A DNA stretch of 64,000 nucleotides from Absidia repens (Eukaryota; Mucoromycota; Mucoromycetes; Mucorales; Cunninghamellaceae). A program made the position numbers and the translations under genes. Every line of letters starts with the position of its first letter. The first letter of the stretch is position 1. Below are positions 1 to 64,000 of the stretch, in pieces. The notes below the pieces were generated by a model, which saw only the letters and a program-made list of their open reading frames with translations, was not told the DNA's origin and ran no database searches. Where the stretch lies: assembly GCA_002105175.1 (NCBI GenBank), contig MCGE01000046.1:62001-126000 (forward strand), in the 5' to 3' direction.

Positions 1-600
1 TGATTAGTACAATGACCATATGATGAAGACACACAAATATTATATTTCTACGTTGACTTCTATTGCTTCTTTTTCAAATTCAAAAAAAAAAAAAAATTAC
101 AGGATTAAATGGAGGGTTTTGCTGGGATGATTTAGACGACCCTACAATTTTTCACTTTAGTGGGGTGATTCTTTGAGAAATTACACATCATGATCAACGT
201 TCACCAACAGTCTTTTCGTTAGGAGGGCAAAAAAAAAAAAAAAAAAAAAAAAACCCCCAAAGAAAATAACATGATACGTATTCACTTCTTCACCATTTGA
301 GCTTTTATGGACAGTACTTTTCTGTTCAACTGACCTTTTGTTCGGTTTTTATTATCGTTTATATTATACCCTGCGCAACAAAAGTAAGGAACTAAACATA
401 TCCTCCATATAAAGTGTAGAAGGTTTTAATTTATCTTAGAGAAAAAGATGCCCTTGTGGTACAGGTTAACATAAGTAGAATAGAACCGCATTACAAACCA
501 AATGCACTAGAAAAAGGAACAATCATAATGGGGGGAGGGGAGCTAGAAAGCCGGTCTTTGATAGGCCGCGCGCAGAACACCTTACAATGGCGACTTTTAT
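1..600. other. Intergenic, no gene seen
   Basis: AT-rich sequence with homopolymer A runs near 82-96 and 229-252. I see no open reading frame with a recognisable domain and no RNA gene. The right edge meets a family M repeat copy at about 601. Confidence 0.5.
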
Positions 601-1300
601 CACTATACTATATGTCAGAAGATAGCTAATAAAAAAAAAATTATTGAAGCGGAATTGGCAGATCCTAAAATTAAGGAAGGGGCTCATTCCAACAAGGAAT
701 TTAACCGGGAGGGTTCTATTGGAGGTACTATGAGGGAGACTGGTCTGAGGTCTGAATAAAATTAATACTATTCTAAAGGAACGTAAAGGAATGGGTGTAA
801 AATGGGGCCTTAAATATTGTACAAGGGGTGATTTTATTTTTTATTTTTTATTGAAATACAACAAACGATCAATGCACTAATCAAACGGGATTGACTGTTA
901 GCAAAAAAAAAGAAAAGGAATCTATTGTTCAAAACATAGGAGACACTAATGAGACATATTTCATTGAAACAAGTAAAAAGAGACATGTTTTATTCAGATA
1001 TAGATACAAACTATGGACAAGCTAACACTAAACTAAGCTAATGAAGGCTCCAAAAAGCCAACTAATGGTGCCCTCAGATCCTACATCCAAAATGAAAGGG
1101 TTTCCCCATGCATCTTGCAATCCCTAAGCTGGAACCCCTTCTAAACTAGTCCTGATACAATTCTAGGTCCAAAATAACCCCATACAAGTCGAGTGGTGAA
1201 GAAAAAATGAAGTGATCAAAAAGAATGAGAGCAGAAAAAATAAAAAACCGCGGGAGAGAGAAAATAAAATATTTCACGTGGGCGGGTTTTGAAATTCCCC
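601..1300 (-). repeat. Family M dispersed repeat, copy 1 (near full length)
   Basis: On the minus strand it begins near an E-box-like CACGTG (about 1275) beside a CCCGCC-type motif and ends after several poly(A)-signal-like motifs (TTCAATAAA near 845, CTGAATAAA near 990). The core contains CATTTTGGAT and TTGTCCATAGTTTGTATC, shared with the copies near 30900, 44700 and 55300. The other end (CACTATA near 601) aligns with the same end of the copies at 30476 and 44235, which suggests a unit of about 650-700 bases. No reading frame is shared between copies. It could be a non-coding transcription unit or a degenerate transposable element. Confidence 0.7.
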
Positions 1301-1339
1301 AAACCTCTCATTCGGGTGTGCCGAGTCTTGAGTTTTAGG

Positions 1340-1840
1340 TTTTAGGTTTGCATCGAGGCATGCTTTTTTATCTCCTTTTTTACCAATTTACAAAGATATC
1401 ACAACTGAACTTCCGTCACGAAATAATATCCAGCAAACCCTTTCTCTTTGATAATCGTTGTAACACCGTCGGGGACTTGCGTGGGAAAGTCTTTAATCTA
1501 GGATCTCAAGACACCATTAGTTGGTTTTTTAGAGACTTCATTAGCCTAGCTTAGTATTGTTAGTTTGTCCATAGTTTGTATCTAAATTCAATAAAGTACG
1601 TCTATTTTTATGTGCTTTATTGAAAAATGTCCCCATTAGTATCACTTATGCTATGTGCGATAGAGCCCTTTTTCCTTCACCATCAGTCATTAGTTTTGAC
1701 CTTTCTTCGAATCTGATTCTAATCCCCTCATGTTTCCTTCAATAAATTCTTCCATTATATCCCTTGTTAGAATGAATTCCTCCGTCTTTATTTTTAGTGT
1801 CTAGAAATATGCTTCAATAAAATATGTCCTTTTTATTATC
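1340..1840 (+). repeat. Family M dispersed repeat, copy 2 (head-to-head with copy 1)
   Basis: The same core occurs on the plus strand: CACCATTAGTTGG near 1513, TTTGTCCATAGTTTGTATC near 1563, then TTCAATAAA near 1588, and further TTCAATAAA motifs near 1740 and 1813. It is more diverged than copy 1 and in opposite orientation, so the two point away from a shared central stretch around 1270-1340 that holds the CACGTG motif. A 68-codon frame here is not conserved in the other copies and was not called. Confidence 0.65.
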
Positions 1841-2280
1841 AGTACTCTGACTCGTCGTGTTTTAGGACTGTCAGTATTGTGAGTGTTCTACCAAAGACTT
1901 GCTCTGTAATACAGTATGACTTATACTCCCCGTGTACCGAAGGAACCAGCCGGTAGTTCTATCATTCACTGTCAAAGATAATAATAGTCCTGCTCGACCA
2001 ATAATTATACAAATAAATCTAACTTGTACTGTATGTGTAGCCAGGGCTTTATATAGTTTAACATTGCTTTCTAGCTTATATATGGCTACTTTCCCTCCGA
2101 TGTCTAAGGACTAGCAAAGGGTTGATAGTTCTAGGTCATTTAATATGAAACGTGGCCAGATTCTCACTCTTCATCACTGTAGTTTCCATTATATTGAACT
2201 ACTGCATTTATATCACCATAGTTTTTTTTTAACTTTTGTTTTACGCATGGAATAATAATGATAACCAAACATCTCCCAGA
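1841..2280. other. Intergenic, no gene seen
   Basis: No supportable coding or RNA feature. A stretch near 2075-2155 (TATATGGCT, then GATAGTTCTAGGTC) loosely resembles a stretch near 11229-11300 and may be a further old repeat. Confidence 0.4.
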
Positions 2281-2399
2281 TAACATATAACATATAACAT
2301 ATAACATATAACATATAACATATAACATATAACATATAACATATAACATATAACATATAACATATAACATATAACATATAACATATAACATATAACATA
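2281..2399. repeat. 7-base tandem repeat, unit TAACATA, about 17 copies
   Basis: The unit TAACATA repeats head to tail almost without error for about 120 bases. It lies about 240 bases beyond the WDR81-like stop codon, in the likely 3' flank. The YVICYML-rich frames on the minus strand are translations of the repeat and are not genes. It does not match the common telomere unit TTAGGG. Confidence 0.95.
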
Positions 2400-2641
2400 A
2401 TAAATTGGTAAAAAGAGCTTTTATTTCATTGATAAATATGGAAGGGGGTATTTGTGTGTGGGTTGTGTTATTTTGTAATAAGAATAAATATGTGATATGT
2501 TGAGACTAATAATAAAACAAAGCTAGGAAACGAAGGAAGGGATAATATATACTTTACATAGTGACAACATTGTCTAGACGTCAAAGCTATAGATAGAAGG
2601 AGAATAAAGGAAAATTGAATGGTGACAAAGGAGAGGAGAGA

Positions 2642-5600
2642 CTAAGCATATAGAAATATTTCACCTTCCGTGCACCCAAATAGTAGTAACTGATCGGCAG
2701 GTACGACTGTAAAAGCGCTGACTTGAGATTTCATGATTGATGGTTTGAATTTCGATGAGTAGGATTGAGTCTATATATGAGAAAAAAAAGTTATAATGTT
2801 AGTATGATTCTATCAACCACCGTCTATTTTTCTTTTCTCTTGATGTCTTATTGGATTACTTACATCATCATTGATAGGTATAAATGACACCGAATTATTT
2901 CCATTAATTGTCAAAACTTCATCTTTAAAAGTGTCCAAAGATACAACATCCAAAGTGGTAGGTATAGTCTTGACCAGGGCTAGTCGATTAACATTCCAGC
3001 AGCAGATAACATGATCTGCAGGGGCACAGGTCACTAATAGGTCATTTGCATAAAACTTCAGCTATTATATTAAAAAAAGACGATGTGAGATACTGTCGGT
3101 ATTGATTCCAAAATTTTTCATTTACCAATGTAACTTCAGTTTCCCCTCCTTTCCAATTGGCAACTAGTGTACCCGTCCTAGTCTCCAGTAAAGCGATAAT
3201 ACCAGATGAATACCCTACTGCAACTAATGTCTCAGATTGGTTGACTGTGATAGCACGAATAGTCCCAGATGTAATAGATGCGCTTGATTTCCAAGTGTGC
3301 AAAAGGCATTGATTGTGTGTATCCAAAAACCTGCACAAATAAGCAATAATATCAGTAAAAGTGTATCTAATATCCATATAAACTTACAGTTTTCCACTTA
3401 CGTTAAATATCCTTCCATGGTAGCACCAACTAAATTTCGAGATTGCAGGAATGGTTTTAGAGACACAATAAATGATCGTCCAGTATTGAATTGATGGAGT
3501 GGTTTTGCTGTCTCAGGACTCCATAGCTACGGCAAAACATAAATAATATTAAAAAGTCAGTAATTCATATCAAATTCACATGAGTCGTATTGGAGTAGGT
3601 GAATTTCAAGTAGTTCTTACGTGTACATGTCCATCGCAACTTGCAACCATGTCGATTTGTCCATTGTGAGAAGATAAAAAATGAATATCGTTGATAGCCC
3701 CCGACGGTGACCACTATAGGTTATCAGACTATCCGAATAAGGCTCCGTTTCCCAATTCTCAATTCCTTGATGCACATTCAATGACCACAGTTTAACGGTA
3801 CGGTCTTTCGAGCCAGATGCAAATAGCTTTTCAGACTCATCCACCGTCAGAGATCGTATCGATGAAGTATGACCTTGTAATTAAAAATAAAAATAAATTC
3901 GTTAGTACTTTCCAGCACGTATTTATTTAACCTGGTCAAGCTTACCAGCAAATCCTCGGAGTTTCAGGTCGTTGAATGAGAATTGCATTGATTTCGACAT
4001 TTCCTCTATAAAAGGAACGGTGGAAGGGAGCATTAGTTTACAAAATAAACATATGATAAGGAAATCCATAATAATTACCTGAATTTGTTGATAAGAATCG
4101 ATTCCAATTTCTGAAAGCAAATAAACATTGAGTGTAAGATGTAGTGCTGACATAATTTCATGTGTATATATATGGACTTACTTTTTGTCTTCAGGGGAGG
4201 GCCTCCATTTCGTTTTCCATGGCAGCACACTAGTTGATATTTTACTTTTATTCAGAGCACTATGCAAGTAAAGTAAGAAAATTGAAGCACGATTTCCAAG
4301 CTTTTCTATACATCAATACTATTCTTACCTTTCCTTTTCCGCAAGCTTTTGTTGACCACTGACTGCCAAAAGAGCCGATGAAGATGATTTCTTGCTGTTT
4401 ATGCTTGCACTACTGGAATCAGTAATTGATGATGTTGATGACGATAGTACTAATGGGACGTTTTTTGGTTTTTGATGCTCGATATAGGCATTGTTTCCAC
4501 TCTGGATTTGATGAAGAGGCATGGTTGTCAGAAGAGGGATGAAATTATAAAGATCTTTGGTAGCATAATCGTAAAGTTTTGTTGAATCGAGCAAACGAGT
4601 TCCGTCTTCAACAATCGTTTTTCCAGTTGTCTTCTTTTGAGGTGTATCTTGCTGCTGGGTCTGAGTTTCTTTTCTTGATGACAGCTTGATCCAGGACATA
4701 AGTTTATTGTTGCTGTCTTTGGAGATGATCGTCTGTGTTGTGATGCCTTCAAATTCTGTAGGTGATGATTGTTGATCTGATAATGATGGAGTATTCAACT
4801 GACTGTTGTCCCGTTCTTGCACGGATTCCAAAGCTGTTTCGGTCACTGTGGAAGTTGGCGGCTTGGGTTCCAACGAGAAGCTATCATACATCATTGCTTC
4901 TATCGCAGTACTAAATAGGAAGTATAATGAAATTGTTAGGTCAGTCACCTAAAATCTGCTTTTCCTTTTCCAGTTTACCTAGTAGGAATCAGCCGGTACA
5001 TAGTGTTTTTGCCCACAATTTCGCATAACCTTGAATACGCATACATCATCTAAGAACATCATAGCAGTAAAAATATTAGTCATGGTCAGTAATCCCGTTC
5101 TGAAAAATTACCTGGCAGTTTTTCCGAGGATCCAGCTTTGACATTTCATTGCCGGTTGAGGGATCGTCCGTCGGAACGGTGGATATAAAACCTGAGAAGT
5201 ACTTCCGTAAAATAGGGATAACCTGTACAATAAATATTTCATTTTTTTTTTTTTTTTTTTTTTTTGTAAAAATAATAATTGGTTAGTACAACATATATTG
5301 AATCAATGAGGAGGGGTACTTTATTACCGTAGATTCCCAATCAGATAATGGTAGTGCTGCCGTTAGCTGTAGTAAGTATTCAATACTGCGCATGCTGATC
5401 GTCAATTGCAAAATAGGTATCGAGGATGACAAATCTTGTTCCAGACCCGGGGTAGTAGGCGACGGAGATGATGATAGTGTTGGAGATGGAGTGAGTGATA
5501 GAATAGGTTCTAATAAGCGGTAAAGGGTTTCCATCAGACCCGACTTGAGTTCCGTGATGATAGCCTGGTTTGACATGAACGGTAAAAGCTTCCCTAGTAA

Positions 5601-8600
5601 CATTAGCACCACATAATTCACCCTTGCATCCCGTTCGTTGATCACTTTTCCATTTGTGGGGGCAGTAATGAGTGAGATAAGGTACGTATATTGGACTGAT
5701 GTAAAAGTTTCCCCAAAAAGTGTACCCGCAATAACCACCACCGAGTTTAATAGGATTGGTTTGATTGAGTCATCACGGAAGAGAAGCTTTACCAGTTGAC
5801 GTACAATATGTTTGGAAGTAAGGACAGGACCTAATAATTTGCATATTTGAACAAGTGAATCACTGGCAAGTTCAGGCACAGATGTGGTTCCCCCGGTTGT
5901 TGGAGTCATTGTGATGCTGGGTGATGCTGGTGAAGACATATCGTCAGGTATAGGCGTAATTGAGGATTCTGATGCTGTCTTTGAAATTCCACCATTCATT
6001 GCAAGCGCCTCCAAGTAGCAAGGCAACATCTGTTGAAGGAAGAAAGCAATGCCTAGTCGTTTGATGAATTCCTTAACCACCTTTGTTTCAAACAGAATCT
6101 TCGGTATTGCTGGTCGTAATGTCTATAAAGATAGTGATATTTAGAATAATTGAATATCATGATATCTGGTATGTCTTACTTCAAACATTGCTATCACAGG
6201 TTTCAGGAGATATTTGCGAGTATTTTCTCGCCCCAGCCGGTGCGCCAATTTGGAGAATAACCCAATAGAGCCTACTCGTGTTTCATGATGAGTGAAGAGT
6301 TGTATGAATGTGGGAAGAATCAATAAGAAGGCCTACGGACAAAATACAGTTCAAAATATTTAAAATATGAAAAAAATAAGTGACAATACTTTTTCTTGAA
6401 CATACTTCGTCTTCAAGTTCACATATCCGATCAATCCACTTGTCAGCTAAATAAAGACGCCTTGACCACTCCCTATCGTGATAAAGTATGTGAATATGAG
6501 CAACCTCATATTATCATTTTTCATTTGCTTTTCAATATACTTACGCTTGATAAAAGGCTGCCAAGTATTCGTACATATCAGGAATGTGATCCGCAAGAGG
6601 GAAGGAGAGTCGAGGATCACGCATAGACATAGCTGGGAAAGACGCAAACAGAATCGATTTGGCAGTAGGGCGATCATACCAGATGTCAGATTTGAGTGCT
6701 GAGATGACGCCAGTAACCTCTGGGGGTAACTAAAAATCGAAAAAAGTAAATCATCAAGTAAATTTTCCTTTCCATTTTTACATTTTTTGCATCGTCTTAC
6801 ATTTGCCCTTTCAGTAGAAGTGATGTCATATGATATTTCCCCATTGTCAGTTTCCAAATATACACATGCACTTGCACCGCCAGTACTAGCACCTGTATTG
6901 GAGTCACCATCGTTGTCGAGAGTCACCCGGTTTTGATTTCCTGCCATCAATATTTTCTCCATCACTTGGCCAACGCAAAGCATGTCATGAGCAGTTTCAA
7001 CAGAAAAAACATTGGTTGCTGGTGGAAGATCGTGGTCGGGATCTATATTGTAGCGCTTTTTCGTAATAGGATCATCCTCAGGTAATGCGGGGTTTCTTGG
7101 TATGGTATCGATTTCATCCAGTGCCGCCTTGTTGGTTGCTGAAAACTTCATAGTGTCTTCATAGTGAATCAAATTTTCCAAAAAGTATTCATCAGGTATT
7201 TCCATCGGTAATTTAATTGATTCATTTCGTAATGCCGAAGAGATGTTGTTCGATGTCACATTCAGCCCATTTAATCCCAAACCACCGATTCCCGTATTGT
7301 CGAATGATATAGTTTTGCTGGTGACTGATAACGACGTGTCGACAGATGATGTGGTTGAATGTACAGATGAAGCTCGTCCCCTTGAGCTAAGAGTAAGGCT
7401 CGACGGGCTCTCAGAAATCCCGTATCTGTTGTGGTTCGTTGTCGTTGTTGCTGACAATGGTGAAGTAGGGGTGGGTGCTAGCTGCTGTTGTTGTTCTTGT
7501 TGTTGCTGTTGTGATTGCTGCTGCTGTTGTGGCTGTGGTTGTTGATGTTGGTGCAGTGACTGTGATGACGGTTCTTGTTGATGCGATGGTTGTGATGACA
7601 GTTGTTGATGTTGTTGAGGTGACGGTTGCAGTGACAGTTGTGGTTGTTGGTTCTCAATTCCCAGGTATTTGTTGTTCACTGAAAATAAAGGATTTGCTTG
7701 CGTGGACCGATCACTTGAAGACGTTTCCAATATACGGGGTGGAATTGTGGAACCAGAGGCGTTTTCCGTTGATTTCTTCAATACATTCTGTTCAAATAAG
7801 CTATTTAAAAGATGTAAAATATTAGTCTTTCTTCCTATGCAGTTGGTTGTAACAAAGTTGGTGACAATATATTTACCTTCGAGCATTGTTCCAGTTACAA
7901 CCACGCTGAGGGTGATCATCTTGGAAGAGTTGTATAATACCATGCTTCATAAAGCTGTTCTGACCTGCCAACAAAGGAAGTGCTACATTTTTGGATTCGA
8001 TTGCTTCCTTTCCTGATTAATCAAAGCCTTTGAGTATGAAATATACGCCTGCAATTTTTTTTTTTTTTTTCGTTTTTGATTACCTGTCAAGCGGTTTCCA
8101 AATGTCAAATCGATCCAATGATGCAGCATGGAAGAAACATGATCACTTTCAAGGGCTTCAGCATGCCGATGGATGAAATCTTCCGGAGACGTTGACCAAC
8201 TAAATATTAATAAAGGTCAATAAAAGGCGATTTGCAAACTAAAATCAAATATGGGAAACTTACCTTGGGATTTGAAGGTCCGCCATATCTTCATGAAGAG
8301 ATTTGAAGATGGTAGGATCTATTTCGTGAAAACAATTGATCAGTGATATAGTTAGTCAATCAGTTCCCGCCATAGTACATATATATTTGAAGTTCTTTAC
8401 CGGTATAAAATTCAGGGATGCATTCGTCTGGTGTCCATTGATATAATCGCTGCATAGAAGATGGATATTCATTGGGTTCGTACTTGGATCGAACAAATTG
8501 GCATAATACCTAAAGAAACAAAATTGAATTTTTTGTTTGTGTATTCACCAAAATAAAAAGTTTCAGGGACTACTTACGGGTATAGGTGTCTTTCGAGCGA

Positions 8601-10542
8601 GGTATACATAGTAAGTGATATCTGAGAGAATATCGGTTATGTGGTGAGGTACAGGTCCATCAAATGTAAAGTCCAATTGTTCGTCACCTAAATCAGTAAA
8701 AAGAAACATAATTAGCATACGTTGATAAAGTAATTCTGAAAATAACTAGATAAATACCTTTGTTAATTCTAAATTTTGTTTTCGTAAAGTCACGCCAACC
8801 GCTTTCGATACTTGTTCCAGTAAAATCAGTAACCCACGGTAGAATTGGATGGAAGTTGGGGTCACCTTCACGTCGGCCTAATCAAAACAAAATAAAACGC
8901 CTTAGTAACACTGATTTCTAACCATTAATTATTAGTATATTACCTGCCAGAGTGTTAAGAATCATAAGATAAGAGAAGTTCGAAATGTCACCACGTACCC
9001 ATTGCATCACTATAGGTTCCTCGGTAAGTTCTAACATATGAGAGAGTGAGAGAGACATAAGTATTAATTATTTTCATGATGAGCAGCATTATTTTGTGGG
9101 CGATGTATCTCACCTTGATATAAAGGGAAGTGCTGAATATCCTCATCCATTGATACATCTAATAACCGAAATAATCCGCAACAATTTAGTAATTCACCTT
9201 TGCAATTCTACCCAAAAGCATCTTTCCCTGCAGTATTACCGTTGTTCAATGTCTTTGAGCCATATTGTATTCCAGATATTTGAATCCAAAGATTTTCATC
9301 CACAAAAATATTGGAAGGTAGGATGTTCCCATGCAGTATACCACGGCTATGTAAACTCGCTACTATCCGAAGGAGCTGATAAATAATAAAACCTTTCTTC
9401 AAATTTGAGTCCAGTATTCCAGGATTGTATGTGATGAGATCTTGCAGTGTCGTTCCCCGATAAGTTGCAAGAAAATAGTAAGCCGTGTCCGATTCCACAA
9501 TAGCGAACACATCGGGTAAATTTGAATTGGACGTATCTGCAGGCAAAGGTTGTGTTGGTATTGATGTAGTGCGTAATGATGGTGATACATTTTCAGCACT
9601 GCAATTGTCATAATCGTCATCGACGTCCTGTAGAGTTAAAATGCTGCACTGGTCTTCTTCATCTTTCGATTTCACCACACGATAATGTCGACTTTTTGGC
9701 CAGAGCATAGTCCGAACCCGCTGAATAAATACCTTTACATAAAACAAGGTAATTTTAGTAAGTTAATGGCAGAATGCATCAATATAAGTTTGTTTGTTTG
9801 TTGTTGTTTTTTTGCTTACCAAATTCCCATCGATTGTAGTTGAAGAGGTGTCGTTAAGTATGGATTCGAAGCCACTAAAAGCATCAGTCAGGGTTTTCAA
9901 TTTTTCGTCCTCAGTTTTCCCTTCAAGCAAACCATGGATATAGCTAGTCAAGGGCCATTGCTGGTGATAAGGTGATACCTGGTTCCTTCGGTCCTTCAAC
10001 ACTATAGGTTGATGATAAAGTGGTAAACTATTGACTCCCAAAAAGAAAAAGAAAAAAAAAGTCAGGGGATTCCTGTTTCATAAACGCAACAATGCCTTCA
10101 GTACCTTTTACTTGATGATAAGGCCAGCTTGGGGAGTACATTCACATAAATATTGTTGGTGGGTGCCTGTTTTTGTTGACTAGGATCGGTGGGTATATGA
10201 CGGACATAAGATGGTGTTTTCACATTAATGACTTTGCGTTTCCTGTTGCTATCGTTACTGTTGCGGTTGTCGTTGTCGTCTGCTGTTGAGCCGGAATACG
10301 CGTTACAAATAGTATCAATCCACTCAGTATCAACCTAAATGTATTCCCCCCGAAAAAAAATAGAGATATTAGTAAAAGATCTTGAAAACTTAATTTCGAT
10401 AAAATATGAAAAGTTGCCTTACCACGCAACAAGCAGCTGTTCCTTTGTTTTTCCCAGAAGAAAAGAAGGGAAATGCAACATCTATCTTGAGATCCTTCGC
10501 AATAAGTTCCTTGAGCTTAGATGTTGTAAATCCATAGTCCAT
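2642..10542 (-). CDS. WDR81: WDR81-like BEACH/WD40 protein
   Basis: A large multi-exon gene. Exon 1 starts at ATG 10542 ([18 protein letters not shown]); the last exon ends [15 protein letters not shown] with a stop at 2642. In order from the N-terminus: a kinase-like segment (exon 9208-9747) with [10 protein letters not shown] where an active kinase would have HRD; a BEACH domain (about 8040-9060) with [24 protein letters not shown] and [10 protein letters not shown] blocks; a long low-complexity exon (6447-7943) with poly-Gln; helical-repeat-like exons (5283-6323); and C-terminal WD40 repeats (2642-3850). The order kinase-like, BEACH, WD40 is that of WDR81, which in animals works with WDR91 to restrain endosomal PI3-kinase activity and in aggrephagy. 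The N-terminal kinase is probably inactive. The many small introns make some inner exon edges approximate. The poly-Gln tract is absent from the animal protein as I recall it. Confidence 0.88.
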
Positions 10543-10886
10543 TGTCGCTGACTTTAACCTTGTATCAAGATTATTTCTTGAATCGAGATTTTTCTAGGTT
10601 TTTTTTTCGTTTGAAAAAAAAAAAGGAATGGAAGGTGGAAATGGAAATTTTACCTTCATGCCTCAATTCCAAATTTCACCATATTTCACATCCCGCCGTG
10701 ACTGATTCTAATACTGCAGAAGACTACCGAAAATACCCAAACTATAGGCAAAAACTTGTTCGCAACCCTCGTCCAAATTTTTCTAAACTTTGCATATAAA
10801 TTAAAGTAATTTTAAAATACTTTTCTTTTAAAACTACAAGTATTCCTCCACTCTTTCGCTGTAGCGTCTGGGGCAACATTTGTAAT

Positions 10887-11155
10887 ATGTAGCTGATAAA
10901 AAATGCAATGTTTCCACTTCAGGTAGCAGATAAAAGATACAATATTTCTACTTTTGATAGCTGATAAAAAATGCAACGTTTCCACTTCAGGTAGCAGATA
11001 AAAGATACAATGTTTCTACTTTTGATAGCTGATAAAAAATGCAACGTTTCCACTTCAGGTAGCAGATAAAAGATACAATGTTTCTACCTTTGATAGCTGA
11101 TAAAAGATGCAATGTTTCCACTTCAGGTAGCAGATAAAAGAAGCAATATTTCCAC
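10887..11155. repeat. Minisatellite, 68-base unit made of two related 34-base halves
   Basis: Two related 34-base units alternate: one begins GATAGCTGATAAAA, the other GGTAGCAGATAAAAG. Each contains a TGCAACGTTTCCAC or TACAATGTTTCTAC type block. About four 68-base periods are present, starting about 345 bases upstream of the WDR81-like ATG. There are no unique spacers between units, so it is not a CRISPR array. The minus-strand frame over it is a translation of the repeat. Confidence 0.9.
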
Positions 11156-11389
11156 TTTGAGCACCAAGGCAAAATAGGAAATAGATAACTCTCATATAGC
11201 GAATTTTGCACTTGTTTTTTTCAGCGTATATATGGCTCCTTGCCCCATCCTTGGAGACCTTGCGCCTAGTTGACAGTTCTAGACCGTTTCATATACAACA
11301 TGGTATTATTTCCGTTCTACCATTCATATAATCAACCAAGACTATATTGTCGACGTAACAGCTCCACTAGACTCGGCATATTGTATATA

Positions 11390-12270
11390 TGGTGCGGCTC
11401 ACTTATAATGTCAAATATTAGGCATGATCCTAGAAAGCTGATAGTTTTTTAAAAAATGGTCACCTCAAAAAAATAATCTATAAACATGATAATTCAGAAC
11501 TTTAAGAACAAAACTTGTACATCGGTAATAAAAAAAGAAAAACTTATCAGCCTTCAAAAAAAGAAGACTTTGGCTGGTTGGCCTAGGATTTGAAACGTAT
11601 CTGATGTACTAAAAAGGAAAATTTATTTTGTAAAACACCGCGAAAACTGTAAAATATTATACAGAAAACAAGGTCCTGTTTTTTGCTCGTTCCCGCTCCC
11701 ATATCAAGCGTAGCTAATAGATGTAGATGTAGACGTAGATTGTAAGACTTGCAAATGAGGATTAGTTTATGTATTTTTATTTACTATTTGTACAATAAAA
11801 AGTGCCGTCCCTTCTTTTTTTTTGTTGTTGTTGTACGGACACACACCCGTTTGTATTTTTCTGCTTATAATAAGTCCATGTATATACATTTGGTAAGACA
11901 ATCAAACAATGATAGAAAAAGGCAAGACAAAGTTTATTCAGTAGTAATTATAACAATGACAACCAATACTAAACTAAGATGAAGGTTAATCTAATAGTGG
12001 TCCCGAATTCTGGATCCAAAATGAAAGGGGTTCCCCATGCATCTCGTAAGACCTGAGCTGAAAACCCTTCTAAACTAGTCCTGACGCTAATCCCAGTTGA
12101 ACAACATCCCATTGAGATCAATGAAATGGCGGTGACTTGAGGAAAAAAAAAAAAAGAAAAGAAAGGAAGGAGGGAAAAAAAAGGCTTTAAAAGGTATTTT
12201 TCAAACTGCGATTGAAGCCATAAATTTGAAATGAAAATTGAAAATTTGACATTATAAGCGAGCCGCACCA
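11390..12270. mobile_element. TIR element TE1 (non-autonomous, TA-flanked, deleted copy)
   Basis: The ends are inverted repeats: left TGGTGCGGCTCACTTATA, right ending AGCGAGCCGCACCA. TA lies on both sides (11388-11389 and 12271-12272), the target-site pattern of the Tc1/mariner group. The left 240 bases match the left end of TE2 and the right 350 bases match its right end, but the middle of TE2 is absent, so this is an internally deleted relative of about 880 bases. No transposase frame is present. It contains one M-type module at about 11930-12130. Confidence 0.85.
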
Positions 12271-12420
12271 TAAAGTGATATCCAAGGTCCGAAAATTGAA
12301 GTCAACAGCTCAAAAGAAAAGGATTTTTTTTTAATACGAATAAGTTATTGAAACACTGGTCATAAATCAACGATATTTAAAGCTTGTTTAATAATAAATG
12401 TTTACATCGTTATATACGTA

Positions 12421-12684
12421 TTACTCTTTTTTTTTTGGCTTTTTGGAGTGGAAGCGTCGGGTGAAAAAAAAAATCTGGGTGAAAAAGGCGCAAAGCACCA
12501 TAAATGCCGGAGTCATATTATCAAAATACAACATGACATAGCTCACAACGAGGTTCAAATATAAAAGAAGAATGAAAAAGGCTGGAATATAGTACGTGGA
12601 ACTTCCTATAATTATAAAAGGATAACAATTTATACTTGCAATCCGCTTCCTTATATTGCTTGGTAAAATAGTATACTTCGCCAT
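12421..12684 (-). CDS. Possible small membrane protein, 87 aa
   Basis: A single open frame with an ATG start at 12684. I do not recognise a family. Two hydrophobic segments can be seen (about residues 21-45 and 50-75, including IPAFFILLLYLNLVVSYVML), followed by a basic tail ending KKKE, which fits a dilysine KKxx ER-retrieval signal at the extreme C-terminus. It lies alone between TE1 and the 35-aa frame at 12959. Against it: small size, no recognised homology, no clear poly(A) signal nearby, and Lys-rich ends can arise by chance in A-rich DNA. Confidence 0.3.
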   Translation of the reverse strand: MAKYTILPSNIRKRIASINCYPFIIIGSSTYYIPAFFILLLYLNLVVSYVMLYFDNMTPAFMVLCAFFTQIFFFTRRFHSKKPKKKE

Positions 12685-12958
12685 AGTGTATTACGAATGA
12701 TTGATAGGAGGCACCTAGAGAAGCAATTTATTTAATACGATTGGCATGTTATCCTGTTAAAGAAAAAGTCGTCTAATATCATAAACATGGCATATAATAA
12801 AATATAAAAGAAGTATGGTAGGTATCAATTTTTATTAATTAACAAATAGTATGAAGAATGAATGTGTGTAAATGTGGTGCGGTAAATGTAATAAGTGTAG
12901 TGCTAAAATGCTAGTGAATATAAACAGAAAGGAGAACAAGGAGGGAGTAATAATGAGT

Positions 12959-13066
12959 TCAATGCTCCGCTGAATCAGGTGCCGGCTTGCGTTTAGCGAA
13001 CAGGAGACCAACCTTGGCTGAGCGACTGTATTTCCTGCGTTTGGTACCATATCTGCCATTAGACAT
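12959..13066 (-). CDS. Possible 35-aa basic peptide
   Basis: The frame starts at ATG 13066 in a good context (CAACAATGTC) and reads MSNGRYGTKRRKYSRSAK, then VGLLFAKRKPAPDSAEH. Downstream on the same strand an AATAAA lies near 12830. The composition (basic N-terminal half, acidic end) is not what A/T-rich intergenic DNA usually gives, but the family is not recognised and the length is too short for a firm call. The longer upstream extension in the same frame is hydrophobic and looks like untranslated leader. Confidence 0.3.
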   Translation of the reverse strand: MSNGRYGTKRRKYSRSAKVGLLFAKRKPAPDSAEH

Positions 13067-13540
13067 TGTTGTATGTGGTATTAATAAAATTAAAAAATAA
13101 AAGAAAGAGGGAAATAAACTAAAATAAAAAAATAGCAGTTTTATATGTGCCATGATGGCTGATATTTAAAACGCCGGTTTCTTCATATCATGTTTGAAGC
13201 CCACTGTTTCGCTTATAAATAAGTACTATGTGGTTGCCTTGGGACGACATACAATTTTCAAATGCTACAAATACGCTGCTATTGTTTTAAATATCTTGTA
13301 CTTTACAGCAAAACACAGATCCAGCCATAGTATGGTGGGCTTAGTCTCCATGCTACCACATACACAAAAATATCTGGCCAACATCTGTTGGGCGTTACCA
13401 GGCTGCCATCAAGATCGAAATGGGGGATAGGGCCGTGCCCATTTTTACACACACACACGGACCTATATGATTTTACACCTCCGACTTCAGTCATGCAAGG
13501 CAATTAAACAAAAGTGAGAGACTACATGTAGAAAAGCAAT

Positions 13541-13750
13541 TGTATTCAGATGTAGATATAAACTACGACAGCTGAAACTCAGCTAAACTAACAAAGATTC
13601 CATGAAACGAAGGCTAATCTAATGGTAATGTTTCCAAATCATGCAACCAAAATGAAAAAGTTTCCTCATGCATTTTGTGGATTCCTGTTCCAGAAAGTCG
13701 CTAATTCCAAGTCTATCTCCTATCCAACATGAAGACCATTCCATTAAGGC
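13541..13750 (-). repeat. Family M repeat, partial diverged copy
   Basis: It retains the poly(A)-signal end (TTCAGATGTAGATATAAAC as read on plus), the CATTTTGG block and the TTTCC..CATGCA block, and lacks the CACGTG end. It lies directly before a second copy in the same orientation. Confidence 0.65.
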
Positions 13751-13778
13751 TGCAATGAATATTATGTTTTAAAAAAAC

Positions 13779-14095
13779 ACTTATTTTATTGAGATGTTGA
13801 TACAAAGTATGACACAATAACACATAACTAAGCTAATGAAGGGTCCAAAAAGTCAACTAATTGTGCCCTCTGATCCTAGATCCAAAATGAAAGGGCTTCC
13901 TCATTCATCTTGTCATCCCTGAGCTGAAACCCCTTTTAAACTAGCCCTTGCACTAATCCAAGCCCAACATAACCCTATACGGGTCACAAATGTGAAGAGT
14001 CAAAGAAGGAAGGAAAAATGAAAAGAAAGAGAGAAAATACAACTGGAAGCAACTAAAATTTTCACGTGTGCGGGATTTGAAATATTTTCTGTTGT
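13779..14095 (-). repeat. Family M repeat with CACGTG end
   Basis: The core is well conserved (GATCCTAGATCCAAAATG on plus, near 13870). The CACGTGTGCGGGATTTG end sits near 14062-14080, the same end as in the copies at 1275, 31096, 44862 and 55505. On the minus strand it reads from that end to an AATAAAA near 13790. Confidence 0.75.
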
Positions 14096-14558
14096 GGCTC
14101 GAGAGAGGTCAGGTTGTGTAATTTAAAGAAATAACCGTGGCGGGTGAATAAGAATAATAATGGATGAGCACATTAAAAAATAAGCAGTAATGGGAGCATA
14201 AAACAGACTTTCTCACCTACAATATATATATTTGAAAATAAGATGTTACTGTCTTGTTCAAAGCTTTGAGCAAAAAAAAAAAAAAAAAAAAAAGCTAATA
14301 TGGTGCGGCTCACTTATAATGTCAAATTTTAGGAATGATCCTATAAAGCTGATGGTTTTTTAAAAAATGACCACCGCAAAAAAATAATGTATAAACATGA
14401 TAATTCAGACCTTTAAGAACAAAACGTGTACATCTTTTTGTTTTTTTATAAAAATAGAAAGATTTATCAGCCTTCAGAAAAAGAAGACTTTGGCTGACTG
14501 GCCTAGGATTTGAAATGTATCTGATGTACTAAAAAGAAAATGGTATGTGCATTTATTA

Positions 14559-15023
14559 TTATATATAAAAAAGAAAATGGATCGTAAGAAAACTCACATA
14601 TAGTAACTTTAATTTCGCTCTTTTGGCCCTCCAACTTTTTTTTTTTTTTTTTTTTTCTGATCCACCGCTGACGCCCTGTCCACCATAGGAATCGTCCATC
14701 TTTTTTTTCTCCATCGCTGCCCACCCATAGTGCCAAATCACAGAGTCTTCCATCAAAAGCCACACTTCAGAAACCCCTTGCCACCCAGTAGCTACATAAT
14801 TAATACTATTTTCAACTTCGCTCTTCAATATACCCCACCGCAACAAATACACTGTAATAGCTGTTTTTTCACACAAACACATCCCTGTTTTCTTTTCTAC
14901 GCACAAACTTATAGAGTTGGTGGAAGAAGTCTCCATAATACCCAATCCGTTCCTTTTATTTATATATATAGACACACTTTTTTTTTGTCTATGCATATGT
15001 AATACACATTCGATGAAGCTCAT
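14559..15023 (-). other. Open frame inside TE2, shared with TE3
   Basis: From ATG 15023 the frame reads MSFIECVLHMHRQKK and continues through ITVYLLRWGILKSEVEN and VWLLMEDSVIWHYGWAA to a Lys-rich run over a poly-T tract. TE3 carries almost the same frame at 29094-29513. I do not recognise a domain. Being nearly identical in two recent copies does not show selection, so it may be non-coding. Confidence 0.35.
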
Positions 15024-15062
15024 AATGTAAACGTACAACAGAGAAACTGAATATAAGAAAAA

Positions 15063-15260
15063 TAATATTTATTCAGACGTAGATTTAAACGATGACATAC
15101 TATCACTAAACTAATGACGATTCCATGATGCTAATCTACTGAGTTCCCAAGTCCTACATCCAAAATAAAAGGGGTTCCCCATGATGTTTGTTTTGCGTTT
15201 TTAAAAACGCCCCTAATTCAAATTCTAACACTAATCCTAGATCATCAGAACCCCACTAAG
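15063..15260 (-). repeat. Family M module inside TE2 (first)
   Basis: It has the M core in plus reading (TATTTATTCAGACGTAGAT, ATCCAAAATAAAAGGGGTT, GTTCCCCATG). On the minus strand it ends in CTGAATAAATATT. The counterpart in TE3 is at about 28860-29060. Confidence 0.75.
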
Positions 15261-15717
15261 TCTTGCCATCATATCATTCAGGCTATAAGAAGGAAAAAAA
15301 TAAAAAAGAAAGAAAAGAGAGGGAAAAAAAATGGGGCCCAAAAAAAAAAATAGAAAGCAAAATGCGGAGCCTGAATCATCCAGCCTTTTTTTTTTCTGTC
15401 AAAAAATCAGGGAAGGGGCAATCACCATAATTTCCATAGTGCATAATTTGTTTTATCTTCCAGTGGAAAGCCAGTCGCGACCCCTACATAATCAAGCTCT
15501 AATCTCTCTGACGTCTTTTAAATAAGCTATTATTTCAGCACACAAAAAAAATTCATTGACGACGCGCTGACCACGACGGTTGGGCCCCAAGGGGCTGCCC
15601 ACCAAAGTGCGAAAGAACGGAGGCTTTAATCCTATCCCATCAAAACCCACACTTTAATAAAAGAAACTGTGACACCTAGTAAATCGAAAGATTTCCAAAA
15701 GCTCCAGCGGAGCGCCA

Positions 15718-15930
15718 GAGCGTTTATTCAGTAGTAATTATAACAATGACAACCTATACTAAGCTAAGATGAAGGCCAATCTAAGAGTGTTCCCATATTC
15801 TGAATCCAAAATGAAGAGTTTCCCCATGCATCTCGTAATACCTGAGCTGAAACCCCTTCTAAACTAGTCCTGACACTAATCCTAGTTAAACATCACCTCA
15901 TTGAGATCAATAAAACGGCGGTGACCTGGG
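15718..15930 (-). repeat. Family M module inside TE2 (second)
   Basis: It has GCGTTTATTCAGTAGTAAT at the poly(A)-signal end, AATCCAAAATGAAGAG in the core and CTTCTAAACTAGTCCTGAC beyond. Near-identical modules occur in TE1 (about 11930-12130) and TE3 (about 28070-28280). Confidence 0.75.
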
Positions 15931-16056
15931 GAAAAAAGAAAAGAAAGGAAGGAGGAAAAAAAAAAAAAAGGCTTTAAAAAGCATATTCAATCGTCGATTA
16001 CAATCACAAAAGTGCAATGAAAATTGAAAATTTGACATTATAAGTGAGCCGCACCA

Positions 16057-16540
16057 TACAAATTCAATGGAAATGGGGTTCGTGTCAACAAACTGGAATT
16101 ATATTGGTCTATTTTATTGAAAATTTCGAGTGAACTAGAATATAATAAGGAGGTCGGTATTGAAATAGATAAATATTCCTTCGAACAGTGTTTAAATATA
16201 TTTTAATATCTTGTCATCGCGACAGAATGATGCTATTCTAGTGAAAGTCAATGGCATTTGTGCAGCCTGATGTAGCCTCCTACCAATGCTCGAACCGCAT
16301 ATCAAGGCTGACTTCTAAACCCAATCTGATCAGTACCCCATCTTTCCGTGTTCATAATAATTAAACATTATCCAGTTCACTATATCACTACGCTACACTC
16401 ATTTTCAGTTTTCAACAAGATATTTATTGAAGACACACATCATAAAAGAATTTGAGGCCACAATGATAAATAAAAATAGTAAGTATATACAATATTTTAT
16501 TGAATATATAAAAAAGTAAAATAAAATAATAATTTCTAAG
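16057..16540. other. Intergenic; 3' flank of CLP1
   Basis: No gene is seen. On the minus strand TTCAATAAAA lies at about 16496-16505, some 40 bases past the CLP1 stop, and another TTCAATAAA near 16428; these are its likely poly(A) signals. A TTCGAGC motif near 16300 resembles a tRNA B-box but no cloverleaf forms. Confidence 0.5.
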
Positions 16541-18458
16541 CTACGTTTCCATCCATTTGAATGATCCCATCAGAACATGTCTTCTTGGTAGTCGACCTGG
16601 GGAGGGAGAGAGAATTGTCATTTTTTTCTTTTCTTCATTGACATCAGATCTAAAAGAGATATAACATATTAAGATCGTTAGATAACTTCCCACCATTGAC
16701 TTTACATAGTATATATATCTAATGCTATGACTATCACTTACATATATATGAATCCCACAACACTACATTGCAGCAATTTGTTTTCATGCTCTGCATCATC
16801 GGCGTCTAGGATTGCCATCACTGAATGCAGACACATATCAAAACTGTCGACCTTGACCACTTCCGTTTCACTGTCTTTGGTTCCCACCATCATAGGTAGG
16901 GCAGATGATGGGGCAATAGCTTCACCAACACGCCACACATTGATATCGCCAAAGTTGACCAGCATCGAGTAAGGAGATAATTCGCATTTTGGTGTTCCAT
17001 AAAAGTATTCCTGAATTTTCGATCTTTGGAGCTGTACTTTGAATTGCTTGTCCCTTTCCACTACACCGCCAGATTTGTTCAATTTTACGATAGAGATATT
17101 GTCCTGATTTTTATATGTTTTCATCATATCGCTATAGAGTCGTTCATGCCCAAGCACAACCACCACATTGACTAAAATGTGAATATTATAAAAAACAAAA
17201 TTGGTAATGATAATCAGCCCTCCGCCTTTCATCATGCATCTTTTTTCTTTCTTTGGGTTGTCCTCTTACCAGAGAATTCTTCTATAGCATGCCATATCAA
17301 CTCATATCCAACTTGGTTGATCAACCCTGGGGTATCAATAATAAAACCAGAGGTTCGGCTTTCAGGATCAGCGGCGAGACGGCTTTTGACAGTATGAGCT
17401 AACCGAGATACCACCAGTTTGTACATTTTGACATTTTCACTTGGGTTTTCATAGCCATAATAATACGCAAGAGGCATGGTTGTTGACCCCATTGAGGCAG
17501 CTGTTGTCGCTGATGATCCAAATCCTTCTTCAATATCGATGAGATGGCTGATGGCAGTAGCTGTAACTGCACCTGGCATTGTGATTGATCCCTAGTTCAT
17601 GAAAGAAACGAAAGACAAAGTATGGATAAAGTATGTTTAGTGAACTACACTTTCTAGTCTCATCATTCGGAACTTTTCGTATCTTTTTACCTCTGCAGTG
17701 TCCAAAGATACATAGAGCGGTTTTTCCCCTTGACGGAAAGCGTAGCTTGCCATGATTTTACATAAAGAAGTCTTGCCCACATCATGAGGACCAATCACCA
17801 AAACCTATGTCCCCAAAATCAAAAGTGTTAGCATCCACCTTTTTGCTTTTCTCGCTGAACAGTATTCAATAATTCCTATTTGTAATCGATGTATCTTACC
17901 CTAGGTCCAAGTTCGTTCGAGGATCTAGCCATGTCGCGCAGTTGCTGTATGGCAAGATGAGTATTCAAATAACTGGTCATTGGTGTTTCGTTTGCCGTAT
18001 ATTCTACAAGAAAAGTTCCCCTGACGTAAAATTAAAGGTTAAAGATAGATACAATAAAAAAAAATCTAGACAATGTGGTCAGTATGTGAACATAAATAAA
18101 AAGGATATTTCCAACGCACAACCATGCCACGTATATACAGCTGCCTTTCGTCCAGAAAAGGTATATTCAACGCCTTCAGCCAATTCAGTCCCGAAGATTT
18201 CAGCAGTACCTTTTACTAGCTAGAAGAAGAAGGAATACATATGAAGAGATTGTCAGTTAGTTGGTGAGTGAACATCGTCAATTCAAACAAACCCATATTT
18301 ACCTTGATTTGTACTTGGGCTTTAAAATCAACTTCAAACCGGAACTCACTGTCAGCCTCCAGATCCACAATGCGTTTGTCGCCAAGATTGTTCTAAAATG
18401 AAAGTAAATGCATGAGCGTCAATTTGATTTTATTCGAAAAATATACCTTTTCCAGCAT
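16541..18458 (-). CDS. CLP1: Polynucleotide 5'-hydroxyl kinase CLP1 / mRNA cleavage factor subunit
   Basis: A multi-exon gene with ATG at 18458 (MLEK, then [17 protein letters not shown] after the first intron) and stop at 16541. An N-terminal beta domain is followed by a P-loop, [13 protein letters not shown], then [40 protein letters not shown], and the characteristic C-terminus [15 protein letters not shown] and MGSFKWMET. These are hallmarks of Clp1, which in fungi is a core subunit of cleavage factor IA, bridging to Pcf11 in pre-mRNA 3'-end formation. The Walker A lysine and threonine are present, so nucleotide binding should be retained; fungal Clp1 is generally regarded as lacking strong RNA kinase activity. 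It shares a 183-base divergent promoter with the PCID2/Thp1 gene. The last intron (donor inside the FIYI codon) was placed by frame and family fit. Confidence 0.95.
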
Positions 18459-18598
18459 TGTTTTGTATGCTGCAAAAGAGAAGAGCGCGAAAGAGAGGAA
18501 AAGCGTGACTTGAATTTGGCGTACATTAAGCGGAGTTTGAGGTTCTTTTTTTTAAAAAAAAAATATGGGGTTTTACCTGTCTTTACGAGCTAATACAT

Positions 18599-18637
<39 letters not shown>

Positions 18638-18641
18638 AAAA
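18459..18641. promoter_or_regulatory. Divergent promoter between CLP1 and PCID2
   Basis: Only 183 bases separate the two ATGs. The stretch holds a run of about 35 T (18602-18636) ending five bases before the PCID2 ATG and a shorter T/A run near 18547-18563. Poly(dA:dT) tracts of this length are nucleosome-excluding in fungi. No TATA box is clear. Confidence 0.65.
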
Positions 18642-20445
18642 ATGCCTCCTGCACTCAATTCTTACTTGACAAAAGTGAACAACTGTGCGCGTAATACTAA
18701 TGGGAAACAGCTGAGTAATCTTTTATCACTGAATGACAAGCATACACACTCATTGCTGGAACAAAATCTATCGGTAAAGTAAAAGAATCGACTAAAACCC
18801 AAGAAATGAAAAAACCATTTGCTAATCAATGACTTGATTTACAGATTGATCAATTGGATAGTTTGTGCAAGTCTCGTTTAGTCTCGCCTTGGGATGAAAT
18901 TACTGCCAATCATTTGAAAGCTTTATTATACAATGACGAGGGACTTTGCTTGCAAGCTTACGATGCCCAGAAGGATCTTGTACAGTAAGTTTTCTGTATA
19001 CTTCATTTTTGCTTTATATACTAAAATGCAAACTCTTTCTCCTTCTCCCCTTATGCAGATGCTTTCAACGTGCAATGACTGGCTTTCAGCGTTGGTCCTT
19101 ACCCGTGCTGTATGCGATCAATAATGATTTGAGGATTGTTGCAACTAAGGTAGATATTAACGAGAACCAACATAGATAAAAGCAATACTAAACAAAACCT
19201 ATTGTAATATTAGGTAGACGATGAAGCATCGGAAACAAGTGATGGAAACCGAAGGAAATTGGAGGAGGCCGCCAACGTTATTAGCAAATCATTTACATAT
19301 TGCATCACCGATCGGTAAGCGATTATGAAAATGATATCTACTTGTTTCATCAGTATCTAATCCAACTTTTATCGAACAGGACTGCGGGAAATTCTTCAAA
19401 AAAGTTTGGCACTTACTTTATGATTGGCTTGTTATTCCGGATCTACTTCAAGGTAAAAGCAATTCCCCTCTCCCTTGATTAAAAAATGCTCGAACCACTT
19501 TTGTTCACCTGTCTATTTTGATTATTATACTGTACCTTGAATGTAGTTAAAACAACAAAACTTATGCAAAAACATTCTACGTGCTCTGAAGGCTACAGAC
19601 ATGCCACCAATTGAACGGTTTCCAAAAAGTGATCGAGTTACATTCCGATATTATTTGGGACGACTTTATTTCTTGGGTGAAGAATACGCAAAGGTAATAA
19701 ATATTAAGGACAAGATTACGGAAACTGGAACGGTTGTATTAATGAATTCTTTTTTCATTGTGCTCTAGGCTGAAACAGAACTTGATCTTGCTTTCCGTGA
19801 GTGTCTTCGAAGTCAAAAAAAGAACAAAGAGTAAGTTAATTGGATAAAACAAACAACGACACATATGACTGATAATTACTTTTCTCTTCCTTTATAGACT
19901 TATATTACAAACTCTCCTTCCGGTGCGACTGATGCGTGGCGTCTTACCAACTAATGCATTGCTCAATCAATACCCCAAGACGAAACAAGTGTATGGTGGA
20001 ATCGCCAAAGCAATAAAAATGGGCAACGTCAAAGCATTCAATGAAGCTCTTGTGCAAGCTGAAGCTACTCTTATCCGACAAGGAACCTATTTCGCGGTGG
20101 AAAAAGCTCAAAGTATAGCGATGCGCCAACTTTTCCGAAAAGTGTAAGAGAATATCAACATATTATATCGTGCAGAGATAATGTTAAAGTAAATATGGAT
20201 CATGTACTTAATATTTTCTGAATTCTAGATATTTGGTGATGGACAATAGCACTAGACTAGCGATACCGAAATTCAAGACAGCTTTAGAATTTGTAGGATT
20301 AGAAGTAGACATGGAAGAAACAGAATGGATGCTGGCAAATATGATTTACAAAGGCTATATCAAGGGTTACCTGTCACATGAAAAGCTATTCTTAGTTTTA
20401 AGTAAAGGTGATCCTTTTCCCAATATATCTTCATCTATTCAATAA
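18642..20445 (+). CDS. PCID2: PCI-domain TREX-2 subunit (PCID2 / Thp1 family)
   Basis: Eight or so exons from ATG 18642 (MPPALNSYLTKVNNCARN) to TAA at 20443-20445. Recognisable blocks in order: TYCITDRTAGNSSKKFG..YFMIGLLFRIYFK, NLCKNILRALKATDMPP, FPKSDRVTFRYYLGRLYFL, LPVRLMRGVLPTNALL and the C-terminal PCI/winged-helix part (TYFAVEKAQSIAMRQLFRKVY ending in ANMIYKGYIKGYLSHEK). This is the PCID2/Thp1 (CSN12-like) family. With Sac3 and Sem1 it forms the TREX-2 complex, which couples transcription to mRNA export at nuclear pores. The stop codon lies inside CAATAAAA, which may also be a poly(A) signal. Csn12 is the main alternative; the YYLGRLYFL block and overall length favour PCID2. Confidence 0.85.
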
Positions 20446-20720
20446 AACTATTTTATTCTTATTATCATTATCATTACTATTATTTATTTTTACATTATGG
20501 TATTGTCTTGTATTTTATTTTGTCTTCATGCATTATTGATCAGTTATATCTATATAAGTGCATGTGATTTTTTATTTCGATTTGCTCGCAGTTGATCACC
20601 ACCACCACCACCACCAAAAAGGCGGAATATGAAATAAAAAATAGCTGACATTGGTTGTTTTCCATTTTTTCCTTTCTTGCTTTTTTTTTCGCTTTTCTCA
20701 TCTTTATACTTTTTATCATC

Positions 20721-21771
20721 ATGAAGCTGTATTCTATTGCTGTTTTGAAAAAAGACTCTGATAAGGCCAAGGTACTTGCCTCTCAATATGATTTATCAAG
20801 CTTTGGTTACTTCCAACGTGGCAGGTAAGACTTTTTTTTCCGTTTTTGTTATTATTATCGTATTGAAAAATTCAGAAAGCTAATATTTTTGTTTATACTA
20901 TTTGCTTGATATACATGTTACCTTGATTTGATTGACGAGTAGTGTACAAGAATTCATGAACTTTACCTCTATTACCATTGTGGAACGCACTCAAACAGGA
21001 CAACGCCAAAGTGTAGAAAGTGAAAGTAAGTTTGAATGCCACTGCTGACGAATACAATACATGTGCGAAAGACCAAGGAAGACCACTAGTGAACTCACTC
21101 AGCTGGTTATGGGAGTGGGACACTTTTATTTATATATCAACTACTTGTTATACTAATTCTCTCTCTTTCTTTATCTCTTTCTTTCTCACTTTTTTCATCA
21201 TCTTTTATAGATAATGTAGCCCACGTCTATGCTCATCCTCAGGGTATCAGCGGAGTCATTTTCAGTGACAAAGAATATCCTTCTCGGGTGGCATTTTCTT
21301 TACTCAACAAGGTATTGGATGAGTTCTTAGTCAAATTCCCCCCTGAAAAATGGAATGGCACACAACTTTTGGACTATCCTGAACTGACTAGCTACTTGCA
21401 AAAATATCAAGATCCCAAACAAGCTGATACAATTATGAAAGTCCAAAATGAACTTGATGAAACAACTGCGATTTTGGTAAGGTCAAGTGATATTTTTCTT
21501 TATTAGTGTTAGGAAGCGAAACCATATTGATGACTTGTTTTATTTTTATTAGCACAAAACCATAGACTCTGTCCTTCAACGTGGTGAAAAGGTAAATATT
21601 ACGGCGGGTGGAAGGATGGTGTGATCTGATAAATGTTTTATTTAGCTAACTTTTTTTTTCATTTCGTGACAGTTGGATTCACTGGTGGATAGATCAGAAA
21701 CATTGTCAAGTCAATCCAAAATGTTTTATAAGACTGCAAAGAAGACCAATTCTTGCTGTGTTTTGATGTGA
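20721..21771 (+). CDS. YKT6: R-SNARE YKT6
   Basis: Begins [17 protein letters not shown] at ATG 20721. An N-terminal longin domain (to about residue 130, with [15 protein letters not shown] and [20 protein letters not shown]) is followed by a SNARE helix with the zero-layer arginine in VLQRGEKLDSL. The C-terminus is TNSCCVLM: a CAAX box (CVLM) for farnesylation preceded by a cysteine for palmitoylation, exactly as in Ykt6. The length of about 200 residues matches the family. It acts in ER-Golgi, vacuolar and autophagosomal fusion. At least five short introns; AATAAAG lies near 21888, about 115 bases past the stop. It is transcribed in tandem with PCID2 upstream. Confidence 0.96.
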
Positions 21772-22187
21772 TGGATAGACCTCATAGCTTATATTTTTAC
21801 TTTTTACTATCACTATTATTCTTATTTTTATTATAATCGATCCCCCCCTTCCTGGTATAGCTGTTTATTTTATTCATTATTGAAAATAATAAAGACTTAA
21901 CTGACTTACTATTCGAACAAGATGATACTTGGTTTACAAGTTAATTCATTAATTATGTTGTTGATTGTCTTCTATATATATCAATACAACACAATACCTA
22001 CTGTTTTGCTTGTTGTTGTTCTTTTATTCACTTCATGCATTTTGCGTACTGGTGATTTACAGTACAATTGTTTAATCGCCGACCCCTATTTTTTTTTAAA
22101 TTTTTTGGCTCCATAAAATGTTTCGTTTCCTTTTCCACTCCTTTTATTTTTTTTATTTTATTATTATTATTCATCCGACTTGTCTTT
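21772..22187. other. Intergenic between YKT6 and the FYVE/RING gene
   Basis: It holds the YKT6 poly(A) signal near 21888 and a pyrimidine-rich stretch (22086-22185) that reads as the leader of the next gene. An upstream in-frame extension from 22068 is hydrophobic and T-rich and was rejected as coding. Confidence 0.5.
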
Positions 22188-24897
22188 ATGCCACGCTTCC
22201 AACCATTACCTACCTTTCCCTTCTCTATACCCTATATTGGCAAAAGCAATACCACCATTACTACTACTGCTGCCACTACAAATACCAGTACAAACACCCT
22301 TGCCTTTCCATTTATTGAGTCTGGTTTCACCCCACAACCACGATCTACACTGGAAGCAGCCATATCAGGCGATGTGACGCGATTAAAACAACTCTGGGAA
22401 CAAGAGACTACCAATAATATGGATATACCCTATGGCCCTGTTGAAATGACCCCTCTCCATTATTCTGCATCCAAAGGTCATTTACTGTGCGTACAGTTCC
22501 TTATCGAAAAATGTAGAGTCACTGTGGATGTGCTTGATCGAGAAGGCGAAGTAAGTGATGAAAAAGGGAAATGTGTACTATGTACCTATGGCCATATCAT
22601 ATTTCTTTATTATTTACTTTCTTCTTTTGTAGACACCTCTTTTAAAAGCTGCTTATGCTGGTCATTTTTCTGTGGTTCACTATTTGGTTCTCGAAGCTGG
22701 AGCCAATATCTCCCATAAAGATAAAGATGGCTGGTCTGCTCTTCACAATGCTTGCTCTCATGGACATTTGGCTATGGTGCAATTTCTCATAGCGCAATCC
22801 ACAAATGTTGACTTGAAAAGTAAAATGGACCATACGCCTCTCAGTAAGTAATGACGTACACACAGACAGTAGGATAGAGTCAATGTCGGGATAATGTTCT
22901 CGTTACTAATTGGATTTCTTTTTTTGTTTTTTCAATAGTCAATGCAGCATCCAAAGGACATTTGTCAATTGTAGAGCACCTGATCAACGCAGCCAATGCC
23001 GATCTCTTCTGGAAAAATAAGTTCGGTGAATCTGCATATGATGCTGCTGCTGTTGCTGCTGAAGTTTATATTTGTGAACAGCTTGAAATCATGGAAAGAA
23101 AACAGATGCAACAAAAAGGTACAACACAAAATGGAATATATAGTAACTGTTATCAAGTTTGTACTTATTTTTTTGAGGGGGGGCGGTTATCTAGGACTTG
23201 ACTATCAGCTTCTGAAGCAGCACGGAACGATACCTGTGACAGTCTATGAAATACAACAACAAATTTCAACAACAACATTGATTGGGCATTCATTTACATC
23301 ACCAACTTGGGGACAACATCCAACGACATCTTGGATATTGCCATCGGGTGAAGCAGTGGCCAAAAACAGGGTGGGCTTACCTCCTCTAAAGGATCAACAA
23401 GTGTGGATATGGCTGACGGATTGGACTGTTGATTACACACATCCGAATTATGATATGGACGGCTGGGAATATGCAAAACACCTGGACACACCAGATGAAT
23501 CTTGGAGCAAGAAACCACCAGTGGGAAACAGACAAAATGCTATCCGGAGGCGTCGGTGGGTGCGAATCATGACCAGACAACCAGCTCACACTGCAGATGT
23601 TGAGGAACTGGACGGACACTCGGGTTTGATGGACGATAGTAGTTCTCATTCGGGGAACACTCAAGGTAAATAGTTTTGAAAACTTGAATTATGTGTTAAC
23701 GGGTATCGTCTTTGTATTGATTTATCTCCTTTTTTATCATCGATAGACTTGAGTCATGACTTGGATTTTGAACAATGGCAAGATTCAAGTTATATTTATC
23801 GTCATGAAGAAGCAAGCCAACCAACTAGCAGTACATCAATTACAAGAGCTAATGCTGCGTTTGTCGCTGGAACAAATATAATGGATTATCAAACTCATGA
23901 CGATGGGATGGTATCTGGTCGAAGAACTTTAGTACTAAATCGTCAACCACATCAAGGTGCTGCTCGGGTATGGGAAAAAAATGAAAATGCATTGGACTGC
24001 CGATGTTGTGGCAAATGGTTTAATATCATCAGTCGGAGGCATCACTGTAGGTAAGAACTTTAGTGTTAGTGTATCGAAGGGGGGGGGACGAGGGAGGGCT
24101 AACAATAGTTTAGTATTGTCAGCAGATACCCAATTGTTATTTACTATTTATTTATTTTCTAGGCAATGCGGATTGATAGTCTGTGACCGATGCTCAAGTA
24201 ACCGTGCGATGCTTCCCTATTCTGGCACAATACATGATCCCCAACTACCCTTTGATCAAGTGTACAAGTCAACTCTACGGCCTCAACGAATTTGTGATCC
24301 TTGCTTTGCCCATCTCTCTCGACCTCACACGGCACTAGGTACACCAAGCACACCAGGTACACCAGGTACATCATCACCAAGCAATTATCTACAACGATCT
24401 ACAAGTACGGATAGTATGATGATGTATTGCCCAGTCTGCGGAAATCATTTGGATGGATATGGTTCAACGGAGGAACAAGAACAGCATGTACAGTCTTGTT
24501 TGAATGCGGGGTTTTCATCAGCTTCTCTCTCTGCTACTGGTTATGTTTGTAAGCTAGTCTATTTGAATGATATGATATATGAACTGACTTTAGTAACTTG
24601 TTTTGATCATGTGTTATTTTTATTATGCAGTATATCAAGCGCCGTCCGATTCGACTTTATTAGGGCAAGAGTGTATTGTCTGTTTTGAAGAATTTGCTCA
24701 AGGTGAGATAAAATAAAAGTCAGCTAGTCAGTCTCGATTTCCCACCGCAATTATATCTAATCAACTAATGCACTTCTCCTTTTTTGATGAATATAGGTGA
24801 CACAATTGCAAGACTTGGCTGTTTATGTAGTTATCATCATTCTTGTATTCATGGCTGGTTTTCTCTAGGAAAAGGCTGTCCTGTACATTCTCAATAA
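22188..24897 (+). CDS. Ankyrin-DysF-FYVE-RING protein, probable endosomal E3 ligase
   Basis: ATG 22188 (MPRFQPLPTFPFSIPYIG). Domains in order: three to four ankyrin repeats (TPLHYSASKGHLLCVQFLI; TPLLKAAYAGHFSVVHYLV; GWSALHNACSHGHLAMVQFL; TPLINAASKGHLSIVEHLI); a DysF-type unit (VDYTHPNYDMDGWEYA with RRRRWVRIM); a FYVE finger (CRCCGKWFNIISRRHHCR with CGLIVCDRCSSN and RICDPCF), whose basic RRHHCR is the PI3P-binding signature; a CPVCGNHL..H..SC small zinc finger; and a C-terminal RING-H2-like finger (CIVCFEEF to HHSCIHGW and CPVH). It probably binds endosomal PI3P and ubiquitinates membrane cargo, a role like yeast Pib1 (FYVE plus RING), but with added ankyrin and DysF parts. Introns are short GT-AG. 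The stop codon lies within CAATAAAC. Confidence 0.85.
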
Positions 24898-25387
24898 ACG
24901 CATTTGTACATTGGTTGGGTTGGTTCGTAGATTTGCATTTGGTGGCAAACCTATTATGACGGATAAAATAAAAACAAAAAAAACAACCGGTCATGTGCTT
25001 CGGAATCCCAATATCTCTATCGTCATGCTCATTTATATATTTCCCATGCCTTTTTATTTTATTTTATTCCCTCTCTTCTTCCTTTCTTCCCTCTGTTATT
25101 TTTATTTATTCTTTGGCTTTCCATAGCGTCTCCTTTCTTGCCCCTTTTTATTCCCTTCTTCTGTATATTTTTATTCCACTTTTTACTTTCATCTTTTATT
25201 CTTTGTATTTACAATGCTTGCCCTTATCCTATAGCTCATCCCTCCCGCTTTACATTCTTCATCATCCCCAAAGCCTTTTTTTTTACCTTGTCTTTGACAA
25301 AAAAAAAACCCAATTTATCAACCCTTTTTAAACCATGATCATTACCTCTTACTTTACCTGTCTTTATGAAATATCATTCACTGCCTC

Positions 25388-25497
25388 CTGGCGCTTGACA
25401 ATCTGAACTTACTCCTCTTTACCAACAACAGCAACAATTACAAACAACAACAATATCAACAATATCAATATCAATATCAATAGCAACAACAACAACT

Positions 25498-25567
<70 letters not shown>

Positions 25568-25741
25568 CTCATCTCCAGCAACAACTCATCTACCTCAACA
25601 TTTACAACTGCATTAGTAAATATAACGGCAACAAACGACAGCAACTATATCAACATCAGCCAATTTTTATAGCACAATATATTCGAACCGAAACCTCCTA
25701 CCCGATTTTGGTGATCCTCAACAAGTTATTACATTTATATA

Positions 25742-25788
<47 letters not shown>

Positions 25789-25836
25789 TTGTCTATTTTT
25801 ATCTGAATATCTATCAAGGCAACATTTACTTTGACG
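25388..25836. repeat. CAA-repeat and CT-repeat leader upstream of the kinase gene
   Basis: Before the kinase ATG there is a long (CAA)n-type tract, densest at about 25486-25566, then a (CT)n tract at 25745-25780. CAA-rich leaders are unstructured and are known to favour scanning ribosomes; here this is inference. The rest of 24898-25387 is the T/C-rich 3' flank of the FYVE/RING gene with no gene. Confidence 0.8.
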
Positions 25837-27114
25837 ATGGTAGTACAATCACAATATGACTATTGGGCTCAAGCATCCTTATCAATGGTGGATAAAGTCA
25901 TCGGCAATGATTATCAACTCTTGGAAAAGTTAGGTCATGGATCTTATGGATGCCTTTTCCTTGGTCAATCTCTTACCACGAACAATTATGTCGCCATCAA
26001 GGTACTCAGCAAAACTGGACTGAACAACGAAGAGCTCGACCTACAACAACTGGAAATCGATATTCAAGCGTCACTCAAGCACCCTTATCTTTTGGGATTA
26101 GAACGTGTCATTCATGAAAAGACTCATATCTTTATGGTGATGGAACTCTGTGACCAAGGTGATTTATTTGACTTTGTGATGCAAGATCAACGTGTGAACA
26201 AGGTGCGCGATGAATGTCTCGTCAAGTCTGTTTTTCTTCAAATCTTGGACGCTGTTCAACACATGCATGCTCAAGGTATTTATCACCGGGATATCAAACT
26301 AGAAAACGTTTTGCTCAAATCGGACAATGAAGATGATGATGCTAGCTCATTTACCTGCAAGGTTGCTGATTTTGGTTTAGCCACTCGTGAACGATACTCT
26401 CTGGAATTTGGGTGTGGCTCGACAACCTATTTGGCTCCTGAACATTTTGATGAAGAACCTGTCTCTTCTTGTATTACCACCACCGGCGATGAATTGATAC
26501 CTTATGATGCGGCTGCCTCCGATGTTTGGAGTGTCGGCATTTTACTATTAGCCTTTTTGTTTGGACGCAATCCTTGGCAAGAAGCTACCTGTATGGACCC
26601 ATCGTTTATGGAATTCAAGCGTGATCCATCTATCCTGAAAACCCAACTCTTCCCAGCTTTATCATCTCCCTGTGCTCAATTCCTTGAAAAGGTGCTTGCT
26701 ATTGACGGCGAGAACCGACCATCTATTGATCAAGTCAAAGAACAATTTCTTCAATTGGACTTACTTTTGGCCTCTGTTGATGATGGTGACTGTGACAATG
26801 ATGATGATGATGATGAATTTGATGATGATGAATGGTGCTTGGACCAAGATGATTACTCTAGAATTCCTATGGATATCCCTGCCCTACCCAAATTCAACAC
26901 CAAAGCGAGCTTTGATTCTGCCATATTTAGCGCTGCCTCGATCACCAGTAGCGGAATGTCTTGGTCTGATATGGTGGAAGAGGACTTTCAACGTGATCAA
27001 GACTCTCTTGGCTACTCATCCCTATCCTCCTCGATTATTGAAGAAGAAGACGATGATTATGATGATACCGATATGTTTGTCCATAGTGAAGAAAAGGGGT
27101 CTTGGTGGCTTTAG
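25837..27114 (+). CDS. Ser/Thr protein kinase (Ran1/Sks1/Vhs1-like)
   Basis: An intronless gene of 425 codons from ATG 25837. The kinase domain spans about residues 20-310: glycine loop LGHGSYGCLFLG, lysine in VAIKVL, catalytic HRDIKLENVLL, DFGLAT, APEH in place of APE, and SDVWSVGILLLAFLFGRNPW. All catalytic residues are present. HRDIKLEN, CGSTTYLAPE and the FGRNPWQ block resemble the fungal Ran1/Pat1-Sks1-Vhs1 group, which acts in nutrient and cell-cycle control; this placement is by motif resemblance only. The tail (residues about 310-425) is very acidic (runs of D and E) and probably disordered. It is the last gene of the compact co-directional block PCID2-YKT6-FYVE/RING-kinase. Confidence 0.88.
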   Translation: MVVQSQYDYWAQASLSMVDKVIGNDYQLLEKLGHGSYGCLFLGQSLTTNNYVAIKVLSKTGLNNEELDLQQLEIDIQASLKHPYLLGLERVIHEKTHIFMVMELCDQGDLFDFVMQDQRVNKVRDECLVKSVFLQILDAVQHMHAQGIYHRDIKLENVLLKSDNEDDDASSFTCKVADFGLATRERYSLEFGCGSTTYLAPEHFDEEPVSSCITTTGDELIPYDAAASDVWSVGILLLAFLFGRNPWQEATCMDPSFMEFKRDPSILKTQLFPALSSPCAQFLEKVLAIDGENRPSIDQVKEQFLQLDLLLASVDDGDCDNDDDDDEFDDDEWCLDQDDYSRIPMDIPALPKFNTKASFDSAIFSAASITSSGMSWSDMVEEDFQRDQDSLGYSSLSSSIIEEEDDDYDDTDMFVHSEEKGSWWL

Positions 27115-27939
27115 ATTAGTGTCGCTCTCCCCGTTTACCTTTTTTTTTTTTTTTTTTTTTTTTTTGTCTTTTACTCATCATTCGTTCTAGTTTCATTTTT
27201 AGTCTTAGCAGAAAAATCACCCTCCCCTTTTTTTTTTTCCCTTTTTTTGTTTGTATATGCTTTTTTTTCATTATTGTTTTGTATGTATGACTGATCCAAA
27301 ATGTGATTCCCTTGCCATTCATTTCTATTCCTCTTCACATTCTCGCCGCTTTGAAAAATAGTCATCATCATCCTTTATTTTACCCCTCTCTTTTTGTTAT
27401 CAAAAAAACCATTCCACATTATAGTTTAGTTGTTTTACTACCCTACTGAATAAAAAAAATCAAATTTGTCCAAAATAAACGTGCTTTGTTTTATTAGCTA
27501 TCTTGTATTGTACTTTCTTCGTTCTGTTTTTCTCTCGTCTCCCTTTTTTTTTTATATATCATATTTTACTTGTATCACTTATATCATAAGAATGATCAAG
27601 TCCCTTCATTTATCTTTTCCCTCCCTTCTCCTTCTCTTTTGATGCCTCCTTTGAAAATATATATCAGATGTATTAGACTGTCATATGAAAGCTTATTTTG
27701 AAATCACGCCATAAAAATGTATATTTAATGCAAGATTACTGTGGTATGGATGAGCTTCAGTCAACTATTATTCTTTTGATCCCATGGTGACATTTCTTAA
27801 TTAATACAATACAATATATATGATATTACATGCCGTATGTAGGCTCGGTCAAAGAAACATCGTATTTATCACTTCTTCCTCCTGTTCCCTTTGACTTTAT
27901 TAATGTAAGTGATATGTAATAGAATTTGTACCCTCCATA
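27115..27939. other. 3' flank of kinase gene, no further gene
   Basis: T-rich DNA with a run of T at about 27141-27165. Possible poly(A) signals are AATAAA near 27448 and 27475. No coding region. Confidence 0.5.
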
Positions 27940-28069
27940 TGGTGCGGCTCACTTATAATGTCAAATTTTCAATTTTCATTTCAATTTTGTGATTGTAATC
28001 GACGTTTGAATATGCCTTTTTAAAGCCTTTTTTTTTTTTTTTTTCCTCCCTCCTTTCTTTTCTTTTTTC

Positions 28070-28280
28070 CCCAGGTCACCGCCGTTTTATTGATCTCAAT
28101 GAGGTGATGTTTAACTAGGATTAGTGTCAGGACTAGTTCAGAAGGGGTTTCAGCTCAGGTATTTCGAGATGCATGAGGAAACTCTTCATTTTGGATTCAG
28201 AATATGGGAACACTCTTAGATTGGCCTTCATCTTAGCTTAGTATAGGTTGTCATTGTTATAATTACTACTGAATAAACGC
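28070..28280 (+). repeat. Family M module inside TE3 (first)
   Basis: On the plus strand it reads from the GACTAGTTCAGAAGGGG side through CATTTTGGATTCAG to CTACTGAATAAACGC. It is the counterpart of the TE2 module at 15718-15930. Confidence 0.75.
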
Positions 28281-28367
28281 TCTGGCGCTCCGCTGGAGCT
28301 TTTGGAAATCTTTCGATTTACTAGGTGTCACAGTTTCTTTTATTAAAGTGTGGGTTTTGATGGGATA

Positions 28368-28590
28368 GGATTAAAGCCTCCGTTCTTTCGCACTTTGGTG
28401 GGCAGCCCCTTGGGGCCCAACCGTCGTGCTCAGCGCATCGTCAATGGCTTTTTTTGCGTGCTGAAAAAAAAAATAGTGAACGGATTAGAGCCTCCGCCAT
28501 TTCGCACTATGGTGGGCAGCCCCTTGGGGCCCAACCGTCGTGGTCAGCGCGTCGCCAATGAATTTTTTTTGTGTGCTGAAATAATAGCTT
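28368..28590. repeat. Tandem duplication of about 114 bases in TE3
   Basis: Two diverged copies begin GGATTAAAGCCTCCG (28368) and GGATTAGAGCCTCCG (28482), each with GTGGGCAGCCCCTTGGGG. TE2 has a single copy (about 15545-15645 on the other strand). A third, weaker relative (GGTGGGCAGC) is at about 29390. Confidence 0.8.
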
Positions 28591-28859
28591 ATTTAAAAGA
28601 CGTCAGAGAGATCAGAGCTTGATTATGTAGGGGTCGCGACTGGCTTTCCACTGGAAGATAAAACAAATTATGCACTATGGAAATTATGGCGATTGCCCCT
28701 TCCCTGATTTTTTGACAGAAAAAAAAGAGGCTGGATGATTCAGGCTCCGCATTTTCCTTTCTATTTTTTTTTTTTGGGCCCCATTTTTTTTTTCCCTCTC
28801 TTTTCTTTCTTTTTTATTTTTTTCCTTCTTTTAGCCTGAATGATATGATGGCAAGGCTT

Positions 28860-29060
28860 AGTGGGGTTCTGAGGATCTAGGATTAGTGTTAGAATTTGAA
28901 TTAGGGGCGTTTTTAAAAACGCAAAACAAACATCATGGGGAACCCCTTTTATTTTGGATGTAGGATTTGGGAACTCAGTAGATTAGCATCATGGAATCGT
29001 CATTAGTTTAGTGATAGTATGTCATCGTTTGAATCTACGTCTGAATAAATATTATTTTTC
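28860..29060 (+). repeat. Family M module inside TE3 (second)
   Basis: It has GGGGAACCCCTTTTATTTTG, then TTAGTTTAGTGATAG and ACGTCTGAATAAATATT. It is the counterpart of the TE2 module at 15063-15260. Confidence 0.75.
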
Positions 29061-29783
29061 TTATATTCAGTTTCTCTGTTGTACGTTTACATTATGAGCT
29101 TCATCGAATGTGTATTACATATGCATAGACAAAAAAAAAGTGTGTCTATATATATAAATAAAAGGAACGGATTGGGTATTATGGAGACTTCTTCCAACAG
29201 CTCTATAAGTTTGTGCGTAGAAAAGAAAACAGGGATGTGTTTGTGTGAAAAAACAGCTATTACAGTGTATTTGTTGCGGTGGGGTATATTGAAGAGCGAA
29301 GTTGAGAATAGTATTAATTATGTAGCTACTGGGTGGCAAGGGGTTTCTGAAGTGTGGCTTTTGATGGAAGACTCTGTGATTTGGCACTATGGGTGGGCAG
29401 CGATGGAGAAAAAAAGATGGACGATTCCTATGGTGGACAGGGCGTCAGCGGTGGATCAGAAAAAAAAAAAAAAAAGTTGGAGGGCCAAAAGAGCGAAATT
29501 AAAGTTACTATAAGTGAGTTTTCTTACGATCCATACCATTTTCTTTTTAGTACATCAGATACATTTCAAATCCTAGGCCAGCCAGCCAAAGTCTTCTTTT
29601 TTTGAAGGCTGATAAATCTTTCTTTTTTTTATAAAAAAAAACAAACTGATGTACACGTTTTGTTCTTAAAGGTCTGAATCATCATGCTTATACATTATTT
29701 TTTTGAGGTGGCCATTTTTTAAAAAACCATCAGCTTTCTAGGATCATTCCTAAATTTTGACATTATAAGTGAGCCGCACCATA

Positions 29784-30475
29784 GTCTAGAATGAGCATCC
29801 CTCCAAAAAAAAGGGGGGGTGAATTTCGTATGAACAAAAAAGGTAATTTTCGGCGAAACGAAAAAAACAGGCACGACTTTTTTTTTTGTTGTTGTTGTTG
29901 TGATTGCCATCTTTTTTTTTCCTACGCACAAGTGGCTTGAGCAATAATCTGCCATGACAATAATAAGAAAAATGGCTTATCTCGATCTTCATAAAAGACG
30001 AACCAATGCCCAAAAAAGCACATCCTCTATGATAGTCAAAATGGCCTCGTTCGTGAAAGTCAAAAATTGGCAACAAACAAAATATATAATAGGAACGGAT
30101 TAATATTATAAAGTGTCATACATTCTGAGTGTCAGGGATGGTGAGAGGAGATCAATGAAACCGGGATATCCTCCAGCCATTTTGCATCATAGTAACAGTC
30201 CCTCGGTATTCAACTCGCTCCAGTTTGACTTTTATTACTGTATAATGTACATAACACGCAAAAGCAAAGACAAAAAATAACGAGCAAGATGCGTACTGTA
30301 CAATTTAGTCAGATTCAATTTATACAAAAAAAAAGTCAGCTTCAATATTAGTAGGTGATTTAGGACTGTCAGCCAGTCACTGGGTCTTAAGGGAGGGGAG
30401 AAGTGGTCATGGTCGGTGAATAAGAGAGCAAGTTTTTGATAAGATACTCACAAAATAGTATAATCATGATATTAT
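29784..30475. other. Intergenic, no gene seen
   Basis: A minus-strand frame of 96 codons (29786-30076) has no recognisable domain and a low-complexity Asn/Lys run, and was not called. Nothing else is supportable. Confidence 0.4.
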
Positions 30476-31122
30476 TTACTATATAATGGGTCAGAGGGCG
30501 ATTAAAAAATAGGTATGTTTTATTGAAGTACAGTACATTGGATAATAAAATTACAGACGAAGGGCTATAATAGGAGGCTCTGTCTGACGAAGCATGAGGA
30601 AAACCAATATAATATTTACAGAAGGGCCAACAGTGATCTAAAGAGAAAACGATGACTTGAGAGCTAATATAGTGTACAGGACAGAATGATTCTAAAGGGA
30701 TGTCTTTTATTGAAGCAACACTAATGTAAGGATGTGATGGTACAAAAGGATTTATTTTACACAAGACATGAAAGAGCCTAATGGGATATTTTTCATAGTA
30801 GTATGTAAAAAGAGGCACATTTTATTCAGATATAGATATAAACTATGGACAAACTAATATCAAACTAAACTAATGATGGCTTCCAAAAAGCCAATTAATA
30901 TTGCTTTCAGATCCTAGATCCAAAATGAAAGGATTTCCCCATGCATCTTGTAATCCCTGATCTGAGAACGCTTCTGAACTAGTCCTAGCACTAATCTATG
31001 TCCACCATAACTCCATAGAATTACAATTATGAAGAATTAAAGGAAGAAAAAAGAGAAAGAAAGAAAATTGTGAAAATGGGTCCCCAAATAAAAATTCACG
31101 TGTGCGGGATTTGAAATGTTTT
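30476..31122 (-). repeat. Family M dispersed repeat, near full length
   Basis: It runs from ACTATATAATGGG (30476) to CACGTGTGCGGGATTTG (about 31096). On the minus strand poly(A)-like TTCAATAAAA motifs lie near 30515 and 30710 and CTGAATAAAA near 30820, spaced as in the copies at 601 and 44235. The core GATCCTAGATCCAAAATG is near 30911. Confidence 0.8.
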
Positions 31123-32209
31123 ATTTTTTTTTTGTTCGTGCGATTTTTGGTTGCTACAAAAAGGTAAACCTTTCCTTTACGGCAATCAACATCATACTAA
31201 GATAACCAACATGGTGGTTCTCTTCTCATGATAGTGGCCACCATCATTTAACATTGGTAGCACGGCTCTTCTCTTAACTTATCAATCCTTTTCTTGTACA
31301 TACAGTGGAGTAGTTTGTCAATGCACGTAGGATAGCTGACATTTTTTTAAAGGCCTAGCTTATCCGACTTTTTTTTTCAATAAGACACATTCACACCCAC
31401 ATACACACACCTCCAATCGCTATCCCATTTAATTTGTATTATAGTGCTATGATTTGATCACATGCAGTATTTTAGCTTAATTGCCATATTTCATATTTTT
31501 GCATGAATAAAGTGTGCACCGTCTCCTTTTGATTTCACGTACACCGTCTCCTATATATCACATTTAGCTTGCTTTGTCTAATGGGTATGCCCACGCCGCA
31601 CAGCACTTGCGCGTGTGGAAAAAAAATGTGTGTGTGCAAAAAAATAAGAAAGTCAAGTATGAGACGACTCCGGTCTACTGCGTATACTGCACTTCAAAAA
31701 CTAAGTTTAAAAAGTGGTCGTCTCGAAGCATTGAAAAAAGACAGTGCAGTACGCAACGTTTAATTTAAAAAAAAAAAAAACCAATCACTCCTTTTCACCT
31801 TTACTTCTATATTACGCGATCAGAAGTCATTACTGTCAAGAAAAACTATTATCCTTAACATTTTCCGTAAGATCCAATTCTTTTTGCAATATATTCAAAA
31901 AGATCACATCATACATGTACATTATCATATAAACAAAACAACGGAAATGCATACAAGTGATACAAAATGGCGATTTTTATTGTAAAGATTTGAAGAATAA
32001 TATAAATAAACAATAACATAAAACTACTAAACCTAATACACATATTTATAAAAGGGGCGACACTAGACTACTATTAGAAACTAAACTAATCTTCAGCATT
32101 CGTGTACCATTTTCCAATCCAGGAACATTTTCTGCTATCAACAGTAAATTTCATCACCGAGGAATATGCCTGAGCCATTAAATTTATCTCTATGGGATAG
32201 GGATAATGA

Positions 32210-32243
<34 letters not shown>

Positions 32244-32947
32244 ACGGCCAAATACATCCAAGTTGCTCAAAAGACGGTATTTCAGTAAGAAACAAAGAAT
32301 AAGAAACGTTTCTACTCCTCAATGCCCTTCATACATATTACCAAACAGAGCCAATAAAGGCGAATCAAAAAATAAACAGGACGCACTCTATTGCCGAGTT
32401 TGGGGGCTATGATATCACATTGAAGACTCTGGATTTGTGGTTTTGTTTTTCCTGTCACCAAGTATTATACATGACGATCCTCCTTTCCTTTTGTGTAGAC
32501 TACCCTCTCCTATTTCTTTTTTCTTTTTCTTCAATGATAATGATTTGTGCTGCTTGTTCGTTTGTGGGAGGTATTCGTTACGTCTCTAATAAATAACTGA
32601 TAAATCCATAATGAAAGACGCACAGTCAATCGTCCGCGTTTTGGGTACAGTAATTTGTTGTGAGTTTATCAGTCATGGAGTAAATAACAAACAGTAAATA
32701 CAATGTGATATAACATAAAGACATAAAAAAATGTTATTTTTTATTAGAATATGTAGTCAAAAAGAAAATAAAAATAGACTCAAGCATTTAAATAAAGAGA
32801 TATGAAAAAAAAAGGGTAACGCAAGCATAAAAAAGGAGCTGTATTTGAATGAGAGGAGTCAATAAAAATATAAAGTAGATGGAAAAAAATAAAACTAATA
32901 AATGACTATATATCAAGAATCGCATAAAACTAAATAATGGCTATCAT
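31123..32947. other. Intergenic, no convincing gene
   Basis: An A-run lies at about 32214-32241. The short frames at 31569-31768 sit over an imperfect inverted structure (GAGACGAC near 31661, GTCGTCTC near 31718) and are not supported. The right part is the 3' flank of the Ede1-like gene. Confidence 0.4.
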
Positions 32948-35900
32948 CTAGTTGGTTTGATCCAGTAAGAAGTTCGTTGCTTTGGTGACATCTTGATCGT
33001 ATCGTTCCAATGCATCCTTGGCCACCTGTTTTTCAAATCCCATTTTGACAAGTTCATCCACCTTGCTGCCATCCCCTACAATACTTGTCTCCGTAAAAAC
33101 CTTGTTGTCGTTTTTGGTTGATGCGGCAGTGGTGGTATTGGTGGTGGTGTTGCTACTACTGGTGATTGCTTCTTTCCCTTTCTTTTCGCTTTTGGCTTCA
33201 AATGGCGTGGCTCCGAAAGCATCCTCGAACCCAAAACTTGATCCACCACCTGCGGTCTCTTGATTTCCAGTAGTCGTTGATGAGGGTGATTTTACTTCTG
33301 TCGTAGTTGAAGCCCCAAAGTTGCCACCAAAAATAGAATCCCAATCATCCGCGTCTGTAGTTGTTGAGGTGGTGGCCATTTGTTGTTGCTTCTTTTGTTC
33401 GCTTCCATCCCCCTCAGGGAAATTAAATCCACCAAACTGACTTGGCCAAGTACTGTTTTTACCGTCACCAGTTGATGTAGAAGCAGCAGTCTTGCTTTTT
33501 TCATCGTCAAATACACCAAACGCATCATCAAAGTCATCAAAATCAGATTTACTGGTGGTTTGTGCTCCTATTGCCTTCGAATCGTCGTCATTGTTCACCT
33601 TGGCTTCAGACAAAGGTCCTGAAAAGGCTGCGTCAAAATCATCATCCATTGATTGAGGTTGTTGAGTACTATTGTTTGTGCCATCAGGAGAAGACGTTTT
33701 GGTTGGAGGTGGAGGTGGAGGAGGAGCACGATGCTTTTTCGTTGATGCTGGTGAAGATGCTGTGTTTTCGCTTTGGAAGAGGAATGGTGAGTTTGACGAT
33801 GACACTGGTGTGGTTGTTGTTGCAGTATTGAATGCTGATTCGTTGTCATTTTCGCCAGGAGAAGGCATACCTGCCAAATCGCCAAATACTGCATCGAAGT
33901 CTGCCGAGTCATTACCACCAGTTTGAGGTTGTCCCGGTTGATTGCTTGTACGAAGTTCCGCTTGTTCTTGATGTGGGGAGAATATGTCGAAGAAATTGCT
34001 GCTGCTGGTGCCATTGTTGCTGTGGTTGTCACTGTCTTTGGGGACTTGAGTAGCGTTTGCTGGAGGAGGGGAAGTTGGTGTAAAATTACCGAATGGGCTA
34101 GACGCATCTTGAGGTTTCGCTGTGTCAATATCATCGTCGTCAGAAGAGGAATCGTCATCTGGTGTGTCGATGGAAAAGTCAGTTGTTGATTTTCTTGGAG
34201 GATTCGATGATGGCGACGATTTCTTTGGTGATGATATGTTGTTGTTGATATCCATTCCCCGAGCTGATTCAGTAATACCTTGTACTTCCTTTGCGTCTTG
34301 TAAATTCCGTCTTGTTTGTTCCCGGTCTTGTTCAGAGGCTGTCACCTGGCGACGATTAATATCCAGCATCATTCCTTGTTGTTTGACCTGTCCATTCAGC
34401 CCATCGATTTGTGCTTCTAATGCCGCTGTTTCCTCTTGAATTTCATGCACCCGTCGTCGACATTCTTCACTTTCCGCACGACCAGTTTCAAGTTTTTGCC
34501 GTAATTGCTGAATTTCTTGCTGTACTGCTGTTAGCTGTTGTTGAGATGTTTCGAAGTCGTTGCGCATTTGGATCCATTCAGGTTCTTCTTGGCGTATGGT
34601 CTCTTGCAGTTCGTTGAGATCCTTTACTTCAGCTTCATGTGCCATACGTACTTGAGTCATTTGAGCCTGCAGTTCTTGCTTTTGCTTTGAGAGTTGCTCC
34701 AGAGTTTGTTCGGCTGTAAGTTTTTCGTTTTTGATCTCACCAGTAGCAGACCTCAATTGTGTCATCTGGTTCTGCAATTGGTTCACCTGATTGGTTTCCT
34801 GAGTTAGTTGGTCATTGTTCCCAAAATCACCCAGAAGGTCTTCATCAATTAAGGATGCAACTATAAAAATCAAAAGTCAACAATTAGTATCAAAAAATCT
34901 TTCATATAAGAAGGGCTCTATGCTACAGATAAATTGATGGGATGGTTTACCTTTTGTCGGCTGGTTGAAGGGGTCGTTTGAGAAGGATCGGTCAGCATAC
35001 GTGACAGACCGCTGGAGATTACTATGCGGACTTGCAACAGCAGGGGCAGGAGCAGGAGCGGGTAGAGGGCTTGGGGGAATCAAAGTGGCAGGCAAAGTCG
35101 GAGGAAGATTGTCACCGCGTAGTCGCTTATGTATCAGATGCATGGCCACAGCAAATTCGTTACGAGAGAGTCTACCACGTTGAGTTGTATCGGCCAAATC
35201 CCAAATGTGAGCTAAATCAGCATCAGGTAGCTGTGAATTCTTGAAAAACTCGACTGCTTCTTTGCCTTGTACAAAACCGTGCCGTTGAATATCGATTTTG
35301 TCAAAAAAGCTGTCATACTGTGTCTTTTCCGTTGCTGTCACATCCCAAGACCTAGGAATACTTTCAGAGGAGGATGAGAATGCCATGTTGCCGAGAGTAT
35401 CAATGGTTGCTGCACGTTGAGGTGGAGTCATCATCATTCGGTTTCCAGTCAGTTGGTGCTGTATCATCGGTGTGCTGTTTCCACTCATTTGACGTGCGAT
35501 TGGTGACTGCTGGTGAGATAACATGGGAGTAGATGACGCTGTTCCAGATGCTGAAGAATAAACCGTAGGTGGAAGTTGTGTAGGCAGAGTTGATAAGGTA
35601 CCGTCCATCAGTTTGGCAATATAATGCATAGCAATGGCAAATTCAGATTGAGTCAATGTCCCAGACTGACGAACATCGGCTAAAGCCCTATTGTTAATTA
35701 ATAAATGGATACAATCAAGTCAGTAAATGCCATGGTTAAGACGATAAGGTGGGTTTTTGCTCTGCTTACCAAATCTGACCCAGAGTTTCATTAGGCAACT
35801 TGGATTTCAAGAATACATTCCTTGCCTTTGAAGAATCCAAGACACCGTTCGTAGGTTGATGAGCACGGAAGATGTTGTAATACTTTTCACGTTCGACAGG

Positions 35901-36518
35901 TGAGATAACATTTGCTGAGGAATTGTCGCTACTGCCGTCACCTTTATTGTTCATGTTCGGGCTTTTCACACCAGCAATGTCGCTTTGGATTCCCTTAAAC
36001 TGTGGTAGACTGACGACTATGAGTAGAGAATAAAGTTGAGTAACGAAGACCACATACAGTTCAAGTCCCATCGTTCCATATGATTGCAAGCACCGTGCTC
36101 TATCACCATCTATACAGAAGCCTTTTTCTTCATGCTGAGTTCTTACCTGTTGATATAATAGGATCAGCCACTTCTTGCCCATGTTGAGCGCAAGCAATCA
36201 ATTTGAGGGCTATCGAGAATGTTTCTGGGGTCAAATAACCCACATTGTCACGGTCAGCTGTTTCCCATATCTAAATAGAAGCAAAAATAGAAATAACTCA
36301 TGAATATGCAATAAAGTACACACTATAAAATGTATCATCACTTTACTTACATCAGACAAGATGGCATTGGGAACACCAGAAGAGGCGAAAAATTGAACAG
36401 CTTCAGAACCAGTAACAATACCATTTTTCGTTTGAGAGGCTAGTTTGAAAAGTTGACCATAAGCTTGAGTTTCTTGAGGATTCAAATACCTATCCCAGGC
36501 TGAAGATGAGTATGCCAT
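32948..36518 (-). CDS. EDE1: EH-domain endocytic adaptor (Ede1/EPS15-like)
   Basis: ATG 36518 (MAYSSSAWDRYLNPQETQAYG); stop 32948. Three EH domains in order (exons near 36231-36518, 35766-35930 and 35020-35330), the last with VQGKEAVEFFKNSQLPDADL, HIWDLADTTQRGRL and FAVAMHLI; then a long coiled coil (about 34270-34820, heptad-rich Q/E/L), a low-complexity acidic region with repeated DDFD/DAFG-type motifs and a poly-Pro run, and a C-terminal UBA domain (VDELVKMGFEKQVAKDAL). EH-coiled coil-UBA is the order of yeast Ede1. It marks early endocytic sites, binds NPF-containing adaptors through the EH domains and ubiquitin through the UBA. An upstream in-frame extension to 36623 is hydrophobic leader-like sequence and was not used. 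At least four short introns. Confidence 0.93.
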
Positions 36519-37647
36519 TGGTGGAATGACTTTTGTAAGTAGTAAAGGATGGTATTGGATGGAAAATGAAAGAAAAAACGAGAAAATAAAAAAAAAGTTG
36601 GAAAAGGGAAATCGGAGCTCCAAATCAACACCTTGCCTGCTACTGCTGGAGGTATTATACCATATGTAGAAAACAACATGATGATTCGAATCCCATAACG
36701 CTTGTCAATTTGTAACTAGAATGAATTTCGTTGAAAAACTAGAAGGATTTTTCCAAAAGGAAACTTTCATAAAATATATATCGATGGGGCTAATAAAAGA
36801 GTCAAAATCCTTGAGTTTCATTGCAGCCATCACTATGTACCCCTTCAATGCCTGTCAAAATATAATGAAGCGGGTGTTCTTCATCCGGAGATTTAACTTT
36901 TATTAAATATGTACTATAAAACTTTTGGCCCAATATCATCCATCGCACCATGATAAGATATTTGGAGGGATTCAAATGGACCGAATTTAGAAGCAGCTCT
37001 TGAGATAAAAGCTGGAAAATATTTTTCCGGGAAGTAACCTCGTAACGAGAAACATAGAAGACCCTTTTCTTCAAAGCAATGTGAAAAGGTAAAGGGAGAA
37101 ACAATAAGCTAGTATCTTACAAACACATGCACACACATAAAAGCATCTAACACAATAAGCAGGCAACCCCTATTCAGCTATTATAATAGATAGGCGTATT
37201 TCCCCGGATTTCCGTCTATCTTTGGGTTTGAAATTCTTGAATATCGTGAGATATATCTATTTTTTTATTGACTCCCGCCTCTCTATTACCACTTCGTAGC
37301 TGAAACACAAGTCTCTACTATAGCCAGGACCCAGGCTGCATCATTCTCTTACCACACAATAGCACCTCCCGTTATGCAAACAACTCTTTTTCAATAGCAC
37401 AAGCAAAATTCCAGACAAGCATTTGAATACCCTTTCCCCAAACTACCCGCACAATAATTAGCGATATTACTAAACTTAAAACATCGTAGCATCCATCATT
37501 TAACCAGCACCTGACCTATCTACATTGTCCGCAATAGCCACTATCTGTACCGCAAAGTAAAGTAAAACATACTTTATTCAAACAAACAATATATTATGTC
37601 ATAAAACTAAACTAAACCAAGTTCCGGTACGAATGATCGACTATAAT
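36519..37647. other. Intergenic between the Ede1-like and DsbA-like genes
   Basis: This is the Ede1 5' flank and the DsbA 3' flank. On the minus strand TTTGAATAAAG lies near 37571 and is the likely poly(A) signal of the DsbA-like gene. The minus frame at 36802-37104 and plus frame at 36721-36906 have no domain and were not called. Confidence 0.45.
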
Positions 37648-38481
37648 CTAAAGCTTCGCTTTGAAATATTCTTGCCATTGAGCCAAAGTCCAGCCAGAAG
37701 AGACACTATCATCACGCAAACCATTCCAAATGACGGTAGGACTGACATGAATACCATTTTGACGTCCCAGCCGAATATGCCACTTCAAATCGTTGGTGAT
37801 AGCGTTGCCCTTGTTTTCAGGTGTCCCAGTCCCATTGGCCAATAATTTGATAACATCATCCTTGCTGCTGTTTGTAGCGTCCGCAACCAGAATTGCCACT
37901 TGTTCCACCAATTGACGTCGTGTTTTGTTTTCCACTGCTTCATCGAAATAATCCTGTTGACGCGCAAAGAGCACATCCGAGAAAGTCAAAAATTGGGCAG
38001 GATTGAGCTTTTCTACCACCAAAGCAGCTTCGTGTACCAACGTTGAGCTAGCGTGCCAAGGTTGAACTTGCTGCCGGAAGACGAATTGCACTTTGTTGGG
38101 ATGTTCTTTTGCCAGCCAAGGAAGTACATCCTATCAGCAGAAAAAAAAAAGGTAGCAAGCTGTGAATAAGTTTACACTGATGTGTTTAATATATATAGGA
38201 TATCGAAACTTACAGCACGGAGAGCTTTGTATATCTTGCAAGAGAAGGGACACTAAAAATACACGTAAAAAAAAAAAAGGCTGTTAGAGGCATAATATAG
38301 AAATGATAAGGAAAAAAAAAGTGTACCACGTAATCTAAGTAGACTTCAAGGGTATTGGGAGCATCAGAAGCACCAAGACGATGACCTACATGGTATAAAG
38401 AACATGAGCATATTTTTGATTTATTGATTCATAATAAAAAGCCCTCATTGGTGTACCTGTATACTGGGGTGATAGAGCCAT
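37648..38481 (-). CDS. DsbA-like thioredoxin-fold protein
   Basis: Four exons from ATG 38481 (MALSPQYTGHRLGASDAPNTL) to a stop at 37648, about 200 residues. The opening beta strand LEVYLDYVCPFSCKIYKAL leads into the active-site position, followed by an inserted helical region and the cis-Pro-type strand GIHVSPTVIWNGL near the C-terminus, as in DsbA/FrnE-like thioredoxin-fold proteins. The active-site region reads C-P-F-S-C, with three residues between the cysteines rather than two, so ordinary disulfide exchange is uncertain. There is no signal peptide, so it is probably cytosolic. It is in tandem with the P450 gene upstream on the same strand. Confidence 0.8.
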
Positions 38482-38683
38482 TTTTTTATTCTTTCAAAGA
38501 GTGAATAAAAATTAAAAATTTAAAAAAAAAAAAAGAAAAGGAGTGAGCCTAATACTAAAATATTGAAATCCCGATTCATACATCTGACTTTATTGAAGCA
38601 CATCACACAAGAAAAGAATCATTGCATAAAAAAAAGACCACCCCATTAAACTAATACTAAACTGATAATAATCTAATACTAAA

Positions 38684-40490
38684 CTATATATTTTTTAAAT
38701 CATTTCGTTCATCAAAGTGGATCCAAACACCATTCTTCGGTTTTGTTGTGAGGACGATTTTCGTTTCAATGATATTGCCAGGCTTGAGTGTCAGAGAGAA
38801 TTGATTCATGGTGAGAGCAATCATGGTACGCAGTTCCAGAATCGCCAAGTTTTTTCCCAGACAAGCATGCTGTCCCAAAGTGAAAGTGATGTCAGGGAAT
38901 CGATACTGTGTTTCCGTCGTGTGTTTTCCATCGATGTTGCTTTTGCTATTTTCACCAAAACTGTCAAAATCATTGTATGTTGAGTCTGATGTTGTGTTGG
39001 AAGCTTCGGTGACAGGTGGAGCCAGCCAGCGGTCAATGTTGAATTCATTAGGATTTGGAAAAATGTCAGGGTTCATTTGCAGACCACGAATGTTGCACCA
39101 GATTTCCGCGCCACCAGGGACCACAGTGTTATCCACAAGTGTATCACGATTGACATGCACCGGAATAAAAACAACGGCGGGATATTTACGAAGCGTTTCC
39201 CGGTAAACAGCATTAACCAATGGCAGTTGCGCCAGCTTATCGGCCGTAATGGATTCAGGAGCCACTGGAGGAGGACCAAGGACGCGTCGTACTTCTTCAA
39301 ACACACGTTGTTGTATATCAGGATGGCGCGCTAGTTCAGAGAAGCAAAAGGAAAGTGTATGAGCCGTGGTGTCATAGCCAGCAAAAGTCAGAGAGAGTAA
39401 ATCGTTCACCAGATCTTCACGATTGTTGTCATATTTGCCACTGTCCAAACCTGCTGCCGCGACACAATGATAGGTCGCTGAGCCTGTCCCCACCTTACTC
39501 CTTTGAAGTCTTTTGTGTTCTTCTTCAGCCTTTTCTAATGAATCACGGATAAAATCTTTGAGCATTTCCCTCGACGGTCGGTAGGATCGTTGTGCCCAGG
39601 TTGTTTCATTCAATCCAAAAGGTAACCAAGCTTCAGGGGATTGAAATCCAAGACCAAGTTTCAAATGTTCGTTCTAATAAAGCACACATATACACAAAAG
39701 TTAAAAAATATTATACAATAATTTCAGTTTGAAACAGCTCTGCTTACCTTGAGATTAGCCCGTCCACCCACGATGTCAAAGTTTAAATCGCGGCGGCCAT
39801 AAAGATAGTAGTTGATGACATTCATGGTAAGATCCGTAAATACATTATCAACTTCCAGAGCAGTTCCTTGCAAAGCATGTTGCCCAAATAGAGTCATCAC
39901 CTCAGTTGCTTTTTCACCCACATACGGCAATAGCTTTGGGACCAATTGCCTAGGTTGAAATGGAGGTAAAAGAACGTGACGCCTCCAAGCCCAGTCCTTT
40001 TTATATTCACACCAAAAAAAAAAAAATCAGACCCAAGTTCAATCACCGCTCCTCAGTTAACATGTTTTCAATTTACCTCGCCCACCGTATTATTGATACT
40101 AGGTCCCCCAAAAACCAGACTGTGTATACGTCGAATCAAATCACCCCTTTGAACACATGGACCTAGTTTTTTGTTCTTTGCTTGACCATCTATTAAAACG
40201 TCCTTGATACCTTTCAAAGTGTTGACTAGGACTAAGGGCCTGCCCATCACAGAAAAGCACACACTAATCGGACTTTGTCTTTGATCTTGACCCACCTCGA
40301 TCAAGAATTTCGATAATACGTCTTCGCCATCATGTGGTGGAGGAACAAAGCCCAGGTATTGGATCCAAAAATTTCGACTTGTAGGCTGTGGAGCATTGGC
40401 CAGACAGGAGGTATACCGTCGAACGGCATAATTCAACACAAAAATTGAGACAGCGGCACCTAACGTATTCAATACAGTCAGTTCCATCAT
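38684..40490 (-). CDS. Cytochrome P450 monooxygenase
   Basis: The first usable ATG is at 40490 (MMELTVLNTLGAAVSIF); the frame before it starts with TTG. An N-terminal hydrophobic anchor (about residues 3-22) points to ER membrane attachment. The I-helix oxygen-binding motif reads FAGYDTTAHTL, the K-helix ExxR is ETLRKYP, and the haem loop is FTLGQHACLGK with cysteine as fifth ligand, so the enzyme looks complete. Length is about 540 residues in three or four exons. CYP family and substrate cannot be assigned from sequence alone. TTCAATAAAG on the minus strand near 38589 is the likely poly(A) signal. The neighbouring genes do not form an obvious biosynthetic cluster. Confidence 0.93.
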
Positions 40491-41029
40491 TAGGTAAATC
40501 AATGGTTAGTTAAAAAATATATTCATAGAAAAGAGAAAAACTACATGCTACAGTTATCCTTTTATTTGACAGTTTACCTTGTTTATCATCATCCTACCTT
40601 ATGCTCCTGATTCCTATTCACGATCTGGGCCAATCACAGTATCCGATTCAGCTACTGACAGAAAGTTTTTTTTTTGGGGGGAGCATTCGATAACAAAAAG
40701 TCTATGTATATTTAGTAGAACAAATATACTCTCAGCTCGGAAAGAATGGGTGAGATACTTGTTTGTTCAAATGCTAACAATTATATTATTCGACTGATGT
40801 GAGCTCTCTCTTCTTTTAGAGTTTAATTTTGAAATCCCGAAGCATGAACAATATTCAGGAACAAAGAAAAAAACAAACCAAAAAAAAAACTTTCCTATAG
40901 TTTACCATTCCAGTCGCCATTCTATTGACACCGGATGTTTTTTATTATAATATTACATATAAAAACAATGGCAAGAAAATAATAATAATTAAAAACCATC
41001 TTTCTTTTTTCCCTCTCCCAATACCGACA
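40491..41029. promoter_or_regulatory. Divergent intergenic region between P450 and secreted-protein gene
   Basis: 539 bases between divergent start codons. No coding frame or clear motif; a poly-T/poly-G junction (TTTTTTTTGGGGGGA) lies near 40668-40682. Regulatory content is inferred only from position. Confidence 0.4.
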
Positions 41030-41701
41030 ATGCAGTTGAAAGCTATTATTCTTCTCAGTCTTTATACATTGCAAATTAATGCAGCAGCCATTGCTAAAAG
41101 ATCAGATCAAATATTAGCATCAGTATCAGCACCAGTATCAGCATCATCACCCAGTTCTGCTCAGAAATCGCCGACGAGTGCCATTGATTATAATGCCAAC
41201 AAAAACTATGTGCCCTATCAAAGGTTAAATAATGACATGACATTGGCTGACGATGATGATATATTTGATGTGGATGATGATGAACAAGATGAAATGACTA
41301 GTGAGGATTATACTCGACCTCACCATTCATTGGATCAAGACGCCGAAGTGAGCCCTCTTCCGACAAATATGAAATATGGAGTCACTCAAATTGGGTCGAG
41401 ACAGCATCGTTACCGAGATAGTACCAGTGCCTATAACCCCGACCCAATGCTTGTGGTTCCTATGAAACAGGAAATGGACGATATCGAGAGTAGCAGTAAA
41501 CCGTTACCCAGACGAAAGCAAAAAAATATGATTGGCGTAGACGATCGTGGGCACGTGCGCCATGTTGTTTTAGATTCAAACAAGGATGAAAAGGAGGATG
41601 TACGAAGTGTAGGTCAAAAAAATGTTGTCGCTTTTGATGATCAAGGTGAGCAGCATACAATGGTTCTGCCTATGACGATGCTCCCAGGTGGAAGAAGATG
41701 A
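41030..41701 (+). CDS. Small secreted acidic protein with an internal repeat (unknown)
   Basis: ATG 41030 gives 223 residues and starts with a clear signal peptide (MQLKAIILLSLYTLQINAAA) followed at once by AIAKR, a Kex2-type dibasic site. An earlier in-frame ATG (upstream of 41030) would bury the signal peptide and was not used. The middle is Asp-rich (DDDDIFDVDDDEQDE). Near the C-terminus an 18-residue unit occurs twice: QKNMIGVDDRGHVRHVVL and QKNVVAFDDQGEQHTMVL. The protein ends PGGRR. I do not recognise a family; a secreted propeptide or wall-associated protein would fit. One cysteine-free exon; no intron is seen. Confidence 0.65.
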   Translation: MQLKAIILLSLYTLQINAAAIAKRSDQILASVSAPVSASSPSSAQKSPTSAIDYNANKNYVPYQRLNNDMTLADDDDIFDVDDDEQDEMTSEDYTRPHHSLDQDAEVSPLPTNMKYGVTQIGSRQHRYRDSTSAYNPDPMLVVPMKQEMDDIESSSKPLPRRKQKNMIGVDDRGHVRHVVLDSNKDEKEDVRSVGQKNVVAFDDQGEQHTMVLPMTMLPGGRR

Positions 41702-42383
41702 ACAATTAACTGATCTGCTACAATCAATTTACTGCTACATTGCTATTAATAAAAACTCGAAAATACTAGTTTTAGAAAAAGGCGTACAAAGTTTAAAAAG
41801 TTGCAATAATTTGAAATCGGCGCTTGAAATGGTTACAATGGATGAGCTGCCTGACAAATCAAGTCCGAGCTTACAAATCCAAGTTTTGTTTTACTAGAGA
41901 TTTACAAATCCAACTTAATTTGTTTCTTCAAAAATTTCGGCGACTTTTCTTTTGTTGATGTGTTTCCTTATCCAATTTTGGTAATTAGATTACGAACACC
42001 CTGTTTCCATTCCTTTCCCAAAACCTCGTGAACATGCCGATCAGTGGCTTTTCTTTATTTGTCTTTTTACACAATTGAAGGAAATCAAGAGAAGCAAAGG
42101 TATTATATGAAATATAGCAACATTCAATATGATTTAAGCGTAAACAGCTTATGATATGTAGCGCGGGAGTTCGGTTTGTTGAATAATTTTCTTGATGCTG
42201 ATCGATTTGGGGTGGGGGCCATCGGAACATGTGAGTCAAAAAAAAAAATTCGATTAGCGGTGATCCAAAAAAAAGTGGCCCATTGGGTGGTTTGTATAAA
42301 AAAAAAAAGTTGGCGGAGCCATTTCTTTTGTCTCTTTCTTTTCTTTTTCTTTATATTTTTATCTTCATCTTTCTTACTTCATC
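41702..42383. other. Intergenic between two plus-strand genes
   Basis: A short frame right after the stop (41688-41897) is acidic but has no recognised domain. The A-rich, then T/C-rich stretch before 42384 looks like promoter and leader of the next gene. Confidence 0.4.
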
Positions 42384-43604
42384 ATGACCACAACTGCTCT
42401 TATCCATGATCCTTTACTGTTTTATCCATATGCTCAAACACATTACGAAGGAACCTCGTATTTATCGATGACGGACAATGAAAAGACCGCAGCAACAGCA
42501 ACACTCCCACACACCAATTCACCCGTCACTTCTTCCCCTTCGACATCGTCAATGTCATCCATGGCGTCTTTACCGACTTGTAAGGATGCTGATATTGATT
42601 GGAATGAAATCATGTCCAGTATCAAGAAAGCAATGTATAATACTACCGGTGCCGTTGTCCCGTCGCCTGCGACTTATATTTGCAAAAACACCTCCTTTGC
42701 ACCTGAACCCTCGAAGGATCCCGCTTTCTTTTACAACAGCAACATTTTAGATGTCAAGGATATGTATTCTTACCGTCAATTGCGCTCTGAAAACTTACTC
42801 TATCGTATTTTTAACTGCCCTCTTTTTACTATGGACATTGATCAGACTTCGGTGATGCGGCTCGCCAAAGGTGTGTTTCTCGCCAACAAATTACAGCAAT
42901 CTACCCCTACTTCTCCTGTATTGAGTGCTCAATACTATATGGATAATTCATATTTGGATGGTAAGTCATTATTTTATTATTACTATTATTATTATTTTGT
43001 GTGTGGTGCCCCGTTTACAAGCTGTAGTACTCAATTTTTTCCTTTTTCTCTAGTGGATGCCTCTGTTGATACGATTGATACTTTCCATTATGGCGATATA
43101 AAACGATTCATGTTACAGCAACAACAACAAGAGCAACATCTTCAACAAGACTTTATGCCATATAGCTATACATTTGGAGCACGGTATTCAAATCCTTATC
43201 ATGGACGTGATGTTGTAATTCGTGGAAATCAATTGCCACTGTGGTGTCAGACCCTCTTCTTGAATGAATGTATCAACCGCATGCCTTTGGAACCCAACGT
43301 CCCTTACATTGGACTCTTCCCATTTGCACCCAATTTCACCGTCGTCTTCCAAACCTTATCAACAGACATATCATCAGCCAATTACCAGCCATGCTACCCG
43401 GATTTGACGTTTGTTTATGAACGATATGCTATGGAATTTTCGGATCCTTTCAATCTGGTGGATTCCGATACTGACGCTTTATGGTCTAAGCAAAAGCAAC
43501 AAGTCGTGGATCAAATGCTGCTGTGTGATATTCCTGAAGCGTCGGCAGAAGTGTTGACGCAGCTGGCAAATCTCTGGGCAACGGATCAAGGTCTCAATCT
43601 TTAG
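42384..43604 (+). CDS. Unknown protein, about 375 aa
   Basis: ATG 42384 follows a T/C-rich leader. The frame is open from start to stop at 43604 (406 codons), but 42961-43053 has GTAAGT and CTCTAG ends, is T-rich, and encodes a YYYYYYYF run; it is almost certainly an intron of 93 bases whose length keeps the frame. The spliced product is about 375 residues: a Ser/Thr-rich N-terminal part, then a more ordered part (DMYSYRQLRSENLLYRIFNC; NPYHGRDVVIRGNQLPLW; VPYIGLFPFAPNFTVVF). No transmembrane segment or signal peptide. I do not recognise the family. Confidence 0.7.
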   Translation: MTTTALIHDPLLFYPYAQTHYEGTSYLSMTDNEKTAATATLPHTNSPVTSSPSTSSMSSMASLPTCKDADIDWNEIMSSIKKAMYNTTGAVVPSPATYICKNTSFAPEPSKDPAFFYNSNILDVKDMYSYRQLRSENLLYRIFNCPLFTMDIDQTSVMRLAKGVFLANKLQQSTPTSPVLSAQYYMDNSYLDGKSLFYYYYYYYFVCGAPFTSCSTQFFPFSLVDASVDTIDTFHYGDIKRFMLQQQQQEQHLQQDFMPYSYTFGARYSNPYHGRDVVIRGNQLPLWCQTLFLNECINRMPLEPNVPYIGLFPFAPNFTVVFQTLSTDISSANYQPCYPDLTFVYERYAMEFSDPFNLVDSDTDALWSKQKQQVVDQMLLCDIPEASAEVLTQLANLWATDQGLNL

Positions 43605-44234
43605 TTCTTAATCCCCCCCCTCCTCCCTCACACATCATCTTTATTTGTACATTTTTTAAAATATACCTTTAGTTTACATTTCACATTGTATATAGTATTG
43701 AATCCTCCTTTCCCCTCTCTTCTTAATCATTTTTATATAGTTGATTTTTTTTTATCATTATGAAAATAAAATATACATATATATTTTTATCGTTATGAAA
43801 TGCAATGCATTCTTTTTTTTTTTTTTTTTGTGCTGTTCGCTTTTTATTACTATGAATGAAGTAGATATTTTTCTTAATCGAAATGAAGCTTGATATTTAC
43901 ATAAATTGCTACATGGGCGTTCAATCTGATAAGACTATTTGACTTTTTGTGCGTGGGAAAAATGCGATCAAGTAGCACTGACCGTAATTAGAATTTGCTG
44001 GAAGTTCTGGACGGAGAATGTATTCTGAGCATGCGATCAAGGAAGAAATATTTTACCATTTGTACAAAATGTTCAATAACGTGACAAGCAGCTTCAACTC
44101 AGGAGCAACACCTGACACTGAGCGATCTTTGACTATGTACGCGAAATTGATTAATAGAGCTAGGGAAAAAATACAGAGCTGGAAAACAGGTGTTTAGTAT
44201 AACACTAATAAATCAACTACAACATCAGTATTGC
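43605..44234. other. 3' flank of the unknown gene, no gene
   Basis: It contains AATAAA near 43765 and a T-run at about 43812-43829. No coding region seen. Confidence 0.45.
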
Positions 44235-44888
44235 TCACTATATAATGGATTTAAGACTGGTTAATACAAAATTATATTTTATTGAAGGAGTGTGGTAGAT
44301 ATTAAACAAGGGTGCGGGGTTTCATTGTAACAAGGGCTCTACTGAAAGGCTTTAGTGGAGGAATCATGAGGGAGACAAAAGTGAGATCTGAAGAATGGTC
44401 ATCACGAATCTAAAGGAAAAGCTGTAAAATGGGAGCTACTGTACTGTACTGTACACTATAAGGCATGAGAAGTACTAAAGGTATATGGTTTACTGAAGCA
44501 TAATTGGTCAACACTAATGTAAACGGAACGATTTGCTGCACAAAGACAAGAAAGAGGCTCATGGGACATTTTTCATTGAAGTATGTAAAAAGAGACATAT
44601 TTTATTCAGATATAGATACAATTATTGACAAAGTAGTACTAAACTAAACTAATGAAGACTCTAAAAAGCCAACTAATGGTACCTTCAGAAGCTGAAGCCA
44701 AAATGAAAGGGTTTCCCCCCAGTATCTTGTAATCTCTGAGCTGAAACCCCTTATAAACTGGTCCTGGTACTAATTTAGGTCCATCACAATTTCAATAAAG
44801 TTAAATGGTGAAGAAAGAAAAGAAAGAGCGCTCCAAAAAGAAAAAGAAATAAATAAAAAATCCACGTGGCGGGATTTGAAATATTTGT
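44235..44888 (-). repeat. Family M dispersed repeat, near full length
   Basis: It runs from CACTATATAATGG (about 44235) to CACGTGGCGGGATTTG (about 44863). Poly(A)-like motifs on the minus strand (TTCAATAAAA near 44280, CTGAATAAAA near 44603) and the core CCAAAATGAAAGGG near 44697 match the copies at 601 and 30476. Confidence 0.8.
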
Positions 44889-45668
44889 GTGATTTCCCCA
44901 TGAGAATTTTTTTAGAACAATCCATGCCACAAACATCGTTGACATACTGCTTCTTTTTTCTTGACAGCGGCCACCAATATTCAATATCTACCATTATTAT
45001 GGCCTTTTTGCGTTACATTAAACCTCCTCCATAAAAGTTACCCTGCTTTTTTTCGATGCAGCCAACACCACGCAACAGTTGCAGCTTCATGGCTCGCTAT
45101 TCTTTTTAGGTCACTTAATATAAAAATTGACTCTATTCCAGCTCTACTCTTCGTATATTCAATTTAAGCAATTTAGGTTTTACCTTTAGGGTATCTTTTT
45201 CAATAAATTTACATGCTGTATATATATCGTTCATTCTTTTTCATTGTGTATGGCATAATTAACAAAAACACAGAAATCCCAAACAAAAGCATGCAAGCTC
45301 CTAAGGGACTACCAAAGTGACAGGTAGCAAAGGTAGATATTATATACTGAGGTGGGGGGGTGTTCATGTATATAATAAAGCCAATTGTCTGAACATTGAG
45401 TATGACAAGGAAGTCCCAAGAAGTCGAGCACTAAAGTACAAAATAATGTGCGTTTCTAGTCCCTGCCGCGTTGAAACTGACACTCCGGCATTAAACTGGT
45501 CACAACTTCTCTTTCTTTTTTTTTTTTTTTTTTTTTTGTAAACTTAAGTATTCCCGAGCCTTGCCTTATTATCTAGCGATTTGTTGGTGATACTGAATGG
45601 AGATCATCAGTGAACCAAATATATAATGTATATATTTTGAGATTTCAAAAAAAGGAGAGAATTTGTGT

Positions 45669-45715
45669 GACCCGTATCGGGTGTTGAAAAAAATGATCGA
45701 AGTGGTCATTTTTCA
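45669..45715 (-). other. Two adjacent small dyads downstream of the variant H2A gene
   Basis: On the minus strand, about 145-190 bases past the H2A stop, AAAAATGACC pairs with GATCATTTTT (one mismatch, five-base loop), followed by the dyad ACCCG-ATA-CGGGT. The rest of 44889-45859 shows no gene, only a T-run at about 45518-45538. Role unknown; it could fold in a 3' UTR or be chance in AT-rich DNA. Confidence 0.4.
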
Positions 45716-45859
45716 TGCAGAAATTCAACAAGTATTTTTTTACTATTATCAGCAATTTATACATATAAAAAGATAAACCATACTAATTTAATCAGATGAC
45801 TATTACTAATAATATGCTAAAAAACGACTAAAATAAGGCCACTGGGTAAAGGTGCTCCA

Positions 45860-46243
45860 TTACATACGAGGACGAGGCTGGACCCATCCAGCACTTGCGA
45901 TTTGAAGGCTGTTTTTGCCACCCAGGAGGTTGGTTAGTGGACCGTCATCTTGGATTCCCTTCAACAGATCTCTAGATTGGATTATATTACGTCCGGCATC
46001 CAAAGTTGCTTGGCCAGCTTTTTCGATTATTTCAGTAGACAAATATTCCAAAATTGATGCCAAGTAAACGGAGGTTAGTTTGCTGTATCGCTTCACATAT
46101 CGATCATTCCGTAACATGGTGCCTATTCGAGCGACGGGGAAGTTGATACCTGCCTTCTTGGACATTGTTGCTCTTATGCGTTTCGGCACGGGAGGAGACT
46201 GAGGAGTGGTTGGTTCATCTTTAACACTAGGGGTTATCGACAT
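45860..46243 (-). CDS. Divergent histone H2A variant
   Basis: A single-exon frame of 127 residues from ATG 46243. The histone fold is clear: KKAGINFPVARIGTMLRN (alpha 1), SVYLASILEYLSTEIIEKAG (alpha 2), then a IIQSRDL block and LLGG. Compared with canonical H2A (family knowledge, aligned by eye without gaps to LLGG), under half the core residues agree. E56, E61, E64 and D90 of the acidic patch are kept, but the following EE is GP. R77 is I, and the C-terminus after LLGG (ending GWVQPRPRM) does not resemble the docking domain. The 30-residue tail has few lysines, TP and SP sites and VKDE, which fits a SUMO consensus. It is neither H2A.Z nor macroH2A. It is head-to-head with the H2B variant. 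Confidence 0.9.
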   Translation of the reverse strand: MSITPSVKDEPTTPQSPPVPKRIRATMSKKAGINFPVARIGTMLRNDRYVKRYSKLTSVYLASILEYLSTEIIEKAGQATLDAGRNIIQSRDLLKGIQDDGPLTNLLGGKNSLQIASAGWVQPRPRM

Positions 46244-46264
46244 TGTTTTAGGAGTATAAAGAAG

Positions 46265-46337
<73 letters not shown>

Positions 46338-46575
46338 GGAAGGTTGACAAAGAAAAAGAGCGAGAAAAAGAAACCGAAATACAAAGGCACGGGCGGTCAT
46401 TGAAATCAGGAACACACTTAGCATAAAGTTTCAGTATTTAAATGAAGGATATGATCAGTGAAACTGACCACATTGATCACTTACAAAAAAAAAATATTAA
46501 ACAATTCGCTTTCTCTTTTTTTTTTCTTTCTCCTTTTTTTGTTTTTTTTTTTTTGTGAAAAAAGGCATTTAAATA
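46244..46575. promoter_or_regulatory. Divergent promoter of the H2A/H2B variant pair
   Basis: 332 bases between the ATGs. On the H2A side is a (GA)n tract at about 46268-46331, which reads (TC)n in its leader. In the middle, TCAGTGAAACTGA (46455-46467) is a perfect dyad, overlapped and followed by TGATCA (46452) and TGATCAC (46474). Canonical fungal H2A and H2B genes are also commonly divergent pairs, so a shared control is likely, but the element itself is unproven. Confidence 0.65.
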
Positions 46576-47081
46576 ATGAATCCAAACAACCAAGGTAAAA
46601 GAATCAAAATCAAAAAATCAAATTTTTTTTAGTAAAAAAAAAAACAAGTATGAAGCATGAATTTTTTGATTTCTAAAACTCTTTCATTCACGGTACTGTA
46701 GAAGCCTCAGCAGTCAATGTAAACACCATTACTACCAGAAAGCGTAGCTCAAAGGTTGCTCGAAGGGTCTCATTTGATAGGTACTTACGAATCATTCAGC
46801 GCCAAATCCATCCTGCCTGCAAGATCTCTGCCGACTCCCTCAGGGCTTTGAATTCTATGGTCGGATCTCTTTTCAAGAGGATTGCTTCTGAAGCTGGAGA
46901 GCTGGCCAAAAAGGAAAAACGACCTACCTTAATGCCTCGTGACGTTGAATTTGCTTGTCGATTGGTCCTTCCAATGGAGTTGCAGATACAAGCCCGTGCT
47001 GCTGGCGATAAGGCCGTTGAGAAATATCAAGATACTTTGCAACATGAGCGTGTTCAACGAGAGCATGCTCAACGTCAATAG
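46576..47081 (+). CDS. Divergent histone H2B variant
   Basis: Two exons, 46576-46594 and 46702-47081, giving 132 residues (MNPNNQEASAVNVNTITTRK at the start). Frame and splice sites (CAAG/GTAAAA, CTGTAG/A) fit exactly. The core aligns with canonical H2B without gaps: FDRYLRIIQRQIHP (alpha 1), ISADSLRALNSMVGSLFKRI (alpha 2), SEAGELAKKEKRPTLMPRDV, RLVLPMELQIQARAAGDKAV and EKY at the ubiquitination region, whose lysine is kept. Acidic-patch E105 is kept and E113 is alanine. The N-terminal tail is short and poor in lysine compared with canonical H2B, and the C-terminus is extended (TLQHERVQREHAQRQ). A poly(A) signal AATAAA lies near 47191. It is the probable dimer partner of the adjacent H2A variant. 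Confidence 0.9.
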
Positions 47082-47344
47082 GTGTATGGTTTGCGCATAT
47101 ATTCTTACTTTCATCAACATATGTACCCCAATTTTTTTAAACCATTATATTCTTTTTTATAATTAGCTAGCTTTTTATGTGTATCTTTTCTAATAAATCT
47201 TTACTACTTGAATGTTTAAAGACCGCCATTTTGGAAGGGATTCTTGTGGCTGGTGAGTATTTAAATCCCGATAGTGGTTTTTTGAACCACACCCAATTTT
47301 TTTATTTTCAATAGTCTTCCTCTTTCCCCATTACTTCAACAACC

Positions 47345-48424
47345 ATGGTAAGCATTAGATGAAAAAACAAAACCAAATCAGCGATATCATGGTCATGGCA
47401 GAATCAATTCATGTGTGAATGGATGGATGGATGGATGGACATGGATACTGGATGGATGACTGGATTTAGATACAACCACAACAATCTCAAGGAACGTAGT
47501 TGTTAGTAATCGACATGTGGCTACACCCTTAGTCATGAGACTCTCACCAAATGACGACTTGAACGACCAGCTATTTGACAACAATGCAACATGGATCAGT
47601 AACAACAAGAACGAATTTTCTTCATTTGGATTCACCAGACCCTTTTTTGATTCTGCCATGGACCATTCACAGGGTTGTGCATCAGGAAATCATCATACTC
47701 ACCAGGTTTTTTTTTTTGAATGACACCTTTGTTTCTCTGTATGTGTTATTATTGTTATTATTATTAATAGAGCGCTGAACAGAAGCCCGCTGCTGCCAAC
47801 CCCATGAAGGCTCTTCACATTGAAAAGCTTGTTCTCAACATCTCTGTCGGTGAATCTGGTGATCGTTTGACCCGTGCTGCCAAGGTGCTCGAACAATTGA
47901 CTGGTCAAACCCCTGTGTACTCCAAGGCTCGCTACACTGTCCGTACCTTCGGTATCCGTCGTAACGAAAAGATCTCTGTCCATGTCACTGTCCGTGGTCC
48001 CAAGGCTGAAGAAATCTTGGAACGTGGTTTGAAGGTCAAGGAATACGAATTGCGTGACCGTAACTTCTCTGCCACCGGTAACTTTGGTTTCGGTATCGAC
48101 GAACATATCGATTTGGGTATCAAGTACGATCCTTCCATTGGTATTTACGGTATGGACTACTACGTTGTCATGGGTCGCCCTGGTTTCCGTGTCGCTCGCC
48201 GCAAGCGTGCCCAAGCCTCCGTTGGTATCAACCACAAGATCAAGAAGACCGAATCTGTTGAATGGTTCAAGTCTCGCGTAAGTTGACAACAACAAAAAAA
48301 AAAGAGGGAAATGGTGCTTGGGTAAAATGGCTGGTCATGATTGAATGTGTATTCACTTTCTTTTTTATTTTATTTTACTGATATGCTGGTTGTATAGTTC
48401 GATGGTATTGTCTTGAACAAATAA
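47345..48424 (+). CDS. RPL11: Ribosomal protein L11 (uL5)
   Basis: Three exons: the first is only the start codon (47345-47347), then 47771-48277 and 48398-48424. The protein starts [20 protein letters not shown] and contains [57 protein letters not shown] and the C-terminal FDGIVLNK typical of eukaryotic L11, which binds 5S rRNA with L5 in the central protuberance of the large subunit. Its codon use is visibly more biased than that of its neighbours, as expected for a highly expressed gene. The 423-base first intron holds GGAT tetranucleotide repeats near 47418-47460. The stop codon overlaps AAATAAA. Confidence 0.97.
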
Positions 48425-49288
48425 ATTGCTTGTCCCCCTTATTATCTTTTTAGTTATCAATAGTTTATGCATTCACTTCTACCACGAATAAAAATTACTA
48501 GTTTTTTATGGGATGCTTTTTGTCTTTGTGTTTGTGTTGTTGTTGTTATGTGCATGTGTATGCTATTGATGGGAATATTTTTAAACTGATTTTCTGAATA
48601 TATTTCGATAAATATATCATGTATCTGAATATCATTTTCTGAGGTTTAGGTCATTAGAATGAAGACATTAGCATGCTTCCTCTTTTTTATTTTTTTATTT
48701 TTTTGGGTGTAAGTGTGTGTTTTTTAAGGGATATATAGTGTGGTGATGAAGACCGAAAATGCAACAGTATAAATGGAATATGATGATGACAGCAAAGAGA
48801 TGCCGATGAAATTATACAACGAAAAAATCTAGCAACATAATGACAAAATTTGGATTGCACATGTTTAGTTTTTCTCTTTTCAAAGGAAGAAATATGTCAA
48901 AAGGTAGTTTTTTTTTATTGAAGACAGACGTATTCAAACATTTTTCTTGGGTTAGTAATTGTACTGCGATGTTATTTGAGGGCAAGCATTTGATGCAGGA
49001 ATATAATGCAACCCTACATTGATCGGAATCAATGCATAATTTACTTCACTCCTCGCGTTTTTTTTTTTTTTTTTTTTCCCTCTTTTTGAAGACCACGCAT
49101 ACAAAAACATAACAATATATACACAATATCTTGTAATAAAAAAAATGGATTTTATTGTATAAAAATAGATGGAATAAAATGGTAATACTGAGCTAGAAAA
49201 AATAATAACAATAAGATAGTAAGACGTGAGAAGATGAAACATAAAAACTAGATGAAGGGGGAAAAGAAGAGAGGGGACCATGTAAGAA
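48425..49288. other. Intergenic between convergent RPL11 and the coiled-coil gene
   Basis: It holds the 3' flanks of both genes. On the minus strand a poly(A)-like AATAAAA lies near 49152 and CTTCAATAAAA near 48917. A run of T lies at about 49060-49077. No coding region is supported. Confidence 0.45.
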
Positions 49289-50763
49289 TCAAGTAGACAC
49301 AGGGGAAGTAGACGCAGGGAGATCCATACTGTAGCCACCCTTGCTATTTGCTTTTGTCTTGGTGGAGGAAGATACAGGAGAGCAAAGTACACGACCCTTT
49401 TCCAGTGTATACACCTCTGGACCATAAACCACAAAGGGAGGACATATACAAAAATCAACAATCCCAGACGATTGACCATCTTCATCGATCATCAATGCAC
49501 CATCAAAATGTTGAGCACGTTCTCTTGTTTCTGCTGCCGCCACATCCACTTCTTGTCCTTTCATCGCAATCCCAAGCGCCATGGCATGCTCCACCAGCAC
49601 TTGCACCTTGGCACCATAATGTTTTCGAGTATCGGATTCATGCTTGTCAAAGTGATACATAAACGGATAAGCCTTGATCAAACCACCATAGAGGAATTTC
49701 CAGTTGGCTTGGACAGCTTCATGGAGCTTCTTGTGAATGTCATTACCGGTGGTGTTTTTTTTTACCAGCACCAGCGCCATTTCTTGCCGTAAACGAGTCG
49801 AGAAGCTAGTATCGTACTTTTCCAACCAAAAGGACAGGTCATTGTAGTGATCGGTCACAGACAGGCCAGGGAATACATTCAGATTCATGTTTTGCACCAA
49901 GACATCCATCATAAACTTTTCCGTCAATAAACGCACTCGGTGTAGTGGAAGAGGGCTGCCCATCCCTTCGATACAATCAGACAAATTGAGCCAAAACGTA
50001 CGGAGAGCATTGGTGGCTGTCACTGGGTCCACTTGTTCCAATAATTCGTCGGCGAGGGTACGAATCTTTGCTTTGAGCTGTTTGAGTTTTAAGCTGATCG
50101 ACTCCAAATCATCACTGGTGGCACGCATTGACTGTAGGTGTTCACGGTAGTTAGTTTCCAGTTGTTGTCGAGCTTCTGATCGTTGCTGAATTTTGGTTTT
50201 CATTTGGCCCAGCCTATCGTTCAAGCTTTGAATGTCGATTTTGTATTGAGAGCGTTCCACTTCTAAATTGTTGAGTATGTGTCGCTGTTGATATAGTTGT
50301 GCCTTGAGTTGAGCTACCATGGGATGGACTTTGGGAGCAGAAGGTGATGTGTCGATGGATGGCTCTTGTTGTTCTTTGTTGCTACTGTCTTGATCGTTCT
50401 CCACTATAATCGTTGAGTCTCCACCTTCTTTTGCCCATGTTGCGGCAGGTTTCAAGTTCTGAGGAGATATGGGCGGTGAGTTGATATTGGTTACTGCTGT
50501 AGCTGTTGAATTCCCGCCTTTTCCATAATTTCAGGTGATGAAGGTTTGGACACATCGATGGATTGCTGGTTCTGGTATTGATAGGTGTAGGCTTTTCATT
50601 GATGGCATCTTCCTTAGTCACCTGCATAGGGGCATCATTCACCAATGAAATACGTTTCACTTTTTGAGAAGCTACGATGGAGTAAAACAAAGACGGATGG
50701 ATGAGATTATGAGGCAGTAAAACACAAGGAGCTCTTTCATTTACCTTTTTCTACTTCTGTCAT
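49289..50763 (-). CDS. Coiled-coil protein of unknown function
   Basis: Stop at 49289; exon 1 probably starts at ATG 50763 (MTEVEK). The main exon gives about 390 residues. A coiled coil at roughly residues 45-140 (HILNNLEVERSQYKIDIQSL onward) is followed by a conserved-looking globular part (LRTFWLNLSDCIEGMGSPLP; FPGLSVTDHYNDLSFWLEKY; WKFLYGGLIKAYPFMYHF) and a low-complexity tail. No family is recognised. The start of the main exon in the usual listing is TTG, not ATG, so at least one intron joins MTEVEK to it. A middle exon (SQKVKRISLVNDAPMQ) and acceptor near 50459 (CTCCTCAG) make a consistent frame, but the 5' structure is uncertain. Confidence 0.7.
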
Positions 50764-50999
50764 AATATGGAGTGGATATACAACAAGATCAAGATAAGAG
50801 AGTTCGACCGAATATAGAAGAAGCTCAAAGAGACAGGGAAAGAGCGATGAAGGGGCTGGGGATAAAGTGAGTGAAGAGGAGGGGAAGGGGAGAGGAGGAA
50901 GAAGAAAAAGAAGAGGAAGGGAAAAAAAAGACCGCCAACTTTTATTGTCGGACATTGAGAAATAAATCAAGGATCACTAACTACAAAAATCAACCAGAT

Positions 51000-51766
51000 T
51001 CAGGTCATCTTTTTATTCAAACTTTCCATAGGTGTAGAGTTCATATTGTCGGTGTATGATGCAGTTGAAGTTGTTGGTGCTGTGGTTTCTGTTAGTTGTG
51101 TTGGTGAAGAAGAAGGATTTTCCAGTTCGTTGTTTTCTCTTGCGCGTTGGTACAGATATTTTCGTAATAATTTTGTGTTTTTGCTGTGTGCCCGGTACAA
51201 CTAATTTATAAATAAAAATAAATTAGAGATTGAAGAAGTGATAATCCTGTGGTACGTCACATCCAGTTTTTGGGATACTTACAGCGTCAAGTAATATCCC
51301 AAGAATAGGTATCAAACCAAGCTTCATGACCCCGCATAAACATACATAAATAAAAAAAAGTCAGTACATGATCGTATCGTATCTATAAAATCCCTTGCCT
51401 GATATATCACTTACCAAAAAGTCGACACTAATATGATATAGCATCCTACGACGGAGAGCTTTTGGTAAATCTGCTTGACACGCCAAACGATACATTGATA
51501 GTGAGAATCCTAATGAGATGACTTTGCCAATCACTGGTATAAACTCTATAGCACATACAAAAATATATGTATAATTTATTAGTAAACGACATTCCTGGTG
51601 GGTTTCTTCTATTACCTAATAGAACATCGTATCCAACCCAACAACAGCAGACATAAAACATTTCATCATAGGTCTTCATTCTTCGAGTATATTTGTCCAA
51701 GACATATTGATCTCGTTTAGGTAGTGTCAGTAACGGTTCATGCTTAATTGTTTTTCGTCGAAACAT
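51000..51766 (-). CDS. DUF4112-family membrane protein
   Basis: ATG 51766 (MFRRKTIKHEPLLTLPKRDQ); three short introns; stop at 51000. The blocks YVLDKYTRRMKTYDEMF, WVGYDVLLG, FIPVIGKVISLGFSLSMYRL, LPKALRRRMLYHISVDFL and KLGLIPILGILLDALYRAHS followed by KNTKLLRKYL form the pattern of the DUF4112 family: two hydrophobic hairpins with G(L/F)IP(x)xG motifs. The biochemical role of this family is not established. The C-terminal 50 residues are Thr/Ser-rich and probably disordered. It is in tandem between the coiled-coil gene and RPL18. Confidence 0.85.
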
Positions 51767-52140
51767 GGGGTGTCGTGAAGAAAGAAAAGAAAAAAATGGC
51801 GAGGAAAGACAAAAAAAAAAAAGATTTCCCGAGAAATCAAGAGGAAAAAAAAGATTCGGTCGGACTTATGCTTTTGTAAAAAGATCGACACCGTGACATC
51901 AAAAGCGCACAAATAAAGCCAAGTTGACATCAATAAAGAAAGGCTAGAAAAAAGCACACAATCCAATTTTGTCACAACAACATAGAATAACACCAACAAT
52001 AAAATAATACATAATGAATTCAATTCTTTTTATTTGCACATACATACACACACACACACACACACAGAAAAAAAAAATACTAACACTAAATGGAAGAGAG
52101 AGGGAGGCGGAGTAAAGAAAACAACACAATGGGAATCCAT
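51767..52140. other. Intergenic with CA repeat
   Basis: It contains a (CA)n tract at about 52043-52066 near the RPL18 3' end and an A-rich leader next to the DUF4112 gene. No gene. Confidence 0.5.
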
Positions 52141-52974
52141 TTAGACCTTAAAACCACGAGAAGCACGCTTACCACGAGCCTTTTCGAACTTGCGACCCTT
52201 GGAGCGGACGTAAGGCTTCTTGTTCTTATGGGGACCCATACCGAAGTGCTTGACGGCTTCACGGCTGTTCTTGGCACCACGGACAAGGAGAGTGTTGGCA
52301 CCAGTAGGGGCACGAAGAGCCAATTGATCCAAAGTGATGATTTCACCACCGGCCTTTAAGATACGGGCCTTGGCAGTCTTGGTGACATGGAGAGCGGCAA
52401 GAGACAACTTGGGCAAGTCCAAAAGACGGGAGTCATCGGTGACGGTACCAACAACCACGAAGGTCTTGTTAGCAACATCCTTCTTGGCAGCGTACTTAGC
52501 CAAACGGGACACAGTGACGGGAGGACGGTTGACGCGGGACATAAAGAGACGCTTCAAAACGACCTTGTTGAAGTTGGCATCGGTACGACGAGCGAGGAAA
52601 CGATACAACTAAATAATAATAGTGTCGTTTAGCGTTTTCGTCTTTTTTTTATATATATAAATTTGAGAATATACCTTGACCAACAATTGCAAGTAGACGT
52701 TGTCAGACTTGGGAGCAGTACGGTTGCTGTTCTTTACGTGGTGCTTCTTGATGTCAATACCCTATTATAAAATAATTCATGGTCGTTAGTTCCATGTTAT
52801 ATGAATAATAATTTTGACCACTCAAATCCATCCATCCATCCATCCATCCAATTCATCTAATTCATCTAATTAATTCCAATTTGTACAATCCATTTATCCA
52901 TCCACTCCTTTTCTACTCCATGAATCCCTTTGTTGATATGTAAGCATTGCTCGTAGTGCTAATTTCCTTACCAT
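52141..52974 (-). CDS. RPL18: Ribosomal protein L18 (eL18)
   Basis: Three exons. The first is only ATG (52972-52974, donor GTAAGG); the second encodes [20 protein letters not shown]; the third runs from [20 protein letters not shown] to [10 protein letters not shown] and TAA at 52141. [54 protein letters not shown] and [17 protein letters not shown] are the eL18 signature of the large ribosomal subunit. Codon bias is strong. The first intron carries GGAT tetranucleotide repeats in sense orientation near 52830, as in RPL11. It is divergent from COQ9 across 167 bases. Confidence 0.97.
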
Positions 52975-53141
52975 TGTTCTTCAAGCTAAAAAGAGAAAGA
53001 GCTCATTTTATTTTTTCCAGCACCCATATCTTTCCCGCCCGTTTTTTTAATTCCCGCTTCCTTTTTTTTTTTTTTGAAGCGCACAGTGTTTTCTTTTTGT
53101 CCCCTTGCTCTTTTTTACTCATTTGTCTATCTACAATCATT
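52975..53141. promoter_or_regulatory. Divergent promoter between RPL18 and COQ9
   Basis: 167 bases between the start codons, with a run of T at about 53060-53073 and pyrimidine-rich stretches on both sides. No factor site is recognised with confidence. Confidence 0.6.
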
Positions 53142-54298
53142 ATGCTGCGTTCCATTACAGCTTCCACTTTACGTAATGTAAAGACCTATCAATCTATTCC
53201 TGCTATAGCACAGCGAGCAACGGTGTATTCTTCTATGAGATTCTTCTCCACTCCTACCGCGTAAGGCATACTATATCCTCCTTGATATAACAAAAAGGTT
53301 CGTGTCGTGGTATGAACTAATCGACCTTCTTTTTTCAATAAATAGAAATACCCCTCCTCCTCAACAACACGAAAGCCATGCTACTCTCGACACTTCTTCA
53401 AAACAACAAGATGTACGCCAGTCTCTTCTTCAAGCATCCTTGGGTCATGTTGCCCAGCATGGTTGGACTATGGAAAGCATGGCACACGGAGCTGCTGACT
53501 TGGGACTTCCTTCCGTGGTCCATGGGGTGTTTCCTGGTGGCCCTGCTGGATTGGTGGATGCTTATTTGCAAGAATGTCAACAAGAATTCACCCGTTTGAT
53601 GCATACTAATGGGAATGGGCCTGAACAATACTGGCATCCCCAGGCCTCCTTGACAGATAAAGTCCGTGCCTTGACAGTGCTTCGCTTGAATATGCTCAAA
53701 CCTTACGCTCGTCGCTGGCCTGAAGCTCTGGCCATCCTGGCTACACCCTCCAATGTGCCTATGGGATTCCGTCATTTATCAGAACTCGTTGATGATATTT
53801 GGTATTATGCTGGCGACCGCAGTCCTGACGTAAGTTATCTATATACGTATATGATTATGTTGATAATCGAGAAACTTACCTTTATATATATATATGTGTG
53901 TGTGTAGATGAATTGGTATACCAAGCGTGCTTCTTTGGCTACGATTTATTCCGCAACGGAACTTTATATGTCTCAAGATATTTCTCCCGAATTTGTTGAA
54001 ACGTATCGATTCTTGGATAGAAGGTTGTCGGAAGCCGAATGGATGGACGCTGCTACTAGTCAGGTAAAAAGAAATCAGCAAAATAACCCTTCCTTATTTC
54101 TTCAAATACTGACGCTTATTTGTCCATTTATTAGCTGGGAACGATGCTATCATTTGGTGCTAGGAGCTTTGTTGGTGCTATAACTCAAGTAAGTCTTACA
54201 AAAAAAAAAAAAAAAAAAAAATGATGAGGGTACATTTGAACATGAACTTACCGTATGATTTATTTATTTATTCGAAATTATAGAGCCGCGGCCATTAG
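53142..54298 (+). CDS. COQ9: Ubiquinone biosynthesis protein COQ9
   Basis: ATG 53142 (MLRSITASTLRNVKTYQSIP) begins a mitochondrial targeting sequence (Arg/Ser-rich, no acid) of about 35 residues. The mature part has [88 protein letters not shown]-type blocks and FLDRRLSEAEWMD, the signature of COQ9, a lipid-binding protein that supports Coq7 in coenzyme Q synthesis at the inner membrane. Five exons; the last encodes only SRGH and a stop at 54298. AATAAAG lies near 54447. Confidence 0.95.
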
Positions 54299-55194
54299 AC
54301 CGAAATCTCCCCGAGTTCATTTCCTTCCGTGGACGTCCTACTATCAACCCTTTATCATTCTCATTAGTTTAGTATCTTCATCCTCCCCATCTCTGTTAGT
54401 GTTATATCTTTTATTTTACTTTGACATTTGTATATTTTGTTTTACAATAAAGACTTCAATTAAGCTTCAATATTTGTTGATGAAGGTTGTGAATTGCTTT
54501 TATATATTGATGATATCAGGGCTCTTGTGTTGTTTGATTTTTTTTCCTATCGTATATGAGATGATATGGCAAAAATATGGATACTATTGTTACTAAAAGA
54601 GAGAAAGAGACGATATGTATTGTTGATTGATGATATGGTATCATAACATGGCATTACAAGCATCATGGTGTTTGACATTTGTTGCAGTTGTATATGACAT
54701 AAACTACTAAAGACAGCAAAAAATGCTAGGGTATGATAGGGCAACGAGGCAAAATGATGATATTTGATTTTTATTGTCATATACTCATACGAATTGGAGC
54801 CATTTGTCGATGTATATACATACTAGTATAACAAATGATTGTAATATATAGTTGTAATATTTATTTTAGCAAACTATTTGATAAATATAGGCTAAACTAC
54901 GGTGGATTCTAATGATGGCGCAAAGGAGTGATATCTAATGGAAGGACCGTTATGCTAATGGAGAACGAGATAACACGCCAAACGCAGGTTGCTTCATCGA
55001 GTTTAATCATTTGCTCCGGTTTGTTTTGTTTTACACCTCACGCTTCTTCAGGGGCTTGTTGCTGTGGTTGCGATTGACGTTAGAGTGACAATTGTCTGCA
55101 TTAATCTAAAGGCGCGATGGTAGGAAAAAAAAAAAAAAAAAAAAAAAGAGAGATTTATTGTACAGTACAATACTTGAAGGAAGCTACGGAGACA
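54299..55194. other. Intergenic, no gene seen
   Basis: This is the COQ9 3' flank (poly(A) signal near 54447), AT-rich. A short higher-GC stretch near 54965-55110 precedes an A-run (55129-55147) and the next M copy. No RNA gene is recognised. Confidence 0.4.
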
Positions 55195-55535
55195 TTTCTT
55201 ATTGAAGTAAGTAAAAAGAGACACATTTTATTTAGATGTATGTTCAAACTATGGACAAAAACTAACACTAAACTAAACTAATGAAGACTTCAAAAAGCCA
55301 ATTAATGGTGGTCCTAAATCCTGAATCCAAAATGAAAGGGTTTCCCCATGTATCTTGTAATCTCTGAGCTGAACCCCCTTCTAAACTAATCCTAACACTA
55401 TCCTACGTTCGACATTGCCTTAAAGAGCCTGAATGGTAAAGAAAAATAATTAAAACAAAAAAGAAAAAGAGAGCGAGCGGGAATAAAATTAGGAGGAAAC
55501 AAACTTCACGTGGGCGGCATTTGAAATATATTTTT
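55195..55535 (-). repeat. Family M dispersed repeat with CACGTG end
   Basis: The core is CTGAATCCAAAATGAAAG on plus near 55321, the end motif CACGTGGGCGGCATTTG is near 55506, and TTTATTTAG (diverged poly(A)-signal end) is near 55227. AATAAG-type motifs and GTAAAAAGAGACACATTTTA match the flanks of the copies at 44580 and 30800. Confidence 0.78.
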
Positions 55536-56088
55536 GCGCCTATGGTAAGGATTTGGGTATTGCCATTCCTCGACCCGTCAGTCAAAATCGACCAGTTTCA
55601 AGTACCTAACGCTTTTGTTTAATTAAAAATAACCATTCAATCGCTTAGCTTTGTTACTTTTTAATTTTACTGTTATATTACGTGGTTAAACCTTCTTTTT
55701 TCAAGTAAAATAAGCACCTTTAGCGTTTCTTGTGAGACCCAACATGATCCAGGGTCGTGCTGAACTCCACTACCCAATTTGACGAACACCTGAATTCATG
55801 TGGTTTACATTTTCAAATAGTTTTATTTAGATAAATAGGAAATAAAAAAAATCGGGGATGCAAGTAAAGCACAAAGCAGTATAAGCATGACACACTAAGA
55901 ATGATAGTATTAAATGACATGGGCGCATGCCATTTTATTTTTATTGCGGTGTTATATAATACACTGAAAGAAAAAATGATATGATAGTGGGGATAATGAT
56001 GATTAAACTATATAAATAATAAAACGACTGCGGTGAATTGACAAGTGCTCAAAACAAAATGGGGAAATAATATACGTAAACTAACGAA

Positions 56089-56128
<40 letters not shown>

Positions 56129-56550
56129 GGAGGCGTTATAAGAAAAGCAACAAAAGAGAACACCTGATATCAGAGAGACAATGAAGAGGATTGTCCATGC
56201 TCATAATCTAAAGCCAACCTACACTATTGTTGACGGGGCACACCAAAGCAATGCAAATCACTATGAAATAAACAAAATGGACACCTTTTTCCCCCCCCCC
56301 AACCCAAATACCCAAAAGTGTGATTTTCCAAACTACAGAGTTTTTTATTGTTCGCATATTTGCATATTGATGTAAAAACTAAGCTATATACATTTTGTCG
56401 TTGTTTTTTGTCTTGAATATTCTGTGCTACGATAATACTCTCAGTCATGCAACATATACTAAAAAAAAAAAAACTGATGAGCTGGTTCGCACACTTCATA
56501 ATATTTCTTTTTTTCCTTTTTCAATTCACCAGGATTATTGCGGTAGTATT
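55536..56550. other. Intergenic, no gene seen
   Basis: It has A-runs at about 56092-56124 and 56460-56472 and a C-run near 56292. The right part is the 3' flank of the RRM gene. Confidence 0.4.
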
Positions 56551-58993
56551 TCATGGCGGCGAGATTTTTTTGGAGGTAGGTAACGGGTAATGAATAGGTT
56601 GAAAAGCGGGAGGCCATACTAGAGGTGGTGATTGAATTGTAGTGTTTGACAAGGTGCCAGGGACAGTCGCTACAAAAGGTTTTGCAATTGGTATAAAGTA
56701 GTAGGTTCCAGCATACGGGTGCATTTGATAATAGCCGCCACTTGTATCATATGCATTCGTCGTTTGAGAATAAATGGGTGGATAGACTTGGGGATAAGGG
56801 ATGGGTGGATACCAATAATAATAACCATGAGGAGGAAAAGGACCGATTGAATAATCTAATATGTCACGCAAACCCCATAAATAAAAAAAAGGTATTGGTT
56901 CACCAAAAAAAAAAAAAAAAAAAAAAAAGTAAGTCGGTGCCTCTTCAGTCCAATACTGTTCACTCCTATTTTTTTTACCTTGATTATCTTGTAACGTTGC
57001 AGACTCCGTATCACCCGTCGTTTGTTCAATAGAGTGTAATCTGCTCAGAGGCTGGATTGATCGGCGATTGAGATGAGTTTCCGCATTCTCTTGTGAGTCG
57101 TTCGAACTATCCAATGAATTCGCTACTGAGTCAGCCGAATTTAAAGCAGTTCGTGCCATGGGCTCGCTTCCGAGGTGTTCCTGATGGCGATGCCGATTGG
57201 TTCCTGTGTTGAAATTGGCGATTTTGGTGGTAGACATGGTAGTAGTTGTCAATATGGTGCATGAGGGTGATAGAGCAGTTTCCTTGGTAGATTGAGTTGC
57301 AAGATGAGGTTGACGCTTGGGCTGAGGGTATATATTGCAAGTGGAAGTAGTAGCGACAACAGCAGAAGGAATAACTACACCAGGAGAATGAGGACGTGGC
57401 CCAAAATGTTCAATATGGGAATCTGCTGTAGTCACCACATCATCCATATTTGAAGAAGAGGAATCGAAACGTTTCTGTTGGTCCTCTTGATAAGACACAT
57501 GTAAGGTACGACCATGCCACTGTTGACCATCCTACATTGAGAATTAAAAAAATTGGTAAATAAAAGGCGATTAGTTCTAAAATTGGTAAATAAAAGGCGA
57601 TTAGTTCGAGAAAATATACCACACTCACCTCTGTATTGATTGCCATTGTTGCACTATTGTATGAGGCGTATCTGATGAATCCAAACGTTGTATTACACAA
57701 ATTCTCCGTTTTCTTCTTGACAATGCGAATGCTTTCAATTGGTCCATATTCACCAAATCGTTCTTGAATTTCTGACTTCTCAATTGATCTGCCCAAGTTT
57801 CCAACAAAAATGCACGTATTCTTGTCACTGCATTTCCCATTGCCAGACACACGTAAATCATTGTTTGTAATCCATTCCACCTTCCAATGTTTGAATCTAG
57901 CAAGTACCTTAAGCCGCTACAATAAAAAGATGCAATGTAATTATGAGCATCAGTAATCCGCAAGAATCCATGGTAGTAGTGTGTATTAAAAAATAATAAA
58001 AAATCTTACCAAAAAAGCTTTGACAGCATCATCTCTGTAAGAGAACATAATATAAGCAGTAGTCAAAGCGGCACCTGTGACGATATGAATTTGTTCGATC
58101 GGACCATATGTTGACAGTTTATTCGCGATATCCTAGTACGTAAGTAAACATATAACATGAGCACACGAAGGTACGTGACTAAACGGCATACTTATAAATC
58201 GCTTTACCTGTTCATCCAAAGGAAGTTCAGTTGACTCTATAACCAGAGAACGATTCACTCTTGCAGGTTCACACCGGAGGGTACGTCCATCCAATATTGT
58301 TCCAGGAGCCTTTAAAAGAGCTTGTTTCGCATCGCCAATTCTCTATAGAATAAAATGGAAAGTAAGTATCAGAAAAGGAATGTACAAATCTTATCAATCT
58401 TTTATTTTAACCTTACTTCATATTGTACGAAAGCATAGGGTCGATTCATGCAATCTTTGAATACCTTGACATGCAGTAGCTTTCCCCATTTTTCAAACTT
58501 TTGGTAAACAGAAACATTCAGTGCATCTTCCGTCTTGTGCTTGTTGAGACTACAAATGTGGAGAAGAACAATCAGTGGAAAATGGTTCTGCAGCAAAAAA
58601 CAAATAAATTTTATTTTTCACCTACCTTGCCACAAATATACATGCCAAAGGGCTACCGCGCTTGTCAATACTAGGATCGTCGTTATCCGCTAGAGATTCC
58701 GAATCATCTTGATCGTCCGTCATCGGGGAGTCAGGGTAAGGGGAGTTGGACACTAGTGTTTCACCTTGCAAAGCGTCTATATCCACTTGAGCGACTGTTG
58801 TATTACAAAAAAAAAAAAAAAAAAAAGTTAGAAGATACATACATTTTGTCAAGTCGACATATTTACCAGAGTCATCCACGAACATATTCTCTTTATCATC
58901 AGTTGTGAATCCAAGGTAAGATAGCTGAGCATTAGCAGATGGCTCAATTCTGTCAGCCTGTGGTACGAATTTAAAGCTTCCTTCGGAATTCAT
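56551..58993 (-). CDS. Three-RRM RNA-binding protein
   Basis: ATG 58993 (MNSEGSFKFVPQADRIEP); stop 56551; seven or more exons. After an acidic Ser/Asp region come three RRMs: RRM1 (ACIFVASLNKH.., PYAFVQYE), RRM2 (SLVIESTELPLDEQ, TYGPIEQIHIV, TAYIMFSY) and RRM3 (CIFVGNLGRSIEKSEIQERF, TFGFIRYASYNSATMAI). RRM1 and RRM3 have clear RNP motifs; RRM2 is weaker. The C-terminal third is Ser/Thr/Pro/Tyr-rich (PPHGYYYWYPPIPYPQVYPP). An in-frame stretch with a poly-Phe run at 56856-56978 has GTAAAA and TATTAG ends and is 123 bases, so it is very likely an intron whose removal joins DNQ to DYSIGPFPP. Specific ortholog not assigned; fungal post-transcriptional regulators with this layout are common. Confidence 0.85.
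57551..57610. repeat. 30-base tandem duplication in an intron
   Basis: AATTGGTAAATAAAAGGCG recurs after exactly 30 bases, inside the intron (about 57536-57629) that splits RRM3 of the RNA-binding protein. Confidence 0.9.
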
Positions 58994-59977
58994 ATTTCTG
59001 ATATGACTGTTGGTACTTTGAGATCACTGTTGATTGTTAAAAGATCCTTTTGTTGGAATGGTGAGATCAATGGAGTGACCGACCAGGAAAATATCCAAGC
59101 TGAGTGTAGTGTAAATGTATTTATATATAAAAAGTAATATACAAAAATTAAAACGGAAAAGAGACGAGCAAAAAAAAAAAAAAAAAAGTGGAAAAAAGTT
59201 ATTGTAGGAGCTGTCAGTGCTTTATGGCAGCAATAAATGCGCATGAAATTGATCACGCCCTGTAAATATAGGCAGCCAATGAAATCTCTCCAAAATGACT
59301 TATATTTAAACACCGTCCAATCGGATTGAAACATGAGGACAAAGATGATCTTCTGGACCATTGACAATGGACCAAAATCAATTTCAGGCACATTTCCTTT
59401 GAACTTGGTAGTACATCCTAGTTGTTGGCTGATTATTTAGTCATATGGTGTTTGAGTGTAAATGCTGTCTCATTTTATTGTTTTGAACAAGCAGTCCTCG
59501 CTTTGATTTTAAATCGGGTGCGACTTGGATTTACGCAAATTTCATACTTCACACTAATCAGTACAGTACGATATCATATCATCCCAGCACGGAACAGCAC
59601 CCTATCGCATCAAATATTTCCGTCCTATCATATAGTAGCATTTTTTTACCCTAAATTATCTTATCCTCTACAACACAACACAGTTTTACAGTTATTGAAG
59701 CCATCACAACAAAGGAATAAACCAGTAAAAACATGTTTTTTATTAATATTTTTTTTGATTTTTTTTTTTTTTTGGAGTAAGTATACATAATGTATGTTCG
59801 AGTGTATTTAAAAATTGAGGTAAATAGGAGAGTAAATATAAATCAAAAAAATGTGGTGGATGTATAAAATAGGAAGAAAAAAAAAAAGAAGCCTAATATA
59901 AAAATAAGCAGGAAAGATACAGTTCCCAGGCATGACCTAAAACTAAGTGACTAAAGGTGAAATGGGGGGAATAACAA
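58994..59977. other. Intergenic between RRM gene and trehalase
   Basis: 984 bases: RRM 5' flank, A-run at about 59170-59187, T-runs near 59738-59774. Plus-strand frames at 59422-59790 and the minus frame at 58990-59391 have no domain and were not called. Confidence 0.45.
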
Positions 59978-62795
59978 TCAACAGAAGGGAGCACCAGCTG
60001 TAAAATAAGATTCACTAGAGGCGGTATCATTAAGAGCTTTGGGATCTACCAAGGGAGCTAGAGGATGTGGAGCAGTCCCAGGTGCGAGTGGGTGAGGAGA
60101 AGGAATGCTAGGGGAAAACGCTGGCGGAGGTGGTGGGGGAGAATTAAAACCGGAGTTGGAAGAAATGATGGTGACGGCAGCATTGGTACTACCATTTCTA
60201 GTCAGTCTTCTAGCTAAATGTGTTGATTTTTTGCGTTGTTTCATGTAGGCGGTCTGTTCCACATCCGATCGCCGATGTTCCAATGCCAGTGCCTTCTCAA
60301 ACAAAAGGTCTGGTAACGTGCATGTTCCAAGGGCCCTTCTCATTTGCGTGTTCAGGTAGGTTAATCCCATTTGATAGCTTCAAAAAAAAAAAAAAAAAAA
60401 AAAAAAAGGTGTCAGTATAATTTCTAATAATATATTATTGCCCTCCTTTTTTTTTAAGCTACCTGGCATTCATCCATCCAAAACCTTCACGAGGCACAAA
60501 TTTGAAATCGGTTCCAACATTTCCATACTCCACATGCACTTTGTGAGATGAGCTGACCACATCGTATTTTTCAGGTACAACACCATTAAAGTCTACAAAC
60601 GATTTTGTGATTCTAAAATAATAATAGAAATTAGAAAGAGAGAGTGACAAAAAAAAAAAAGTCTTACGTATATAACCAACGATAAGCTAACCGACGAGAT
60701 ATATCCCGCATGCCATATTTTTCAAAACCAACCCAAGCCATGATTTGATGCGGAGCCCATCCAAATGGAAAATCCCATTGCCGATTTGGTCTATCCAAGG
60801 TGATGTGACCACGAGAAGATTCCGTGCCAGACACAAGGCCGCCCAGGACTTCGAACTTGTGTAAAGAATGCGCGGCCATTTTCTTTGCTTGATCCTCGGT
60901 AGCACATCCGGCCCATAAAGTCCAAAACGCAGTAGCACTTTCATAGGTTGTCTGGGTCTTTTTGATGGTATCGTAATCGTAATAAAGGCTGGTGTTTTCG
61001 TTCCAAAGATATTTGTCCATACGTTCCTGGCGCTGTTTTGCGCGAAGAGACCAGTCCTTAGCATATTGAGCCATACCATCAAAATCCTCCAATAAGCCGT
61101 CCAAGTAGTCATGTATGGCATCCGCAATATCGGTTTCGTATTTGTAGAGTAAAGAGTTCAGGTCCACAGTAGCTAGATTCGCACACACCTTGTCAAAACG
61201 GTATGTAGTGTCATGCCCCGATTCACGCACCGCACGATCATGCAAAAAATAATCATCCAATTCCGGTTCATCGACTTGATCATTGTTGTATAGTTTGTTG
61301 AATTCTTCAATGGTGACATTGTGTTTGCGAGCAAAAGGGGCTATGACATGATCAAAATGAGATGCTTCAGTTTCGGGAGGAATGCCTTTGCCATCGGGGC
61401 GATAACGAGAAAGCATAGTGACGGGATCCAATCGAGGAGGAGACATCCAAACTTGCCAATATTCCTTGATAGCAGACTTGAGAATCCGCCGTAGCCAAGC
61501 CTTATTTTCTTCTTCTTCAGAGGGATCCAGGCGATCAAATACCTTGAGCGCCATGTCAGTCAGAAAGGGCGGTTGAGACCGGGTGAGGTAGTAAGATCGG
61601 TTGGCATTAAGAATTTTCCCATAATGCTTGATTTGGTAGGCAAAATTCTCGACCATGCTTTTAGCCAAAGCAACTCTTCCATCAACCAATAATCCCAGAG
61701 CAGCAAAATATGAGTCCCAACCATACATTTCATTGAAACGGCCACCAGGCACAACAAACGGTTCGCCTACCAACGTGGTCGATTTCCCATCGAGATCGAG
61801 CACTTTGCGCATCGCCAGAGTCAAAAGTCCAGGACGATTGTTAATACCACGGACAAATTCAGGAGTGATATCTTGAGGCAAGTATTCAACAATCAGATGC
61901 AGATGAGGACGAGCATTGGCCACCTTACAATAAAAGTCATAAGCATCAGGGTCACCACGTGGCACATAGATGATGGGATGTTGTTGACTGGATCGGTTCT
62001 TGGGATCAGGACATATCACCTCCAAACTATCAGCATCAATACGACGAGTCAATCCATCCCAGAAGTTGAAGCGAATCATACGTGATAAACGGTCCACAGG
62101 GTTTTCATTCAAGCGAGCTTCGTCCAATACAATGTGTTTGCGTCCATAATCCTTCGCCAATGCCAACTCTTGTAACAAGTTAGCAAGCATATACCTGTCA
62201 TTCGATGAAACGATAAAAGAATAAAAAAAAAAAAACGTACGATGAATAACTAAATAGTATCCCCTTGTTTCATAAAAAATATCATGTCAACTTACGTTCC
62301 CCGAATGTCTATTCTTCTATATCCGCCCGAGTCTGCAGTGCCCAAACTTAAAGTTTTTGGTCCGACGTCGTTGATTGTTATTTGGAAGTCTCCATCAGTG
62401 TCTTGTTCAAGGATACGTTGAAGGGTTTCGTCTACGTCTACAAGAAATTTTTGATCCTTGCTTTTGTTGTCTATGTCATCATAAAAAGGAGATTGGTCGG
62501 GTCAATGCTTGGAGGGGTGGGGGCAAGTGTTTGGCGTCTTTGTTTTACCATGAGAGGATCGGCGATAACGAGAGGTATCTGCTAAAAAGCCAAGAGATTC
62601 AGGAGGATATCTCTAGAAGAAGAAGAAGAAGAAGAAGAAATAAGTATTGACTTTCGTCGGGAAGAAGGCAATTGATAGACTTACGGTATAGGTTCGAGTT
62701 CGTTCTTTTGAATTGATTCCCGTGGTATAGTATTTTGAAGGGTGAGCATGGACATCCAATGGACCGTCTCCGGTTGTCGTAGGGAAATCCACCAT
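59978..62795 (-). CDS. NTH1: Neutral trehalase (GH37)
   Basis: ATG 62795 ([20 protein letters not shown]); stop 59978. It hydrolyses trehalose to two glucoses in the cytosol. An N-terminal regulatory part with a PKA-type site (RYRRSS, small exon near 62570) and a calcium-binding-like loop ([18 protein letters not shown]) precede the GH37 catalytic domain. The latter has the signature [15 protein letters not shown] (near 61740), the second signature [12 protein letters not shown] (near 60770) and SGWDTT-like [12 protein letters not shown]. These features match fungal neutral trehalases activated by PKA phosphorylation with 14-3-3 binding. The C-terminal about 70 residues after [12 protein letters not shown].. 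are Pro/Ser-rich ([18 protein letters not shown]), an extension I would not expect in the yeast enzyme. Several short introns. Confidence 0.95.
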
Positions 62796-63582
62796 GTTCA
62801 ATAATAAAAAGTAATAAAATTAATAAATGAAAAAAAGGTACAAAGCAGCAAAAGAAGAGTGTAGGCAAAATAAAAAAAAATGCTTTATTTTTAAAACAAA
62901 AAAACCATGAAAAGTTTAAACCGCGCACGCAGGAAGGTGGTCAGTGGGTCGACCTTCCAATAAACTGCATCAATTTCATGTGGCTCTTATGAGTGATCTG
63001 TCCGATGACACAAATGCATTTCAATGATTTGCCATTGTAATATCATTAAAATTTCTGCGCAACATTTTACGTCATGCCCTTAGACATTGAACAGTGATCT
63101 AGAAGGGAGGAAAACATCATTGCGCAGACTAGTGCCAATTGTCGATGATCAAGGGTTAGCCCTTTTTTATTTTTTTTTATTTTTTTTTTTTGCACCCGGT
63201 TGAAGAAAATCAGGTACCACTTTATTTCTTTTAATGAGCGTATTCTTGACTTTAACAGTATACATCATACATTAGTTATTATGACAAGAAAACATGATTT
63301 CTTCGATAGGGTTTTCATTATGATGAATAAATTACACTAGTACAAGTACGTACCTCATGCAATATTAAGTTGAGTGTATACAGTACTACCTGCTCCCATG
63401 AGCATATTTTTTATTTTTCTTACTTTTTACAGAAAAATCATCAAACGGGAAGTCGGCAGACACGCTCCGGGTCATCGTCGGGATTTAAATTGGTTTGTTT
63501 TACTTGGGATTTGGGCGAGTGTTGACTTCATTCTTTTTTTTTTTTTTTTGTTCAGAAAAAAATACGCATTCAAACTGACACC
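62796..63582. promoter_or_regulatory. Divergent intergenic region, trehalase and RPAP3-like gene
   Basis: 787 bases between divergent starts. No stress-response element (CCCCT/AGGGG) was confidently seen. T-runs lie near 63167-63191 and 63534-63549. The plus frame at 63374-63586 has no domain. Confidence 0.45.
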
Positions 63583-64000
63583 ATGACAAGTCATTCAGAC
63601 CAGTTAATATGGGATGATCTTTTATCTTGGCAAAAACAAATCAAGGAAAAGGATTCGCTGTTGAATAAAAGAAAACCGCTACGAGATCAGGTAAGTAAAA
63701 CTATGCCGTTAAGCAACGGTATACCAAGACCAAGCTAACTCTATTTAATAGGTGTTGGCCCCTATCAGAAAACCAATCGATTGTATTTTTGACAAGAAAA
63801 AACAACTTGGATTGAATCATCTTAATGGAAAGAATGTAGGTGTCACTGAAAAGGTGAAATACTGTTACTGATCACTACTAGTTAACAATAGGCACCTGCT
63901 GCTCCTCGGAACACAACCAAGACAGCTGGTCAATCGAAAATACAACAAAAGGCTCTGGTAGAGAAAGAAAAGGTACTGAGAAGAAGAAGAAGAATAGTAT
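63583..64000 (+). CDS. RPAP3-like R2TP/co-chaperone protein, N-terminal part (runs off the end)
   Basis: ATG 63583 (MTSHSDQLIWDDLLSWQKQI, then KEKDSLLNKRKPLRDQ), then exons VLAPIRKPIDCIFDKKKQL.. and APAAPRNTTKTAGQSK.. before the window ends. The DLLSWQKQIKEKDSLL block followed by a basic, Pro-rich linker resembles the N-terminus of RPAP3, the TPR co-chaperone of the R2TP complex (with PIH1 and Rvb1/2, assembling polymerases, snoRNPs and PIKKs). The TPR domains would lie beyond 64000, so the call rests on one short block. Confidence 0.45.

Follow-up and report, generated by a model that had tools for sequence, protein, structure and literature searches.

The window, by which we mean the whole stretch of 64,000 nucleotides of Absidia repens DNA analysed here (part of contig C41; the genome examined comprises 47.4 Mb in 79 contigs), contains a head-to-head pair of strongly divergent histone genes, whose products are paralogues of H2A and H2B on sequence grounds. 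We consider it probable, if only modestly so, that the two genes supply a variant H2A-H2B dimer, which takes the place of the canonical one in a minority of nucleosomes, or in one life stage, and eases their opening. The new element is a sister H2A on contig C34, which forms with the window H2A what is, by sequence comparison, a two-member fast-evolving lineage.

Identity and gene models of the window pair

Both proteins exceeded the PF00125 cut-off of 26.4 bits, with 28.4 bits for H2A and 50.6 bits for H2B; a second Pfam family was matched with a score below that of PF00125. Solved H2A chains in the PDB matched the window H2A with a best E value of 5.4e-16. Among the best 60 of 208 matches, 58 were named H2A and the others HTA6 and HTA13, which we take to be plant H2A names. 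The window H2B was matched by solved H2B chains, the best with an E value of 5.9e-34 (a chain matching twice) and the next with 5.6e-19; the best 60 of 178 matches were nearly all H2B chains or H2B-containing fusions, with an H2B chain at the top. These results bear out the complete histone fold that an earlier sequence-only reading had claimed for both proteins. Its estimate of agreement at under half of the core positions was also correct, as 38/89 core positions of H2A and 38/92 of H2B, each about 42%, are identical to those of the canonical histones in this genome. The canonical H2A and H2B of the genome have 74/87 and 80/92 positions in common with solved chains. The core alignment, described as free of gaps, is so for the H2B core and for the H2A fold against canonical H2A, but not for the end of H2A, where three to four residues are inserted ahead of the C-terminus, followed by an early stop.

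The H2A C-terminal domain PF16211 was not matched in the window H2A at E 0.001, nor in the genome-wide search at E 0.1. It was found in six of the eight H2A-type loci of the genome, and exactly the window and C34 H2As are without it. The H2A.Z hallmarks, i.e. the LEYLTAEVLELAGNA signature in helix 2 and a one-residue L1 insertion according to the available text of PMC12459048, are missing from the window H2A. The C-terminal H2A.X motif SQ[DE] is absent as well: the protein ends with GWVQPRPRM, and canonical H2A of the genome with SQEL. H2A.Z and the centromeric H3 had been dismissed as explanations, rightly so, given that the genome's H2A.Z is a separate gene on C12 that stands apart in the tree and that neither window protein is an H3.

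The coordinates, strands and 332-base gap initially given for the pair were exact on rechecking (Table 1). According to the gene model, which is based on sequence, the H2B gene spans 46576-47081 (+) and would encode 132 aa after predicted splicing. The intron is predicted because the fold obtains a start codon only through splicing, the earliest in-frame ATG of the unspliced gene falling within the histone fold. At its C-terminus, the window H2B extends 13 residues beyond the canonical H2B end. The first exon of the adjacent RPL11 gene apparently consists of the ATG alone (47345-47347, then 47771-48286), and exon 1 of the window H2B is similarly short.

A viral origin was rejected after four scans of viral contigs with a single H2A, a single H2B, an H2A alignment and an H2B alignment, which gave 2, 12, 18 and 139 pattern-matching stretches, none encoding a relative. 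A prokaryotic origin was likewise rejected, as a scan of prokaryote genome contigs gave 69 stretches and no relative. Neither contig collection was designed to include fungi. Ribosomal protein L18, which is also encoded in the window, matched solved ribosomes, with what seem to be fungal ones ranking first. Single-sequence structure predictions had low confidence (mean pLDDT 54.7 and 56.0) and give no support.

Table 1. Coordinates of the window features and of further histone loci in the genome
Feature	Position	Strand	Remarks
Divergent H2A gene	45860..46243	(-)	intronless, 127 aa + stop; open frame, PF00125 and PDB H2A matches
Region between both start codons	46244..46575		332 bases, divergent; from sequence
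(GA)n tract	46270..46331		within presumed H2A 5' leader; from sequence
H2B exon 1, predicted	46576..46594	(+)	MNPNNQ and first base of codon 7; A at -3
H2B intron, predicted	46595..46701	(+)	107 bases, GT-AG, phase 1
H2B exon 2	46702..47081	(+)	entire histone fold and C-terminus
Neighbour gene upstream of the pair	42384..43604	(+)	without Pfam match; paralogue beside C34 H2A
RPL11 (ribosomal protein L11, Pfam L5 family)	47345..48286	(+)	flanks the H2A/H2B pair, outside it
Sister H2A, L034	C34:1555426-1555809	(-)	makes up the divergent lineage with the window H2A
H2A variant L035 (C41b)	C41:26.7 kb	(-)	intron position as in canonical C5 H2A
H2A variant L036	C17:178 kb	(+)	intron position as in canonical C5 H2A
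Canonical H2As	contigs C5, C67, C79		genome-wide H2A search
H2A.Z	contig C12		genome-wide H2A search
Divergent H3, L043	C30:204225-204590	(+)	serine-rich tail

Histone complement and the sister H2A

Four H2B matches were found genome-wide, three canonical ones and the window H2B, together with eight H2A-type matches, namely, three canonical H2As, H2A.Z, two further variants and two strongly divergent proteins. The canonical H2A/H2B pairs are arranged head-to-head in 3/3 cases, which agrees with the likeness in layout proposed for the window pair, and their clusters also contain H3 and H4. It was checked whether the window genes could be the genome's only H2A and H2B; three canonical pairs exist besides. 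Given these, H2A.Z and three further H2A variants, the window pair is additional. The C-terminus of the C17 variant is truncated and altered, and PF16211 reaches only 25 bits there. The divergent H3 on C30, a candidate for CENP-A by eye, is not borne out as such by its PDB matches, of which the best 60 of 176 were named H3 and none CENP-A. Loss of cenH3 is reported for Mucor in the available text of PMC8015243. An H4-like match (G000:C34:2046703-2046813) with one in-frame TAA, either a stop or an intron, lies outside the three canonical clusters.

Sister and window H2A share 39% identity. In a tree of nine sequences and 94 columns, from which mammalian short H2As were left out, the two formed one clade (SH-aLRT 98.8, UFBoot 100; 96.5/97 without the C-terminal region) that stands apart from canonical H2A, H2A.Z and the other variants. 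Their branch lengths were 0.96 and 0.47 substitutions per site versus 0.08 for canonical H2A. The clade was not explained as a long-branch artefact, because 5/5 alternative placements were rejected (AU p 0.003-0.026) and it persists without the C-terminal region; with nine sequences and 94 columns, some attraction between the two H2As may still contribute. Both differ from all other aligned H2As in 24 columns and carry the same residue in ten of these (shuffle mean 1.3; 0/20000 as high), four of the ten being located in the C-terminal region beyond the insertion, where two reference sequences are missing. Such joint derived residues point to a history common to both proteins before their split. 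Both end with QIA[SG]AGWVxPxP after the short insertion. The sister is nearly neutral with a net charge of +1 and a pI of 7.9. No H2B was found beside it over 9.5 kb, neither by profile search of ORFs of at least 40 aa (best E 0.33, the H2A itself) nor by tblastn (best E 0.20).

The closest paralogue of the gene at 42384-43604 lies at C34:1551365-1552571, with 61-69% identity and the same orientation. The distance from this gene to the H2A is 2.3 kb in the window and 2.9 kb for the C34 counterparts. With a paralogous neighbour beside both, the two H2As probably lie in one duplicated stretch, on the evidence of this single neighbour, and they have diverged more than the neighbour has. A larger duplicated segment was rejected, as a single neighbour backs it and the best paralogues of the others are elsewhere: those of RPL11 are on C5, C23 and at C34:1769167 (213 kb from the sister H2A), that of the gene at 49292-50530 is on C39, and the P450 at 38687-39673 is without a close paralogue (best 38%, on C30). 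RPL11 is present in four copies, two identical and two at 97%, possibly a sign of large-scale duplication. The view that duplication and joint divergence involved a complete dimer is not supported in the form given. The sister H2A is on another contig with no detectable H2B in 9.5 kb and one common neighbour; the H2A lineage thus has its own duplication history, and the H2A and H2B of the window may not have diverged together.

Two ORFs of the window, 14559-15068 (-) and 29049-29513 (+), are near-identical in opposite orientation and probably copies of a repeated element. A short repeated coding-like stretch was seen at 11972, 15767, 30873, 44642 and 55271 (-) in the window and at L034:3202-3333, the window copies showing about 60% identity to that of L034.

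Functional residues, constraint and expression signals

Residues were numbered as in human H2A and H2B, and the checked arginines are known as DNA-contact residues. The window H2A retains E56, E61, E64 and D90 of the acidic patch (4/6), with E91 changed to G and E92 to P, so its patch is reduced, not erased. The sister H2A carries E64D, E91V and E92A, and the window H2B keeps E105 with E113 changed to A. R29, R35, R42 and R81 are kept in the window H2A (4/7), with R32, R77 and R88 lost; both divergent H2As have lost R77 and R88 and kept R29, R35 and R42. E91 is also altered in the otherwise ordinary C17 variant, and R77 in C41b. The window H2B has kept R33, R86, R92, R99, K116 and K120 and lost K43 and K108. 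Counted as K+R minus D+E, the window H2A has a net charge of +9 and the H2B one of +11 compared to +12 and +14 for their canonical counterparts; both proteins are basic with a pI of 10.2 and 10.4.

The probability that a random frame has no stop over 127 or 132 codons is about 0.002 if equal codon use is assumed. Identity in the window H2A was kept in 19/32 invariant versus 16/48 variable columns (Fisher p 0.019) and in the sister H2A in 21/32 versus 16/48 (p 0.004), where invariant columns were defined over the seven other aligned H2As. The window H2B keeps 36 of the 80 columns common to canonical H2B and PDB chain 8grq_D. Identity was concentrated at hydrophobic positions in the window H2A (p 0.0096), and not in the window H2B (p 0.30); for the C34 H2A, p was 0.14. 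Conservation of residue class (hydrophobic/polar) at substituted sites was not significant for the window pair, with 33 vs 28.4 and 33 vs 27.5 shuffled (2505 and 2040 of 20000 shuffles as good), and significant for the C34 H2A with 33 vs 24.4 (224/20000). The case for selection on the window pair that these comparisons make is fair, not strong.

Codon adaptation, with canonical H2A/H2B as the reference set, was 0.24 and 0.30 for the window H2A and H2B genes. The other variants gave 0.29 (divergent H3), 0.26 (C17), 0.33 (C41b) and 0.38 (H2A.Z); a high group was formed by canonical H2A/H2B (0.69-0.80) and RPL11 (0.77). Going by codon use, the low values of the window pair are as expected for a minor variant. 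The codon use of the three divergent frames exceeded that of random recoding with z values of 3.7, 4.7 and 5.5. ACGTG occurs four, three and three times in the three canonical H2A/H2B intergenic regions and not at all in the 332 bases of the window, which is weak evidence with 0.28 sites expected by chance. The intergenic motif TTATATTC of all three canonical pairs is also absent from these 332 bases, where few are expected by chance. Low codon adaptation and a promoter devoid of the canonical motifs are only consistent with stage specificity. A promoter common to the window pair and the C34 H2A was rejected, as three 9-mers were shared vs 1.4 after shuffling (102/500 as good). ATTTAAAT and TGTGGTCAG are located upstream of both, and their orientation differs.

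Possible roles and relation to known variant dimers

If the pair is a variant dimer, the window H2A and H2B would pair with each other and enter nucleosomes with ordinary H3 and H4, and these nucleosomes would bind DNA ends, and their neighbours, more weakly. With docking and acidic-patch residues lost, the wrap would be shorter and internucleosome contacts weaker, as described for H2A.B and H2A.L.2 in the available text of PMC7226823. By analogy, the changes in the window pair suggest looser DNA packaging, like that of mammalian sperm-specific histones. The pair would be expressed outside the main S-phase histone programme, and spores, zygospores or germination would be guesses at the stage of its use. 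The nearly neutral C34 H2A with no adjacent H2B is a poor fit to an obligate pair and to DNA packaging. In a bolder version, which we regard as rather unlikely, a second and fast-changing H2A-H2B dimer has arisen in this fungal lineage by convergence with the short H2A/TH2B of mammalian sperm, and this dimer opens chromatin at one stage (spore or zygospore formation or germination), with the H2A family diversifying after duplication, the canonical copies identical and genetic conflict perhaps involved.

The histone fold could also have been kept for a task away from chromatin or within a different histone-fold complex, just as a non-nucleosomal function has been reported for mammalian subH2B (PMC3380720, available text). 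The strongly diverged acidic patch and L1 loop, the lost docking tail and the nearly neutral sister H2A speak for such a use, but both window proteins are still basic, 4/7 checked arginines of H2A and 4/4 of H2B (R33, R86, R92, R99) are kept and the other Pfam family scores below PF00125; we deem it unlikely. Quite unlikely, in our judgement, is that the genes are relaxed or decaying leftovers of a segmental or whole-genome duplication, with frames still open and little used. Against this, all three frames are open (with the chance of about 0.002 each for the window pair), their codon use lies above random recoding, the H2A identities favour invariant columns and the joint derived residues indicate a common history before the split. 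Long branches, low codon adaptation, a C34 copy with no H2B partner, one neighbouring gene duplicated as well and the non-significant residue-class conservation of the window pair would all be expected from decay.

A further account concerns history only and is compatible with the others: H2A would stem from a variant family of greater age, with the variant H2B joining it in the window copy alone, so that the pair is not an inherited unit. It would explain why the closest genomic relative of the window H2A has no H2B next to it and why no second variant H2B is among the four H2B matches of the genome. However, with 3/3 canonical pairs head-to-head, losing one H2B is simpler than fresh assembly, and acidic-patch residues are lost in both partners (H2A E91/E92, H2B E113), making a late-joining H2B improbable, on a par with a role outside the nucleosome.

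Descriptions of fungi usually name few histone variants other than H2A.Z and CENP-A. Partnered variants are known from other groups. Mammalian short H2As, which have no acidic patch, wrap about 120-130 bp, and TH2B is the preferred partner of H2A.L.2 (PMC7226823, available text). H2A.B/H2A.L with TH2B resemble the fungal pair in the shortened C-terminus and docking region, loss of residues of the acidic patch, fast evolution and a variant H2B partner (same source), but belong to another kingdom, and the fungal H2A, in which 4/6 acidic-patch residues are kept, ends in a QIAxAGWVxPxP motif of its own. On account of the host, the likeness is assumed to be convergence. The testis pair TH2A/TH2B also has variant H2A and H2B genes on one bidirectional promoter; these are, however, about 85-92% identical to canonical histones (PMC8685415, available text) compared to about 42% of the core in the fungal pair. 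In lily, the generative cell likewise incorporates an H2A and an H2B specific to it, gH2A and gH2B (PMC4109563, in part), and variant H2A is partnered with variant H2B in Apicomplexa (H2A.Z/H2B.Z) and trypanosomes (H2A.Z/H2B.V) according to the available part of PMC3380720. Lineage-specific H2A clades distinct from H2A.X and H2A.Z are described in the accessible text on bdelloid rotifers (PMC2642717) and brown algae (PMC12459048); the bdelloid H2As, though, replace canonical H2A and have extended tails (PMC2642717), while the fungus keeps canonical H2A and the window H2A has a short tail.

The sequence-only reading had known of no description of such a pair, which as a general statement is too strong in view of mammals, lily, Apicomplexa and trypanosomes and agrees for fungi with the partial literature covered. 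In the available text on fungal and Mucoromycota H2A/H2B variants, with subscription papers mostly outside its scope, no such pair was found, and one paper on the subject has H2A.Z as its sole named variant there; absence of a fungal pair from print is not established.

If it forms functional nucleosomes, the pair would offer a non-animal, non-plant model of a paired H2A-H2B variant that loosens chromatin, and for asking why variants of this kind change rapidly, a problem known best from sperm of mammals and from pollen. With two related H2As, one of them with an adjacent H2B, partner dependence would be directly testable.
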